DNA of 57,403 nt. It comes from a bacterium. GTDB taxonomy: Bacteria; RBG-13-66-14; B26-G2; WVWN01. Positions 1 to 57,403 of the stretch are shown here, piece after piece. How positions within the stretch are numbered: position 1 is the stretch's first letter; each line of letters starts with the position of its first letter. The stretch is taken from assembly GCA_035529855.1 (NCBI GenBank), contig DATKVX010000124.1, positions 1 to 57,403 of the forward strand, given 5' to 3'. The position numbers and the translations under genes are program-made. The notes below the pieces were generated by a model. The model ran no database searches. It saw only the letters and a program-made list of their open reading frames with translations, and had not been told where the DNA came from.

Positions 1-2585
1 GCCGAGGCGGCGTAGCGCGCGAGGTCCACCACCTCCACCGGCACGTCCTTCTTGTCGGCGCTCACGCGCAGCTGGAACTCGCAGCACGGGCACAGCGCCA
101 GGACCTTTTCCGCACCGACCTCGAGCGCCTCGTCCAGCCTCGTCTTGCCGACCTCCGCGGCTATCGGCGGGTCTTTTATAAGCGTGAGGACCGAGCCGCA
201 GCAGTGGGCGTCTTCGCGGTTGTACGGCATCTCGACGAAGTCGGCCTGCGGGATCGCGGCAATCAAATCGCGCGGCGCGTCGTACACGCCCGAGACGCGG
301 CCTATGTGGCAGGAGTCGTGCCAGGTAACCTTTTCCTTCGGCGCGCCGGCGTCGTCGAAGGCGAAGCCGCCTTTTATCTTCTCCGCCGCCACCTCGCTGT
401 AGTGCCGGCACGTTATGTCGTAATCGATTCCCAGCTTCTCGGCCCACTGCGGGTAGACGCGGCGCCACATCATGTCGCAGGCCGGGCAGGACGTTATGAC
501 CGTGTCGGCGCCGGCGGCCTTGACCGCCGCTATGTTCTTTTTCATTATCTCGACGAAGACGTCCCACAGGCCCGCCACGAGCATCGGCGTGCCGCAGCAG
601 CTCTCTTCCTCGGCCAGATAGGTGAAATCCTCGCCCAGCTCGTCGAGCAGGCGGACGCCGGCCTGGCCGATGTCGTGCTCGACGTAGCTCGCGGTGCAGC
701 CGGCGAAGTAGACGTTTTCGGATTCGCGGCCCGGGCCGTGTTTTTCGAGCAGGTCGTCCGGGAACCAGGCGGCGCGGTCCTTGCGGTAGCCGGCCCAGAT
801 GTCGCCCTGGGAGCGGAGCGCCGCGGCCATCATCTCGAACGGCGGGAACGTCATCCGCTTATCCTCATCTATAAGCTTGCCGCGCAGCTTCATCCAGGAG
901 GGCTCGATGGGCAGCGCCGCGGAGCAGCGGCGGTTGCACAGCTCGCACGTCGTGCACACCAGGATGGTGTCCACCATGAACTGGTTCCACTCCTCCCGGC
1001 CCTCCATGTATTCGCGCAGCCAGTACCACTTGCCGCGCGGGCTTTGGCTCTCCCAGCCGCGGCCGTAGAACTGGTCGCACTCGTCGATGCAGTAGCCGCA
1101 CTGCGAACAGCCGTACGCGTACCACGCGACGTCCGCGGGGATGCCGCGCACGTCCCCCTCGGGCCGCTCGCCCACCGTCGTTATGACGTGGTTCCCGAAC
1201 GGCCTCACCATCGGCTCGACTATCGCCGCCGCCGCGAGCGCCGTGCCCGCTGCGCCCCGCCCCACGACCTTGGATGGGTTGAACAGCTTCCGGGGGTCCA
1301 CTTCTTTTTTGAATTTCTTTAAACGGGAGGCGCGGCCCGCGCCGAGGATTTCGTCGGCCTTGGAGGCGAAGTACAGGCCGGTGCCGTAGGGACGGCCGCC
1401 GTGGCGCGCGGCGACCTTCATCACCGTGAGGACCAGGCCGAAGACGAAGTTGTACGTGAACTTACGCTGGTCGCTGGGGATGAAGCCGAGGATGACGACC
1501 TCCGGCTCGCCGTCGCGCCCTTCGCGGATGACGACGCCCTCTTTTACCACCGGTTGGTTGACTTTTTCCTCGACCTCGCTCATAACGTCGCCGAGGGCCG
1601 AGAGCGGGACGACGATCTCCGCCGGTACGAGCGACGGCCCGAGCCGTTTGACGACCATCAGCTTGAAGCGATGTTCCCACTCGTGGCGGGCTATCTTGTC
1701 GCTGAGGACCTCCGCCTCGCAGAGCTTAATCGTCTCCTCCAGCTTCGCGCGGACGTCGTCGGCGTCGCGCTTCCGGAACGCCAGCGTCATGACGTAGGCC
1801 GCCGGGAGCAGTACGCGCTCCTCGAGCGGGCGACCGTAGTGCTCCATAAGCGGCGCGCGGTTCTTCATTTCGGCCATCGCCGGGTTGATGAACATCACCG
1901 ACCATACGGGGATTTCCTCCGCGACGAGCGACGCCAACAGCCGCTGCAGGTCGTGGGCGTCCGGGCAGCCGACCGCGACGACGTCCAGGGCCTCGAGCGG
2001 CATTACCTGGACCGTCACCTGCGTTATAAAGCCGGTGATGCCCTCGGCGTCGGCCACGAGCTCCAGGTCCTCGCGCGCGAACTCGCGCACCTCGCCGTCC
2101 GGCAGTACGACGCGCGCGCTGACGACGTTGTCCCGGACCCAGCCGTACTCGTACGAGCCGATGCCGGCGCCCCCCTGCGCGAGCCAACCCGCGACGGTGG
2201 ACGACGGGTAACTGGTTGGGTAGAGGCGGAGGGTCAGGCCGGTCTTGGCGAGCTCGCGGTCGAGCTTCTCCCACGTCACGCCGGCCTCGGCCGTCGCCGT
2301 CTGCTCCTCGGCGTCGACGTTGACGACGTTTCGCATCCGGTAGAAATCGACCACGACGCCCTGTTTCACGGGGATGGCGCCGCCGTAACCCGACGTGGCT
2401 TTCCCGCGGGGCGTCAGCGGCACGCCTTCCCGAACGGCCCAGCGTACGAGCTCGACGAGCTCGGCCTCGTCCGCCGGCTGGACCACCGCCGCCGGCGTCG
2501 TGTCGCCGATGAGCGGTTTGAACAGGCTCGGCATGGCCGCGATATCGTGGCCGTAGAGCTTCCGCTCCGTCGGGTCGAAGTTCAC
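1..2585 (-). CDS. FAD-linked oxidase fused to Fe-S / CCG-domain reductase (GlcD-GlcF-like), 3' end off the window
   Basis: Likely oxidises a 2-hydroxy acid (glycolate or lactate type) and passes electrons through Fe-S clusters at the membrane face; the substrate cannot be told from sequence. The N-terminal half is a FAD_binding_4/FAD-oxidase C domain (ATSGYGGA, STVAGWLAQGGAGIGSYEYG, and RKLFNPSKVVGRG at its end). A two-cluster ferredoxin segment follows (CSQCGYCIDEC and CTTCELCNRRC), then heterodisulfide-reductase-type CCG motifs (EESCCGTPM, HDSCHIGR, HCCGS, CPCC). About 861 codons are visible and the frame is still open at base 1. It lies just downstream of the ArsR-type gene on the same strand. 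The start is uncertain: the alignable frame runs back into the upstream gene without ATG or TTG, so I use the GTG at 2585, which trims roughly 10-15 residues from the usual N-terminus. Family assignment is firm; the start is weak. Confidence 0.85.
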   Translation of the reverse strand, partial: MNFDPTERKLYGHDIAAMPSLFKPLIGDTTPAAVVQPADEAELVELVRWAVREGVPLTPRGKATSGYGGAIPVKQGVVVDFYRMRNVVNVDAEEQTATAEAGVTWEKLDRELAKTGLTLRLYPTSYPSSTVAGWLAQGGAGIGSYEYGWVRDNVVSARVVLPDGEVREFAREDLELVADAEGITGFITQVTVQVMPLEALDVVAVGCPDAHDLQRLLASLVAEEIPVWSVMFINPAMAEMKNRAPLMEHYGRPLEERVLLPAAYVMTLAFRKRDADDVRAKLEETIKLCEAEVLSDKIARHEWEHRFKLMVVKRLGPSLVPAEIVVPLSALGDVMSEVEEKVNQPVVKEGVVIREGRDGEPEVVILGFIPSDQRKFTYNFVFGLVLTVMKVAARHGGRPYGTGLYFASKADEILGAGRASRLKKFKKEVDPRKLFNPSKVVGRGAAGTALAAAAIVEPMVRPFGNHVITTVGERPEGDVRGIPADVAWYAYGCSQCGYCIDECDQFYGRGWESQSPRGKWYWLREYMEGREEWNQFMVDTILVCTTCELCNRRCSAALPIEPSWMKLRGKLIDEDKRMTFPPFEMMAAALRSQGDIWAGYRKDRAAWFPDDLLEKHGPGRESENVYFAGCTASYVEHDIGQAGVRLLDELGEDFTYLAEEESCCGTPMLVAGLWDVFVEIMKKNIAAVKAAGADTVITSCPACDMMWRRVYPQWAEKLGIDYDITCRHYSEVAAEKIKGGFAFDDAGAPKEKVTWHDSCHIGRVSGVYDAPRDLIAAIPQADFVEMPYNREDAHCCGSVLTLIKDPPIAAEVGKTRLDEALEVGAEKVLALCPCCEFQLRVSADKKDVPVEVVDLARYAAS

Positions 2586-2625
2586 GCGCGCGCCGAACGT
2601 CTCTTCGAGGTACCGGCGCTGTTTT

Positions 2626-2991
2626 TTATTTAGGTTTCGCGCGGCGGTTTCCTCTCTCCTTGTACAAGTTCTTAAATTCCTCGTACATCGTTCCCTGGTC
2701 CGAAAGGACCGACAGCAGAACGTCCCGCATGATATCGAAGGCTTCGTATATCCGCGGGAACTTGATGGAATAGTAAATTTTCTGGCCGTCGCGCCGCACC
2801 GACACCACCGCGGCCTTGCGCAGCATGGCGAGATGGGCGGAGACGTTGGCCTTGGTGCTGTCCACACCTTCGCACAGTTCGCCCGCCGATTTCTCGCCGC
2901 GCCTAAGCTCATCCAGGATGTGTAACCGTACGGGGTGAGTTAATATCCTACAGAGGTCGCTCTCGCTCTGGTATAACTTTTTTCTGTCCAT
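2626..2991 (-). CDS. ArsR/SmtB-family winged-helix transcriptional regulator
   Basis: A 121-residue DNA-binding repressor-type protein. The winged helix spans roughly residues 10-85: ILTHPVRLHILDELRRGEKS, then the helix-turn-helix around STKANVSAHLAMLRKAAVV and the wing VSVRRDGQKIYYS. No CxC or His-rich metal site of the ArsR/SmtB metal sensors is visible, so the ligand may be a metabolite or redox signal. ATG start with an AAAGG element a few bases upstream. The oxidoreductase gene lies about 40 bases downstream, so control of that gene is the simplest inference. An AT-rich palindrome upstream is a candidate autoregulatory operator. Confidence 0.9.
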   Translation of the reverse strand: MDRKKLYQSESDLCRILTHPVRLHILDELRRGEKSAGELCEGVDSTKANVSAHLAMLRKAAVVSVRRDGQKIYYSIKFPRIYEAFDIMRDVLLSVLSDQGTMYEEFKNLYKERGNRRAKPK

Positions 2992-3029
2992 CCGCTGCCT
3001 TTCTTATATCCGTTTATTTAAGACATTTT

Positions 3030-3049
3030 TTAACTATATATATATTTAA
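3030..3049 (-). promoter_or_regulatory. AT-rich palindrome upstream of the ArsR-type gene (candidate operator)
   Basis: Two 10-base arms, TTAACTATAT and ATATATTTAA, form an inverted repeat with one mismatch in a strikingly AT-rich island within GC-rich DNA. It ends about 38 bases before the regulator start. ArsR-family operators are typically imperfect AT-rich palindromes overlapping the promoter; assignment here is inference. Confidence 0.4.
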
Positions 3050-3363
3050 CATAATTCGGGGGTTAAGTCAAGTAAAGTAGTCATATATTTTCCCGGCTCG
3101 CTTCCGGGGCCGGGGGTGGCGCGTGGCGACGACTTTCGGTGGCCGCGGCCGCGCCGCGCGGGACGCTAAAGGGTTCGCTTCGTACGGGGGGGCTCCCGGC
3201 GTTTGACGTTCCCGCGGTAACCTGCAGGCGCGTGGTATCCGCCGACAACGTCGCCGCCGTAGGGTAGGGAGCGGTGGAGGTTTCGGTCGGTTGTGACGGA
3301 TTCGCGTCCGGGGAGGGAGGGCGTACGCGTCGGTTATTGATTAGCGAACCAACCAAAAAAACC
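3050..3363. other. Intergenic stretch without a convincing gene
   Basis: GC-rich sequence between the divergently transcribed ArsR-type gene and the acidic-protein gene. A 91-codon minus-strand frame (3081-3356) exists, but its Pro/Thr/Ala/Ser-rich product has no recognisable domain and no Shine-Dalgarno. I see no RNA gene here. Confidence 0.4.
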
Positions 3364-3393
3364 TTGACAAGGATAACATATTGTTATTAAAAT
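3364..3393 (+). promoter_or_regulatory. Sigma-70-type promoter for the acidic hypothetical protein
   Basis: TTGACA (3364-3369), an 18-base spacer and TAAAAT (3388-3393). The start codon lies 44 bases further on with an AAAGGAG ribosome binding site. Good match by eye. Confidence 0.6.
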
Positions 3394-3437
3394 GATTTGG
3401 GATATGGATACGAGGCGGCTTGAAAGGAGCAGGGCCC

Positions 3438-4361
3438 ATGGCCGAGGAAATAGAGGACCCCATCGAGGCGATCAAGAGGCGGAACGAGGAACGCGCGCGG
3501 CGGCTTAAAGAGAGGATCGCGAGCGGGGAGTTCGATAAATTCGAGACTCCTCTCGAAGAAGTCGACGAATCGGTGGCCTCCGGCCCGGAAGCTATCGAGG
3601 CCCCGGAAAGCGACTTCGACTTGAGCTCTTTCCCCGCGCCGCCCGAACCTGCGGCGATTCCCTTGGACGACGAGAGAGCGGTGACGGAGCCGCTCGAGGC
3701 GCCTTCTATTGCGCCGCCCGAGATGCCGCCGGAGTTCGGACCTCCGGCCGAAGCCTTGGCCGAGCCGCCGCTCGTCGAGGAGCCGGGCGAAAAAGCGTTC
3801 GCCGGGCTGGAATTGACGGAGCTCGACCTGGAGGGAATGGGCGAAGTAATAGCGCCCCGGCCGTGGGATACCGCCGAAGTCCCCGCCTTTGAAGCTGTCG
3901 CGCCGCCGGTGGAAGAAGAGTTCCCGTTCGAGATGGTCCCGCCCGGCCTCGAGATAGAGGTCGAAACCGGCGCCGAAGCGGTGCTCGAGGAGATAGCGGG
4001 ACCGCCCTTCGAGGAGGAAATAGTCGCCGCAGCACAACCGGCCGCGGTGAGCGAGCCTGCTTTGAGGGAGGAAGAGGCCGAAGCGATTAAAGCGACGATA
4101 GAGGAAGAGCTCCGCGAAATACCGCCCGCGGCGCCGCCGATGCCGCCCCGGCCCAAGGAAGTCCCGGTCGGCGTGGCGGCCGAAGTTACGCCCGAACCTG
4201 GGCCTCCGGCAGCGGTGGAACCGGTCGTCGAAGAGGAAGCCGAAATATTTATCGGAATCGGCGTCAAGGGCAATAAAGTCCGTATTGAGCGGCGTAATAT
4301 CACGCTCGCCGCCGCGATCGACCTCTTCAAATCGATAATCGACCGCTACCAGAACAGGTAA
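3438..4361 (+). CDS. Acidic, Pro/Glu/Ala-rich hypothetical protein
   Basis: A 307-residue protein I do not recognise. The N-terminus is a short charged helix (IEAIKRRNEERARRLKERIA). Residues about 40-260 are a low-complexity, very acidic Pro-Ala-Glu linker with no signal peptide or membrane segment. A compact C-terminal segment (IFIGIGVKGNKVRIERRNIT, then a helix ending FKSIIDRYQNR) looks like a small folded module and could be the functional end. I chose the ATG at 3438 over an upstream TTG because AAAGGAG sits 9 bases before it. It has its own promoter and terminator, so it is probably monocistronic. Confidence 0.75.
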   Translation: MAEEIEDPIEAIKRRNEERARRLKERIASGEFDKFETPLEEVDESVASGPEAIEAPESDFDLSSFPAPPEPAAIPLDDERAVTEPLEAPSIAPPEMPPEFGPPAEALAEPPLVEEPGEKAFAGLELTELDLEGMGEVIAPRPWDTAEVPAFEAVAPPVEEEFPFEMVPPGLEIEVETGAEAVLEEIAGPPFEEEIVAAAQPAAVSEPALREEEAEAIKATIEEELREIPPAAPPMPPRPKEVPVGVAAEVTPEPGPPAAVEPVVEEEAEIFIGIGVKGNKVRIERRNITLAAAIDLFKSIIDRYQNR

Positions 4362-4384
4362 AACCCCCGTTTTACCGCGAAGAT

Positions 4385-4409
4385 AAACCCCCGCAGCCGC
4401 GGGGGTTTT
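4385..4409 (+). terminator. Intrinsic terminator after the acidic protein
   Basis: A 10-base-pair stem (AAACCCCCGC / GCGGGGGTTT) with an AGCC loop, running into a short T tract. Confidence 0.85.
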
Positions 4410-4438
4410 GATTTGGACTTCGCCGGGACGAATTATAC

Positions 4439-4467
4439 TTGCAATCGACAATTAGATACTATATTAT
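4439..4467 (+). promoter_or_regulatory. Promoter of the zinc-ribbon / DUF2207 / radical SAM operon
   Basis: TTGCAA (4439-4444), 17-base spacer, TATTAT (4462-4467), 46 bases before the first ATG of the operon. Confidence 0.55.
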
Positions 4468-4513
4468 TACGCAATAAACGCAACTCAGGTCATAAATACG
4501 GCGGCTTTTGACG

Positions 4514-4918
4514 ATGAAATTGAGCGGCTGCATATTCGGCGTGCCGATGGTGGTTTTGGCGCTGGTGGTTATATTTTTCGGCGTCCTGTGGATAATGTCC
4601 TCCACCGCCCCCGAGGCCGGCGGCCGGAGCGGCAGCCGGTTAGGCGGGGGCGTATGCCTCAACGTCATCGGCCTGTTGCTCATCGCCGGCGCCGGCGTGT
4701 TGATGTATCGTTCCTACAAGAAGTACCAGGCCGAGAAGCCGCAGACCATCGTCCAACAAATAGATTTAACCGGAGACCTGTCGCTGGAGGAGCTGAAGTG
4801 CCGCGCCTGCGGCGCCACCCTCGCCAAGGATAATATCGACGTTAAGGCCGGGGCCGTGGTAGTAACCTGCCCTTATTGCGGGACGTCGTACGAGATCGAA
4901 GAGGAGCCGAAGTGGTGA
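4514..4918 (+). CDS. Two-TM membrane protein with C-terminal zinc ribbon
   Basis: A 134-residue protein I do not recognise as a named family. Two hydrophobic segments lie near residues 5-30 (VVLALVVIFFGVLWIM) and 46-65 (NVIGLLLIAGAGVLMY). A cytoplasm-type tail follows with a treble-clef or zinc-ribbon motif, CRACG then CPYCGTSYE, resembling ribbons that precede membrane-protein domains. ATG at 4514 preferred over the TTG two codons upstream. Its TGA overlaps the GTG of the next gene, so the two are probably translationally coupled and act together at the membrane. Confidence 0.75.
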   Translation: MKLSGCIFGVPMVVLALVVIFFGVLWIMSSTAPEAGGRSGSRLGGGVCLNVIGLLLIAGAGVLMYRSYKKYQAEKPQTIVQQIDLTGDLSLEELKCRACGATLAKDNIDVKAGAVVVTCPYCGTSYEIEEEPKW

Positions 4919-6564
4919 CGGACCCTCGCCGCCCGCGGTTAAAAGCTGTGAGCCTTGGGTGCGGCGCGATAATAGCTTTGTCTTGGGCCGCGGCCGTAGC
5001 GCCTTCGCCCGTCGCGGCGCAGGATTACTACTTCGAGGTCCCGCGCGAGGTCGTAACCGTAACCGTAAACCCGGACTCCTCGTTCGACATCGACTACAAG
5101 ATAACCTTCCGCAATACCGCCGCCGGCGACCCCATAGACATCGTCGACGTAGGCTTCCCGTCCAACGATTACGACCTCGACTCCATAATCGCCGACATCG
5201 ACGGCCATCCGCTGTATACTATAAGGCTCTCCGAGTACGTCGACGTCGGCGTCGAGATACCGCTCTCCGGGTACGAAATCGAATCCGGCGACGCGGCGAC
5301 GCTCCACGTCCACGGCCGCAACTACCATATGGTCTTCGAGGACTCGGCCGACGAGGCGTACGCGTCGGCCGTCTTCAGTCCCACCTGGTTCGGCTCCGAT
5401 TTCACCACCGGCTCGAGCCACCTCACGATGGCCTTCGTCTTCCCGCCGGGGGTGACGGGGGAGCAAACGCGCTGGCACGAGGACGAGGGCGGCGAGCCGA
5501 CGCAGCTGTTCGTAAAGGAAGGCCGCGTCCATTACGTCTGGGATTGGCAGCAAGCGTCGCCGTCGGAGCAGTATTATTTCGGCATATCGTTCCCCCGCGA
5601 CGCGGTGGCCGAGGTGCGGTCGCCCCCCCGCTTCGAGTGGCTGGGCGACCTATTCGCCGGCCTCGTCGGCCTCGGGACGCAATTCTGCGGCTGCTTGATC
5701 CCGATTACTATTTTCGTCCTAATCGCGGTATTCGGCGTGATCAACAAAAGGCGCCGGCGCATGAGGTACCTGCCGCCCAAGGCCAAGGTCGAAGGGGTGG
5801 GCATAAAGCGCGGCCTTACGGCCCCCGAGGCCGCGATCCTGATGGAGCGGCCGTTGAACGCGATTCTTACCCTGGTCCTCTTCGGTTTGATTAAGAAGGG
5901 CGCGCTCTCCATAGTCGCTCAAGAACCGCTGAAGTTCAAGACGCTTCCTTTTAAAGAGAACGGCTTGAGGCCCTACGAGAAGGAGTTCGTCGCCGCGGTC
6001 GGGAAAGACGGTACCCTGGGCGAGAAGAAGCTCCAGGATATGCTGGTGTCGCTGATTAAGGCGGTGGAGAAGAAGATGAAGGGCTTCTCTCACCGCGAGA
6101 CCGTCGAGTACTACCGCAAGATCGTGAAGACCGCCTGGCGGTTGGTGGAAGAGGCCGGCACCCCCGACGTCAAGGTCGAAGAATTCACGAACGGTCTGGA
6201 GTGGACGATGCTCGACGACGACTTCGAGGGGCGCGCGCGGACCGTCTTCGTGGGCTACAACGTGCTGGCCCCCGTGTGGTGGGGGCGCGCGGCGCCGGCG
6301 CCCGCGGCCGGGGCCAAGGGCGTTTCGCTCGATATGCCCACCCTCCCCGGCGCCAGTTTCGCTAACGCGGTCGTAACGCGGGTGGAGGGCATCGCGAACG
6401 GCGTGGTGTCAAAGGTGGAATCTTTCACCGGCAAAGTTACGGCGACCACCAACCCGCCGCCCGTGAGGTCGTCGGGCGGAGGGTGGAGCGGCGGCGGCAG
6501 CAGCTGCGCCTGCGCCTGCGCGTGCGCCGGGTGCGCCTGCGCTTGCGCCGGCGGCGGCCGCTAG
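4915..6564 (+). CDS. DUF2207-like membrane protein with Cys-Ala repeat tail
   Basis: A 549-residue envelope protein. After the GTG start there is a signal peptide (GAIIALSWAAAVAP, cut near VAAQ/DYY). A beta-rich extracytoplasmic domain of about 200 residues begins YFEVPREVVTVTVNPD, which is typical of DUF2207. A transmembrane segment follows (CLIPITIFVLIAVFGVI, around residue 265), then a cytoplasmic region with Lys-rich helices. The last 40 residues turn low-complexity (SSGGGWSGGGSS) and end in alternating Cys-Ala with seven cysteines, then GGGR. DUF2207 proteins often end in Gly-rich tails; the cysteine pattern is the oddity. The start overlaps the upstream stop (GTGA). The next gene, 35 bases on, is a radical SAM enzyme. 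Function unknown; the tail may be a modification substrate. Confidence 0.8.
   Translation: MTDPRRPRLKAVSLGCGAIIALSWAAAVAPSPVAAQDYYFEVPREVVTVTVNPDSSFDIDYKITFRNTAAGDPIDIVDVGFPSNDYDLDSIIADIDGHPLYTIRLSEYVDVGVEIPLSGYEIESGDAATLHVHGRNYHMVFEDSADEAYASAVFSPTWFGSDFTTGSSHLTMAFVFPPGVTGEQTRWHEDEGGEPTQLFVKEGRVHYVWDWQQASPSEQYYFGISFPRDAVAEVRSPPRFEWLGDLFAGLVGLGTQFCGCLIPITIFVLIAVFGVINKRRRRMRYLPPKAKVEGVGIKRGLTAPEAAILMERPLNAILTLVLFGLIKKGALSIVAQEPLKFKTLPFKENGLRPYEKEFVAAVGKDGTLGEKKLQDMLVSLIKAVEKKMKGFSHRETVEYYRKIVKTAWRLVEEAGTPDVKVEEFTNGLEWTMLDDDFEGRARTVFVGYNVLAPVWWGRAAPAPAAGAKGVSLDMPTLPGASFANAVVTRVEGIANGVVSKVESFTGKVTATTNPPPVRSSGGGWSGGGSSCACACACAGCACACAGGGR
6505..6561 (+). other. Cys-Ala-Cys-Ala C-terminal tail (possible RiPP-like core)
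   Basis: Codons for CACACACAGCACACA then GGGR close the DUF2207-like gene. The cysteines are encoded as TGC at every second codon with one Gly break. The regular spacing and position at the extreme C-terminus, next to an RRE-bearing radical SAM gene, suggest a peptide core; this is inference. Confidence 0.5.
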
Positions 6565-6599
6565 GGCAGGCACTCCTCCAGTACTACAGTGGGATATTA

Positions 6600-7970
6600 A
6601 TGGGTATCGGAAAGAAGATATACGATAAGTTCCTGGCGAAGCAAACGCCGCTCGAGGCGGGGATATACCACCTCCGGCGGGACGACGCCGAGTTCCAGGC
6701 TCGCCTTCACCTCCGCCTGAACCCGGGGGGCGAAGGTATATTGATGATAAACGCCGCCCGCATCCTGCACCTCAACCAGACCGGCGCCGAAATGGCGCGC
6801 TACATCCTCGAGGAGTGGCCCGACGACCGCATCGTCAAGACGATGGCCAGGCGCTACCGCGTCGGCAAAAAGGAGCTGGCGGAAGACCTCCGCCGCCTGC
6901 GGGAGACGATCGAGATGATGGCGCGGGGCGACGAGCGATGCCCCATATCGTACCTGGGCGCCGAGCGCGTCGACCCCTTCACCATCGACGTCGACGTGCC
7001 CTACCGGATGGACATAGCGCTCGCGTACGGGTGCGACAACGCCTGCGCCCACTGCTACAACGAGACGCCGCGCGCGGGCGGGGCGCTGGGTACCGAGGAC
7101 TTCAAGCGCGTCATCGCCAAGGTGTGGGGGCTCGGCATACCGCACGTATGTTTCACCGGCGGCGAGCCCACGCAGCACCCGGACCTGGTGGAGTTGGTGG
7201 AATACGCCGAGGAGTTGGGCGTCGTCACCGGCCTTTTGACCAACGGCCGCAAGCTGAAGGACGCCGACTACATGGACGCGCTGGCCGCGGCGGGCCTCGA
7301 CCACGTCCAGATAACCATACACTCCTCGGTGCCCGAGACCCACGACAAGATGGTGGGCGCGGCCGGCGCTTTCAACGAGACCGTCGCCGGCATCGAGAAC
7401 GCCGTGGCCGGCCCGGTATACCTGCTGACCAACACGACGCTCACCACCGAAAACGTCGGCGACGTGGAGGAGCTGGTGGCGTTTTTGGCGACGTTGGGCG
7501 TCGAGCACGTGGCGGCTAACGGCCTCATCAACTCCGGCGGCGCGCGCGACGTCGACATCGGCATTCCGGAGAGCGCGCTCGGGCCCATACTCAGCCGCTT
7601 CACCGCGGCCTGCGCCGCCAACGACATGACTTTTTTATGGTATACGCCGACGCAGTACTGCCGCTTCAACCCGCTGACGATGGACCTGGGCGTCAAACAG
7701 TGCACCGCGGCCAAGTACAACATGTGCGTCGAGCCCAACGGCGACGTCATACCGTGCCAGTCGTTCTACCAGCCTTTGGGGAATATACTCGAGGACGATT
7801 GGGACACGATATTCAATCACGAATTGGCTCGCGAAATCCGCGACCGGGAGTACGCGCCCGCCCGCTGCCGGGAGTGTCCGGATTTAGAAATATGCGGCGC
7901 CGGGTGCCCGCTGTCGGTTAAGCACGAGAGGGTTTTCTGTTGCCCGGACGCCGCGTCCAACGCGGCGTGA
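6600..7970 (+). CDS. PqqD/PqqE-like radical SAM enzyme with SPASM domain
   Basis: A 456-residue enzyme predicted to generate a 5'-deoxyadenosyl radical and modify a protein or peptide. Residues about 35-110 (AARILHLNQTGAEMARYILE, then the DDRIVKTMARRYRV helices) look like a PqqD-type RiPP recognition element. The radical SAM core begins with CDNACAHC (CxxxCxxC near residue 147), followed by FTGGEPTQHPDL. A SPASM region follows: CTAAKYNMCVEPNGDVIPC, then CRECPDLEICGAGCPLS, with a terminal FCCPD. This order matches PqqE/AlbA/heme-d1 type maturases. ATG at 6600 is in the operon with the Cys-tailed membrane protein, its likely substrate. A heme-modifying or cofactor role is possible instead. Confidence 0.88.
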   Translation: MGIGKKIYDKFLAKQTPLEAGIYHLRRDDAEFQARLHLRLNPGGEGILMINAARILHLNQTGAEMARYILEEWPDDRIVKTMARRYRVGKKELAEDLRRLRETIEMMARGDERCPISYLGAERVDPFTIDVDVPYRMDIALAYGCDNACAHCYNETPRAGGALGTEDFKRVIAKVWGLGIPHVCFTGGEPTQHPDLVELVEYAEELGVVTGLLTNGRKLKDADYMDALAAAGLDHVQITIHSSVPETHDKMVGAAGAFNETVAGIENAVAGPVYLLTNTTLTTENVGDVEELVAFLATLGVEHVAANGLINSGGARDVDIGIPESALGPILSRFTAACAANDMTFLWYTPTQYCRFNPLTMDLGVKQCTAAKYNMCVEPNGDVIPCQSFYQPLGNILEDDWDTIFNHELAREIRDREYAPARCRECPDLEICGAGCPLSVKHERVFCCPDAASNAA

Positions 7971-7980
7971 CGCGGGGGGG

Positions 7981-8743
7981 ATGAGCGATAGCAAACGACG
8001 CCGGCCCGTACCTTACGCCCGACGAGGAAGTCCGCCAGGCGGCGTGGTACGAGGCGCACCGGCGCGAGCTCTACCGGCAGCTCGGCTTCCGACGGCTCGA
8101 GCGAATATTGGAGGTGGGCTGCGGCAGCGGCGTCGTAACCGCGGAGCTGGCGGCGCGCGCGACCGGAATAGCGGTGGGGATTGATAGGAGACCCGAACCG
8201 CTAACGGCGGCGCGCGGCCGGGGGAGCGGCGCGGCCTTCGTAGCCGCCGACGCCGCGGCGCTGCCCTTCCGCGACGGCGTCTTCGACGCGGCGGCGGGGG
8301 CGTTCGTGATAACGTGGCTGGCCGAACCGGCGGCCTTTCTGCGGGAAGCAGGGAGGGTTTTAAAGAGCGGGGGTTTGTACGTCGCGTTGGCGGAGCCGGA
8401 TTACGAGGGCGCCATAGACTATCCGCCGGCGGCCTCGAGCCGCGACTCCGTCGTGGAGGCGGTGCGGCGGCGCGGCGGCGACTCGGCCGCCGGGCGGAAG
8501 CTTCCGGCTCTGTTGAGCGGCGCCGGCTTCGAGGTCTTCCGCTTCGGCGTATTGAACTCGGCGTGGACGGCTTCCCGTTGGGCCGAGGAGGAGGAAGAAG
8601 AGGTTAAACTTTTGGAGAGGTTGGTCGGCGCGGACGGCGGGCGGCTGCAGGCTGTGGCGCGGGCGCGCCGGGCGGCGATATCGAGAGGAGAACGTTGTTA
8701 CTTTTTACCCATATTCTTCGCGGCGGCTAGAAAAGCCAGTTGA
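7981..8743 (+). CDS. Class I SAM-dependent methyltransferase, reading frame disturbed at the 5' end
   Basis: Motif I ILEVGCGSGVVTAELA, motif II/III region FVAADAAALPFRDGVFDAA and the post-motif LREAGRVLKSGGLYVAL identify a Methyltransf_11-type enzyme; the substrate is unknown. Homologous sequence clearly continues upstream of motif I (LTPDEEVRQAAWYEAHRREL), but that frame has no ATG, GTG or TTG until TTG 8108, inside motif I. The ATG at 7981 lies in another frame; removing one base near 7985-7996 would join them as MSDSNDAGPYLTPDEE. An alternative is GTG 7967, overlapping the radical SAM stop, with an in-frame TGA at 7982. I favour a one-base insertion (error or real frameshift). The gene follows the radical SAM gene closely. 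Confidence 0.7.
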
Positions 8744-8779
8744 GGAGTTAACGGTAACCAAGACAAGGCGAGGTAATCT

Positions 8780-8941
8780 ATGGCGACGTTGCTTTTCGTG
8801 ATATTTCGGTTGGTCCACTTAATCGCACTACCTCACCCGCAGAGCGAGCTGCTCATCGTCTGTCAACTCCTGGCCGTGGATACCATCTCGGCGGCGATTA
8901 TCCTACACGCGTTACTGACGCGGCGGGCGAGGAAGGGATAG
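8780..8941 (+). CDS. Small predicted membrane protein, 53 residues
   Basis: A short frame with ATG, a purine-rich AGGCGAGG element 7 bases upstream and two hydrophobic stretches (LLFVIFRLVHLIALP and LLAVDTISAAIILHALL), ending in a basic tail RRARKG. No family recognised. Coding status rests on hydrophobic pattern and ribosome binding site only. Confidence 0.4.
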   Translation: MATLLFVIFRLVHLIALPHPQSELLIVCQLLAVDTISAAIILHALLTRRARKG

Positions 8942-9009
8942 CGCCCCTTTCGGGGCTCGAGTTGGACTCGGCAAAGCCGGCGTCGTGGCGGAGCGCTTCG
9001 CGGGTTCGG

Positions 9010-10284
9010 TCACGGCGCCGGCTCGCCTCTTAGCGTCCACGACGAGGCTCCCGTAATTTTTAGGCGTACGAATTCGCCCGGGCGCGCCCGGCCCGCGAAG
9101 TTGACGATTTTATTTTCGCTCAACCGGGCGGCGTATTCGTCGGCTTTCTTGCGACTCGGGCCTTCCACTAAGGCGAGTTTTTCGCTCCCCACCATCCCTT
9201 CGTTAATTTCCAACGCAATAGCGCGTTGCCGCGCGCCGACGGTTTGGAGGCGGCGCACTTTTTCGGGGCGGGGCACGTCGTCGGCCAGCGCCGCGGCCGC
9301 GGTCCCGGCTCGAGGCGAGTACATGAATACGTACGCGCTGTCGTAGCGTACGCGTTCGACGACGCCGAGCGTCGCCTCGAAGTCGCCCTCCGTCTCGCCG
9401 GGGAAGCCGACCAGTATGTCCGTCGTCAGGCAGATCCCCGGAACGGCCTTCCGCACCTTCGAGACGACGTCGAGGTAGCGGGCGATGTCGTAGTCCCGGT
9501 TCATCGCGCGCAATACGGCGTCCGAGCCGCTCTGCAGCGGCAGGTGAAGATGGCGGGCGACGTTGCGGCACCGGCCGAGCGCGGCCGCTGTTTCGTCGTC
9601 GACGTCGCGGGGGTGGTTGGTGGTAAAGCGCAGGAAGACGCCGTCGCACAGCGCGTCGACTGTCGCGAGGAGCTCCGCGAAGGACGTGTCGCCGTACCGG
9701 TACGAGTTTACGTTTTGGCCTATGAGCGTAATGTCTTTAAAACCGGCTCCGACCAGCTCTTCCACCTCGCGCAGCACGTCGTCGACCGGGCGGTAAATTT
9801 CCGGGCCGCGGGCGTACGGCACGACGCAGTAGGCGCAGAAGTTATTGCAGCCGCGCATGATAGATACGTTGGCTCGAGGCCAGCTCGCCCGCCGGAGCGG
9901 CGCGCCGTCGGGCCGCGGCGGCGCGGCCGTAACGCGGATGGCCGCAACCGTCGCCGGGACGCCTTCCAGGTTCGTCGTCCCGAACGTGAAGTCGACGTGG
10001 GGGCACGCGCTTTCGATAACGGCCTTTTCGACCGCGGGCCAGCAGCCGCCGACGCCGATGACGATTCCCGGCTTGCCCTTCTTGTACCGCGCGAGCGACG
10101 TGATGCGGCCCAGCGCCCGGGCCGTGGCCGACTCCCGTACGGCGCAGGTGTATACCAGGACGACGTCGGCGACTTCGCCCGGGGGCGCGGGCCGGTAGCC
10201 GGCCTCCTCCATTATGCCGGCCAGCTTCTCGCCGTCGTAGTCGTTCATCTGGCAGCCGTATACTATGAGCTCGTAAGTACCCAC
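9010..10284 (-). CDS. miaB: tRNA-2-methylthio-N6-dimethylallyladenosine synthase MiaB
   Basis: Adds the methylthio group to i6A37 of tRNAs reading UNN codons. A 424-residue methylthiotransferase: the N-terminal UPF0004 domain carries three cluster cysteines (YGCQMND, YTCAVRES, VGGCWPAVE), the radical SAM core has CNNFCAYC followed by VVPYARG, and a C-terminal TRAM domain binds tRNA. The start is GTG in front of GTYELIVYGCQMN. It is the last gene of a minus-strand run. miaA, which makes its substrate base, is at 48.6-49.5 kb. RimO or MtaB are less likely because VVPYARG is a MiaB signature. Confidence 0.95.
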   Translation of the reverse strand: MGTYELIVYGCQMNDYDGEKLAGIMEEAGYRPAPPGEVADVVLVYTCAVRESATARALGRITSLARYKKGKPGIVIGVGGCWPAVEKAVIESACPHVDFTFGTTNLEGVPATVAAIRVTAAPPRPDGAPLRRASWPRANVSIMRGCNNFCAYCVVPYARGPEIYRPVDDVLREVEELVGAGFKDITLIGQNVNSYRYGDTSFAELLATVDALCDGVFLRFTTNHPRDVDDETAAALGRCRNVARHLHLPLQSGSDAVLRAMNRDYDIARYLDVVSKVRKAVPGICLTTDILVGFPGETEGDFEATLGVVERVRYDSAYVFMYSPRAGTAAAALADDVPRPEKVRRLQTVGARQRAIALEINEGMVGSEKLALVEGPSRKKADEYAARLSENKIVNFAGRARPGEFVRLKITGASSWTLRGEPAP

Positions 10285-10358
10285 ATTGACTTCCCGTTAA
10301 AATTTAACCGGCGTACGCGGTGGTGAGTAATTAAAACGCGCACGGCCGTCTTTCACCG

Positions 10359-11132
10359 CTAGCGGATGCGGAAGTACCAGGATGTTATGTCGGCGCGGTA
10401 GAAAGCCAACGCCAACGCCGCGGCCAGGACCGCGAACCCGAAGGCCGTTTCCGGGTCGCCGCCGAACACGCGGCGGGCGACCAACGGTAGGACCAACGCC
10501 GCGACCGCCGCCGCGGCCAGGACGAACAACGCGCTCTGCCATCCCAGGAAGACGCCGGCCAGCGCCACGCACGCGATTTGGCGTTCGGCGCCGCGGGCGT
10601 TCTCGGAGAAGAGGCCGCGGCCGGGACGCGCGACCAACAACAAACCGCCCCCTACGACGCCCCCGACGAGGGCGCCGGCGGGAGTAGGAGCCCCGGGGAG
10701 GAAAGATAACGCCAGGCCGGCGGCGAGCGCCGGCAAATAGAGCTGCGGCACCAGGACGCCGTAGCGGAAGTCTACCCAATAATTCAAAAGGAAGAAGAAG
10801 CAGAACGCGAACGTCGTCGCGAACGCGAAGGAAAAGCCGTAGTAGTAGAACGCCAGCGCCGCGACGGCGCCGCCCGCCGCCTCCAGCAGGACGAGGTTTT
10901 TATGGTAGCGGAAGCCGCAGCCCGGGCACCGGCCTCGCAATAATGGGTACCATAATATGGGCAGCATCCACACGCGCCGTTCCGCCCGGCCGCAAGAGGG
11001 GCAGGCCGGCGGCAGCGTCACGTGGAAGCGGCCGCCCGGGCCCCGGCGTACGACGAGGTGGTAGAAGTTACCGGCGAACGCGCCGACGAAGAAGGCCGCG
11101 GCCACTCCTAATATCTGGGAAAGGCGCACCAT
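10359..11132 (-). CDS. Prepilin-peptidase-like (A24) membrane protein, second catalytic Asp missing
   Basis: A 257-residue polytopic protein with the layout of PilD/type IV prepilin peptidase: an N-terminal cytoplasmic zinc module (CPSCGRAE, then RGRCPGCG) and about seven transmembrane segments. The first catalytic region VDFRYGVLVPQL retains an Asp. The second signature, normally GxGD followed by VK, reads RGAERQIACVALAGVFLGW, with no Asp. No pilin genes are nearby. It may be inactive, use a different residue, or serve only as a membrane methylase or assembly remnant. It lies between the Omp85 gene and miaB on the same strand with 51- and 74-base gaps. Confidence 0.75.
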   Translation of the reverse strand: MVRLSQILGVAAAFFVGAFAGNFYHLVVRRGPGGRFHVTLPPACPSCGRAERRVWMLPILWYPLLRGRCPGCGFRYHKNLVLLEAAGGAVAALAFYYYGFSFAFATTFAFCFFFLLNYWVDFRYGVLVPQLYLPALAAGLALSFLPGAPTPAGALVGGVVGGGLLLVARPGRGLFSENARGAERQIACVALAGVFLGWQSALFVLAAAAVAALVLPLVARRVFGGDPETAFGFAVLAAALALAFYRADITSWYFRIR

Positions 11133-11183
11133 AACGGTTGAATATTAAGAAATGAAACACCTGCCGACAAGGGCTTTCGACCG

Positions 11184-13049
11184 TTAAAACTCCTGCGTGA
11201 TGGAGACGTGGATTTTGCCGTCGAGGGGGCCGTCGCCGGCGGCCAGGCCGTAATCGACGCCGTACGTTCCGACGGCCGTCGCCGCCCGGAAGCCGCCGCC
11301 GTAACCCACGCTTAGCCCTTCGTCGAACGTCTTCTCGGTTTTGAGGTGGCGGTAGGCCGCGTCGACGAAGAGGAACAGCCTGTTGCCGCGGCCGGTCAAG
11401 AAGCGATACTCGACGGTCGCGAGCGCTTGGCGGTCCGTTAGGAACTGCTCCTCTTTGAAACCGCGGAGGTCGGCGTACCCGCCCAGCGGGAAAACTTCGT
11501 CCAGGCTCGTTCGCTGCGAGACGAAGCCCTGAACGCGGCCTCGCGCCGCGAGGACCTGGTTGCGGGTCGTGGACCAAAAGCGCCAGGCGTCGAGCTCGAG
11601 CCGCGGCACCCTTTCCCGGAAGCGGTCGGCCAGGTATTCCTTTACGCCGAGCTCCAGCCGGCCGTGCGCCTGCCAACCCCGGCGCGGGTTGTCGAAGTAG
11701 TCGCGGCTGTCGTACGTTGCCCACGTGAAGACTTTGTACTTCCGGCTCGCGCTTTCTTTCCACACCCGGTCGAAGCCGCCGCCCGCCGCCACCGTCAGGT
11801 CCACGAGGGGATGAGTACCCAGGGCGAGCTCGCCGGTCGCCTTCCGGTACGTTACCCGCTCTTTATACAGGCCGCTCGGTTGCGCGAAGAGGTCGACGCC
11901 CCCGATCCACGGTTCGTAGTACGTTGCCGCGGCGTCGGTCGATTCGACGGCCAGGCGGCGGTAGCGGGCGTCTAGCTCCCGGCCTGTGCCGGCGAGGTTG
12001 GCGAGGCGCGCGTCGAGCTCGCCGATCAGGGCCGCGGCGGTTTCGCCTTCCGCGGGCTCGTACGCCAACGCGCCGGTCACGCGGTACGTCGGCCGTTCCA
12101 CTACCGTTACGCGAAGGCGGCCCGCACCGGCGTCGACCAGTTCGATGTCAGGCTCGGCCTCGAAGTATTTTAGGTTATATATCCGCCGCGCGCTCTTACG
12201 CAGGCGCTCGACGTCGTAGGGTTCGCCCGGAACGGCCAGGAGCTCGTGGCGGATAACGCCGTCGCGGGTCCTGCGGTTGCCGACGATATCTATGGCGGTT
12301 ACGGTTACCTTGCCGCCCGGTTCGACGATTACGTCGAAGTCTATCTCTTTGTAACGCTCGGCGATCTCGAAAGCGCGGGGGCGGGCCGAGGCCGTGGGAT
12401 AACCGCGCTCGCGGTAGTAGTCTATTATGCTAAGGAGGTCGCGCGCCAGCGTCCGCTCGTGCAAGGGTTTGCCGGGCCGGGTCTCCAGTTTATCGCGTAT
12501 CGCCTCCTCGTCCCGGGGGCGGACGCCGACGAGGTGGATTTCGCCCGCGGCGTACCGCTCGCCCGCGCGAACGGCGACGGCGACGTCCACCCGTCTCTCG
12601 CCGGCGTCGGTTACGGCGTATTCCGCTTCGGCGCGCAGGTATCCCCGGCCCGCCAGTTCGGCCAGCAGCGCGATTAAACCCTCCCGGAGGTCGGGCGGCG
12701 ACGGCGGGTCGCCCGGGCCGAACGGAACGAACGCGGCCGCCTCGTCGCGACTGAGCGGCGATTCGTTGTCCACATCCAGCGTAGCGACGCGGTATTGCGT
12801 ACCCTCCGATATCGTTAATGTCGGCGGACGGCCTTTTTCCGCGGTCAGCTCGACGCGCGCGTCCAAATATCCGGCGCGCGAGTAGAGCCGCTCGACGGCG
12901 CTTACGTCGACGGAGCCGTCGCGATACGCCGCGGCTTCGATTTCGGCGTCGCCGAACGCCGCGTTTCCCTCGAGCGTTAACTCGGCGGAAGCCGGTACGG
13001 CCGCCGCGGCGGAAGCGAGTACGACCAGTATGGCCCGGTTCTTTAACAT
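11184..13049 (-). CDS. Omp85/BamA-TamA family outer-membrane protein
   Basis: A 621-residue protein for assembly or translocation of outer-membrane proteins. Signal peptide MLKNRAILVVLASAAAAVPA; several POTRA repeats over residues about 20-330 (for example VDVSAVERLYSRAGYLDARV and ARDLLSIIDYYRERGYPTAS, with IDIVGNRRTRDGVIRHEL in the last one). The C-terminal beta-barrel (Bac_surface_Ag) includes the GGYADLRGFKEE strand-loop and ends in a barrel-type Phe (ITQEF). I chose the ATG at 13049 because it overlaps the upstream stop (TGATG), implying coupling, and precedes the signal peptide. BamA and TamA both remain possible. Confidence 0.88.
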   Translation of the reverse strand: MLKNRAILVVLASAAAAVPASAELTLEGNAAFGDAEIEAAAYRDGSVDVSAVERLYSRAGYLDARVELTAEKGRPPTLTISEGTQYRVATLDVDNESPLSRDEAAAFVPFGPGDPPSPPDLREGLIALLAELAGRGYLRAEAEYAVTDAGERRVDVAVAVRAGERYAAGEIHLVGVRPRDEEAIRDKLETRPGKPLHERTLARDLLSIIDYYRERGYPTASARPRAFEIAERYKEIDFDVIVEPGGKVTVTAIDIVGNRRTRDGVIRHELLAVPGEPYDVERLRKSARRIYNLKYFEAEPDIELVDAGAGRLRVTVVERPTYRVTGALAYEPAEGETAAALIGELDARLANLAGTGRELDARYRRLAVESTDAAATYYEPWIGGVDLFAQPSGLYKERVTYRKATGELALGTHPLVDLTVAAGGGFDRVWKESASRKYKVFTWATYDSRDYFDNPRRGWQAHGRLELGVKEYLADRFRERVPRLELDAWRFWSTTRNQVLAARGRVQGFVSQRTSLDEVFPLGGYADLRGFKEEQFLTDRQALATVEYRFLTGRGNRLFLFVDAAYRHLKTEKTFDEGLSVGYGGGFRAATAVGTYGVDYGLAAGDGPLDGKIHVSITQEF

Positions 13050-16000
13050 CAGAAATATATGTTCAGGTCGATTCGGCCCCGGTGCCGCGTCACTCCCTCG
13101 TCGGGTTTTTTTTCGCCGTCGTACGTGAAGATAAGCGTGACGTATCGACCCACGCCCTTGTTGACGCTGGTTTCCCACTTGTGCGTAACTCCCGGGATGC
13201 GCAGCAACGACGTCTCCGACCCGCCGTAGCCCGAGACGTCGTACTGCGTTCGCTCGTACCACGCGTTGGCGACGCCGGACTCCGTAAGGCGGTACGTGGC
13301 CTCCGGTTTCACCCTCGTACCCTTGAAGTGGGTCGGCGCGGCGTTGTATTCCTCGTGCCGCCGCGAAACCTCGCCGCGAACCTTAAGGTCGAGCCGGGCG
13401 GTGAGGCTGTAGGTAGGTTCCAGGCCGTATATCATCTCCAGGGCTATGGTATTCTCGGGGCGGGGTACGTTCTCCTCCGTTATCGATTCCCATTCCCGTA
13501 CCCGGTCGACGTCGGCTTGGACCGTCAAGCGCGGCGCCGGTTCGCCGACGACTTCGCCGTAACGGGACGTGCGCCACCGCCGGCGTTGGCGCGACGCGAT
13601 GGTCCGGTCGAGGTCGTCCTTGACGGAGTAGCGCGCCCGGCCCGTGAGCCGCCGGTTGACGGGCAATAGGGTAAGGGTATAACGTTGTTCCAGGCTGCTG
13701 TCGAGGGAGTCCGAGGCCAGGAGATCTTGAAGCGTGGCGACGGCGAAGCGCCGCGGCGACGCGGAGCTGTTACGGGCGTGGAAGTAGAGGTCCGCGGACG
13801 CGGCGTCGAGCCACGGGTCGCGCTCGGCGTCTCGGCCGCGCACGTCGTTGAAGCGGTAGGGGAGCACGGCGAGGCTGACGGTGAGGTCCGGCTCGAGAGC
13901 GCGGTACGCCCGGCCGGTATACCGGTACCTCTTTATGTAAATAGCGGCCGGGTCGTCCGGGTCGTAGATATAGACGTAGCGGTTCGGGTTTTTGGGGTCC
14001 GGTTCGCGGCGGTAGTCGCCGTCGCCGTCCCGGGCGACCTCGAAGATTTCTTCGCGCTCGAGGTCTTGGACGCTGTTGAGCTCGTAACGCGTCCTCAGCG
14101 CTAACGCGCGCTCCAGCGGCGTGTAATACAGCTCGAGCAGCGAAAGGTCGGAGTCGACGTCGCCCTCGTCCGCGGAGGCGAAATCCTTTCTAATCTTGGT
14201 GTACTCGGCGTTGAGGTCGACCAGGCCGGGGGCGTCGTACGCAGCGGCGGCGTGTTCTTGGTTCTTACGATAGTGCGGTACGAACGTGCGGTCTTCGACC
14301 TTTTTGCCGCGGCCTTCGATGTGGCTGAGACGGACCGCCCACCCAACCGCCGGCCGCACGCCGGTCCCCACCTCGAGCTCTTGCTCGAGCGTTCCTTCGT
14401 CGGGGGAGTTGTCTATTTCGTAGTCGGCGCGGCGCTTCTTATCGTAAATCCGGACGTACGGGCTAAGCCGCCAGACGGAATAGGAGACCTCGCCGCTCTG
14501 CTCGCGTCGCGTATTTTCGTCGTTGGTGAATACGCTTTTAGCTATCGATTGGTCGCCGTGCTCAAGTACCGCGGTATATCGCGGGCCGCGCCGGCGGACG
14601 TGGTTGAAGTCGTACGCGACGTGCGGCCAGCGGTCGGGCTCCCAGGTCAGCGAGGTCGCGACCCTTTTACCTCGTTGGTATACGTAACCGTTCGCCGAGA
14701 AACCGACGTAGTGTTGGCGTATACCGCCGTACGTTCCGGACGCCGTGAGGGAAGGAACGGGTCGTTCCGTAATCGTCGTCTCGTGAAGGTTGTAGCCTGG
14801 AGGGTGGGCCAGGCCGGCGACCTCGTCGTCGAGGTCCCATTGCTGCAGAAACGCGACGGCATCTTCGCGGCCCAGGTTCTGAAAACGCGTGTCCCTGTTC
14901 TCCACGACGTGCCGGACTTCGAGCTCCCCCGCGCGTTTGAGCGGCTCGAGCGCGTCGAGGCGAACGGTAGCGGCGGCGGAACCGGCGAGGCCGCTGTTGT
15001 CCTGGTCCGTCGACGAGGAGAAGGTGTTGGCGTCGAGGTCGCTCGTCGCACCCTCGGCCTCGACCGTGATGAGGCGCGTCGGAGCGAGGACGGCGTTCAC
15101 GTCGAAAAGGCTGTGGCGTTTCGGGAAGGGGAGCAGTATCGTCCTCGGCATAAAGTCGCCGTTGCCCGGGCCGACGTAGAGGTATACGTATTTCCCCTCC
15201 ACCGGGTCCCATTGCCGTGAATATTCCCCCCGGCCCTCGCCGACGTACTCGTATATTATCTCGCCGTTTTCGTCCCGCGCGAGTACGCGCGCGCGTTCCT
15301 GGTCGTCGCCGGCGCCCTCCAGCAATTTGCGGTAATAATCGTCGAGGCCGAAGAAGGCGTGGGCGCGGTCGTCCTCCTCGTGCAGGTACAGCGCGCCCAC
15401 GTTGACGGCGTCCCCGGCGAAGTGGCCTTCGGTTTCGGCGCCGAAGAAGTTGCGTTGGTACTCTTCGGTGGTGTATTGGAAGTCGACGACGATGCGGTCC
15501 TCGGCCGAGATGGGACGGCGGACGGTAAAGGTTATCGTCGCGAGGTCGTAGTCGACGATGTAATCGTTGTTCTCGCCCTCTTTGAGTTTCGCGCCGTTCA
15601 GCCAGACGGTCTCGGTTCCCGGGAGTATAATAATGTCGTCGTCGTCGCGGGCGGAGAGTTGGTACGGGCCCTGCACGCCGTCGACGCCGTAGAACTCGTT
15701 AGTCGCGAAGCGGCCGCGCGCCCGGGCGCCGTAGGCGTCGGCCCGCCAGGTGGGGTAGAAAGCTTCGGCTTTGATGCCGGTGAGCCGTCGTTGGTAATCG
15801 GCGAAACGCCGACCGGTGACGGCGGCGTCGTAGTCGCCGAAGGTCCCGGCCAGGTGGCGGCCCTCCACGCGGACGAATATCTTGTCCACGGCTTCTATTT
15901 CCTCCGTGGCGCCCCCCTCCTCGAACGGCAGGTCCTGGTCCGATATCTCACCCGTTACCTTTACGTCGCCGACGTTTCCCCGGATGGAAAGGCGGAGGGA

Positions 16001-16501
16001 TTGCGTGAAGGGCTTTCCCTCGAAGTTGCCGGCGGTTACGGTGAAGGTCTTGGAGCCGGTTACGTCCAGCTCCGAGGGCGCGGCCGCGGCCTCCTCGATG
16101 CGCTCCAGCGCCTCGGCCTCGCCCTCGCCCTCGAGCGCGGTGCGATAATCCTCGCTCTGCAGGAACGGCAGGTACTCGTACTCGACGACGACGGGGCCGG
16201 CGTACGGGGGGGCCGCGAGTACGGTCAAGGTACCGGCGTCGTAGTCGATGCGGTAGTCGCGGCCCCTTTCCCAGACGACGTCGCCGACGCGCACCGTTTC
16301 GGAACCGACGAAGAGGAATTTGTGCGGCAGCCCGTAGCCGATGCCGGGCGCGGGCTCCGTTATCTCGAAGGATTCCCGCGCCGCGGCCAGCGTTTCGCGC
16401 CACCGCGGCTCTTCCTCGGCGGCGGCGGAAGAAGCGCCCAGCGCGGCCGCGACCAGAAGGCCGGCCGTAGGGAGAAATCGTCTTCGGGAACGTCCTGCCA
16501 T
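13049..16501 (-). CDS. Large beta-rich outer-membrane/surface protein (SprA-like features)
   Basis: A 1150-residue exported protein (signal peptide TAGLLVAAALGASSAAA). Twice near the N-terminus it carries a motif of the type GSETVRVGDVVWERGRDYRI, with IDYDAGTLTVL (also VWLNGAKLKEGENNDYIVDY). Similar motifs occur in the SprA/Sov translocon protein of type IX secretion and in related uncharacterised proteins of candidate phyla. The remaining 800 residues are alternating beta-strand sequence ending in a barrel-like DLNIYF. It is about half the size of SprA, so I do not claim orthology. Coupled to the Omp85 gene by a one-base overlap, so the pair may act together in the outer membrane. Confidence 0.7.
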   Translation of the reverse strand: MAGRSRRRFLPTAGLLVAAALGASSAAAEEEPRWRETLAAARESFEITEPAPGIGYGLPHKFLFVGSETVRVGDVVWERGRDYRIDYDAGTLTVLAAPPYAGPVVVEYEYLPFLQSEDYRTALEGEGEAEALERIEEAAAAPSELDVTGSKTFTVTAGNFEGKPFTQSLRLSIRGNVGDVKVTGEISDQDLPFEEGGATEEIEAVDKIFVRVEGRHLAGTFGDYDAAVTGRRFADYQRRLTGIKAEAFYPTWRADAYGARARGRFATNEFYGVDGVQGPYQLSARDDDDIIILPGTETVWLNGAKLKEGENNDYIVDYDLATITFTVRRPISAEDRIVVDFQYTTEEYQRNFFGAETEGHFAGDAVNVGALYLHEEDDRAHAFFGLDDYYRKLLEGAGDDQERARVLARDENGEIIYEYVGEGRGEYSRQWDPVEGKYVYLYVGPGNGDFMPRTILLPFPKRHSLFDVNAVLAPTRLITVEAEGATSDLDANTFSSSTDQDNSGLAGSAAATVRLDALEPLKRAGELEVRHVVENRDTRFQNLGREDAVAFLQQWDLDDEVAGLAHPPGYNLHETTITERPVPSLTASGTYGGIRQHYVGFSANGYVYQRGKRVATSLTWEPDRWPHVAYDFNHVRRRGPRYTAVLEHGDQSIAKSVFTNDENTRREQSGEVSYSVWRLSPYVRIYDKKRRADYEIDNSPDEGTLEQELEVGTGVRPAVGWAVRLSHIEGRGKKVEDRTFVPHYRKNQEHAAAAYDAPGLVDLNAEYTKIRKDFASADEGDVDSDLSLLELYYTPLERALALRTRYELNSVQDLEREEIFEVARDGDGDYRREPDPKNPNRYVYIYDPDDPAAIYIKRYRYTGRAYRALEPDLTVSLAVLPYRFNDVRGRDAERDPWLDAASADLYFHARNSSASPRRFAVATLQDLLASDSLDSSLEQRYTLTLLPVNRRLTGRARYSVKDDLDRTIASRQRRRWRTSRYGEVVGEPAPRLTVQADVDRVREWESITEENVPRPENTIALEMIYGLEPTYSLTARLDLKVRGEVSRRHEEYNAAPTHFKGTRVKPEATYRLTESGVANAWYERTQYDVSGYGGSETSLLRIPGVTHKWETSVNKGVGRYVTLIFTYDGEKKPDEGVTRHRGRIDLNIYF

Positions 16502-16506
16502 TATAT

Positions 16507-16527
16507 AAAAACGCCCCCTCCCGGGGG
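16507..16527 (-). terminator. Terminator-like hairpin directly before the 1150-residue protein start
   Basis: Read on the minus strand: CCCCC-GGGA-GGGGG then CGTTTTT, ending five bases before the ATG. It could end the upstream NHL transcript or act as an attenuator or translational gate for the following gene. Confidence 0.6.
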
Positions 16528-16569
16528 TACAGGCGCTGGTGGGGCCGCGGCCGCAGGCGGTTTTCGGTT

Positions 16570-17595
16570 TTACCTTTCGTCCGGCGCCGGGAGCCGCGGC
16601 GGCTTCTCGACGCGTTCCGGGAGGCGGTATTGTACTTCTAATACTTTTATTACGTTATTGTACGTATCCGCTACATATAATTTTCCGTCCGCGCCGAAGC
16701 CAAGGCCTCCCGGGTGGTTGAAGTCCCTTTTGCCGCGGCCCAGCTTGCCGTATTCGCACAGGTACCGGCCGTCGGCGGCGAAAGCTACGACGCGGTCGTT
16801 CCCGGTGTCCGACGCGAAAATATTGCCGAAGCGGTCGAGGCAAACGCCCGAGGGATTGCGCAGTTGCCTGTCGTCGCCGCCGGTAATTACGGCGACGGGG
16901 TTTCCGAAGCGGTCGAAGCGCTGCAGCCGGGAGTTACCGGTGTCGGCCACGACGACGCCGCCGCTTTCGTCCACCGCGACGTCGGCGGGGAGGTTGAGTT
17001 TGCCCGGCTCGGCGCCGTAGTAGCCTACCTCCAACGTGATTTCGCCCAGAACGTTGACCCGCTTGACCTTGTGGTTGCCGGCGTCGGCGACCCACAGGTT
17101 GCCCAGTTTGTCGATGGCGAGGCCGGCGGGCCGTTCGAACCGCGTCGCGAGCCGCTGCGTCTGGCCGAACGACTTGAGGTATTTGCCGTAGATGTCGTAC
17201 TGGTGGATTAGGCCGCGCTCGCGGTCGCTGACGTATACGTATAATTCCTGGTCGGCCGCTACGCCGTACGGCGAGACGAGCCCCTCGCCCTTCCAACCGA
17301 AGCGCCCGAACGCCGTGTCGAAATCGCCCAACGGGAAGAACCGCTGGACGCGTACGTTGCGGTTGTCGACGACGTAGAGCCGGCGCGCGCCGTCGAAAGC
17401 GACGGCGGTGGGTTCGTCGAACTGGCCGTCGCCGCGGCCGGCCTCGCCCGCGACCGCGACCGTTTTAAAGGCCTCGGGTAACGACGCGCCCTCGCCGCCG
17501 ATGATTATCGCCGCGGCCGGCGACGCTAAAGCCGCCGCCACGGCTGCGGTGACGACGGCTTTTTTCTTTTCGAAGATGGGCTTGGGACGCGCCAC
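16570..17595 (-). CDS. Exported NHL-repeat beta-propeller protein
   Basis: A 341-residue protein with an N-terminal signal or anchor (KKAVVTAAVAAALASPAAA) and about six NHL repeats, seen as recurring FDEPTAVAFDGARRLYVVDN, RPAGLAIDKLGNLWVADAGN, LPADVAVDESGGVVVADTGN and HPGGLGFGADGKLYVADTYN. NHL propellers usually bind protein or carbohydrate in the periplasm or at the surface; no catalytic residues are evident. GTG start, 16 bases after the stop of the PorV-like gene, so probably in one operon with it. Confidence 0.88.
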   Translation of the reverse strand: MARPKPIFEKKKAVVTAAVAAALASPAAAIIIGGEGASLPEAFKTVAVAGEAGRGDGQFDEPTAVAFDGARRLYVVDNRNVRVQRFFPLGDFDTAFGRFGWKGEGLVSPYGVAADQELYVYVSDRERGLIHQYDIYGKYLKSFGQTQRLATRFERPAGLAIDKLGNLWVADAGNHKVKRVNVLGEITLEVGYYGAEPGKLNLPADVAVDESGGVVVADTGNSRLQRFDRFGNPVAVITGGDDRQLRNPSGVCLDRFGNIFASDTGNDRVVAFAADGRYLCEYGKLGRGKRDFNHPGGLGFGADGKLYVADTYNNVIKVLEVQYRLPERVEKPPRLPAPDER

Positions 17596-17611
17596 GCGTA
17601 TTCCGGGGCTT

Positions 17612-18601
17612 TTAAAAGACGTAGCCGACGGCGAAGCGGTGCCGGTCGCCGAAGGCCTCGCCTTCTGGTATGCGGCTGTAATCGAAGCTCAGGCCCGTAT
17701 ACGCGAAGCCGAAGCCTAACGTTAAGCCGGTTATCTCGCCCCACCTATCGCGGTAGTAGCCGGCTCGTACTGCCACCATTTTGGCGTATATATATTCCGC
17801 GCCGCCGGAGTAAATCGCCTGGCCGAACTCTTCGCTCAAGCGGTCGTTGAGGTTCATCAACAGCTTCGAGCCGTCGGCGGCTACGGTGAGGTCGTTGAGG
17901 TTGGTCGAAAATACCTTATAGGCCAGGCCGAGGCGCATAGTACGCGGCGGCGCCCAGCTAACTTCGATCTCTTGTTCCTCTTCGTTCACCCGCTTAGCGG
18001 TTTTATTCGTGCCCAGGTTGGTGAAGGCCAGGCCGCCGGAAAGGCCCTTGAGCGGCGTTTTGTACAGGACGCCGCCGTTAAACAATAGCTGTTGGTCGAC
18101 GCCGCCGGGAAGGTCCGTAAGGTGTTGGTACGCGTACGTCAGGCCGCCGCCGACGCCGAGGTCTTGGCGGACCGGATAACTCCAATAGAGGGACGGCGCC
18201 GCGCCGTAACTGTGCATTACGCCTATTTTCCGGCCTTCGAGGTCCATCATATCGGTTCTACCGGCGTCGCTGTATATGACGTCGAAGCACAGCGTACCGT
18301 ATTTGCCGGTGCGGTAGGCGAACGCGGCGTAATCGTAGAAGATGTCTTTAAGGTCGCCGGTGCCGCGGGGTTCGTGCATAACGGTAATGCTGTTCTTCTC
18401 CAACAGCGCCAGGCCGCCCGGGTTGTAGAACGAGGCGTTGGCGTCGTCGGCCAGGCCGGTGAAGGTTTTGCCGATGCCGCCCGGGCGGGAACCGGGTTCG
18501 ATATGGAGCCAAATAAACTGCGCCGTGTCCTTAGTTTCGCATAACGCCGGTCCCGCAAGCACAAGTGCGCCAACTAGTAAAATTGTCGCCGGTTTATACA
18601 T
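17612..18601 (-). CDS. PorV/UPF0164-like outer-membrane barrel protein (copy 1)
   Basis: A 329-residue protein with a signal peptide (TILLVGALVLAGPALC) and the family hallmark GSRPGGIGKTFTGLADDANA followed by SFYNPGGLALL. PorV/PorQ-type proteins shuttle or receive type IX cargo in Bacteroidetes, and distant homologues occur across candidate phyla. The C-terminus has barrel strands (FAVGYVF). It is a close paralogue of the adjacent upstream gene, including a 60-base identical block and the same promoter geometry. A role with the T9SS-sorted proteins elsewhere in the window is inference. Confidence 0.82.
   Translation of the reverse strand: MYKPATILLVGALVLAGPALCETKDTAQFIWLHIEPGSRPGGIGKTFTGLADDANASFYNPGGLALLEKNSITVMHEPRGTGDLKDIFYDYAAFAYRTGKYGTLCFDVIYSDAGRTDMMDLEGRKIGVMHSYGAAPSLYWSYPVRQDLGVGGGLTYAYQHLTDLPGGVDQQLLFNGGVLYKTPLKGLSGGLAFTNLGTNKTAKRVNEEEQEIEVSWAPPRTMRLGLAYKVFSTNLNDLTVAADGSKLLMNLNDRLSEEFGQAIYSGGAEYIYAKMVAVRAGYYRDRWGEITGLTLGFGFAYTGLSFDYSRIPEGEAFGDRHRFAVGYVF
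18381..18440. repeat. 60-base block identical to 19512-19571 (tandem paralogues)
   Basis: This stretch encodes NPGGLALLEKNSITVM in both PorV-like genes and is identical base for base, including third positions. Most of the rest of the two genes differs, which suggests recent duplication with gene conversion or strong constraint. Confidence 0.85.
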
Positions 18602-18624
18602 CGCGCGACCCCCTTTTCCCTATT

Positions 18625-18653
18625 ATTATAACCCGTGCCCGTTTTAAAATCAA
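18625..18653 (-). promoter_or_regulatory. Promoter of PorV-like copy 1
   Basis: Read on the minus strand: TTGATT, 17-base spacer, TATAAT, followed 23 bases later by the ATG with an AAAAGGGGG ribosome binding site. Confidence 0.75.
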
Positions 18654-18742
18654 GCTGAAAAGGGCGCTGCCGTCGCGCCGCCCGTTTCTGCCGTAAGCGG
18701 TTCATACGTCGTCAAATCAAGACTTCCGAGCCGAGCCCTCGC

Positions 18743-19732
18743 TTAGAAGTAATAACCCAGGGCGAAGCGGTGGCGGTCGCCGAAGGCCTCGCCTTCCGGG
18801 ACGCGGCCGTAATCGAAACCGACGCCCCGGTAACTGAAGCCGAAGGCCGGCGTCAAGCCGTTCACCGCGCCCCACCGGTCGCGGTAGTACCCGGCCCGCA
18901 CCGCCACTATTTTCGCGTAGACGTATTCTACGCCCCCGGAATAAACCGCCTGGCTGAATTCATCTTCCAGCCGGTCGTCCAGGTTCATCAAGGGCTTCGA
19001 GCCGTCGACGGCCGCGGTGAGGTCGTTGAGTTCGTTCGAGAAAAACTTATAAGCCAGGCCGAGCCGCATCGTCCGCGGCGGCGGCCAGCTGACGGCGCTC
19101 TCTTTTTGCTCCTCGTCTACTCGGGTAGGGCTTTTGTTCGGGCCGAGGTTGGCAAAGGCGAGGCCGCCGCTCAACCCCTTAAGCGGCGTCCGGTAGAGGA
19201 CGCCGCCGTTGAATAACAATTGCTGGTCGACGCCGCCGGGAATGTCCGCCAGGTGTTGGTAGGCGTACGTCAGGCCGGCGCCGATGCCGAGGTCGTTGCG
19301 GAGCGGGTAGCTCCAATACGCGGAGGGAGCGACGTCGTAAATATGCATCACGCCGATCACGCGCTTATCCGGGTCGGTCATGTCGCTTTTGCCGGCGTCG
19401 CTATATACGACGTCGAAGCACAGCGTGCCGTATTCGCCGGTGCGGTACGCGAACGCGGCGTAGTCGTAAAACATATCTTGCGAGTCGGCGGTGCCGCGGG
19501 GCTCGTGCATTACGGTAATGCTGTTCTTCTCCAACAGCGCCAGGCCGCCCGGGTTGTAGAACGAGGCGTTGATGTCGTCGGCCAGGCCGGTAAACGCCTT
19601 ACCGAAACCGCCCGGGCGGGAGCCGGGTTCTATAAGTAGAAAGGCGAACCTCGCGACGTCTCGCGTTTCGGCACGCGTCGGCGCGGCCGCGAATATTCCC
19701 GCCGCGGTTATAATTGTTATTAATCCCCTCAT
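18743..19732 (-). CDS. PorV/UPF0164-like outer-membrane barrel protein (copy 2)
   Basis: A 329-residue paralogue of the downstream neighbour, of the same length. Signal peptide TIITAAGIFAAAPTRA; hallmark GSRPGGFGKAFTGLADDINA; barrel end FALGYYF. The two products align without visible gaps and differ mainly in surface-type positions, suggesting related but separate cargo or partners. It has its own promoter of the same TTGATT-17-TATAAT type, so both copies can be expressed independently. As with copy 1, the link to type IX secretion rests on family knowledge and genomic company. Confidence 0.82.
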   Translation of the reverse strand: MRGLITIITAAGIFAAAPTRAETRDVARFAFLLIEPGSRPGGFGKAFTGLADDINASFYNPGGLALLEKNSITVMHEPRGTADSQDMFYDYAAFAYRTGEYGTLCFDVVYSDAGKSDMTDPDKRVIGVMHIYDVAPSAYWSYPLRNDLGIGAGLTYAYQHLADIPGGVDQQLLFNGGVLYRTPLKGLSGGLAFANLGPNKSPTRVDEEQKESAVSWPPPRTMRLGLAYKFFSNELNDLTAAVDGSKPLMNLDDRLEDEFSQAVYSGGVEYVYAKIVAVRAGYYRDRWGAVNGLTPAFGFSYRGVGFDYGRVPEGEAFGDRHRFALGYYF

Positions 19733-19755
19733 TTTTTAACCACCATTCGCGTAAT

Positions 19756-19784
19756 ATTATAATGCCGGCTTGAGCGGAAATCAA
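19756..19784 (-). promoter_or_regulatory. Promoter of PorV-like copy 2
   Basis: Minus strand TTGATT, 17-base spacer, TATAAT. Both hexamers and the spacing are the same as for copy 1, so the promoter was probably duplicated with the gene. Confidence 0.75.
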
Positions 19785-19873
19785 TCCGAAAATTCGCCTC
19801 GTTGGCAAGTAGGTTTAGGTTATCGCCGGGATGCGGCGTGGCCCGGCCGAACGCCCTTAATCATGGATTAAGA

Positions 19874-19902
19874 TTGACTTGTCGTAACGCGGGTGTTATT
19901 TT
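19874..19902 (+). promoter_or_regulatory. Promoter of glyA-rpiB
   Basis: TTGACT, 17-base spacer, TATTTT; the glyA ATG follows 27 bases later with a GGAGG ribosome binding site. Confidence 0.65.
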
Positions 19903-19929
19903 AAGGAAAATCGCAGTCGGAGGTTTAAT

Positions 19930-21216
19930 ATGAGCCATTTATGGCAAACCGACCCGGAAGTGGCCGCGGCGGTTTTGGGCGAGTTGCGCCGCCAGACCGA
20001 GACGTTGGAGCTTATCGCCAGCGAGAACTTCGTGAGCGAGGCCGTGCTGGAGACCGTCGGCTCCGTTATGACGAACAAGTACGCCGAGGGTTACCCGGGA
20101 CGCCGCTACTACGGCGGCTGTCAGTACGTCGACGTCGGCGAGTCGCTCGCGATCGAGCGTGCCAAACGGCTCTTCGGCGCCGAACACGTTAACGCCCAGC
20201 CTCACTCCGGGACCCAGGCCAACATGGCCGTCTACTTCACCGTGATGGAGCCGGGCGACACCATGCTGGGGATGAACCTCAGCCACGGCGGCCACCTGAG
20301 CCACGGCCACCCCATCAACTTCTCGGGGAAATACTTCAACGTCGTCCAGTACGGCGTACGCGAGGACGACGAGACCGTCGACTTCGACGCGCTGCGTACG
20401 TTGGCGCACGAGCACAAGCCGAAGCTGGTTATGGTGGGCGCCAGCGCCTACCCCCGCACCCTCGACTTCACGAAGTTCCGCGCTATCTGCGACGAGGTGG
20501 GCGCGGTGCTGGTCGCCGATATCGCCCATATCGCGGGGCTGGTCGCGACCGGCCTTCACCCCACGCCGGTGGGGATAGCCGACTACATAACCACCACCAC
20601 CCACAAGACGCTGCGCGGCCCGCGCGCCGGTATGATAATGTGCCGGGAGGAGCTGGCCAAGGACCTCGACCGCGTCGTCTTCCCCGGCATCCAGGGCGGC
20701 CCGCTGATGCACGTCATCGCCGCCAAAGCGGTGTGCCTGGCCGAGGCGCTGAAGCCCGAGTTCAAGGATTACCAGAAGCAGATCGTCGCCAACGCCGCGA
20801 CGCTGGCGGCGCGGCTGGCCGAGAACGGCCTGCGCATCGTCTCCGGCGGGACGGATACCCACCTCATGCTGGTGGACCTCAGGCCGTTCGAGCTGACGGG
20901 CAAAGTGGCCGAGAAGCGGCTGGAGGAAGCCGGCATAACCGTGAACAAGAACACCATCCCGTTCGACCCGCAGAAGCCGTTCGTTACCTCCGGCATCCGC
21001 ATCGGCACGCCGGCGTTGACGACGCGCGGCATGAGGGAACCGGAGATGAAGGCCATCGGCGACATGATCGCGCGCGTCCTGAAAGATATCGAGAACGACG
21101 CCGTCGTCGCGGAGGTGCGCGAAGAGGTGCGCGAGCTGTGCGAGCGCTTCCCGCTGTACGCCGAAATGAAGGCGCGCTACATAGCGGAGGCGAAGAAGCG
21201 AGGGATGGAAGCGTGA
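19930..21216 (+). CDS. glyA: Serine hydroxymethyltransferase
   Basis: PLP enzyme interconverting serine and glycine and supplying 5,10-methylene-THF. It has the full-length 428 residues. N-terminal [18 protein letters not shown], active-site [14 protein letters not shown], and the PLP-lysine motif [14 protein letters not shown] with Lys near residue 226; C-terminal half [19 protein letters not shown] with GGAGG upstream. Coupled by a GTGA overlap to rpiB, a pairing common in bacteria. Its one-carbon product is the substrate of the MTHFR domain encoded at 42.5-44.3 kb. Confidence 0.98.
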
Positions 21217-21662
21217 AGATAGCTTTCGCGGCGGACCATCGCGGCTACCCGTTGAAGGAGTACTTGAAGGCGGCCGCGGCCGAGCTGGGCCACGAGGTCG
21301 TCGACTTCGGCACCGATTGCGAGGAGTCCTGCGACTACGTGGACTTCGGCCGGGCCGCGGCGGAGGCGGTGGCGCGGGGCGAAGCCGAACGCGGCGTTCT
21401 GGTGTGCGCTACCGGCCTCGGGATGTCGATGGCGGCCAACAAGGTCCCCGGCGTCCGCGCGGCGCTGTGCTGGACCGTCTACATGGCCCGGCTGACGCGC
21501 GCCCACAACGACGCCAACGTCCTGGTCCTCTCGGGCGACCAGACCGGTTTTCAGTACGGCCGGGAGATGCTGACGGCCTGGCTCGAGACGTCGTTCGAGG
21601 GCGGCCGCCACGCCCGAAGGGTGGATAAGATAAAAGCTATCGAGGGCGATTACGCCAAATAA
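21213..21662 (+). CDS. rpiB: Ribose-5-phosphate isomerase B
   Basis: Interconverts ribose 5-phosphate and ribulose 5-phosphate in the pentose phosphate pathway. 149 residues, from the GTG overlapping the glyA stop. RpiB signatures: [13 protein letters not shown] at the N-terminus, the catalytic-Cys loop [20 protein letters not shown], and [16 protein letters not shown]. Followed at once by a terminator, so glyA-rpiB is a two-gene operon. Confidence 0.96.
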
Positions 21663-21664
21663 AA

Positions 21665-21688
21665 AAAGCCGGCCTTCGGGCCGGCTTT
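21665..21688. terminator. Bidirectional terminator between rpiB and the convergent lipoprotein gene
   Basis: AAAGCCGGCC-TTCG-GGCCGGCTTT perfect hairpin, flanked by an A run on the left and a short T run on the right, so it can serve both convergent genes. Confidence 0.9.
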
Positions 21689-21699
21689 CGAATTAGGCG

Positions 21700-22722
21700 C
21701 TACTTTCGGTATCGGGCGAAGGTCGTGCCGCCCACGGCCCATCCGGCGCCGTCGATGAATTCTATGTCGAAGAAGCGCGGAATGGCCTCCGTCTTATTAG
21801 CTATGGCGGCCTCGGTCCAACGCCGGCCGTCCCAGTAGAGTAGCCGGTAAGCCCTGGTTATAACCTCGTACGGCGCGGCGGCTACCCAAAGGCCGCCGGC
21901 ACGGTCGGCGAAGCACGTCCGGTAGTAATATTCTTCCGGCGGTACGATGGCGGGGGTAATATCCCGAAGCTCGGGCGTAAGCTGGTAGACGCGGCCGAGC
22001 CTTTCCCTCGCGAGCCGCCGTTCGCCCACCGCGTACGTTAGGGCGCCGTCGCCGGTTATATCGTACAGGTGAAGATTTTCGTTGAAGGCTAGAGCCGGCT
22101 CCCAACGTTTTCCCTGCAGCTCGAATACTTCGTCGCCCGCCGCTCCCCGGACGACCATAAAGCCGGTGTCGGCCCCCGTCATGTGAAAAGGCCCGAAGCT
22201 CTTGTAGCCTTGCGGCTTCTCCGCCTCGCGCCACCGGCTGCCGTCGTAATAGAAAATAGCCGGTACGCCGTACGGCCGGGAGATGGCGTTTACCCATACG
22301 TGGGAGGGGTCGACGCCGCCCAGGTGCAGGTATTCCAGGTCGTTGTAAAGGCGGGTGAGGTACCATTCGCCGCCCTGGTAGTCGAGGAGCGCGCCGCCGT
22401 TGCCGCAAGCCCAGCCGCGTTCGCCGTCGAACATGAGGATGTCGTTCAGCGCTTCCGTGACGACGGGCTCGAATTCTTTTACGGCCCAAGCGCCGTTATT
22501 ATAACGGGCGACCGCGGCGCGCTTCGAGTCCGTCAAGAGGACCGTCGCCCAGACGGTGCCGTCTTCCCGGACGTCGCAGTGCGTCCACGCTCCCTCGTAC
22601 GGCGGCTCGAGGACGGTCCAGGAGCCCACCGAGGTGGTGGGGGTCGTAACCTCGTCTTCGCCGCAAGAGATAACCAAGGCCGCGGCCGCCGCCCCCAACG
22701 TTAATACTGCCCAACCGCGCAT
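21700..22722 (-). CDS. Predicted lipoprotein with beta-propeller-like repeats
   Basis: A 340-residue lipoprotein: signal LGAAAAALVISC with the lipobox Cys at residue 20, then GEDEVTTPTTS. The body has repeats ending in short Trp-rich strands (GAWAVKEFEP, GGEWYLTRLY, GSRWREAEKP, GRRWTEAAIA) reminiscent of BNR/Kelch-like propellers and of MNS-like repeats GERGWACGNGG and DGAGWAVGGT. No catalytic site is recognised. Likely surface or periplasmic. ATG with GGAG upstream. Confidence 0.75.
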   Translation of the reverse strand: MRGWAVLTLGAAAAALVISCGEDEVTTPTTSVGSWTVLEPPYEGAWTHCDVREDGTVWATVLLTDSKRAAVARYNNGAWAVKEFEPVVTEALNDILMFDGERGWACGNGGALLDYQGGEWYLTRLYNDLEYLHLGGVDPSHVWVNAISRPYGVPAIFYYDGSRWREAEKPQGYKSFGPFHMTGADTGFMVVRGAAGDEVFELQGKRWEPALAFNENLHLYDITGDGALTYAVGERRLARERLGRVYQLTPELRDITPAIVPPEEYYYRTCFADRAGGLWVAAAPYEVITRAYRLLYWDGRRWTEAAIANKTEAIPRFFDIEFIDGAGWAVGGTTFARYRK

Positions 22723-22878
22723 TCCGTTTCTCCTATAACGTAATTTTTCCTCAACACGCCGCCCCGCCTTCGCGGGCTCCTCTTCGCAACCGCCCCCTTC
22801 CTGGCGCCCGTAGACGTTCCGGCCGTCGCGAACCCGAGGCCGGCCTTATACCTGACTTACTTTGTTAGGTATTATAAC

Positions 22879-23919
22879 TTATTTTTGCTCGCGCTTCAAG
22901 ATAAATTCTTTAACGCGGGCCAGGGAGATGCGCTCGCGGCATTCGTACTTGAAAGGGCGTTTGCAGCGGGGAAAGGGCGAGTTGGCGTAGCAGGGAGCGC
23001 ATTCCAGTTCGGCGGCGACGGCTTCGGCGGGCCCCCCGCGCGGGAGAAGCGCGCTCGGGTTGGTGGGGGCGAAGAGGGCGAGGGTGGGTTTTTTGAGGGC
23101 GACGCCGACGTGCAGAGGCAGCGAGTCCACCGTTATGAGGTAAGCGGCGCCGTCGATCACCCGGGCGCTTTCGAATATGTCCGTTTTACCGGCGAGGTTT
23201 ATTACGTTGCCGTTGCCGGCCTTAGCGGTTATGGCGGCGCACCTCTCCCGGTCGTGGGGCCCGCCCACCAACACGACGGGGCGGCCGGCCTCCTTCTTGA
23301 TAAAATCGACGATCTCGACGAAGAAGTGCGCCGGCGGCAACTTCGCCGCGACGGTTTCCCGCGGGTTCCGTCCCCCCGAAGGCACCAGCGCTACGTATTT
23401 CTTCTTTTTTTTAATCCCCGTGATTTCGGCCGCCTTCGGCACGCCGCGCGGGATGACGAAGTCGAGTCGCAAGTCGTCGCGGGCGCAGCCCGCCGCCTCG
23501 GCCACTTCGACGTAGGTTTCGGCGATGTATTTGTCCGCGTTCGGCTGCCAGCGCGCGCCGCCGGCCAGGTACCGGGGCGGCTTCGGTCCGGTAAACGGGG
23601 CATATACGGCGGCTCCGCCCCAGTTTAGCAACCGCGCCAGGCCGGGCCAAGGTTGGAAGAGGAACGCTACGTCCGCTCCGGAATTTTTAATATCTTTGGT
23701 CAACCGGTACGTCGTGACCGGGTTCGGCTTGAACGCGACCTTCTCTTCCACGAACATATACGCGTCCGCGCCGGGTATAGCGCCGGCGACGTCGACGTTG
23801 GCTCGCCCCGTTAGGAGGACCAGGTCCGCCTCCGGAAAGGCGCGGCGCAAGGTCCGGAGGGCGGGCGTCGTCAGCAGAAGGTCCCCGGCGGCGTGCGTCT
23901 TTATAGCGATAAGCCTCAT
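22879..23919 (-). CDS. Glycosyltransferase family 9 (heptosyltransferase-like)
   Basis: Probably transfers a heptose or related sugar to LPS core or a surface glycan from the cytoplasmic side. 346 residues with GT9 marks: N-terminal RLIAIKTHAAGDLLLTTPAL, then LRRAFPEADLVLLTG, and the donor-binding half VALVPSGGRNPRETVAAKLP, VVLVGGPHDRERC and LITVDSLPLHVGVALKKP. I chose the ATG at 23919; a TTG three codons upstream is possible. Its start lies 10 bases after the stop of the barrel-protein gene, so they likely share a transcript. The acceptor is unknown. Confidence 0.9.
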   Translation of the reverse strand: MRLIAIKTHAAGDLLLTTPALRTLRRAFPEADLVLLTGRANVDVAGAIPGADAYMFVEEKVAFKPNPVTTYRLTKDIKNSGADVAFLFQPWPGLARLLNWGGAAVYAPFTGPKPPRYLAGGARWQPNADKYIAETYVEVAEAAGCARDDLRLDFVIPRGVPKAAEITGIKKKKKYVALVPSGGRNPRETVAAKLPPAHFFVEIVDFIKKEAGRPVVLVGGPHDRERCAAITAKAGNGNVINLAGKTDIFESARVIDGAAYLITVDSLPLHVGVALKKPTLALFAPTNPSALLPRGGPAEAVAAELECAPCYANSPFPRCKRPFKYECRERISLARVKEFILKREQK

Positions 23920-23929
23920 AACCCGCAAC

Positions 23930-24712
23930 CTATAGGAAGCGCCACCCCGCGCCGGCGAAGAGCCCTTGGAGGCCGGTGCGGTACTTATAGCCGGCGACCT
24001 CGTGTTCGCGGAATTGGCGGTCGTAGTTATATTCCGTAATAAGGAACAGGTTGTCCCCGAGGTTCACTTGTATGCCCGCGTAGAGGGCCCAGTCGAACGA
24101 GAACTGTTGGAACCAACCCGACGTCAAAAGGCCGCCGCCTTGGCTTTTTTGGAGGAACGCGTCCGATACGTGGTCGTCGACGTCTATCGTCGTCAGGTTG
24201 CCGCCGATGCCGGCCGCGGCGTACGGCGTAACGGGCCAAGCGGGGAGAACCACGTACTTGAGCGCGATCTTATAATCGACGTTTTGGAATTTATACGCCA
24301 GGCGTTCCTCGACCGGCCACGACGCCCTGGTGGGCGGCGGCCCCTTGGGGAAAGTGGCGTAGTCGTATTTCAGTACGGTTTCGCGGCGGGGGGCTTGTTC
24401 TTGCGTCAATTTTAACGAGGCGGCGACGTAGGGACCGACGAAAAAGTCGAACGTTACGCCGAAGGCGGAGAGCGTTCCTATGTCTTCCAGCGGGTCGTCC
24501 AAGCCTACCGCGGCGGCCCTGCCGGTGATGTCCGGCGCGGCGTCGTACGACGGCCCCCACGCCGCGCCGCCGTACACGTAGACCGCGGGGAACACGTAGG
24601 CCGGTAGATACTGAACGGTAGGCGTGGGTTCGGGTTCGGTCCCCTCCTGTTGCGCAAGGACGGCGGCCGCAAAGACCGTGAATACGGACAAAATTATGGC
24701 GAATCTCTTCAT
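23930..24712 (-). CDS. Outer-membrane beta-barrel protein
   Basis: A 260-residue secreted barrel: signal peptide IILSVFTVFAAAVLAQ, then alternating strands (AYVFPAVYVYGGAAWGPSYD, VTPYAAAGIGGNLTT, FDWALYAGIQVNLGDNLFLI, LQGLFAGAGWRFL) ending in barrel-type Phe-Leu. It resembles the OMP_b-brl or OmpA-like eight-stranded barrels; no OmpA peptidoglycan domain. No Shine-Dalgarno precedes the ATG, and its promoter places the start of transcription very close to the start codon. Confidence 0.78.
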   Translation of the reverse strand: MKRFAIILSVFTVFAAAVLAQQEGTEPEPTPTVQYLPAYVFPAVYVYGGAAWGPSYDAAPDITGRAAAVGLDDPLEDIGTLSAFGVTFDFFVGPYVAASLKLTQEQAPRRETVLKYDYATFPKGPPPTRASWPVEERLAYKFQNVDYKIALKYVVLPAWPVTPYAAAGIGGNLTTIDVDDHVSDAFLQKSQGGGLLTSGWFQQFSFDWALYAGIQVNLGDNLFLITEYNYDRQFREHEVAGYKYRTGLQGLFAGAGWRFL

Positions 24713-24721
24713 TGAATGTAA

Positions 24722-24750
24722 CGAATAACATACCCGGCCGACGCGGTCAA
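24722..24750 (-). promoter_or_regulatory. Promoter abutting the barrel-protein start (possible leaderless mRNA)
   Basis: Minus strand TTGACC, 17-base spacer, TATTCG; nine bases separate the -10 box from the ATG and contain no Shine-Dalgarno. The -10 match is moderate. Confidence 0.45.
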
Positions 24751-24775
24751 GCGGATACGATTCGTTAATTTTATC

Positions 24776-24804
24776 TTGACAGTCTCGGCGGGTTCGAATA
24801 CAAT
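24776..24804 (+). promoter_or_regulatory. Consensus promoter abutting the dprA start (possible leaderless mRNA)
   Basis: TTGACA, 17-base spacer, TACAAT; nine bases then the dprA ATG. The segment TCCGGCCTAA before the ATG has no Shine-Dalgarno, so transcription probably begins within a few bases of the start codon. Confidence 0.75.
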
Positions 24805-24813
24805 CCGGCCTAA

Positions 24814-25932
24814 ATGGAGGCTGGTCGGCAAGAGCGCGTACGGGCTACCCTGGCGCTGGCCCGCGTACCGGGCATCGGAAGCGTATTTTTCCGGCGCCTT
24901 CTGGAAACCTTCGGCGAACCCGCGGCGGTTTTTACGAAGACCTTCGACGAGCTCGCCGCGGTCCCGGGCATCGGCGACGAGCGGGCGCGAGCGCTCGCGA
25001 CGTTCGACGGCTGGAAGGAAGTTGAGGCCGAGATGGCCCGGGCGGAGACTTTGGCCTTAAGGTACGTAATATGGGGCGAGGACGATTACCCCGAGCCCCT
25101 CGCCGCGATATATGACGCGCCGCCCGTGCTGTATTATAAAGGCGCGTTGGACCGGCTGACGGCGCCGGCCGTCGCGGCCGTGGGTACGCGCCGGCCCACC
25201 GACTACGGCGAGCGCGCGACGGCGTTCATATGCGAGCCCTTAGCGGAGGCGGGCTTAGCGATCTTAAGCGGGATGGCGCGGGGCATCGACACTTGCGCCC
25301 ATCGGGCCGCGCTCAAGGCGGGCGGCGTTACCGTCGCCGTCCTCGGGTGCGGCGCCGACGTCGTCTACCCGCCGGAGAATAAGGGCCTGTACGACGAAAT
25401 ATGCGAAAAGGGCCTCGTCGTTTCGGAGTTGCCGCCGTCGGCCCGACCCGAGGCGCAGAACTTCCCGCGCCGCAACCGGATAATTAGCGGCCTGGGGGCC
25501 GGCGTCCTGGTCGTCGAGGCGGGGGAGCGCAGCGGCGCCCTCATAACCGGCTACCACGCCGCGGAGCAAGGCCGGGAGGTCTTCGCCGTGCCGGGCAGCA
25601 TCTTCTCGCCGGCGAGCGACGGCTGCCGGCGGCTTATCGCCAGCGGCGCCAAGCCGGTGGGTTCGGCCGACGAAATCTTGGAGGAGCTCGCGCCGCAGTT
25701 CTCGCCCGTCGGCGGACGGCGCGCGGCTAGGCCGACGGTAGATACCGCGTCGCTCGGCGCCGACGAGCAGGAACTCTTGAAGTGCGTCGCCGGCGAGGCG
25801 ATGCCGGCCGACGAGCTCGCGGCCCGCGTTGGGTGGGACCCGTCTCGAGCCGCGACCGCGTTGCTCTCCCTCGAGATCGCCGGCCTGGTCGAGAAGCTCC
25901 CCGGAAACAACTACCGCCGCATCTTCATGTAG
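24814..25932 (+). CDS. dprA: DNA-processing protein DprA
   Basis: Binds incoming single-stranded DNA and loads RecA during natural transformation. 372 residues: an N-terminal helix-hairpin-helix-like region (ARVPGIGSVFFRRLLETFG, then VPGIGDERARAL), the Rossmann core (VGTRRPTDYGERAT, LSGMARGIDTCAHRAAL, VYPPENKGLYDEI, FPRRNRIISGLGAGVLVVEA, SGALITGYHAAEQGREVFAV), and a C-terminal winged helix (PADELAARVGWDPSRAATAL). Followed 10 bases later by topA, a very common bacterial pair. The start rests on the promoter directly upstream. Confidence 0.96.
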   Translation: MEAGRQERVRATLALARVPGIGSVFFRRLLETFGEPAAVFTKTFDELAAVPGIGDERARALATFDGWKEVEAEMARAETLALRYVIWGEDDYPEPLAAIYDAPPVLYYKGALDRLTAPAVAAVGTRRPTDYGERATAFICEPLAEAGLAILSGMARGIDTCAHRAALKAGGVTVAVLGCGADVVYPPENKGLYDEICEKGLVVSELPPSARPEAQNFPRRNRIISGLGAGVLVVEAGERSGALITGYHAAEQGREVFAVPGSIFSPASDGCRRLIASGAKPVGSADEILEELAPQFSPVGGRRAARPTVDTASLGADEQELLKCVAGEAMPADELAARVGWDPSRAATALLSLEIAGLVEKLPGNNYRRIFM

Positions 25933-25942
25933 CGTATTCCTT

Positions 25943-28189
25943 ATGGGTAAAAGTTTATTAATCGTCGAATCGGCCGCCAAGGTCAAGACCATCGCGAAGT
26001 TCCTGGGCAAGGACTACGCCGTAAAGTCTTGCCAGGGCCACGTTGCGGACCTGCCGAAGTCTTCGCTCGGCGTCGACGTATCCAAGGGTTTCGAGCCCAC
26101 GTACGAATCCACGCCGGCGCAGAAGAAAATATTGAAAACCCTTACCAAGGCGGCCGAGGCCGCGGACGTGATTTATCTGGCCACGGACCCGGACCGCGAG
26201 GGCGAGGCCATAGCGTACCACCTGTCGCAGCATCTGGACGGCGCCCGCGCGCGCCGCGTATCGTTCAACGAGATAACGGCGGCGGCGGTGAGGGCGGCGG
26301 TGGCCGAACCGCGCGACCTGGACCTCCGCCTCATCGCGGCCCAGCAAGCCCGGCGCATACTGGACCGCCTCGTCGGGTACCAGGTCAGCCCCATATTGTG
26401 GAAGAAGGTCACGACCGGCCTTTCCGCCGGCCGCGTCCAGTCCGTGGCGGTCCGGCTTATCTGCGAGCGCGAGCAGGAAATCGAGGACTTCGTCGCCGAC
26501 GAATATTGGACCCTGGGGGCCGAATTCGAAACCGCGGCCGGCGAACGCTTCGCCGCGTCGCTCGTCTCTATCGACGGCGAGACGTTGATGGCGCCCGGGC
26601 GGCTGGTCAAATACCGGCGCCGGCTGGCGAACGAGGCCGAGGCGTCGGCCGAACGGGACAAGGTCCTCAAGCAAAGCTTCGTCGTTACGTCGTTCGAACG
26701 CGGCGAGAAGCGCCGGTCGCCGGTCCCGCCTTTTACGACCAGTAAGTTGCAGCAGGCCGGGGCCCGGCAATTCGGCTTCACCGGCCGCAAGACCATGGCG
26801 CTGGCCCAGGTGCTCTACGAGGGCGTCGACGTGGGCGGCGGCGACCGGGTGGGCCTTATCACCTACATGCGAACCGACTCGGTGCGGGTGGCGTCGTCCG
26901 CGGCGGCCGCGTGCCGGAAATATATCGAAAAAGAGTTCGGCGCCGATTACTTACCCGCTAAGCCGCGTTTCTATCGCTCTCGCCGCGGCGCCCAGGAGGC
27001 CCACGAGGCCGTACGCCCCACCGACGTTGCGCGAGCGCCCGAGGCGGTGAAGGGACATCTCACCGCCGACCAGTTCAAACTGTACGACCTTATCTACCGC
27101 ACGTTCGTGGCGTCGCAGATGGCGGACGCCGTCTTCGATACCGCCACCGCCGCGCTCGAGGGCGGCGGGTACCTCTTCCGCGCGCTGACGCAAGCGCTCA
27201 AGTTCCCGGGCTTCATGAAGGTTACGCCGCGCGAGACCGGCGCCGGCGAGCTACTGCCTTCGCTGGCGGTGGGCGACGAGGTTCCGTTGGCCGACGTCAC
27301 GCCGGAGCAACATTTCACGAAGCCGCCGCCGCGCTACAACGACGCGTCGCTGGTCCAGGCGTTGGAGGAGCACGGCATCGGTCGCCCGAGCACGTACGCC
27401 CCCACGGTGGCCACCATCATCGACCGCAAGTATATCGAACGCGTCCGGCGGGCGTTCCATCCCACCGAGCTCGGCAAGTTGGTGAACGCCCTGCTCGTGG
27501 CGTCTTTCCCGGACATCTTCGACGTGCAATTTACGGCCAAGGTGGAGTCGCAGCTCGACGCCGTGGAGGAAGGCCGCGCGGAGTGGGACGCGGTGCTGGC
27601 CGACTTCTACGGTCCGTTCGCCGCCGACCTGGCGCAGGCCGCCGACGTTATGGACGCGGTGCGCGACGAAGCGGCGGAGCGCACCGACGTGGATTGCCCC
27701 AAGTGCGGCGGGAAGATGGAAGTACGGTGGGGAAGGTTCGGGAAGTATTTGCGGTGCGAGAATTATCCCGACTGCGGCCAGACCATGAACTTCGAGCGCG
27801 ACGAGGACGGCAAGGTGGTCCCGGTCGAGGCCGAGGACACCGGCGAGACGTGCGAGAAGTGCGGCGGCGCGATGGTGGTAAAACGCGGCCGGTACGGCGA
27901 GTTCCTCGCCTGCGACAAATACCCGGAGTGCAAGAATACCCGTCCTCTACGCAAGAAGGTCGACGCCAAGTGTCCCAAGTGCGGCGGCCGGGTGGTGGAG
28001 CGGCGGGGCAAGCGCAATCGCCGCTTTTACGGCTGCGAGAAATACCCGGAGTGCGATTTCACCGCCAACGCCGTCCCGGTGAACGAAGAGTGCCCGGCCT
28101 GCGGCGCGCCGTACCTCCTGGAGGGGAAGCGCGGGAAGTATTGCGCCAAGAGGAGCTGCGGTTATCGCGGCCCGGGCGAAGAGGACTAA
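25943..28189 (+). CDS. topA: DNA topoisomerase I with four C-terminal zinc modules
   Basis: Relaxes negative supercoils through a 5'-phosphotyrosine intermediate. 748 residues: TOPRIM motif LLIVESAAKVKTI with the acidic DPDREGEAIAYHL around residue 80-90, and the active-site Tyr in YMRTDSVRV near residue 307. The last 165 residues hold four Cys4 modules: CPKCGGKMEVRWGRFGKYL, CEKCGGAMVVKRGRYGEFL, CPKCGGRVVERRGKRNRRF and CPACGAPYLLEGKRGKYC. I start at the ATG that gives MGKSLLIVESAAKVKTI, not upstream codons that overlap dprA. Confidence 0.97.
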   Translation: MGKSLLIVESAAKVKTIAKFLGKDYAVKSCQGHVADLPKSSLGVDVSKGFEPTYESTPAQKKILKTLTKAAEAADVIYLATDPDREGEAIAYHLSQHLDGARARRVSFNEITAAAVRAAVAEPRDLDLRLIAAQQARRILDRLVGYQVSPILWKKVTTGLSAGRVQSVAVRLICEREQEIEDFVADEYWTLGAEFETAAGERFAASLVSIDGETLMAPGRLVKYRRRLANEAEASAERDKVLKQSFVVTSFERGEKRRSPVPPFTTSKLQQAGARQFGFTGRKTMALAQVLYEGVDVGGGDRVGLITYMRTDSVRVASSAAAACRKYIEKEFGADYLPAKPRFYRSRRGAQEAHEAVRPTDVARAPEAVKGHLTADQFKLYDLIYRTFVASQMADAVFDTATAALEGGGYLFRALTQALKFPGFMKVTPRETGAGELLPSLAVGDEVPLADVTPEQHFTKPPPRYNDASLVQALEEHGIGRPSTYAPTVATIIDRKYIERVRRAFHPTELGKLVNALLVASFPDIFDVQFTAKVESQLDAVEEGRAEWDAVLADFYGPFAADLAQAADVMDAVRDEAAERTDVDCPKCGGKMEVRWGRFGKYLRCENYPDCGQTMNFERDEDGKVVPVEAEDTGETCEKCGGAMVVKRGRYGEFLACDKYPECKNTRPLRKKVDAKCPKCGGRVVERRGKRNRRFYGCEKYPECDFTANAVPVNEECPACGAPYLLEGKRGKYCAKRSCGYRGPGEED

Positions 28190-28193
28190 CGTC

Positions 28194-29120
28194 TTGCCCG
28201 AACACGTCCCCGACGACCACGGCGTTTCGGATTTGCCCTCCGGCCGGCCGGCCCGACGGCTGGCCTGGGCCATCTCCCTTACGACGCTGGTGCTGGCGGG
28301 CGAGGTCGTCGGCGGTATATGGGCCGGCAGCCTGGCGCTGCTCTCCGACGCGGCGCACGTCTTTATGGACGTATTCGCGCTCACGCTCTCGCTGGGGGCG
28401 CTGCTCTTGGCGCGCCGCCCCGCGGACGAGCGACGCACTTACGGTTGGCATCGCGCCGAAGTATTCGCCGCTTTGATTAACGGCGTGACGCTTATCGCGG
28501 TCGCGGCCTTTATCTTCGTGGAGGGCATAGGCCGACTGATGGAGCCCACGCCGGTGAAGGGCGTGGGCCTGTTGGTGATCGCGGCCGCGGGCCTGGTGGC
28601 GAACGCCGCCGTCGCGCTGCTGCTCCGGCGGCACGTCGGCTCCGACATAAACATACGGGGAGCTTTTCTGCACGTCATAGGCGACGCGCTGGCGTCGGCC
28701 GCGGTGATCGTCGGCGCGCTTATAGTCATCTTCACCGGATGGTTCGTCGTCGACCCGCTGCTGGCGCTGGCGATCGCCGGCCTGCTGCTGTGGGGGGCCG
28801 GGCGGCTGGTGCGGGACGCGCTCCGGATCCTCTTCGAGGGCACGCCCCCCGGCGTGCGGCCCCGCGACGTCGCCCGGGCGCTGACGGTGGTAGAGGGCGT
28901 TACGGCCGTGCACGACCTCCACATCTGGGCGTTGTGCTCGCACATCACGAACCTGTCGGCCCACCTCGTCGTCTGCGAGGGGGCCGGCGACGACGTGCGG
29001 CGCGCCGCGGAGGACGCGTTGGCGGCCCGGTTTAAAATTAACCACACCACCCTTCAGCTCGAGGAAGAACCTTGTGCGGCCGGCTCGAGCGACGTCTTTT
29101 GCGAAAAATTAGACCATTGA
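28194..29120 (+). CDS. Cation diffusion facilitator (CzcD/ZitB-type metal exporter)
   Basis: A 308-residue inner-membrane antiporter expected to export Zn2+ or a similar divalent cation. Six transmembrane segments; the metal site is formed by SDAAHVFMDVFA in TM2 and HVIGDALASA in TM5 (the HxxxD type associated with Zn/Cd transport), and there is a cytoplasmic C-terminal ferredoxin-like domain (VEGVTAVHDLHIWALCS). TTG start four bases after the topA stop; a His-rich loop is absent. Co-transcription with dprA-topA is likely but functionally unexplained. Confidence 0.93.
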   Translation: MPEHVPDDHGVSDLPSGRPARRLAWAISLTTLVLAGEVVGGIWAGSLALLSDAAHVFMDVFALTLSLGALLLARRPADERRTYGWHRAEVFAALINGVTLIAVAAFIFVEGIGRLMEPTPVKGVGLLVIAAAGLVANAAVALLLRRHVGSDINIRGAFLHVIGDALASAAVIVGALIVIFTGWFVVDPLLALAIAGLLLWGAGRLVRDALRILFEGTPPGVRPRDVARALTVVEGVTAVHDLHIWALCSHITNLSAHLVVCEGAGDDVRRAAEDALAARFKINHTTLQLEEEPCAAGSSDVFCEKLDH

Positions 29121-29180
29121 AGAAAGCCCGTATAACATCTCTAACGTCGTCGGGGCGCGCGGGCGCCCTTTGTTACGTCT

Positions 29181-30686
29181 ATGGCTCGCGCTAAAGAATC
29201 GGACGCCGACCGCCGGCGGGAGGTCCTCGCCGCCGAGGCGGTTTTGGCGACGCCCGCGCCGGGCGGCGACGGCGAACTGTACGCCGCGGCGTGTTATCCC
29301 AACAGCTACCGCGTCGGGATGGCCTCGCTGGGGTACCAGCTCGCGTGGGGCGCGTTCGCCGCGCACCCCGCGTTCCGGGCGGAGCGCTACTTCGCCTGTT
29401 ACGCCGGGAAACCTCCCAAAGGCGTCGTCAAGGACGCGGCCGGGTTGGAATACGGGACGCCTTTGTCTCGAGCGGGCGTCGTCGCGTTCTCCGTATATTA
29501 CGAGCCCGACTACCAGCGCGTATACGGGATGTTGGCCGGCGGCGGCGTTCGCCCCTGGGCCGGGGAGCGCGGCGAGTTCGACCCGTTCGTGATATTGGGC
29601 GGCCCGGCCGTAACCGCCAACCCGGAGCCGCTGGCGCCGTTCGCGGACGCCGTCGTGTTGGGCGACGCCGAAGAGTCGCTGCCCGCGGTTTTAGACGTGG
29701 TCGCGGCCAACGTCGGCGGGCCGCGGCGCGACGTGCTGGCGCTTATGGCGCACGTTCCGGGCGTCTACGTCCCGGCGTTGTACCGGGTCCTGTACGGGGC
29801 GCCCGGGTCGCCGGCGCAGGTGGTGCCGGAGGAGGGCGCGCCGGCGAAGGCTGAGGCCTCCCGGGTGGACGACCTCACGCCGTACCGCGGCGGCTCGTGG
29901 CTCGCGACGCCGCACGCCGAATTCGGGAAGCTCCTCCTGCTGGAGCCCGTCCGCGGGTGCGGCCGGTCGTGTTCGTTTTGTCAGACCGGCGCGATAAGTT
30001 CGCCGCCGCGCCGGCGCGAGCTGTCGTCGCTGTGGCCTTTGGTGGACGAGGCGCGGGATAAGGTCGGCAAGGTGGGGTTGGTGGGCGCGGCCTTGGCCGA
30101 TTACGGCGACGTCGTCGAGCTGGCCCAAGGCGTCGTCGAACGCGGCATGTTGCTGAGCGTGAGCTCACTCGCGCTCGCGGCGCCGCGGACGCCCGCCGTC
30201 TTGCAGGCGCTCGGCGCCTCGGGCCAACGGGGCGTTGCGTTGGCGCCGGAGGCCGCGACCGCCGAGATGCAGGCCCGGCTCGGCAAGGCGCTGCCGCCCG
30301 GGCGGCTCGAGGAATGCCTCGACGCGGCCGCGGCGGCGGGTTTATCCAAAATAAAACTCTATTATATCGTGGGGGCGCCGGGCGAAAGCGCGGCCGATGT
30401 GGCCGCGGTGGGCGATGAGCTGGCCCGTCTCAACCGGAGGTATAAGACGTTGACTTTCCAGGCGCGGGTCAACCCGCTGGTGCCGAAGCCGCGGACGCCG
30501 CTGGCCGACGCGCCGCTAATATCGCGGCGCGAGTTCCGCGACCGCGTGCGCGCGATACGGGCCCGGGCGCGGGGCGTACGGGTAAGAGCGGGGAGTTGGC
30601 GCGAGGCCGAGCTGCAGCGGGATTTGGGCCGCGGGAGCCGAGCGCTTTCGCGCTGGGTCGCGCGCGCCGCCGACCGAGGGGCTTGA
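29181..30686 (+). CDS. Radical SAM protein with N-terminal cobalamin-binding-like domain
   Basis: A 501-residue enzyme of unknown substrate. The N-terminal 200 residues (ACYPNSYRVGMASLGYQLAW, FVILGGPAVTANPEPLAPFA, VVLGDAEESLPAVLD) have the Rossmann look of B12-binding domains of class B radical SAM enzymes, though no DxHxxG motif is visible, so cobalamin may not bind. The core carries CGRSCSFCQTGAISSPPRRR and YYIVGAPGESAADV. It resembles the uncharacterised family with a TIGR03960-like N-terminus (from memory). 60 bases after the CDF gene. Confidence 0.85.
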   Translation: MARAKESDADRRREVLAAEAVLATPAPGGDGELYAAACYPNSYRVGMASLGYQLAWGAFAAHPAFRAERYFACYAGKPPKGVVKDAAGLEYGTPLSRAGVVAFSVYYEPDYQRVYGMLAGGGVRPWAGERGEFDPFVILGGPAVTANPEPLAPFADAVVLGDAEESLPAVLDVVAANVGGPRRDVLALMAHVPGVYVPALYRVLYGAPGSPAQVVPEEGAPAKAEASRVDDLTPYRGGSWLATPHAEFGKLLLLEPVRGCGRSCSFCQTGAISSPPRRRELSSLWPLVDEARDKVGKVGLVGAALADYGDVVELAQGVVERGMLLSVSSLALAAPRTPAVLQALGASGQRGVALAPEAATAEMQARLGKALPPGRLEECLDAAAAAGLSKIKLYYIVGAPGESAADVAAVGDELARLNRRYKTLTFQARVNPLVPKPRTPLADAPLISRREFRDRVRAIRARARGVRVRAGSWREAELQRDLGRGSRALSRWVARAADRGA

Positions 30687-30724
30687 GTTTCCTCGGCGAG
30701 CGCGCCGCGCGACCGAGTTTTAAC

Positions 30725-30753
30725 TTGAAATGTACCGGTCGAAGTGGTAGTTT
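30725..30753 (+). promoter_or_regulatory. Possible promoter upstream of pyrR
   Basis: TTGAAA, 17-base spacer, TAGTTT, 45 bases before the pyrR ATG. Weak -10; I see no convincing PyrR-type attenuator between it and the gene. Confidence 0.3.
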
Positions 30754-30798
30754 TGCGCCGCCGCCGTTGCGTCGCCAACGACCGGGTGCGGGAATAAT

Positions 30799-31359
30799 AT
30801 GACGCCTGGAACGGAGTACGAGGTTACCGAGATACTTTCGGTCGCCGATACCGCGAGCGCCGTCGCGCGTATAGCCAGCGAGATCGTCGCGGAGAACGCC
30901 GGCGCCGACGAGCTGGCCGTGGTCGGCATACATACCGGCGGCGTGCCGCTCGCCGAACGCGTCGTCGCGGCCCTCGAGCGGTTGGGGGCGAAGCCCGCCG
31001 CCACCGGGACCGTGGACATCACGCTCTACCGCGACGACCTCTCGCAGATCGGGCCCGCGCCCATCGTGCGTGCCACCGACGTCACCTTCGACGTGGCCGG
31101 CATGACGGTGGTGCTGGTGGACGACGTCATCTTTACGGGAAGGACCGTACGGGCCGCCATCGACAACCTCATGGATTTAGGCAGACCGCGCCGCATAGAG
31201 CTGGCGGTGCTGGTCGACCGCGGCGGCCGCGAGCTGCCGATTCAGCCGGACTTCGTCGGAACGCGCGTCGACGTCGAACGCGACCGTATAATAGAGGTCG
31301 TCTTCGGCGACGGCGGCGACCGCGTGATAACGTATCCTTGCCCCGCCGGCCGACGTTAG
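30799..31359 (+). CDS. pyrR: PyrR: pyrimidine operon regulator / uracil phosphoribosyltransferase
   Basis: 186 residues. PyrR binds pyr mRNA when UMP is high and has uracil phosphoribosyltransferase activity. Signatures: VVGIHTGGVPLAERV, the SRTDDT-like region DITLYRDDLSQ, and the PRPP-binding loop VVLVDDVIFTGRTVRAA, with LVDRGGRELPIQPDFVG. ATG start. It heads a three-gene operon with PyrB-like and PyrC-like genes; here the regulator looks intact while both downstream enzymes do not. Confidence 0.93.
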   Translation: MTPGTEYEVTEILSVADTASAVARIASEIVAENAGADELAVVGIHTGGVPLAERVVAALERLGAKPAATGTVDITLYRDDLSQIGPAPIVRATDVTFDVAGMTVVLVDDVIFTGRTVRAAIDNLMDLGRPRRIELAVLVDRGGRELPIQPDFVGTRVDVERDRIIEVVFGDGGDRVITYPCPAGRR

Positions 31360-31382
31360 GCCGGCGTTTTTAAGGGGTTGAC

Positions 31383-32306
31383 GTGGCCCTGCAATCGAAA
31401 GACCTTTTGGGCATCCAAACGCTGAGCGAGGGCGAGCTCCGCGTGGTATTGGATACGGCGGCCAACTTCCAAATCATCGCCGCGCGGCCCGTTAAGAAGG
31501 TGCCCGCCCTCCGCGGGAGGACGGTGGCCAATCTCTTCTACGAACCCTCCACGCGGACGCGCCTCTCGTTCGAGCTCGCGGCCAAGCGCCTTTCGGCCGA
31601 CTTCATAAACATCACCGCGGCCACGTCTTCGGCCGCCACCGGCGAGACCCTCACCGACACCGCCAAGACGGTGGAGGCGATGCAGGTCGATTTCCTGGTG
31701 GTGCGCCACTCCATGGCGGGCGCGGCGCACCAGCTCGCGCGCCAGGTACATTGCTCCGTCATCAACGCCGGCGACGGCCCGCACGAACACCCCACGCAGA
31801 CGCTGGTGGACCTCTTCACCATTTGGGAACACAAGAAGCGCTTCGAGGGGCTCAAGGTCGCCATACTGGGCGACCACCCGCGGAGCCCGGCTACGATATC
31901 CAATATATACGGCCTAAAGAAAGTGGGCGCCGAGGTTACGCTCGTCGGCCCGTCGACGTTGATACCGCCGGGCGTGGACCAGTTCCGCGTGCGGGTGGCG
32001 ACGCGCCTCGAGGACGGCATCGCCGGCGCCGACGTGATATTGCTTTCGCGCGTCGAACTCACCGACGCCAACCGCCTGCAGATACCGTCGCTGCGGGAGT
32101 ACGCGCGCTTCTATTGTCTCACGCCGCGGCGGCTGGCGTTGGCGGCCGACGACGCGCTGGTCCTGCATTCGGGCTCGATGAACCGCGGCGTCGAGATTTC
32201 CCCCGAGGTGGCGGACTACGCGTTTCCGCTCATGGTGCAACAGGTGACCAACGGCATCGCGGTGCGAATGGCCGTGCTGTACTTGCTGGCCGGCGAACGC
32301 GAATGA
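31383..32306 (+). CDS. pyrB: Aspartate carbamoyltransferase-like protein with altered active site
   Basis: A 307-residue full-length PyrB homologue, GTG start. The carbamoyl-phosphate motif EPSTRTRLSFE and the HPTQTLVDL motif are kept. Compared with the known PyrB pattern, several catalytic positions differ: the 80s-loop K of SVxKGET is Thr (SSAATGETLTDT), the Arg of HSRVARSN is lost (RSPATISN), LRIQxER reads LSRVELTD (Gln to Glu, second Arg lost), and HPxPxNRGVEI reads HSGSMNRGVEI. The frame is intact, so the fold is under selection. It may be a non-catalytic or re-purposed transcarbamoylase. The stop overlaps the next start (ATGA). Confidence 0.85.
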   Translation: MALQSKDLLGIQTLSEGELRVVLDTAANFQIIAARPVKKVPALRGRTVANLFYEPSTRTRLSFELAAKRLSADFINITAATSSAATGETLTDTAKTVEAMQVDFLVVRHSMAGAAHQLARQVHCSVINAGDGPHEHPTQTLVDLFTIWEHKKRFEGLKVAILGDHPRSPATISNIYGLKKVGAEVTLVGPSTLIPPGVDQFRVRVATRLEDGIAGADVILLSRVELTDANRLQIPSLREYARFYCLTPRRLALAADDALVLHSGSMNRGVEISPEVADYAFPLMVQQVTNGIAVRMAVLYLLAGERE

Positions 32307-33616
32307 AACTCCTGATAAAGAACGGCCGGGTTATAGACCCCTCGCGCGACGTCGACCGCGTATGCGACCTGTTGCTGGCCGACGGCGTCGTGGCGGCGTG
32401 CGACGTAGACCTACCCGCGCCCGAAGATGCCGAGGTTTACGACGCTACGGGGAAATGGGTGATACCGGGCGCCGTCGACCTGCACGTCCACTTTTCGGAA
32501 CCGACCCGCGCCGACCGCGAGACGGTGGCGAGTCTGTCGCGCGCGGCCGCGGCCGGCGGCGTCACGACCGCGGTGTGCCGGCCGTGTGACGACGTGCCCT
32601 TGGACAACATCACCGTCGCCGAATTCCTGCTGAGCAAGAACCGGCGGGAGGGTTTGGTCCGGCTCAAGCCGGTGGCGGCGCTGACGCGGGGGCTGAAGGG
32701 GAAAACCCTCACCGACGTGGGCGACCTCGTTACCGGCGGCGCGGTGGCGGTGGGCGACGACCGCGCCGTCATGGACTCGCAGGTTATGCGGCGGGGGTTG
32801 GAGTACGCCCGGGCCTTCGCCGTTCCCGTAATCGCTTTTCCCCAGGACGAATCGCTGGCGGCGGGCGGCGTGATGAACGAGAGCTTCGTTTCCACGACGT
32901 TGGGCTTGAAGGGGATTCCGTGGTCGGCGGAAGAGGTGATGGTCATCCGGGACATAATATTGGCCCGGATGACGCGCTGGCACGTACACATATCGCCCGT
33001 TACGGTGGGGGGCGCGGTGGAGCTGATACGCCGCGCCAAGGCGGACGGCATCAAGGTAACCTGCGACACGTCGCCCCATTATTTCCGGCTGACGGAGCGC
33101 GCGGTGGAGGGATATAACACCTTCGCGAAAGTGTCGCCGCCCCTCCGGGGCGAGCGCGACGTCGAAGCCCTCAAGGCGGGCCTGGCGGACGGTACCATCG
33201 ACGCCGTCGCGTCGCATCACGTACCGCTCTCGGTGGTGGACAAGGACGTGGAATTCAACGACGCCGCTTTCGGCATCTCGGCCATCGAGACGTACGCGGC
33301 GATAGCTTACACCGCGTTGGTAGCCGGGGCCGGTATGTCGGCCGCCGATTTCGTGCGATTGATTTCGACGGGCCCGGCCAAGTTGTTCGGCCTGGCCGGG
33401 GGGACGCTGGCGGTGGGCGCGCCCGCGGACGTCGCGGTACTCGATGCCGAGGGGAAGTCGGTCATTTCCGCGGCCTCGTTTTTTTCGCGCGGCAAGAATA
33501 CGCCGTTCGAGGGGGTCGAGGTCGGCGGAAAGCCGGCCTTGACCGTCGTGGGCGGCAACGTCGTGATGCGGGGCGGCAATTGCGCGTCGCCGCCCAACCC
33601 GGCGTTGGTGACGTAA
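32303..33616 (+). CDS. Dihydroorotase-like protein lacking metal ligands (PyrX/PyrC'-type)
   Basis: A 437-residue amidohydrolase-fold protein. It keeps the first metal motif (DLHVHF) and the HxS strand (WHVHISP), but has lost others that dihydroorotase needs: the substrate Arg of HxREP is Ser (HFSEP), the AHCED histidine is replaced (AFPQDESL), the substrate Asn is Ser (KVSPPLR), and TDHAPH reads SHHVPL, removing the last metal Asp. Such inactive homologues are known partners that scaffold PyrB in Pseudomonas-type complexes. Here, however, the PyrB partner is itself altered. ATG overlaps the upstream stop; terminator follows. Confidence 0.88.
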   Translation: MKLLIKNGRVIDPSRDVDRVCDLLLADGVVAACDVDLPAPEDAEVYDATGKWVIPGAVDLHVHFSEPTRADRETVASLSRAAAAGGVTTAVCRPCDDVPLDNITVAEFLLSKNRREGLVRLKPVAALTRGLKGKTLTDVGDLVTGGAVAVGDDRAVMDSQVMRRGLEYARAFAVPVIAFPQDESLAAGGVMNESFVSTTLGLKGIPWSAEEVMVIRDIILARMTRWHVHISPVTVGGAVELIRRAKADGIKVTCDTSPHYFRLTERAVEGYNTFAKVSPPLRGERDVEALKAGLADGTIDAVASHHVPLSVVDKDVEFNDAAFGISAIETYAAIAYTALVAGAGMSAADFVRLISTGPAKLFGLAGGTLAVGAPADVAVLDAEGKSVISAASFFSRGKNTPFEGVEVGGKPALTVVGGNVVMRGGNCASPPNPALVT

Positions 33617-33634
33617 TCGCTTTACGGAGGAAAT

Positions 33635-33666
33635 AAAAAAACCCCGGCCTGAGCCGGGGTTTTTTC
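33635..33666. terminator. Bidirectional terminator between the pyr operon and the C25 protease gene
   Basis: CCCCGGC-CTGA-GCCGGGG stem flanked by seven A on the left and six T on the right; the genes converge here. Confidence 0.93.
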
Positions 33667-33678
33667 TTTTCGCTGTCG

Positions 33679-36312
33679 TTACCTCACGACTACCATACGC
33701 TTCGTCGCCGAGAAGTTGGGCGTGTCGAGGCGGTAGAGGTATACGCCCGCGGGGATTTGCCGGCCGGCGTCGTCGGTAAGGTTCCATTCCAAGTTCACGA
33801 TGCCGGCTTGCCGCGCGCCGACGTTGATCGATTTAATTTCGCGGCCCGAGAGGTCGTAGACGCGGAGTTTGATGTCCCCGGTGGCTACGGGAAGGCCGAA
33901 GCTGATTTTAGTCGATACGTTCGCCGGGTTCGGGTAATTCTGGCTGAGCGCGAACGCTTTCGGTATCGCCGTGGTATCTACGTCGATGGGCCCGACTATT
34001 ATCGGGGCGGCCCGCGTGACAGCCTCGAGTTTATAACGGTAATTACCTTCGTCGACGGCGTCGAGGTATTCGTACGGCCCGCGGCCCACGATCAATTCCT
34101 CGTTAACCTTGGTCCATGACGCGGTTTCGGCCACGGAGTTACCGCCCGCGGCGAACCGCTCGTCGTTCCCTGTGGCGGCGGGGACTTCCAGACGGTACAG
34201 ATTGAAGCCGATAAGCTCGCCGTCGTGCCGCGCGTTCCACGACAGCCGTACGCCGCCGTCGGCCTTGCGGGCTACGAAGTGGGATATTTTAACGTCGTCG
34301 CCCGACAGTAGGGCGCACTGCCACCAGTAGCCGAGGTAGCCGTCCTTGGTGGCCGTGACGTACATCGTGCCCTCGCCCGTTAGTTTGCGCGTGGGCTCCA
34401 GCTCGACCTTGCCCCCGCTATCGGTAGTGCCGGCGCAGTAAACGTCGTCCTTTTTGTATAAGCCGACCAGCGCGCCTTCCACCGGCGCCCGGGTGGTATC
34501 CGAAACGGTGACGACGAATTTTTTCCCCGGGTCGATGATGAAGGTTGCCGGATGGTAGGCGGTCAGCTTTTTATCCGGCTTCTTCATCCAGATCTTGGTG
34601 AACGGGTCGCCGTTCCACATATACATATAGACGTTCTTCATGTACAGGGAGTAAGCCCCGTATATCTGGATAACCCTGGTGTTGCCGTAGTTGGAGACGA
34701 GGCCGCAGTTCAGGATGCCCTTGTCGTAGATGGCCTTGTACATCTCTTTCATGTAGTCGTGGTTGGGGACGGTGTACGAGGGGTCGGAGGCGCTGTTGGA
34801 CGCTACGCCGGCCTTGCCGGTGGCGTTCAAGTTCGACTCGATGAAGCATTCGCCGCCGTAAGCGAAGTTGCCGTTCAGGCAGCAGACGTTGAGCCAGACG
34901 GGCGTCTTATCGCCGTTGGCGAGGGCGTGGACTTCGTTGGTGCTAAAGTAATCCCCGTAGATGCTCCAAGCGGTCCAGGCGGTCTCGCTGCCGTGGCCGC
35001 GATAGGAGGCGATGTTCACGCCGCTGTTTATAGCGTTGGAGACGTCCGAATTGCGCTTGCCTTGGGAACCGTAGATCCTGATGAAGTTTGGTTTAAATAG
35101 CGAGTAATTGAAATTATAAACCTCTTCGCAACAACCCTCGTACTTGCCGGGGGCTTGCTCGTAGTGCGCGCAGAGCATCGCGTTGTTGAGCCAATCGTTG
35201 CTCAGGTCCGGGTCTTTCTGGTACTTAATGCTTTTCTGGATGAAGTACGTAACCTTGGCGCCGTCTTTGGTGCTGTAGCGGCCTACGTTGACGTCGGGGT
35301 AGGGGTCCTCCAGGCCTCCCGTCAGGCAGGAGTACCAGTAGTCCCCCACCATGCTGTAGCCGGGCCAGTACCCCGCGGCGACGTAGTCCATATCGCCCAC
35401 GAGCAGCACGTACTTGAGTACCGCCGGCGTCGCCTCGTTGTAAGTCGTCTGGATGTAGGCTTTAATATTCTCTTTGGTCGTACCGGTTTCGGTCGTGGTA
35501 ACTACTTTGGTATAGACGCCCATCTTGTTGTAGAACTCGGCCAGCGCCTCGGCCTCGTCTTTGAAGTCCGGGTAGCAGATGAAGAGGTGTTCCGGGTGTT
35601 CCAGGTTGCCGCCGGCGTCCACGCCGTGATACCCGGCTCTATAGTTTATTACGCTGTCTTCGTAGAGCGGTTCGAAGGCCGGGTCGCGGTACCCGGTGAC
35701 CCGCAGCGTGTTGACGTCACTCTGGCCGTAGTAGTTGAGTTTGACCGTGATCTTCTTCGCGACTCTCAACTCGCCGGTGACCGGGTTCCACCGGAAAGGA
35801 CAAACCCGCAGCGGGATAACGCGGATGTCGCGGAAGATGGCCGGCTTGCCGAGTTCGACTTTCGCCGTGGGGTAGGTCGACCCCGCCGCGTAGTACTTGT
35901 CGTCCCGGACGAACGGGAGTTCGAAGTCGACGTCCGTAGCCGGCGTCTGGAACGGCCAGACGTTGTAGCCGGTGAGCGTAACCTCGTCCCACTTGACGAT
36001 GTCAACGCTGACCTTGCGGTCGCCCGGTATCATCACCGTTTCGTTTACGGCCGGGAGTTCGGGCAGGCCGATGTTTTCGGTCGTTCCGCGACTACGCAGG
36101 ATGACGCGGTCGTACGTAACGCCGCCCTCGGCCTCCTTCTCCCGTATGAAGCCGTCCAACGTAAAAGTGAGGACCGTTTCGGTCGACGTGTCCGATACGA
36201 CCTTGGCCGCCGCCGTCGGCGAACCGGTCCCGCCCAGCATTACCGTTTCGGCCCCCGCGAAGGACGCGGCCGCCAAAAACAGGCACGCGATTAACGGTAA
36301 CGGTTTTTTCAT
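33679..36312 (-). CDS. Secreted gingipain-like cysteine protease (C25) with type IX sorting domain
   Basis: An 877-residue secreted protease. Signal peptide LPLIACLFLAAASFAGA; a propeptide-like beta region (about 20-230); the C25 catalytic domain (LFICYPDFKDEAEALAEFYN, YVLLVGDMDYVAAGYWPG) with the catalytic His in ASYRGHGSETAW (about residue 440) and Cys in LNVCCLNGNFAY (about 476). It continues with Ig-like or FN3-like domains and a C-terminal T9SS type A sorting domain (ALSQNYPNPANVSTKISFGL, then VYDLSGREI and GVYLYRLD, ending RMVVVR). Expected to cross the outer membrane by type IX secretion. A strong promoter lies about 90 bases upstream. Confidence 0.93.
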   Translation of the reverse strand: MKKPLPLIACLFLAAASFAGAETVMLGGTGSPTAAAKVVSDTSTETVLTFTLDGFIREKEAEGGVTYDRVILRSRGTTENIGLPELPAVNETVMIPGDRKVSVDIVKWDEVTLTGYNVWPFQTPATDVDFELPFVRDDKYYAAGSTYPTAKVELGKPAIFRDIRVIPLRVCPFRWNPVTGELRVAKKITVKLNYYGQSDVNTLRVTGYRDPAFEPLYEDSVINYRAGYHGVDAGGNLEHPEHLFICYPDFKDEAEALAEFYNKMGVYTKVVTTTETGTTKENIKAYIQTTYNEATPAVLKYVLLVGDMDYVAAGYWPGYSMVGDYWYSCLTGGLEDPYPDVNVGRYSTKDGAKVTYFIQKSIKYQKDPDLSNDWLNNAMLCAHYEQAPGKYEGCCEEVYNFNYSLFKPNFIRIYGSQGKRNSDVSNAINSGVNIASYRGHGSETAWTAWSIYGDYFSTNEVHALANGDKTPVWLNVCCLNGNFAYGGECFIESNLNATGKAGVASNSASDPSYTVPNHDYMKEMYKAIYDKGILNCGLVSNYGNTRVIQIYGAYSLYMKNVYMYMWNGDPFTKIWMKKPDKKLTAYHPATFIIDPGKKFVVTVSDTTRAPVEGALVGLYKKDDVYCAGTTDSGGKVELEPTRKLTGEGTMYVTATKDGYLGYWWQCALLSGDDVKISHFVARKADGGVRLSWNARHDGELIGFNLYRLEVPAATGNDERFAAGGNSVAETASWTKVNEELIVGRGPYEYLDAVDEGNYRYKLEAVTRAAPIIVGPIDVDTTAIPKAFALSQNYPNPANVSTKISFGLPVATGDIKLRVYDLSGREIKSINVGARQAGIVNLEWNLTDDAGRQIPAGVYLYRLDTPNFSATKRMVVVR

Positions 36313-36408
36313 TTGTTTTTTCCCCTTTGTTTATAGACTACCTTTTTAACGGAATGCGTTTTCCGGGGAGGTTATTACCTGCCTTTCGAAAAGGCTCCTT
36401 AATTATTC

Positions 36409-36437
36409 ATTTTAACCGTCGCGAAAACCCCTGTCAA
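36409..36437 (-). promoter_or_regulatory. Strong promoter of the C25 protease gene
   Basis: Minus strand TTGACA, 17-base spacer, TAAAAT. The leader of about 90 bases contains a GCCTTT-TCG-AAAGGC hairpin and an AAAGGGG ribosome binding site. Confidence 0.8.
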
Positions 36438-36462
36438 GTCAAAAAATCGGGGCCGCAACGGC

Positions 36463-37818
36463 TTAGGCCGAAGCCAATACGCGTCCCAGCGCGTCCTCGA
36501 CCTCGAGCCGTATTTCGTCGCGGCGTTCTTCGGTTTCGGCCTCGAAGCGGAGGACGAGCGCGGGTTGCGTGTTGGAGGCGCGGACCAAACCCCATCCGCC
36601 GTCGAAGAGGATGCGGGCGCCGTCTACCTCGATTATTTCGTGGTCGGCGAAGCGCTTCTTTATCTCGTCGACCGCGCGGAACTTGAGCTCGTCGGGGCAG
36701 TCTACGCGTATCTCCGGCGTGGCGTAGTACGTCGGAACGCGGTCGGCGAGTTCGCTCAGGGGCGCGTCGGCGTTCGCTATGAGCTCGGCGAGGCGAAGCG
36801 CGGCGTAAAGCGCGTCGTCGTAGCCGAAGTACCGGTCGGCGAAGTAAATATGGCCGCTCATCTCGCCGGCCAACAGGGCGTTCTCCTCCCGCATTTTGGC
36901 TTCGATGAGCGAGTGCCCCGTCTTCCACATCACGGGGATGCCGCCCCGCGCGGCCACCTCCTCGGCCAGCGCCTCCGAGCACTTCACCTCGAAGATGACT
37001 TTCGCGCCCGGGTGTTCCGCCAGCACCGGCCCGGCGTACAGCGCCAGCAATTTGTCGCCCCAGATTATACGGCCGCGGTCGTCCACCGCGCCGATGCGGT
37101 CGCCGTCGCCGTCGAAGGCCACGCCGGCCGCGGCCCCGGTTTCGGCTACGCGCGCTATCAGCGCCTCCATATTTTCCGGGATGGTGGGGTCGGGCCAATG
37201 GTTGGGGAACGTCCCGTCCGGTTCGCAGAATAACCCTTCCGCTTCGCAGCCCGCGTCGGCCAGGAGTTCCGGCATCAACAGCGACGCCGTCGCGTTGCCG
37301 CAGTCGGCGACGAGCTTAACCGGTCGCGTAATCCGGACGCGCTCGAGAAGCGCGCGGCGGTAATCGTCGAGTACGTCGCGCGCGCGGTACGTACCTTCGC
37401 CTTTCGCGAAGTCGCCGGCGTCGATGATATCGGCGAGGCGTTTTATCTCCGGGCCGTAGATGGTCCCCTCGCCGCAGCTTATCTTGAAACCGTTGAACTG
37501 CGGCGGGTTGTGGCTGCCGGTGACCATAACGCCGCCCTCGCCGGGCGCGTAGCGGCGCGTCGCGAAGTAAAACGCGGGGGTGGGGGCCATGCCCAGGTCC
37601 ACCACGTCGACGCCGGCGGCCCGCAGCGCGTCCGACGCCAAAGTCGCGAAGCGCTCGCTGGAGGGACGATTGTCGCGGCAGACGAGGGCGGTTTTTTTGC
37701 CGTGTCGGACGAGGTAGGTGCCGACGCCCCGGCCTATGGCGGCGACGACGTCGTCCGTCAACTCGTCGCCGACGGTGCCGCGTATGTCGTATTCCCGGAA
37801 TATATTTCGAGGTATCAC
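36463..37818 (-). CDS. manB: Phosphomannomutase/phosphoglucomutase
   Basis: Interconverts hexose 1- and 6-phosphates for nucleotide-sugar and surface-glycan synthesis. 451 residues of the alpha-D-phosphohexomutase family: N-terminal FREYDIRG, phosphoserine loop GGVMVTGSHNPPQFNGFKI, metal loop AFDGDGDRIGAVDD, sugar loop GEMSGHIYF, and phosphate-binding GLVRASNTQPALVLRFEA. I use the GTG at 37818, which has AAAGGAG seven bases upstream and gives VIPRNIFREYDIRG; longer upstream frames lack homology. AlgC-like bifunctionality is likely; ManB versus Pgm cannot be separated. Confidence 0.93.
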   Translation of the reverse strand: MIPRNIFREYDIRGTVGDELTDDVVAAIGRGVGTYLVRHGKKTALVCRDNRPSSERFATLASDALRAAGVDVVDLGMAPTPAFYFATRRYAPGEGGVMVTGSHNPPQFNGFKISCGEGTIYGPEIKRLADIIDAGDFAKGEGTYRARDVLDDYRRALLERVRITRPVKLVADCGNATASLLMPELLADAGCEAEGLFCEPDGTFPNHWPDPTIPENMEALIARVAETGAAAGVAFDGDGDRIGAVDDRGRIIWGDKLLALYAGPVLAEHPGAKVIFEVKCSEALAEEVAARGGIPVMWKTGHSLIEAKMREENALLAGEMSGHIYFADRYFGYDDALYAALRLAELIANADAPLSELADRVPTYYATPEIRVDCPDELKFRAVDEIKKRFADHEIIEVDGARILFDGGWGLVRASNTQPALVLRFEAETEERRDEIRLEVEDALGRVLASA

Positions 37819-37845
37819 GCGACGCTCCTTTGCCGCCTTTGCCCG

Positions 37846-37854
37846 AGTATACCA
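37846..37854 (-). promoter_or_regulatory. Extended -10 promoter of manB
   Basis: Minus strand TGG-TATACT, with no good -35 at 17 bases; about 28 bases from the start codon. Confidence 0.4.
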
Positions 37855-37907
37855 AATAATCAGGGCGTCCGTGAGAACGAAAAAATTCGCGCCGGGTACG
37901 AAGCGCC

Positions 37908-37936
37908 TTGCCAAACTCGCCGCGTTGTGGTAATAA
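37908..37936 (+). promoter_or_regulatory. Promoter of the small lipoprotein gene
   Basis: TTGCCA, 17-base spacer, TAATAA; 33 bases before the TTG start with a strong AGGAGGTG site. Confidence 0.6.
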
Positions 37937-37969
37937 TGCGCAAACGGAAAACCACTTAGGAGGTGCGAG

Positions 37970-38431
37970 TTGAAAAACTTTTACGGGTCTACCGGTCTGA
38001 TTTTAACCCTGCTGGCGGTTTTGGTTTTGGCGGCGTGCGGCAAGAAGGCCGAGGAACCGGCCACGGCGGAGGAGACGGCCGCCGAGGCCGAGGTGCCCGC
38101 GGCGCCCGCCGAAGACCTCCGGGGTACGTTCGAGGCCAAGGCCGCGGAAGTAGACGTGTATATGAAAGAGCACGACGTGACTAACACGGCCGCCGAAAAG
38201 CTTGCCGGCACGCTGGAGGGATTTCAAAAGGATTTCGAAGAGCTCGCCGCCAAAGCGGGCGACGACGAAGAGCTGGCGTCGCAGTTTGACCTGGCCGCGG
38301 AGGCGATGGCACTTTACGTTAAGAGCTTGCGCGCGCCGCCGGGCGAACTGAGCTCGCTCGAGCTGGCCATCGACGCCGAGGCCAAGTGGCTCGAGGCCAA
38401 GGAAGCGGCCTCGGTAGAACCGAAGACGTAG
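37970..38431 (+). CDS. Small acidic lipoprotein with helical C-terminus
   Basis: 153 residues. Lipoprotein signal LILTLLAVLVLAAC with lipobox LAAC, then a Glu/Ala-rich linker and a predicted helical region (RGTFEAKAAEVDVYMKEHDV, FQKDFEELAAKAGDDEELAS). No family recognised. TTG start supported by the AGGAGGTG six bases upstream. Single-gene unit between its own promoter and a terminator-like hairpin. Probably an envelope-attached helical protein; function unknown. Confidence 0.8.
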   Translation: MKNFYGSTGLILTLLAVLVLAACGKKAEEPATAEETAAEAEVPAAPAEDLRGTFEAKAAEVDVYMKEHDVTNTAAEKLAGTLEGFQKDFEELAAKAGDDEELASQFDLAAEAMALYVKSLRAPPGELSSLELAIDAEAKWLEAKEAASVEPKT

Positions 38432-38540
38432 CTTTAGCGGCCTTCGCCGCCCCGGCCGGCCGGCGCGCTTCGCCGGGCGTCGTCGGTTTCGGTCGCGTCT
38501 AATGCTCCTTTTCCCGGCCGCGCGGTTCGTCGGCATCGAG

Positions 38541-38573
38541 AATGCCGCGGCGCCGCCCGGCCGGGCATTTTTT
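38541..38573 (+). terminator. Terminator after the small lipoprotein gene
   Basis: AATGCC ... GGCATT outer stem enclosing a GC-rich CGCCCGG/CCGGG element, then six T. It directly precedes the nrdJ promoter. Confidence 0.65.
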
Positions 38574-38575
38574 GC

Positions 38576-38626
38576 TTGACACCCAATATATTGGGGTGTA
38601 AAATACCCAACGCATACGATATATGG
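38576..38626 (+). promoter_or_regulatory. nrdJ promoter with tandem NrdR boxes
   Basis: Promoter TTGACA (38576-38581), 17-base spacer, TAAAAT (38599-38604). The spacer is almost entirely an NrdR-type palindrome: ACACCC-AATATATT-GGGGTGT, with core CAATATATTG at 38584-38593 matching the NrdR consensus CwATATaTwG. A second core CGATATATGG (38617-38626, 8 of 10) lies 33 bases centre to centre, about three helical turns, as in known tandem NrdR operators. Binding would block RNA polymerase when dATP/ATP is high. nrdR itself is not in the window. Confidence 0.85.
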
Positions 38627-38744
38627 GGTTTCGACCCTACTCGTCGGTTATTATAATGTATCGTTTATATCGGATTTCTGCGGTCGAGAGTACGCCGGTT
38701 GTAGTGGGCAAGGGCGTGCGCGTAACAGAGGAAGTCGTGACGTC

Positions 38745-41273
38745 ATGGCGGTAGGAGCAGGGCGGAAGTCGGCGCGCCTTAGGGCGCGGCTCGAGGCGCG
38801 CGCGCTGTTGAACGAGATGGGCGTACGCGGGTCGCAAGCGGAAAGAATAATAATAGAAACGCTGGACGAACTCGAGGACTTGGGGAACTTCGGCGGCGAA
38901 GTTTTGGAAGGCGTCGTAAAGGCCAAGGTCAAGGACGCGGAGGCGGGGTGGGAACGTAACGTACCGGTGGTCGCGGAGGGCGAGGATTGGGAAGAGCCCG
39001 GCGTAGAGCTCTCCGATAACGCCTTCGAGGTCCTGAAGCGCCGCTACTTGCGCCGCGACGAAGAGGGGAATCCGGTAGAGGAACCCCGCGAGATGTTCTG
39101 GCGGGTGGCGTGGGCGGTCGCGGAAGCGGAGCGGATCTACAACCCCATGGCGGACCTCGAGCCCGTGGCCCGGGAGTTCTTCGGCATTATGGCGCGGCGC
39201 GAGTTCATACCCAATTCGCCCACCCTTATGAACGCCGGCCGCGAGCTGGGTCAACTTTCGGCGTGCTTCGTCCTGGCGGTAGAGGACTCGATGGATTCCA
39301 TCTTCGGGGCCATAAAGGACACCGCGCTCATACATAAGAGCGGCGGCGGCACCGGTTTCTCGTTCTCGCGCCTCCGCCCCAAGAACGACGTCGTCATGTC
39401 CACCAAGGGCATCTCGAGCGGCCCCATCTCCTTTATGCAGGTCTTCGACGCGGCGACCGAGGCCATAAAGCAGGGCGGGACCCGCCGCGGCGCCAATATG
39501 GGAATTCTGCGCGTCGACCATCCCGACATCATGGAGTTCATCACGTGTAAGGCCGACGAACATCACCTCAATAATTTCAATATCTCGGTCGCGCTCACCG
39601 ACGAGTTCATGGCCGCGTTGGCGGAGGAGGAGACGTACGCCCTCGTCAACCCGCGCACCGGCGAGGAAGCCGGCCGGTTGCCGGCGGCCAGGGTTTTCAA
39701 TAAAATCGTCGAGATGGCCCACGGCAACGGCGAACCGGGCATAATCTTTATCGACCGCGTCAACGCCGCCAACCCCACGCCCCACGTCGGCGCGATCGAA
39801 TCCACCAACCCGTGCGGCGAGCAGCCGCTACTGCCGTACGAGTCGTGCAATTTGGGTTCGATCAATTTGGGCTTGATGGTGCGGGAGGAGAAGGGCCGGA
39901 AGGTAATCGACTGGGAGCGGCTCGGCCGCACGGTCCACGCCGCGTTCCGCTTCCTGGACAACGTTATCGACGTCAACCGCTATCCCCTCGCCAAAATAGA
40001 ACAGAATACCAAAGCCAACCGCAAAATAGGGCTGGGCGTCATGGGCTTCGCCGACCTCCTGGTCGAGCTTTGGGTCCCGTACGATTCGGAGGAAGCGGAG
40101 GAAATCGCCCGCCAGGTGATGGAGTTCGTCGACCTCGAGTCCAAGCGGGCGTCGGTCCGGCTGGCGGAGGAACGGGGCGTTTTCCCGAACTTCCGCGGCA
40201 GCGTCTACGACCGCCCGGGCGGCGCGCGCCTGCGCAACGCCACTACCACCACCTTGGCGCCCACCGGCACCATAAGCATCATCGCCGGCGCGACCGGCGG
40301 CATCGAACCTATCTTCGCGCTGTGCTTCTACCGCCGCGTACTGGACGACGACAAGCTGGTGGAGGTCAATCCCCTTTTCGCCAAAGCGGCGGAAGACGCC
40401 GGGGTCGCCGGCGAAGACCTGTTCGAGAGCCTCGCCCGCGGCGAATCCATCCAGAGCCGCGACGACGTCCCGGCCGAGCTCAAGCGCATCTTCGTCACCG
40501 CGCACGACGTACCGCCGGAGTGGCACGTTCGCATCCAGGCGGCCTTCCAGAAGTACACCGACAACGCCGTCTCCAAGACCATCAACTTCCCCAAGTCGGC
40601 TACGCTGGAGGACGTGGAGAAGGCGTACTTGTCGGCCTACGAGCTGGGTTGCAAAGGCGTAACCATCTATCGCGACGGTTCGCGTTCGGTGCAGGTGTTG
40701 AACGTAGGCGAGGCGGCGGCCGACGGCGCGACGGCGCCGGCCGCCGGTCCGCCTCCGCTGGGCGTTGCGCCCAGGCCCCGGCCCGCCATCACCCACGGCA
40801 TTACCGAGAAGGTCGCCACCGGCTGCGGGAACCTGTACGTTACGTTGAATTGGGATGAGAACGGCTTGTGCGAGGTCTTCGCGAAAATGGGGAAGTCGGG
40901 CGGGTGTATTTCGTCCCACTCCGAGGCTTCCTCGCGGCTCATATCGCTGGCCCTTCGCGCCGGCGTAACGGTCAAATCGATAATAAAACAACTTCGCGGG
41001 ATTCGTTGCCCGATGCCGACGTGGCAGAACGGCGAGGCCATACTCAGTTGCCCCGACGCCATAGGCATCGTCGTCGAACGTCATATGGGGGCGAAGACCT
41101 CGCCTCTCTTCGACGCCGGACCCGCCACGGAAGAGATGGAGGCCATGCGGCGGGAGCGGATGTTGAAGGAGCTCGCCAACGCCGGGCCCCAATGCCCGGA
41201 GTGCTCCGGCCTCCTGGAAATCGCCGAGGGGTGTTTAACCTGTCGAGCTTGCGGGTTTACGAGGTGCGGCTAG
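38745..41273 (+). CDS. nrdJ: Adenosylcobalamin-dependent (class II) ribonucleotide reductase
   Basis: Reduces ribonucleotides to deoxyribonucleotides using coenzyme B12. 842 residues. Class II marks: [20 protein letters not shown] with the first redox Cys, [20 protein letters not shown], the active-site loop [20 protein letters not shown], and [20 protein letters not shown]. After a Pro/Ala linker there is a C-terminal TSCPD-type domain ([20 protein letters not shown]) and a final zinc/redox CPECSGLL ... CLTCRACGF segment. ATG start. Regulated by the NrdR operator upstream across a leader of about 130 bases. I see no cobalamin riboswitch box in the leader. Confidence 0.97.
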
Positions 41274-41315
41274 CGGCCAACCGCGGCCGTGCGAGAGGAG
41301 GTGAGCGGACCCGCG

Positions 41316-41390
41316 ATGGTAACTAAGAAGAAAGCACCGACGAAGAAGAAAGCGTCCACGAGAAAGACGTGCGCTAAGAAGAAGAAATAA
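41316..41390 (+). CDS. Lys-rich micro-protein 1 (24 residues)
   Basis: MVTKKKAPTKKKASTRKTCA then KKKK. A strong GAGAGGAGGTGA element lies upstream, and the leader around it is nearly identical to that of micro-protein 3 below. Composition is like bacterial histone-H1-like or DNA-compacting peptides. One cysteine. Coding status rests on the conserved leader and composition. Confidence 0.5.
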   Translation: MVTKKKAPTKKKASTRKTCAKKKK

Positions 41391-41523
41391 TTTCGTAGGA
41401 ACCCGGGCCGCCGGTTGGAACGCTCGTGCCGGCGTGCGGCGGCTCGAAGAGGTAGCGCGGGACTACCGCCCGGGTAGCGGCACGGCTGTACCGGGTTTTC
41501 CCCACGGGAAGGTGGTGAAAAAG

Positions 41524-41694
41524 ATGCCAGTGAAGAGAACAGCAGCGAAGAAGAAGACCGCAAAGAAGACGACTGCGAAAAAGTCGACCGCCAAGAAGAA
41601 GACTTCTACCAGGACGAAAGCTGCCCCTAAGAAGAAGACTGCCGCGAAGAAGAAGGCTACTACTAGGAAGAAGGCTGCTACCAAGAGGAAGTAG
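41524..41694 (+). CDS. Histone-H1-like Lys/Ala/Thr repeat protein (56 residues)
   Basis: A 56-residue, almost purely Lys-Ala-Thr-Ser-Arg protein made of KK-centred repeats (AAKKKTAKKTTAKKSTAKKK and onwards to AATKRK). Such proteins resemble the C-terminal tails of histone H1, chlamydial Hc2 and bacterial HU tails, and bind DNA or RNA nonspecifically. ATG at 41524 with an AAGGTGGTGA element upstream. It lies between two shorter peptides of the same composition. Function in nucleoid compaction is inference. Confidence 0.7.
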   Translation: MPVKRTAAKKKTAKKTTAKKSTAKKKTSTRTKAAPKKKTAAKKKATTRKKAATKRK

Positions 41695-42184
41695 CGTCCG
41701 GCGTTCGGTCGTTGGCGAAGGCTAACGTTTGCTCTTCTTTGTTGGTTATACCTCGGCTCGAGCCGGGGTTACGAGGGGCCGCTATGGCGGCCCTTTCGCT
41801 TTGGAAACCGAGCTCGTTTAACGACGTCGGCTCGACCTAGTATGATTTTACCTAACGTCCGTATTTTAGAGCGGCCAACCTAACCGTCGGTAGCGGCGTA
41901 GCTGACGGGACGGAGGGAGCAGCCCCTCCTTTCGGACGAATACCGGCCGGCGCCTTACGAAAAAATTTGCATTCGTCGGATTTTTCTGCTATATATTCTG
42001 CCGTCGGGATGGTAAGACCAAACCGGCCGGGACGTCTTAGTCGGGTTGCCGTTGACTTCGACCCCTCGCGCCCGCGTGCGGGCGCGTATTGTTATTAGTA
42101 GTGTCGTATTGGTTCTAATATTGCGGGTTTACCTTATGCGGCCGGCCGTCGGGCCGGCGGCACGAGAGGAGGTGACGGCCCGCA
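41695..42184 (+). other. 490-base non-coding stretch with hairpins and a promoter
   Basis: No gene found. It contains a CGGCTCGAGCCG palindrome and a GGGCCGC-TATG-GCGGCCC hairpin (around 41753-41790), a GGAGGG/CCCTCC hairpin near 41915-41932, a promoter at 41967-41995, and a 9-base-pair CGCGCCCGC/GCGGGCGCG hairpin at 42067-42086. A small RNA from about 42002 to 42090, or a structured 5' leader for the 16-residue peptide, would fit. Confidence 0.4.
41967..41995 (+). promoter_or_regulatory. Promoter within the histone-like micro-protein region
   Basis: TTGCAT, 17-base spacer, TATATA; the transcript would start near 42002 and reach the third micro-protein after about 180 bases. Confidence 0.5.
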
Positions 42185-42235
42185 ATGGCAACCAAAAAAA
42201 AGAGCAAGCCTAAGAAGACGACCCCCAAGAAGTAA
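42185..42235 (+). CDS. Lys-rich micro-protein 3 (16 residues)
   Basis: MATKKKSKPKKTTPKK and stop. The leader GAGAGGAGGTGA-CGGCCCGCA before the ATG matches that of micro-protein 1 (GAGAGGAGGTGA-GCGGACCCGCG), and a GC-rich hairpin precedes both. A terminator follows within 20 bases. Translation is plausible but unproven. Confidence 0.45.
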   Translation: MATKKKSKPKKTTPKK

Positions 42236-42253
42236 AATTAACCGACTCGTCAG

Positions 42254-42277
42254 GCCGCCCTTCGGGGCGGCTTTTTT
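42254..42277 (+). terminator. Terminator after the micro-protein cluster
   Basis: GCCGCCC-TTCG-GGGCGGC followed by six T. A textbook intrinsic terminator 18 bases after the 16-residue reading frame, which supports that frame being transcribed. Confidence 0.92.
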
Positions 42278-42375
42278 ATGCGCCGCGGGAGCGTCGGGTA
42301 TCCGCCCGGGCCGGTTCACGTTATACCGCCGTTTGCGGGCCGGGACGCTTTATCGGTACCGCCGGGGGGAATTTT

Positions 42376-42384
42376 TGATATAAT
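42376..42384 (+). promoter_or_regulatory. Extended -10 promoter for the homocysteine methyltransferase/MTHFR gene
   Basis: TGA-TATAAT with no clear -35; gives a leader of about 88 bases. I see no recognised SAM riboswitch in it. Confidence 0.5.
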
Positions 42385-42478
42385 CGCACCGGTTTATTTT
42401 ACCCCGGCCGGAGTTATCGGTTCGGGCGAGGGCCCCGCGTCCGGTTTATATAAACCCGTAGGCGGAGGAATCGAGCTT

Positions 42479-44326
42479 TTGACTGAGTCGGCCTTTAAAG
42501 AATATCTGGGCGAGAACGTGGTCGTCGCCGACGGCGCGACGGGGACGTACCTGTATTCCAAAGGTGTGGAGGCCGGCCGCTGCCTCGAGGAGCTGAACGC
42601 GACCCGGCCGGACGCCGTCGCCGCGGTACACCGCGAGTACCTGGCCGCGGGGGCGCGCCTCCTCGAGACCAACTCCTTCGCCGCCAACGGCGTCAAGTTG
42701 AGTCGCTTCGGCCTCGAGGGCCGCGTCGTCGAGTTGAACGCCCGGGCGGCGGCCGTCGCGCGCGAGGCCGCCGGCGCCGACGCGTTCGTCGCCGGTTCGG
42801 TGGGGCCGTTGGGGGCCGTGATGAAACCCTTCGGCTACTTGACCGAGGACGAGGGCCGCGGGTTCTTCGCCGAACAAATGACCGGCCTGCTGGAGGGCGG
42901 CGTCGACCTCGCCGTCGTCGAGACGATGTCGTCGCTGGCGGAGGCCGAGGTCGCGCTGGCCGTTTGGCGGGAGCTGACGGACCTCCCGGCCGTCGTCTCG
43001 TTGACGGTCCTGCCCGACGGGACGACGAAGTTCGGCGACGACGTCGTAGCCGGTTTCAAGACCCTCGTGGCCGCCGGGGCAGACGTCGTGGGCCTGAATT
43101 GCAACCTGGGCCCCAAGGAGACGTACGACATTATCGCCGAACGCGTCCTCTCGGACCCTCCGGCCGCCGCGGCGTGGTACTTGAGCGTTATGCCGAACGC
43201 CGGGTACCCGGCCACCGTCGGCGGCCGCGCCGTCTACGGCGCCACGGCAGAATATTTCGGGGAGTACGCGCCGTTGTTCGCCGAGCTGGGCGTGAACGTC
43301 GTCGGCGGCTGTTGCGGCACGACGCCGCGGCACGTGGAAGCGGTGGCGAACGCGCTCGCCGGCGTGCGGCCCGCGCGTCGGCGCGCGCCGGCCGCGGCCG
43401 TCGCGGTAACGGAGCCTCGCACCCACGGACCGGATACGCCGCCCCCGGGCGAACGCTTCGCGGATAAATTGGGGCGGCAGTTCGTCGTCACCGCGGAACT
43501 CGACCCCCCGCGCGGCCCCGATTACGCGGCGGCGCTGGAAGCGGCCGCGAAACTTCGGGGGTTCGGCGTAGACGCCGTAAACGTCGCCGACAATCCGCTG
43601 GCGCGGGTCCGGATGTCGTCGGTCGCGCTGGCCCACATAATCCGCGAGGAGGTGGGCCTGGAGGCCATACTCCACTTCACGTGCCGCGACCGGAACCTGT
43701 TGGGGCTCCAATCCGAGCTCGTCGGCGCCGCGGCGCTGGGCATAGGCGTCATCCTTGCTTTGACCGGCGACCCGTCGGAGGTGGGGGATTACCCCAAGGC
43801 CAAGTCGGTCTTCGACCTCGACTCCACGGGCCTGGTGCGGCTGGTGGATACGCTGCGCTCCGGCGTCGACCTCTCCGGCAAGGCCATCGGCGAAACTTTC
43901 GACGTCACGGTGGGCGTGGCGTTGAACCCGGGGGCCGGCGACGTCGACCGCGAGCATCGGCGCTTCGAGGAGAAGGTGGCGGCCGGGGCCGATTTCGCGA
44001 TGACGCAACCCTTCTACGACGCCGCGGTGTGGCTCGAGTTCCTGGAGCGCTTCGGCGAGCCGCCGGTGCCGGTTATACTCGGCCTCCTGCCCCTTAAATC
44101 TTTCCGTCACGCGCAGTTCCTCCACTACGAGGTCCCGGGCATCGACGTCCCGCCGGCGGCGCTCGAGCGAATGGAGGCCGCCGCGGCGAAAGGTAAAGGG
44201 GCGGAGCGCGCCGAGGGCCTGGCCGTCGCGCGCGACCTTTTGGCCCGGGTGCGCCACGCCTGCCGCGGAATATATATCATCCCGCCGCCCGCCGATTTCG
44301 ACATCGTGGGCGAAGTGCTGACGTAA
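42479..44326 (+). CDS. Bifunctional homocysteine S-methyltransferase / methylenetetrahydrofolate reductase
   Basis: A 615-residue fusion. The N-terminal half is a Pfam S-methyl_trans barrel (VVADGATGTYLYSKG, LLETNSFAANGVKL, VVETMSSLAEAEVALA, GLNCNLGP) with zinc ligands in VVGGCCGTTPRHV, so it methylates homocysteine. The C-terminal half is MetF-like (FVVTAELDPPRGPDY, ILALTGDPSEVGDYPKAKSV, GADFAMTQPFYDAAVWLEF), an FAD enzyme reducing methylene-THF. Cobalamin and activation domains of MetH are absent, so the true methyl donor is unclear. TTG start chosen because GGAGGA lies 10 bases upstream and homology begins there; the upstream frame is GC-rich filler. Matches YitJ-type proteins. Confidence 0.93.
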   Translation: MTESAFKEYLGENVVVADGATGTYLYSKGVEAGRCLEELNATRPDAVAAVHREYLAAGARLLETNSFAANGVKLSRFGLEGRVVELNARAAAVAREAAGADAFVAGSVGPLGAVMKPFGYLTEDEGRGFFAEQMTGLLEGGVDLAVVETMSSLAEAEVALAVWRELTDLPAVVSLTVLPDGTTKFGDDVVAGFKTLVAAGADVVGLNCNLGPKETYDIIAERVLSDPPAAAAWYLSVMPNAGYPATVGGRAVYGATAEYFGEYAPLFAELGVNVVGGCCGTTPRHVEAVANALAGVRPARRRAPAAAVAVTEPRTHGPDTPPPGERFADKLGRQFVVTAELDPPRGPDYAAALEAAAKLRGFGVDAVNVADNPLARVRMSSVALAHIIREEVGLEAILHFTCRDRNLLGLQSELVGAAALGIGVILALTGDPSEVGDYPKAKSVFDLDSTGLVRLVDTLRSGVDLSGKAIGETFDVTVGVALNPGAGDVDREHRRFEEKVAAGADFAMTQPFYDAAVWLEFLERFGEPPVPVILGLLPLKSFRHAQFLHYEVPGIDVPPAALERMEAAAAKGKGAERAEGLAVARDLLARVRHACRGIYIIPPPADFDIVGEVLT

Positions 44327-44356
44327 CGTTAACCGCTGCGATTAGGGGAGGTACCC

Positions 44357-44872
44357 ATGGCCGAAGAAAATAGTTTCGACAGAGACGAAGCGCTGTTCCT
44401 TTCGATAATGTACTCGTTCCACGCCGCGGCGATGCAGCAGATGGGTAAGATAGCGAACCCGTTCACCGGAAAAGTCGAACGCGACCTCGACGCCGCCCGC
44501 GGCACGATAGATGTCCTCGCTATGTTCCGCAAAAAGACCGAGGGCAACTTGACGGACCGCGAACGCCGCGTCCTCACCGGCCTGATTACGGAGCTGCAGC
44601 TGAATTACGTCGACGAGAGCAAGCGCGAACCGGCCGCGGAAGAGAAGGAGGCCGCGCCGGAAGCGGGAGCCGGAGCTGCCGCGAAGCCGACGGCGGAGGC
44701 CGAAGTGAAGGCGGAAAAAGCAGAGGGCGCCGAAGAGGCCGCCGCGGAAGCCGAAGAGAAGCCGGCCGCGACGGCGGAGGCCGAGGCGGCCGACGTCGAA
44801 AAGCCGGCCGAAGAGGAGCCGAAGAAAAAAGAGGCCAAGAAACACGGCGCCTCCAAGAAGAAGGAGGAGTAG
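44357..44872 (+). CDS. DUF1844 protein with Glu/Ala/Lys tail
   Basis: 171 residues. Residues 10-85 are DUF1844 (LFLSIMYSFHAAAMQQMGKI, then LDAARGTIDVLAMFRKKTEG, LTDRERRVLTGLITELQLNY), a small helical domain of unknown function. The remaining half is a charged low-complexity tail of Glu, Ala and Lys ending KKHGASKKKEE. ATG with GGGGAGG nine bases upstream. 30 bases after the methyltransferase fusion and two bases before the next gene. Confidence 0.9.
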   Translation: MAEENSFDRDEALFLSIMYSFHAAAMQQMGKIANPFTGKVERDLDAARGTIDVLAMFRKKTEGNLTDRERRVLTGLITELQLNYVDESKREPAAEEKEAAPEAGAGAAAKPTAEAEVKAEKAEGAEEAAAEAEEKPAATAEAEAADVEKPAEEEPKKKEAKKHGASKKKEE

Positions 44873-44874
44873 CG

Positions 44875-45843
44875 GTGCCGGTCTACGAAGGCCTGCGCGT
44901 TTACGAGGTCAAGGAGGACCTCTATTTCGCGCGCGGCGTACGCGCCGCGGGGCCGATACGCGATATCTTCGGGATGCTCGGCGCGGCCGAGGGCCCGGTG
45001 CTGATAAAGGCCAACTGGTTCAGCCCGTACCCCGGCCAATTCACCGACGCCGCGACGTTGGCGTTGGCGTGCGACGCCGTCGACGGCCAGAAGATAATAA
45101 TCGAGGGCCACGCGGCGATGCGCAACGACGGCTCGCGCGAGGTAACCCCCGAGAACGGCCGCGAGAGTTGGGATTGGATACGCGAGCAGGAGGCCGCGTA
45201 CTTCGCCCGCTTCGGCCTGGACGCCGTCCTGGCCCGCGACGACGTGACGTACGTGAACGTCACCGACGAGGTATGGGAGAGACGTGCCGTCCCCGAAGAC
45301 GAGGTCCGCGCCGCGTTGGAGGGTGCCGGGACGCCGCTCGTCTTCGACGAGTTATACGGCGCGCTCCCCGAGAAGCTGTTGGCCTGGCGCGGCCGACCGC
45401 TCCTCAGCCTCGCGCGTATTAAAGTTACCGACCCGGCGTCTGGCGCCGCCGGCTTCAGCCTATCGCTCAAGAATATGTTCGGCCTTATCCCGGAGCCGAA
45501 CCGGATGGCGTACCACGAGCGCCTCCCCGAGGCCATAACGGACGTCTGCCGATTGTACGGCGCGCACTTCCGCGTCGTCGGCGCGTGCGAGGCGATACAC
45601 CACGCCGTCTACGTCCGCGAGGGCGGCGCGCACGAAGCGGCCTGGGGCGACCGCTACGACGACGTCGAGGGGTTGGGTATAATAGTCGCCGGCGCCAACC
45701 AGGCGGAGGCGGACGCCTTCACCGCGGCGCTCTTCGGCCTGGATATAAGCTCGCGCGCGGTTATAAAGGCCGCGGAGGAACGGCTCGGCCCTTGGGACCG
45801 GATGGTGGTGCTGGAGGCGTCGCGGTACGCGGTGGAAATTTGA
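44875..45843 (+). CDS. DUF362-like protein
   Basis: A 322-residue protein resembling DUF362 (YFARGVRAAGPIRDIFGMLG, VLIKANWFSPYPGQFTDAA, SLARIKVTDPASGAAGFSLS, LKNMFGLIPEPNRMAYHERL). DUF362 members often carry ferredoxin clusters, but this one has no cluster cysteines. No catalytic role known. GTG start two bases after the DUF1844 stop and preceded by AAGGAGG inside it, so the two are co-translated. Confidence 0.75.
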   Translation: MPVYEGLRVYEVKEDLYFARGVRAAGPIRDIFGMLGAAEGPVLIKANWFSPYPGQFTDAATLALACDAVDGQKIIIEGHAAMRNDGSREVTPENGRESWDWIREQEAAYFARFGLDAVLARDDVTYVNVTDEVWERRAVPEDEVRAALEGAGTPLVFDELYGALPEKLLAWRGRPLLSLARIKVTDPASGAAGFSLSLKNMFGLIPEPNRMAYHERLPEAITDVCRLYGAHFRVVGACEAIHHAVYVREGGAHEAAWGDRYDDVEGLGIIVAGANQAEADAFTAALFGLDISSRAVIKAAEERLGPWDRMVVLEASRYAVEI

Positions 45844-45873
45844 ACAATAACGAGAAGTGTCTGTTCGCTTGGT

Positions 45874-45893
45874 CACAGACAAGAATGTCTGTG
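45874..45893. repeat. Short palindromic repeat (CACAGAC / GTCTGTG)
   Basis: A perfect 7-base-pair hairpin with AAGAAT loop, embedded in a less GC-rich stretch that repeats GTCTGT three times between 45857 and 45893. It looks like a dispersed REP-type element; copy number cannot be judged from one window. Confidence 0.4.
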
Positions 45894-45918
45894 GCACAGA
45901 TGATATACGAATGAAAAA

Positions 45919-45945
45919 CGCCGGCCCGGGGCCGGCGATTTTTTT
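45919..45945. terminator. Terminator between the DUF362-like gene and the selenoprotein pair
   Basis: CGCCGGCC-CGG-GGCCGGCG with five A before and seven T after; the genes on each side converge here, so it can act in both directions. Confidence 0.92.
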
Positions 45946-45955
45946 ATGAACGTTT

Positions 45956-46141
45956 TTACTTCGTTTTTATCATAAACGCGACGATAACGCCGACGGCGGC
46001 TACGATGGCCCCGGTGACCCAGGGCGAGCCCTGGCTGGCTCAAGTCGCAAGTCCGCGCGGCGCGAGCGCGAGCACGTGGAAATAGTACCCCGCGGCGAAA
46101 CCCGCCGCCCCCAGCAACGCCGCTATGCCGAGTTTGAGCAT
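45956..46141 (-). CDS. Predicted membrane selenoprotein 2 (61 residues, in-frame UGA at codon 34)
   Basis: Reading through the TGA at 46042-46040 gives one protein: TM1 (LGIAALLGAAGFAAGYYF), loop APRGLAT-U-ASQGSPW, TM2 (VTGAIVAAVGVIVAFMI), basic tail KTK and TAA. The sequence after the TGA continues the same architecture and shares U-x-x-x-x-SPW-x-TG with the upstream neighbour. Its ATG comes one base after that neighbour's stop. A hairpin follows the TGA immediately. UGA is a normal stop elsewhere here (glyA, pyrB, miaB), so Sec rather than a changed code is favoured. It has no Cys at U-5, unlike its paralogue. A pseudogene would not be expected to match in this way. Confidence 0.8.
46019..46034 (-). 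promoter_or_regulatory. SECIS-like hairpin of selenoprotein gene 2
   Basis: CCAGGG-CTCG-CCCTGG, a 6-base-pair stem from +6 to +21 after the UGA with a G in the loop at +15. Placement fits the bacterial SECIS type read by SelB; the exact SelB determinants are not verified. Confidence 0.55.
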
Positions 46142-46142
46142 A

Positions 46143-46319
46143 TCACCGTCCCGCCAACGCCGCGAACAACACCCCGATTACCACTCCCAGGCCGCCCGTG
46201 AGCCACGGGCTCGAGCTCGCCGGTCAAACCGAGCCGGCGCAGCGCGTCAGGTAAAACCAACCGAACCCCAGCGCGCCGCCCGCTATCGCTCCCAATAATA
46301 CTTTAGCCGCTGCCGGCAT
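46143..46319 (-). CDS. Predicted membrane selenoprotein 1 (58 residues, in-frame UGA at codon 32)
   Basis: Starts inside the 3' end of trxB (ATG 14 bases before the end of the trxB stop codon). TM1 (VLLGAIAGGALGFGWFYL), loop TRCAGSV-U-PASSSPW, TM2 (LTGGLGVVIGVLFAAL), then AGR and TGA stop. Cys27 and Sec32 form a CxxxxU pair. The loop resembles the short two-TM proteins I remember as DUF6132, with a C-x4-C-P-I-T-S-N-P loop, where Sec here stands at the second Cys. A redox partner of thioredoxin reductase at the membrane is the natural inference. As two fragments it would be unremarkable, but the paralogue with TGA at the same place makes readthrough compelling. Confidence 0.85.
46194..46210 (-). 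promoter_or_regulatory. SECIS-like hairpin of selenoprotein gene 1
   Basis: GCCCGTG-GCT-CACGGGC, a perfect 7-base-pair stem at +14 to +30 after the UGA, with G first in the loop at +21. Distance and size fit bacterial SECIS elements. Confidence 0.6.
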
Positions 46320-47250
46320 AGGGCCCGCCGGTGACGTATTCTTGAGCCGAGAACGCGGCCGCGGCGCCTTCGCCCACCGCGGTGGCGACCTGCTTGAGCG
46401 TCTTCGAGCGGCAGTCGCCGGCGGCGAAGATGCCCGGGGCGCCGGTCCGCATATCCTCGTCCGTTACGATGAGGCCGTGGTCGTCGAGCTCCACCAGGTC
46501 CTTTACGAACGCGGTGTTCGGTCGTACGCCGACGTAGAGGAAGACGCAATCCACGGCCAGCTCGCGCTCGTTTCCCGTTTTGACGTTTTTAACCTTCACG
46601 CCGGTTAAACCGTCGTTGTCGCCCACCATCTCGGTTACGACCGTATCCCAGACGAACTCGATCTTTTCCCGGGCGAAGGCCTGCTCCTGGATAATTTTTT
46701 CGGCGCGCAGTTTATCCCGGCGGTGGATGACGTAGACCTTGCCGGCGAACTTGGTTAGGTACACGGCTTCTTTGACGGCGCTGTCGCCGCCGCCTATCAC
46801 CGCCACCGGTTTGTCGCGGTAGAGCGGCCCGTCGCACGTGGCGCAGGTCGTGACGCCCATCCCCCAGAACTCCTGCTCGCCCGGCACGCCGAGCTTACGG
46901 CTTTCGGTCCCGGTCGCGACGACTACCGCTTTCGCCGAATAATCGCCCTTGGCGCTCTCGAGGAGATATTTGCCGTCCGCGGCGCGAACGTTGGTTATCT
47001 CGGCGGTGGCGAATTGCAGGCCGAAGCGCTCCGCCTGCTTCCGCATCTTTTCCATCAACTCGGCGCCGGAAAGCGGCTCGGGGAAGCCGGGGTAGTTCTC
47101 GATGATGTCGGTCAGTAGAATCTGGCCGCCGGTCAGCGGTTTGGCCTCCAGCAGTATCGCGTCCAGGCGGCCGCGGGCCGCGTAGATGCCGGCGGCCAAC
47201 CCCGCGGGGCCGCCGCCCACGATGGCGAGCTCGTGCTCTTCTTCGGCCAT
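46303..47250 (-). CDS. trxB: Thioredoxin reductase
   Basis: A 315-residue flavoprotein passing electrons from NAD(P)H to thioredoxin-type proteins. FAD motif AIVGGGPAGLAAGIYAARG; redox-active CATC at residues 136-139 (VTTCATCDGPLYRDKPVAVI); NAD(P) motif IGGGDSAVKEAVYLTKFAGK with HRRDKLRA, suggesting NADPH; C-terminal FAD loop GIFAAGDCRSKTLKQVATAV. It begins two bases after the CoA-binding protein gene, and its end overlaps the first UGA-containing gene, so all four form one operon. Confidence 0.96.
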   Translation of the reverse strand: MAEEEHELAIVGGGPAGLAAGIYAARGRLDAILLEAKPLTGGQILLTDIIENYPGFPEPLSGAELMEKMRKQAERFGLQFATAEITNVRAADGKYLLESAKGDYSAKAVVVATGTESRKLGVPGEQEFWGMGVTTCATCDGPLYRDKPVAVIGGGDSAVKEAVYLTKFAGKVYVIHRRDKLRAEKIIQEQAFAREKIEFVWDTVVTEMVGDNDGLTGVKVKNVKTGNERELAVDCVFLYVGVRPNTAFVKDLVELDDHGLIVTDEDMRTGAPGIFAAGDCRSKTLKQVATAVGEGAAAAFSAQEYVTGGPYAGSG

Positions 47251-47252
47251 CC

Positions 47253-47702
47253 CTACTTAACCCTCCGCATTAATACCAGCCGTTCGTATTCCTTCTTCAT
47301 GCATCGGTTCATGACGACTTCGAGGCCGGCCTTTTGCGCCTCGGCCGCGAACTCCTCGTCGGATATCCCGAGTTGGAGCCATATTACTTTCGCCCCCACC
47401 TTAACGGCGTCTTCTATTACGCCCCCCAGGTGTTCGGGCCTGCGGAATACGTCTATGATGTCGACCGGCTCGGTGATGTTTCTGATATACGGCCACGCGA
47501 TTTCGCCCAGCACCGACTCGTACCGCGGGTTGACCGGGTAGATACGGAAGCCGTGGCGTTTCAGGAACCGCGCGACGCGATTGGCCGGGGATTCCTGTTT
47601 GGGCGTTAACCCCGCTACGGCGACGTTTTTGTGGGTTTTGAGGATTTCCGCCAGTCGCTCGTCGCTCGGGTTTTCGAACTTTTCGGATTTTTCTTCGTTC
47701 AT
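47253..47702 (-). CDS. CoA-binding domain protein (YccU-like)
   Basis: 149 residues with a single CoA_binding Rossmann domain (VAVAGLTPKQESPANRVARF, GFRIYPVNPRYESVLGE, PVDIIDVFRRPEHLGGVIED, GAKVIWLQLGISDEEFAAEA), the stand-alone form of the succinyl-CoA synthetase-like fold. The metabolic role is not established. First gene of the trxB operon. Confidence 0.92.
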   Translation of the reverse strand: MNEEKSEKFENPSDERLAEILKTHKNVAVAGLTPKQESPANRVARFLKRHGFRIYPVNPRYESVLGEIAWPYIRNITEPVDIIDVFRRPEHLGGVIEDAVKVGAKVIWLQLGISDEEFAAEAQKAGLEVVMNRCMKKEYERLVLMRRVK

Positions 47703-47947
47703 AAAATGGTTGCTCCCGATGAGGATTATCGTAATCGGGCGGGTCGCAAGAAGTGGTTTTTTACGGCGTAGTTCACTTCCCGGTATAGGGCCGCCGAAGA
47801 TACAAACTACCTATTCGCGCGACTTGAGCCGCGTTACTCAAGGTACTCGCTTTACCCCGTCTTCTGTAAGAAATTTGCGGCGAGCGGCGTTAAAATCCTT
47901 CGAAGAGGCTTTCCCGGCACCGGCTTCCGCCGTGCTGGTCAGCGCCC
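47703..47947. other. Intergenic region without recognised gene
   Basis: 245 bases between the CoA-binding gene start and the FmdB gene end (same strand). I see no strong promoter, hairpin or RNA. Confidence 0.35.
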
Positions 47948-48136
47948 TCAACCCGCTTTAATGGCGCACGCGTCGCCGGCGCGGGGTTTCGACGTCCTAG
48001 TCACCACCCAAGATATTAAACGGCGGCACTTTTCGGAGGCGCAGTCGGGACACCGGCATTTGGAGCCGTCGGCGTCGCGGTAGAGCACCTCGAAAACGGT
48101 ACCGCATTCGTCACATTCAAATTCGTAAATAGGCAT
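47948..48136 (-). CDS. FmdB-family zinc-ribbon protein
   Basis: 62 residues. MPIYEFECDECGTVFEVLYR with a second Cys cluster CRCPDCASEKCRRLIS is the FmdB/CxxC regulatory signature; the family binds zinc and is of unclear, supposedly regulatory, function. ATG start. Separate from the trxB operon by 245 bases. Confidence 0.9.
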   Translation of the reverse strand: MPIYEFECDECGTVFEVLYRDADGSKCRCPDCASEKCRRLISWVVTRTSKPRAGDACAIKAG

Positions 48137-48233
48137 ACTTCATCCGTGCCCCCCCTGGTTCGCGCTTGGGCCGCCCGCCGGTAAGCCGCGCCGTCGGGAC
48201 GCCGGGTTTACGCTTTAACCCGTTGCTCTTTCT

Positions 48234-48539
48234 TTACTTGCCCCCCTCGGTCTCGCGCATTTCCCAGAACTCGTCTTTCACCTTGGCCCATTTTTCGGGG
48301 TGTTTCGTTTCCATATGGGCCGCGTAGTCCTCGTCCGACATGAAGAGCTCTTTGCACTCTTCGCAGATGAGGTCTTCGCCGGGCGCGGGGCAAGCCACCT
48401 CTTCCTTGGCGACGGTCTCGGCCGCCGTTTCCGCCGCGGTCTCGGCGGTGGGGACTTCCTCTTTCTTCTTACATCCCACGAAGACGGCCGCGACGCCCAA
48501 CGCCAACGCTACGACGATGAAGGCTTTTAAGTATTTCAC
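48234..48539 (-). CDS. Lipoprotein with a C2H2-like zinc finger
   Basis: 101 residues. GTG start with GAGGAGG upstream; lipoprotein signal AFIVVALALGVAAVFVGC, then KKK and an Ala/Glu/Thr linker. The C-terminal 40 residues hold CEECKELFMSDEDYAAHMET followed by KH, a C-x2-C-x12-H-x4-H pattern like a classical C2H2 finger, in a protein predicted to be outside the cytoplasm. This is unusual; a metal-binding or protein-contact role is possible. Confidence 0.8.
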   Translation of the reverse strand: MKYLKAFIVVALALGVAAVFVGCKKKEEVPTAETAAETAAETVAKEEVACPAPGEDLICEECKELFMSDEDYAAHMETKHPEKWAKVKDEFWEMRETEGGK

Positions 48540-48571
48540 GATTAAACCTCCTCTATGGATAAACATATCAT

Positions 48572-48600
48572 ATTTTATCATAAATGCCCTAATTTTGCAA
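48572..48600 (-). promoter_or_regulatory. Promoter of the C2H2 lipoprotein gene
   Basis: Minus strand TTGCAA, 17-base spacer, TAAAAT, overlapping the last codons of miaA; 32 bases from the GTG start. Confidence 0.65.
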
Positions 48601-49527
48601 CAGCGCTTCCCAAAGCGCTACGACCCGCTCCGTTAGACGGCCGGGCCCTTCGGCGGCGTTTAAACGCAACGCGCGCTTTTCTTTTTTGAACCAGGTCCGC
48701 TGCCGCTTCGCGAGGCGGAGCGTTTCGCGGACTACGTGCCCGAACGCCGTTTCCTCGTCGAGCTCGCCCCTCAGGAGTTGAACCGCCTGGCGGTAGCCGA
48801 TGGCGTTGAGGGGAGGCGCCGTCGCGTCTTCGACTTCGGCCGTCAGGCGGGCGGTTTCGGCCAAAAGCCCTCGGGCGAACATGCGCCGCGTACGCTCCTC
48901 GACGCGTTCGGCCAACCAGCGTCGCGACGCGTCCAGCGCGACGACCGCGACGCGTTCGGCCTCCAGCGGCCTCGTCCCCTTGGAATGGATTTCGGCCAGC
49001 GGGACGCCGGTCAGCTCGTATACTTCGAGCGCGCGGACGATGCGTTTTTCGTCCGCGGGGGATATCCGCGCCGCGGCGTCGGGGTCCACTTCGCGTAGCC
49101 GTTTATGCAGATCTTCGCCCGCGGCCCGACGCGCCCGCAGCGCGGCCCGCACGTCGGCGTCCGCCGCGGGAGCTTCGCAGATGCCGTCGACCAGCGCGCG
49201 GAAGTAAAGGCCGCTGCCGCCGACGACCAGCGCCAACCTGTCGCGGCGCCACGTTTCCTCGCACGCGGCGCGCCCCTCCGCCATGTAGCGCCCCGCGCTG
49301 TAGGGGACCCCGGGGTCGGCGACGTCTGCCATAAGGAATTCGTAGCCGCGCCGCGCCGTGCCCGTCAGCTTGGCGGTCCCCACGTCGGCCCCGCGGTATA
49401 CTTTCGTCGAGTCGCACACGATTATCGAGACCGCGTCGGGGCCGCCCAGCGCGTCGGCCAACGCCAGCGCGAGCGTCGCCTTCCCGGTACACGTAAGGCC
49501 CACTATGGCGAGTAACTCCCTAGGCAT
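48589..49527 (-). CDS. miaA: tRNA dimethylallyltransferase MiaA
   Basis: Adds the dimethylallyl group to A37, the substrate later used by MiaB. 312 residues. Motifs: P-loop GLTCTGKATLAL, substrate motif CDSTKVYRGADVGTAKLT, VVGGSGLYFRALVDG, DEKRIVRALEVYELTG, and the tRNA-contact region LRLAKRQRTWFKKE. Oddities: the P-loop residue after Lys is Ala where Ser/Thr is normal (a Thr follows one place later), and Gln of DSxQVY is Lys. It is otherwise complete and presumably functional. Confidence 0.94.
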   Translation of the reverse strand: MPRELLAIVGLTCTGKATLALALADALGGPDAVSIIVCDSTKVYRGADVGTAKLTGTARRGYEFLMADVADPGVPYSAGRYMAEGRAACEETWRRDRLALVVGGSGLYFRALVDGICEAPAADADVRAALRARRAAGEDLHKRLREVDPDAAARISPADEKRIVRALEVYELTGVPLAEIHSKGTRPLEAERVAVVALDASRRWLAERVEERTRRMFARGLLAETARLTAEVEDATAPPLNAIGYRQAVQLLRGELDEETAFGHVVRETLRLAKRQRTWFKKEKRALRLNAAEGPGRLTERVVALWEALLQN

Positions 49528-49585
49528 CGCCCTACAATTTAATATTAATAAGCCCGTTTATCAATAGTTCTGAACACGTATTAGT

Positions 49586-49614
49586 TTGACATTATAAATA
49601 GGGCTTATTATACT
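49586..49614 (+). promoter_or_regulatory. Consensus promoter abutting the selA start (possible leaderless mRNA)
   Basis: TTGACA, 17-base spacer, TATACT; only eight bases (TCGGCGTA) then the selA ATG, with no Shine-Dalgarno. Confidence 0.75.
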
Positions 49615-49622
49615 TCGGCGTA

Positions 49623-50828
49623 ATGCTTATCAAGCGGGTCATCAATGCTACGGGCGTAATCCTGCATACCGGCGCGGGCCGCGCGCCGTTCGGGCCCGCC
49701 GTCCTCGCGCGCGTCTCCCAAATCCTGGAGGGGTACTGCAACCTCGAGGTGGATTTGGAGAGCGGCGAGCGCGGCCAACGCAACACGCTGGTCGCGGCGC
49801 CGCTGCGCGAGCTGACGGGGGCCGAAGACGCATTAGCGGTGAACAACAACGCCGGCGCGGTGCTGCTTGCCCTCCACGCCCTCGGCCGCGGCAGGCCCGC
49901 GGCGGCCAGCCGGGGGCAACTCGTCGAGATCGGCGGCGCCTTCCGTCTACCTGAGGTTATGGCCTCCGGCGGCGTCGAACTCATGCCGGTCGGCACGGCC
50001 AACGTGACGCACCTCGACGATTTCCGGCGCGCGCTCGACGCCGGCGCGTCGCTCGTCGTGCTGGCCCACCGCAGCAATTTCTACTACCGCGGCCGGTTCG
50101 ACGAGCCGCGGGCCGACGAAGTGGTGGCCTTGGCCGCGGCGTACGACAGGCCCGTATTGTACGATTTGGGCAGCGGTTTGCTCAGCACGTCGTTGTACCC
50201 GGACCTGGTTTCGCCCGACGAGCCGTCGGTGGAGAATTTGCTGGACGCGGGCGTCGACGTTGTATGTTTCTCGGCGGATAAATTGCTGGGCGGCCCGCAG
50301 GCCGGCGTCGCGGTGGGGAAGGCCGCGGCCGTCGGCGAATTGCGGCGCGACGGTTTGTACCGGGCGCTGAGGGTCGGGAAGGAGACGTACGCCTTGCTCG
50401 GGGCGGTGCTCGAGACGTACCTCGACGGCGACGCGTTGGACGAGGTTCCGACGTATCGTTTGCTTACGCGCTCGGCGGAAGACTTGGAGAGGATGGCCGA
50501 CGCCGCGGCCGGTTTTTTCCGGAAGGCCGGCGCGGCCGGTGATTCTCGGAAGGCCGGCGCCGCCGGTTTGGAGATATCCACCGCCCGGGCGGAGTCGTAC
50601 GTCGGCGGCGGGACGCTGCCGTACGTTCGTTTGCCGACTTCCGTCGTCGTACTGAGGCACGGCGGCCTTTCGCCGCACGCGCTGAGCGGTGCACTGCGGC
50701 GCCTCGAGCCGCCGGTCCTGGCTCGCGCCGCCGGCGAAGCCGTGTACGTAGATATGCGGAGCGTCCCGGAGGATGATTTGCCGCTGCTCGAGCGAGCGCT
50801 CGAGACCCTGGCGGCCGAGCTGGCCTAG
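49623..50828 (+). CDS. selA: L-seryl-tRNA(Sec) selenium transferase SelA
   Basis: PLP enzyme converting Ser-tRNA(Sec) to Sec-tRNA(Sec). 401 residues: INATGVILHTGAGRAPFG, YCNLEVDLESGERGQR, AVNNNAGAVLLALHALG, SRGQLVEIGGAFRLPEVM, the PLP-lysine motif CFSADKLLGGPQAG (Lys about residue 220), and RALRVGKET with the two arginines of the selenophosphate site region. The usual N-terminal helical domain of about 50-60 residues is missing, so tRNA recognition may differ, and a non-Sec SelA-like role must be kept open. Its presence supports Sec decoding of the two UGA genes at 46 kb. selB, selC and selD are not in the window. Confidence 0.88.
   Translation: MLIKRVINATGVILHTGAGRAPFGPAVLARVSQILEGYCNLEVDLESGERGQRNTLVAAPLRELTGAEDALAVNNNAGAVLLALHALGRGRPAAASRGQLVEIGGAFRLPEVMASGGVELMPVGTANVTHLDDFRRALDAGASLVVLAHRSNFYYRGRFDEPRADEVVALAAAYDRPVLYDLGSGLLSTSLYPDLVSPDEPSVENLLDAGVDVVCFSADKLLGGPQAGVAVGKAAAVGELRRDGLYRALRVGKETYALLGAVLETYLDGDALDEVPTYRLLTRSAEDLERMADAAAGFFRKAGAAGDSRKAGAAGLEISTARAESYVGGGTLPYVRLPTSVVVLRHGGLSPHALSGALRRLEPPVLARAAGEAVYVDMRSVPEDDLPLLERALETLAAELA
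50520..50567 (+). repeat. In-frame 27-base-period duplication inside selA
   Basis: Two 21-base units (50520-50540 and 50547-50567, one mismatch) encode RKAGAAG twice, separated by Asp-Ser. It adds a flexible insertion to SelA between the core and the C-terminal domain; it looks like a recent slippage duplication. Confidence 0.8.
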
Positions 50829-50879
50829 CGCCGTCGGTTCAAATGCCGCTTTACGGGGCGGGCGAGCCGGTAATTTAAC

Positions 50880-50908
50880 TTGACAACAAAGCGACAAATC
50901 GTTAATAT
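50880..50908 (+). promoter_or_regulatory. Promoter of the PorV-TPR gene
   Basis: TTGACA, 17-base spacer, TAATAT, 53 bases before the ATG. Confidence 0.75.
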
Positions 50909-50961
50909 TACGTGAGTATTGTGCGGTCTTAGGTGTTTTGCCTAGGCGCGTTGCAGGTAGT

Positions 50962-52899
50962 ATGGCCTTTAAGAGAGCAGCTTGGCCGTTGCTTCTCGTC
51001 GCGTGGGCCGCCCCCTTCGCGGCGGCTAAGAGCGGCGAGACCACGGCGACGTTTTTAACGCTCGGCGTCGGCGGCCGTCCGTCGGCGATGGGCGAGGCGT
51101 ACGCCGGCCTCGCCGAGGGCGTCAACGCGTTGGCGTACAACCCGGCGGGCGTCGCGAACCTGGACGCGGCCGAGGTGTCGGCGATGCACGCCGAATGGCT
51201 CCAGGGTCTTCGGTACGAATACGTAGCGTTCGCCTACCCGCTGTCGTGGGGGACGTTGGGAGGGGCCGTGCGGGCGTTGACCGCCGGCGGCTTCGAGCTG
51301 CGGACCGACCCCGATAACCCGTCCGAAGAACCCGAGGGGACGTTCGGCGCCACCGACATCGCCGTCGACGTCAGTTACGCGTACGCGTTGAACGGGGTGT
51401 TGGCTGTGGGCGCCAACGCCAAAGTGATAAGCCAGAAGATACACAACGTTTCGGCCACCGGCGTCGCGGGCGACGTCGGCCTGTATTGGGTACCGCTGGC
51501 GTCGTTGAGCGCGGGGTTGGCGGCGCGGAACCTGGGCCCGCCTATCACGTTCGAAGAGGAGTCGAGCCCGCTCCCTATGACGGCGGAAGTAGGGCTCGGG
51601 TACCGTTTGTTTAATCGCATGTTGGTTTTGGGCGGGGCGGTCGAGAAACCGTTCAAAGACGATTTATTGTACAAAGGCGGCGTCGAGTATTCCCCCTTCG
51701 AATTCATTTCGGGGCGCGTCGGTTACCTCTACGGCTTGGATACCCAGGGGAATACGGGCCTGACCAGCGGCTTGGGGGTGAACGTAGCGGGGTTTTCCTT
51801 CGACTTCGCGGTGGCGCCCTACGGCGGCCTGGGCACGACGTATCGCGCGGGCTTTACGTACGCCTTCGGCCGGGAGCGGCGGCGCATCACCGAGGAAGTC
51901 GCGGCCGAGTTCGAGAAGCGGCGCCAGGAGATGATCGCCTCTTTATCGGCCAAGGCCGAGGGTTACTACGGCGCCGGTAATTATCAAGGGGCGGTGGACA
52001 CCTGGGACCTGATATTGGTTTGGGACCCCGAGAAAGCGGAGGCCGCGGCGAAGTTGGAGGAGGCGCGCGACCGGTTGAACGAACAACTCGTCGCGGCGCA
52101 CGTCGAGCGGGCGGAGGCTTTCTTCGCCGCCGGCAAGTACAGCGAAGCGGCGCTGGAGTACTCGTTGGCGCAAAAGATAGACCCGACGAACGGGGCCGCC
52201 GTCGCCGGCCTCGCCCGGGCCGAGGAGGAATTGGCCAAGGAGGAGGCGCGTCAAAAGGAGGAAATAGCGGGGTTGCTCGAGCAGGCCCGGGCGGCGTACA
52301 GCCGGGGGGAGTACTTGACGGCCGTCGCGAGGTGGGAATCGGTTCTGGGGCTCGAGCCCGGCAACGCCGAAGCCTCCGCCAACCTCGAGGACGCGCGGGC
52401 GCGCGTGGGCAGTATGGTCGATAAATACAAAACGGCCGCGCGCCGTTATACCGACGCGCGAGATTGGGTTGCGGCGGCGTCCAATTGGGACCGCGCCCTC
52501 CGGTTGGCGCCCGACGACGCCGAAGGCGCGGCCGGCCGCGCGGATGCTCGCGCCGTCCTGGCCCGCGAGGCCGAGAGCTCCGTCAACGCCGGCGTCGCGT
52601 TGTACGAGCGCGGCGATTTGAACGGCGCCGAGGCCAAGATGGTAACCGCTTTGAACCTGCAACCGGGTAACGCCCGGGCTAGCTCCTATTTGAATAAGAT
52701 ACGAAAAAAACGGGCGGCGCAGAAAGAAGCCGGGGTAGACTATACTTCCATATATATGAAAGGCGTCCAGGCCTATACCAATAACCAATACCGGGCGGCT
52801 ATCGCTTATTGGCAGCAGATACCGGCCAAAGACCCGCTCTACCGCAAGGCCCAGACGAACATCAAACGTGCGAAAGCGGTGCTTAAAGAACTCGAGTAG
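50962..52899 (+). CDS. PorV-like outer-membrane barrel fused to TPR repeats
   Basis: 645 residues. Signal peptide LLLVAWAAPFAAA; the PorV/UPF0164 hallmark GVGGRPSAMGEAYAGLAEGV then ALAYNPAGVANL, with a barrel to about residue 300 (TYRAGFTYAFGRERR). About five tetratricopeptide units follow (AEGYYGAGNYQGAVDTWDLI, AEAFFAAGKYSEAALEYSLA, ARAAYSRGEYLTAVARWESV, GVALYERGDLNGAEAKMVTA, GVQAYTNNQYRAAIAYWQQI). Such fusions could hold secretion or assembly partners in the periplasm. ATG preferred to an upstream TTG. Near T9SS-sorted cargo downstream. Confidence 0.88.
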   Translation: MAFKRAAWPLLLVAWAAPFAAAKSGETTATFLTLGVGGRPSAMGEAYAGLAEGVNALAYNPAGVANLDAAEVSAMHAEWLQGLRYEYVAFAYPLSWGTLGGAVRALTAGGFELRTDPDNPSEEPEGTFGATDIAVDVSYAYALNGVLAVGANAKVISQKIHNVSATGVAGDVGLYWVPLASLSAGLAARNLGPPITFEEESSPLPMTAEVGLGYRLFNRMLVLGGAVEKPFKDDLLYKGGVEYSPFEFISGRVGYLYGLDTQGNTGLTSGLGVNVAGFSFDFAVAPYGGLGTTYRAGFTYAFGRERRRITEEVAAEFEKRRQEMIASLSAKAEGYYGAGNYQGAVDTWDLILVWDPEKAEAAAKLEEARDRLNEQLVAAHVERAEAFFAAGKYSEAALEYSLAQKIDPTNGAAVAGLARAEEELAKEEARQKEEIAGLLEQARAAYSRGEYLTAVARWESVLGLEPGNAEASANLEDARARVGSMVDKYKTAARRYTDARDWVAAASNWDRALRLAPDDAEGAAGRADARAVLAREAESSVNAGVALYERGDLNGAEAKMVTALNLQPGNARASSYLNKIRKKRAAQKEAGVDYTSIYMKGVQAYTNNQYRAAIAYWQQIPAKDPLYRKAQTNIKRAKAVLKELE

Positions 52900-52950
52900 C
52901 GTAATGTACGGTATCTTCCGCGAAGTCGCGGCGGCGGACGTGATGGATTC

Positions 52951-55608
52951 GTGTTGAGGAAAGCGGTAATTGCGTCGGCGTTATGCGCTTTTGTCGTGTG
53001 GCAGGGCGGCGCGGCGCCCGGCGGCGACGCGCGTAAGTTGAAGTGGGCGGAGGGGTTGAGAGCCGAGAGAGCCCGGGCGGCCGCGGGCCGCGAGCCCTTA
53101 TCCGCCGAAACGGCTCGGGCTTTGACCCCCTCGTCGGACGGTAAGCTAAAGGACTGGGTCCAGGAGCGCTGGGACGGTCCGGTATCGAAAAGTTGGAACC
53201 TGAACGACTCCTATTGGGGAAAGACCGACGGGATCGACCTGTACTTCATGCCGCCGTTTATCGGCGCCGGGGCCGCGTGGGGAGCGCGGCGCGAGTTGCC
53301 GATGTCTACGGCCGGCCGTTTCGCCGTTTCTTCCGCCGCCGGGAAAACCTGTATTCTTTTAGGCGGCGCGGACGCCGCGAGTACGGGCGTGGTTTGTTAC
53401 GCCGAGGACCGCGAAGGCGCCAACTGGAAGACGTCCCAGGTCAAAGAGAGCGGCGGCTTCCAGGCTAAGGCGGTCCTGGACTTATGCTGGGCGCCTAAAA
53501 CCACTTCCGGTTACGTATTCGCGGCGACCAGTATAGCGAAGACCGGCACGCCGAAAACCCCCCTGTTTTATTACGACGGGCCGGTACCCGCGTCGTTTTG
53601 GGTTTCGGCTGTGGAATACAGGTCGGTCCCGCCTCGTACGGTATATGATTTCAGCGCCGTGGCACCGGGCCCGATGGGCCCGAACGCGGCGGTTTACGCG
53701 GGTTACTCGGGCGCGAGCGTCGGCACGGCGCAAGTTTACTATTATAGCGAGCCGGGGTGGGATTTATTAGGTACGTTAACGGGCGCCAAAGACGTTCACG
53801 CGTTGTACGCCACCGATACCGGCGTCCTGGCCGGGACCGGGCCGCGCGGTATAATTTACGAATGGAACGGGAGTAGTTGGAGCCCGAAACCCGTAACGGG
53901 GTTGACGACGGGGGATATCAAAGACATCGTCAAAGTCGGCGCGTATTATTACGCCGCCGCCGCCAACTGCTCGCCCGGGGGCGAGGCGCGGCTCTTCCGC
54001 ACCAGGGACTTCGCCCAGTGGGAGGACGTAACGCCCCGGGCGACGGGCGTAGAGGTGCTTTCCGAGTTCGTGGCGGTGGCCGAATTCGGCAAGGACGGCG
54101 CGGTCGTCGCGGTGGGAGACGGCTTTGACCGTTTTTACGTCAGCCAAAATCCCGCCCCCGCGAATTGGGGTGTGGTCGGCGGTGAAGCCGGCGCGGCCGG
54201 CAAAGCCGTCGTCCACGTCCGCTCGGGCAGCGACTTTTGGGGGAACTTCTTCGGGTACGAAAAAGACAATCACGCCTACGCCGGGAAATTGCAGGGGTTT
54301 AAGAACGGCGGCGTCCTTTACTCGTCTATATACGATTCCTACGACAAGCTCATACGATATAAAAAGTTGGAGTTCGAGGGGGCGACGGCCTCCGGCGGCG
54401 CGACGTTCTGGTTACGCGCGGCCGCGGACTACGGCGAATTCGGAACGCCCGGGGGCGGCTCGGGCGAGCCGGCTTGGATTAAAGTTACGCCCGGCGAACC
54501 CTTGCCGGACCAACTTAGCAACAAGAGGTACATCCAATACAAGGTCCGTCTCGACGTACCCGACGGCCAGAAGTTCCCGCCCGTAGTCAAAAAGGTGCGG
54601 CTCGCGATGGACTCGACGTACGCCAAAGTAACCGGTACGTCCCCGGCGGGCGGGACCAAAGACCACAACGTCGACGTTCCCGTAAAGTTGATTTTCTCGA
54701 AGGATATCCGGGACGCCACCATTTCCAAGGAGAACGTTAAGATAAACGGGAAGACCCGGGAATACAAATGGTATTTCGACAGCTACGACGAGAATACTTG
54801 CGGATACGTCATCGACCACCAGGATTTCGAAGCTTACGACGAAATAACGGTGACCTTGGAGAGTATCCCGCGTCGGGAAGTTAGAGATAAAGACGGGTGG
54901 GAGATCGACCCCGACGGCGACGGCCAGCCGGGCGGCGAGTACAAATTCGTTTTTAGCGTCGGCTCGGGGGGCGGCGGCGAAACTACGGGCCCGAAGGTAT
55001 ACAACGTAACGGTGGAGCCCAACCCCACCTTCGGCGCCGAGAAAATAAATATCACCGCGACGGCCGACGATACCGAGACCGGCAAATCCGACATCGTAGC
55101 GGCGGAATACTCCTTCGGCCCCAGCGCCGCGCCCGCGGGTAAAGGTACGCCGATGGAAGGTGAGTTCGGGACCCCCAAGGCCGAAGTGTGGGCGGAGGCG
55201 GACATCGGCGGAGTCAGCCAGGGCGAGAAGCGGCTTATAGTGTACGTGCGCGCGATGGATAAACCCGGCAATTGGGGCGACCCCACCGCCGCGCCCATAT
55301 TCATCAGGCCCCCGGAGTTCCTGCCGGAGGAATACGTTTACTTCTACCCGAATCCGTGTCGCGGCGACGACGGGTATTTTCACTATTTCGTCACCCACGA
55401 CAGCGAGATTACGGTGCGCATCTTCGACGTACGAGGCCGGTTGGTCGACAAGCTCGATACGAGGGCCGCGGCCTATTCCGGCGAAAGGGGCCTGCGGTGG
55501 GACGTTTCGCGCATCGGCGCCGACGTTTACATTTTCCAGTTCACGGCGCGGGCGCTCGCCACCGGCGAGGTGGCGACCGTCACCAAGAAGTTAGCCGTAT
55601 TGAAGTAA
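52951..55608 (+). CDS. Secreted multidomain protein with type IX sorting domain
   Basis: 885 residues, GTG start. Signal AVIASALCAFVVWQGGAAPG; a propeller-like first half (repeats such as GKTCILLGGADAASTGVVCY, KDVHALYATDTGVLAGTGPR, GDIKDIVKVGAYYYAAAANC). An Ig-like Big_5-type domain follows (VTGTSPAGGTKDHNVDVPVK, LIFSKDIRDATISKENVKIN), then a second Ig-like module and a C-terminal T9SS type A sorting domain (VYFYPNPCRGDDGYF, ITVRIFDVRGRLVDKLD, ending TKKLAVLK). No catalytic domain seen; probably a surface or matrix protein. It lies 51 bases after the PorV-TPR gene, a possible cargo-partner pair. Confidence 0.85.
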   Translation: MLRKAVIASALCAFVVWQGGAAPGGDARKLKWAEGLRAERARAAAGREPLSAETARALTPSSDGKLKDWVQERWDGPVSKSWNLNDSYWGKTDGIDLYFMPPFIGAGAAWGARRELPMSTAGRFAVSSAAGKTCILLGGADAASTGVVCYAEDREGANWKTSQVKESGGFQAKAVLDLCWAPKTTSGYVFAATSIAKTGTPKTPLFYYDGPVPASFWVSAVEYRSVPPRTVYDFSAVAPGPMGPNAAVYAGYSGASVGTAQVYYYSEPGWDLLGTLTGAKDVHALYATDTGVLAGTGPRGIIYEWNGSSWSPKPVTGLTTGDIKDIVKVGAYYYAAAANCSPGGEARLFRTRDFAQWEDVTPRATGVEVLSEFVAVAEFGKDGAVVAVGDGFDRFYVSQNPAPANWGVVGGEAGAAGKAVVHVRSGSDFWGNFFGYEKDNHAYAGKLQGFKNGGVLYSSIYDSYDKLIRYKKLEFEGATASGGATFWLRAAADYGEFGTPGGGSGEPAWIKVTPGEPLPDQLSNKRYIQYKVRLDVPDGQKFPPVVKKVRLAMDSTYAKVTGTSPAGGTKDHNVDVPVKLIFSKDIRDATISKENVKINGKTREYKWYFDSYDENTCGYVIDHQDFEAYDEITVTLESIPRREVRDKDGWEIDPDGDGQPGGEYKFVFSVGSGGGGETTGPKVYNVTVEPNPTFGAEKINITATADDTETGKSDIVAAEYSFGPSAAPAGKGTPMEGEFGTPKAEVWAEADIGGVSQGEKRLIVYVRAMDKPGNWGDPTAAPIFIRPPEFLPEEYVYFYPNPCRGDDGYFHYFVTHDSEITVRIFDVRGRLVDKLDTRAAAYSGERGLRWDVSRIGADVYIFQFTARALATGEVATVTKKLAVLK

Positions 55609-55634
55609 AGAGGCTTTAAAGGCCGGCCTATACG

Positions 55635-57053
55635 ATGCCCCTTAAGTTTAAAATCGCTCTATTCGTCGTCCTGCTGATGGTGGTCGTTACCGGCGTCGCC
55701 GGCGTTTTGATTACGGGTCGGATGGAGTCCTCGCTCCGGCGGGAGATCGAGATGCGCGGCGAGGCGTTGGCTCGCAATCTCGCCGCCAACGTCGAAGACC
55801 CGCTGTCGCAAGGCGACGACCTTTACATCGCGCGGTTCACCACCGGCGCTATGGACAACGCCGGCGTAGTGTACGCCATAGTCGTCGGCGACGACGGCCG
55901 CATCGCCGGCTACCGCGACGCGGCCCACGACGATTTCACCCCCTTCATGGGCAAGCCGTACGAGCCGCCCCCGGGGGTCGAACCGCTGGGGAAGCGCGAG
56001 TTCCTCAGCCAAACGTACGACGCCCCCCGTTGGGGGCCGATGTACGACGTCGCCGTGCCCGTGATGCTCGCCGACAAGAAGTCCATCGGCGCGGTTCACG
56101 TCGGCATATCGGGCGAGGGCGTCAAGCGCGCGGTCAACCGAACCAGGATTACGATCGGCGTCATTTCGGCGGCCGCCGTGTTGCTCGCCTTGTTGGGGTC
56201 GTTCGTGCTGGCCGGGTTCATTACGCGCCCTATAGACCGTTTGATGGCCGGCGTCCGCGAAATCCAGAAGGGCAACGGCTACGCCATGCAGCTGCCCATC
56301 ACTACCAGCGACGAGGTGGGTCACCTGACGCGCGCGTTTAACGACATGGTGAAATCCCTCGGCGAAAAAGAGCTCATCAAGGAGGCGTTCAGCCGGTATG
56401 TCTCGCGCCAGGTCGCGGGCTTGATCCTCGACGACCCCGATAAGTACATATCGACGCTCAAAGGCCAGCGGAAGACTATAACGGTGCTCTTCGCCGATAT
56501 CCGCGGGTTTACGCGCATCGCCGAGGCGCTGGGGCCGGAGCAAGTAGTGGCCATGCTCAACGTCTACTTGACGTATATGACGGACGTGATTTTCAGGCAC
56601 GAGGGCACGCTCGACAAGTTCCTGGGCGACGGCCTTATGGCTATCTTCGGCGCCCCGGTGGAGCAGCCCAACAGCACGCTTAACGCGGTGCGGGCCGGCC
56701 TCGGTATGCGGGAGAGGCTCCGCAAATTCAACCTCGCCCGCGAAATAGGCGGCGAGGAACCGGTACTCGTGGGGACCGGGATTAATTACGGCGACGCGAT
56801 CGTGGGCAATATCGGCTCGCGCGAACGTATGGACTACTCCGTCATCGGCGATACGGTGAACATCGCCCAGCGCATACAGACCTTCACCGAGGGGGGCCAA
56901 ATAATCCTGGCCGAGCCGGCCTACCGCCGCGTCGAGGACTACGTGGAGGTTAAGCCGCTGGGGCCCTACGAGCTCAAGGGAAAAAGGGAAAGGATAGAGC
57001 TGTTCGAGATCGTAAAGCTGAAGGAAGGTGTGGAGGAGAGCGGGGAGGAGTAG
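55635..57053 (+). CDS. Membrane sensor class III adenylate/guanylate cyclase
   Basis: 472 residues. TM1 (IALFVVLLMVVVTGVAGVLI), an extracytoplasmic sensor domain of about 130 residues (single-Cache/sCache-like, DNAGVVYAIVVGDDGRIAGY), TM2 (ITIGVISAAAVLLALLGSFV), a HAMP domain (RPIDRLMAGVREIQKGN), and the catalytic domain from about 275. Metal-binding Asp in VLFADIRGFTRIAE and KFLGDGLMAIFGAP; the transition-state Asn/Arg area ERMDYSVIGDTVNIAQRIQT. Predicted to make cyclic AMP from ATP on ligand sensing; base specificity is not certain. ATG start 26 bases after the secreted protein gene. Confidence 0.93.
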   Translation: MPLKFKIALFVVLLMVVVTGVAGVLITGRMESSLRREIEMRGEALARNLAANVEDPLSQGDDLYIARFTTGAMDNAGVVYAIVVGDDGRIAGYRDAAHDDFTPFMGKPYEPPPGVEPLGKREFLSQTYDAPRWGPMYDVAVPVMLADKKSIGAVHVGISGEGVKRAVNRTRITIGVISAAAVLLALLGSFVLAGFITRPIDRLMAGVREIQKGNGYAMQLPITTSDEVGHLTRAFNDMVKSLGEKELIKEAFSRYVSRQVAGLILDDPDKYISTLKGQRKTITVLFADIRGFTRIAEALGPEQVVAMLNVYLTYMTDVIFRHEGTLDKFLGDGLMAIFGAPVEQPNSTLNAVRAGLGMRERLRKFNLAREIGGEEPVLVGTGINYGDAIVGNIGSRERMDYSVIGDTVNIAQRIQTFTEGGQIILAEPAYRRVEDYVEVKPLGPYELKGKRERIELFEIVKLKEGVEESGEE

Positions 57054-57130
57054 CGCGCCGTACCGTCGTCGCCGACGGTCATTTAATTCCGTACGCGGCC
57101 GCGCTCGAGCGCGGTTTTATTTAGGCGAAA

Positions 57131-57156
57131 AAAAGCCCCGCTCGGCGGGGCGTTTT
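57131..57156. terminator. Bidirectional terminator between the cyclase and lon
   Basis: GCCCCGC-TCG-GCGGGGC flanked by AAAA on the left and GTTTTT on the right; the two genes converge on it. Confidence 0.92.
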
Positions 57157-57170
57157 TCGTCAGGGGGTTT

Positions 57171-57403
57171 TTACCGAGGCCGCGGCGCGGCGGCGGGTCG
57201 CGTTTCTTTTTTGCGCCCGGTGCGCGTGGGTTTTCCGGCTGCTTTACTTTTCTCGGATAGGCCGAAGCCGACGAGCGCGGCATTCAGGACGTCGCCGATG
57301 GTCTTGGCGTACGTTACGTGTACTTTGTCGCGGTGTTCCTCTTCGACCTCGAGGATGTCGCTCTCGTTTTCCTCGGGGAACAACACGTTGGGGATGTGGG
57401 CGC
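57171..57403 (-). CDS. lon: ATP-dependent protease Lon, C-terminal end only
   Basis: The last 77 residues of a gene running in from the right edge: HIPNVLFPEENESDILEVEE, then EHRDKVHVTYAKTIGDVLNA ending in AALVGFG, is the conserved C-terminus of the Lon proteolytic domain, followed by a basic tail (TGRKKETRPAAAPRPR). The catalytic Ser/Lys lie outside the window. It ends just after a shared terminator. Confidence 0.92.
   Translation of the reverse strand, partial: AHIPNVLFPEENESDILEVEEEHRDKVHVTYAKTIGDVLNAALVGFGLSEKSKAAGKPTRTGRKKETRPAAAPRPR

Follow-up and report, generated by a model that had tools for sequence, protein, structure and literature searches.

The window, that is, the whole stretch of DNA analysed here (57,403 nucleotides, 57 kb), is contig 124 of a 2.62-Mb genome whose phylum is Candidatus Coatesbacteria. 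The nrdJ gene (38745..41273) encodes a B12-dependent ribonucleotide reductase of 842 aa that matches NCBIfam PRK08665 above the cut-off; it lies on the forward strand, like the three short reading frames, their two structured leaders and the transcription signals of ORF3 described below. A preliminary description of this DNA had claimed that Lys-rich frames of 24, 56 and 16 residues follow nrdJ within 1 kb, and all of them are present: ORF1 (41316..41390; MVTKKKAPTKKKASTRKTCAKKKK), with a net charge of +12; ORF2 (41524..41694), an H1-tail-like, Lys/Ala/Thr-rich frame with a net charge of +26; and ORF3 (42185..42235; MATKKKSKPKKTTPKK), with a net charge of +8. When both strands of the whole window were scanned for frames with at least 30% Lys and at least 40% Lys plus Arg, exactly these three, all inside 0.92 kb, were recovered, and no others. 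Lys-rich frame scans of other G+C-rich loci returned none, save the same genes in sister species. Downstream of ORF3 in the window are located a bifunctional homocysteine S-methyltransferase/methylenetetrahydrofolate reductase (MTHFR) gene and a gene for a DUF1844 protein (44357-44872), the product of which has a long low-complexity Glu/Ala/Lys tail ending in KKKEAKKHGASKKKEE.

Conservation and loss of the frames in the genus

Three genomes of the same genus were compared with the window genome (G000); their NrdJ proteins are 93% (G001), 87% (G003) and 85% (G002) identical to that of the window. ORF2 is present in 4/4 genomes, with 56-68 residues, and has been lost in none. ORF1 is found in three of the four, its frame being kept in G001 and G002, while the corresponding site of G003 holds a relic with a degraded Shine-Dalgarno (SD) sequence, no ATG and early stops. 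ORF3 is restricted to two genomes, G000 and G002. The latter carries all three frames in unchanged order with matching leaders (24 codons for ORF1 and 16 for ORF3), and G001 has ORF1 and ORF2 without the ORF3 block. In G003 (L034), the methyltransferase/MTHFR gene is missing from this location, and the DUF1844 gene directly follows ORF2. The leader pattern was also identified in Candidatus Coatesbacteria bacterium bin961 (CP070633.1), with two matches of the same spacing and the same two peptides; G002 appears to be this genome. Given that G000 and G001 are the closest pair while ORF3 is common to the more distant G002, the simplest history suggested by these sequences makes ORF3 an old gene of the genus that disappeared from G001 and probably from G003 as well. 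As they are absent from some species, ORF1 and ORF3 are dispensable, not essential.

Between G000 and G002, the 16 codons of ORF3 (stop left out of the per-codon table) contain 12 base differences, eight of them at third positions. Seven codons differ silently and two change the residue, an excess of silent over changing codons that leaves 14/16 residues conserved. In a simulation in which 13 of the 51 bases, stop codon included, were free to differ, not one of 20000 random placements reached this number of conserved residues. Because 12 bases differ yet only two residues change, the comparison marks ORF3 as a translated gene, as far as sequence can tell. Genes as short as 16 codons are normally missed; that one of this size should be defensible by comparison alone is a new point of this analysis.

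ORF1 and ORF2 follow a different pattern. Against G001, ORF1 has 5 silent and 10 changing codons, with no silent excess, and in both frames changing codons outnumber silent ones; their composition is conserved and their sequence is not. Across species, the net charge of ORF1 is +12, +8 and +13, and that of ORF2 is +26, +34, +33 and +32. Under random substitution, retention of frame and charge gave P values of 0.048 (borderline) against G001 and 2.5e-5 against G002 for ORF1, and of 4.5e-4 or less for ORF2; these simulations ignore insertions and shared ancestry, so the P values are rough. Disordered polycations would be expected to keep frame, length class and charge in this way. The proposal that the frames are real micro-genes is supported, because they persist in sister species while their flanks diverge; a lack of frame conservation had been named in advance as an argument against it, and the sister species display the opposite, so the idea stands.

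Of Candidatus Coatesbacteria, a single genus was found to carry the three microprotein genes. No such genes were detected in ten other Coatesbacteria genomes, and when the surroundings of nrdJ were scanned in some 30 further genomes, other Coatesbacteria among them, no Lys-rich frames came up outside the genus, bar a few of other composition at two loci (L026, L029). A protein search with ORF2 in 14 Coatesbacteria genomes matched the genus only, the weak extra matches (e.g., G000:C3 and G010:C112) not being Lys-rich genes. Genome-wide surveys relied on pattern searches. Across the phylum, the other inspected matches to a KKKxxxKKK pattern were set aside, as they fell in the tails of longer proteins, in antisense frames or in small proteins unrelated to these. 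A short Lys-rich protein with the possible start MAKGRDRG.DQKGGKKKK is encoded away from nrdJ at G000:C13:16604 (L081), G001:C11:18635 (L080) and G002:C1:2235908 (L086), and at G000:C129:27342 (L101) lies the gene of a small protein that contains cysteine and has an H1-like, Lys-rich tail (MPFYQCKGSKTYHSQASCSRVPTN...KKRVTKKKAAVKKKVRRTRRK).

The duplicated leader and the transcription signals

ORF1 is preceded by a structured leader (41248..41319) with the extended SD sequence GAGAGGAGGTGA at 41293-41304, and a copy of this leader precedes ORF3 (42120..42188); the leader of ORF2 is different and weaker. The preliminary description had noticed a nearly identical region of 30 bases at the first and third frames. 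The likeness is present, and its size is about 100 bp, from TTGCGGGTTTAC inside the nrdJ coding sequence into the first microprotein codons. The two leaders aligned locally with a score of 64; none of 370 other real segments of the window scored above 38, and none of 1000 shuffles above 31. A search for the leader together with Lys-rich micro-ORFs, which had been recommended, was successful in related genomes of the same genus; elsewhere in the 2.62-Mb genome it was not, GAGAGGAGGTGA occurring at two places only, the ORF1 and ORF3 leaders. The genome has four occurrences of the shorter AGGAGGTGA followed by ATG at a short distance, and ORF1 and ORF3 account for two of them. Among 84,980 species genomes, the leader pattern had 11 matches outside Coatesbacteria, none with a similar Lys-rich micro-frame next to it; at one of them (L042) a basic frame of 41 residues begins, but its sequence is different. 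Since a handful of matches should turn up by chance, we took those outside the phylum to be ordinary strong SD sequences.

In the ORF1 copy, TTGCGGGTTTAC encodes the last residues of NrdJ, C-G-F-T-R-C-G-stop; the ORF3 leader includes the corresponding nrdJ-tail copy in non-coding form. The 5′ half of the ORF1 leader element thus is the end of nrdJ, so the nrdJ C-terminus is likely to be the source, and ORF3 the duplicate of the nrdJ tail, leader and ORF1, with a tail that no longer codes. G000 and G002 share ORF3-specific traits, namely, a 2-nt deletion before CCCGC, CGGCCGGC and GCCCGCAATGG; therefore, the duplication predates their split. The earlier idea that a single gene is seen here at different stages of expansion and decay consequently holds for ORF1 and ORF3, considering that the duplicate ORF3 is absent from two species and that ORF1 has decayed in one and has a weakened SD sequence in another; it does not hold for ORF2, with its different leader and no loss. 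Every base of the last 7 nrdJ codons is identical in the four species, which ties the longest such run in the 842 codons. For the last 8 nrdJ columns, the product of the residue-specific rates is 0.0007, or about 0.003 without the first column, which is not identical in all four. These values hint at a constraint on the nrdJ tail beyond the protein.

The leader element, of about 70 nt, consists of an outer helix reaching to the AUG and an inner hairpin, with the extended SD sequence in between. In ORF1, the outer helix pairs 41249-41256 with 41309-41316 and the inner hairpin pairs 41264-41270 with 41286-41292, and the last 24 nt or so of nrdJ provide the 5′ arms. In 5/5 intact copies, TTGCGGGT, or GCGGGT as a minimum, can base-pair with ACCCGCRA or variants thereof, which lie immediately ahead of the start codon and take in its A; TGCGGC can likewise pair with the bases directly preceding the SD. 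Formed pairs accounted for 93% of the leader pair cells in the true register vs. 25-49% when slid by 1-3 bases. Covariation in the leader is suggestive, not proven, because the variation is almost all one-sided (U-A/U-G, G-C/G-U), with one two-sided change, and 315/500 column shuffles of the five sequences reach the observed level; part of the 5′ arm is also constrained by nrdJ coding. Folding was exceptional in the ORF3 copies, with z-scores of -6.0 and -3.4, and mild in the ORF1 copies, with -1.6 to -2.3, and in the G000 ORF3 fold most of the SD is also paired. When longer contexts were folded, the outer helix was predicted for G000 ORF3 and competed with other folds in G002 ORF3 and G000 ORF1; gating is uncertain because, in these two contexts, the helix is not always the lowest-energy form. 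A covariance model applied to 14 Coatesbacteria genomes recovered, in addition to the copies already known, the relic in G003 (E=1e-4); apart from two chance-level matches in G011, it located the element nowhere else in them.

As for transcription, a GC-rich hairpin on the forward strand (GGGCCGC-TATG-GCGGCCC; 41777..41806), read from the sequence, followed by a weak T run and kept in G001 and G003, is the probable 3′ end of an nrdJ-ORF1-ORF2 transcript, although the terminator scan did not list it. A probable ORF3 promoter, TTGCAT-17 nt-TATATA (41968..41996; TTGCAC-17 nt-TATACT in G002), was called by eye and by conservation, the consensus scan not having listed it. The clean terminator that had been claimed after the last frame was placed by the terminator scan at 42252-42277, 16 nt after the ORF3 stop codon, and is kept in G002. 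ORF3 now carries a promoter-like site and a terminator of its own, in a unit of roughly 270 nt with a conserved core of leader, ORF3 and terminator; in the comparison with G002, the approximately 115 nt from promoter to leader are poorly conserved. A conserved -10 element, TATAAT near 42377, also seems to belong to the downstream methyltransferase/MTHFR gene alone, with a TTTTTTGTTATAAT-type element matching it in the sister species.

Several further sites were noted in this region. After ORF2, a promoter-like site with a seemingly weakened TATGAT (41818-41846) corresponds to the TTTTTTGTTATAAT promoter-like element found directly before the methyltransferase/MTHFR gene in G001; in the window, ORF3 lies between this site and that gene. 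Upstream of ORF3, a terminator-like hairpin of 8 GC pairs (42067-42086) is followed by TATTGTTATT; as a terminator before ORF3 it was rejected, not being conserved in G002. A possible A_AAA_AAG slippery site at the ORF3 start was dropped because G002 reads AAGAAGAAG there.

Proposed mechanism and alternative explanations

The reading that we narrowly favour is that the locus encodes three polycationic microproteins, with ORF2 as the core nucleic-acid binder associated with nrdJ and with ORF1 and ORF3 as accessories behind the leader fold, ORF3 having arisen by duplication. The frames with their conservation and losses, the duplication and the potential for pairing are seen in the sequences themselves; expression, nucleic-acid binding, coupling and gating are inferred. 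ORF2 would be a disordered, histone-H1-tail-like protein that binds DNA or RNA via its lysines; being encoded directly behind nrdJ, it would probably be made together with the ribonucleotide reductase, at the time of DNA synthesis. The DNA-compacting or RNA-binding role proposed earlier for the peptides is plausible in that it fits their composition alone. ORF1 and ORF3 would be short accessory versions with start sites inside the conserved RNA fold. For ORF1, the last nrdJ codons supply the 5′ side of the fold, so a ribosome finishing nrdJ should open it and let ORF1 start, which would be a case of translational coupling. ORF3 would be an emancipated copy that kept or strengthened the fold after duplication, with its start site shut unless something opens the fold. 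The translation of both is thus perhaps gated by the leader.

A bolder extension, which we consider tentative and on balance unlikely, is that the 16 codons of ORF3 make up a protein gene in its own right, with a promoter, a terminator and an RNA switch to itself, which came into being when the nrdJ end and ORF1 were duplicated. What used to code for the enzyme would now have no other role than to provide one strand of a fold controlling translation, and the Lys-rich peptides may bind this fold and regulate their own synthesis. Similarly improbable, in our opinion, is that the microproteins are real and that their target is polyphosphate or the ribosome instead of DNA. Their composition would fit any polyanion, and AlgP, a histone H1-like protein of Pseudomonas aeruginosa, is reported to affect polyphosphate granule spacing (PMC9239181); the locus gives no pointer to polyphosphate or ribosome genes, however, and the linkage to nrdJ fits DNA metabolism slightly better.

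It is also conceivable, and we regard it as quite unlikely, that the function resides in the RNA, the fold being an end, stability or regulator-binding element of the nrdJ-operon mRNA, ORF3 a small regulatory RNA and the peptides by-products. The identity of the nrdJ tail in all four species, including G003, which has lost ORF1, would be explained in this manner, as would the z-score of -6.0 for the ORF3 leader and the promoter-to-terminator unit on which ORF3 lies. An RNA-only role does not predict the bias of ORF3 towards silent changes, however; the stretch upstream of its leader is poorly conserved, and no Rfam family reached its gathering score in the window, the leader stretch giving only weak matches far below gathering scores. 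An RNA-level function alongside the peptides is possible. We find it very doubtful that ORF3, and ORF1 too perhaps, acts as a leader peptide or attenuator whose translation decides whether transcription stops at the terminator before the methyltransferase/MTHFR gene. A short frame with a strong SD, a structured leader, the close terminator and a biosynthetic gene next in line are what such a system would present; the case is weak, nevertheless, because the downstream gene seems to own a conserved -10 element and is kept in G001 without ORF3. In addition, there is no regulatory codon run fitting Met or folate control, and ORF1 has no such terminator. Least credible of all are functionless chance frames in an A/G-rich spacer. 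Low-complexity codons and the absence of ORF1 and ORF3 from some species would agree with them; the retention of frame and charge, the silent-change bias of ORF3, the unusually strong SD sequences and the clustering do not.

How a microprotein gene and its RNA leader arise and vanish can be traced stepwise here, the origin of ORF3 by duplication, its losses and the decay of its parent all being visible. The locus also suggests that coding sequence, the nrdJ tail, has been reused as a regulatory RNA strand and that a histone-tail-like protein is linked to the enzyme that supplies DNA precursors. Together with the 16-codon gene, a leader that is a duplicated fold containing the nrdJ end is what is new here.

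Relation to known systems

The only family resemblance among the three frames is that of ORF2 to Hc2 (PF07382), with 13.8 bits (E 0.062) against a cut-off of 40 bits; as this score fails the cut-off, ORF2 was not filed as a member. ORF1 had no match to PF07382, and the search took in frames of at least 20 residues and so left out ORF3, with its 16. Hc2 proteins range from 165 to 237 aa and vary by Lys-rich units (PMC2848022). Like chlamydial Hc2 (HctB) and its Bordetella-type relatives, ORF2 is Lys/Ala/Thr-rich and of low complexity, and its size shifts by Lys-rich units: the number of Lys-rich repeats varies among the four species, RKKA(A/T)T-type units follow one another at the end of the G003 protein, and the G001 protein is 12 residues longer than that of G000. 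Unlike Hc2, ORF2 is about one third of the size, scores below threshold, lies behind nrdJ and is accompanied by short accessory partners (ORF1 and ORF3) and a structured leader.

AlgP of Pseudomonas has a Lys-rich, low-complexity, H1-like composition, which the microproteins share, the likeness being one of composition alone; they differ from AlgP in size and locus. Translational coupling and leader-occluded starts are familiar in bacterial operons, e.g., in ribosomal-protein leaders. The ORF1 leader resembles these coupled operons in that the downstream start is located inside a fold overlapping the end of the upstream gene. It differs from them in that a duplication has taken in both the fold and the nrdJ tail, the ORF3 copy working, if at all, without the upstream gene.
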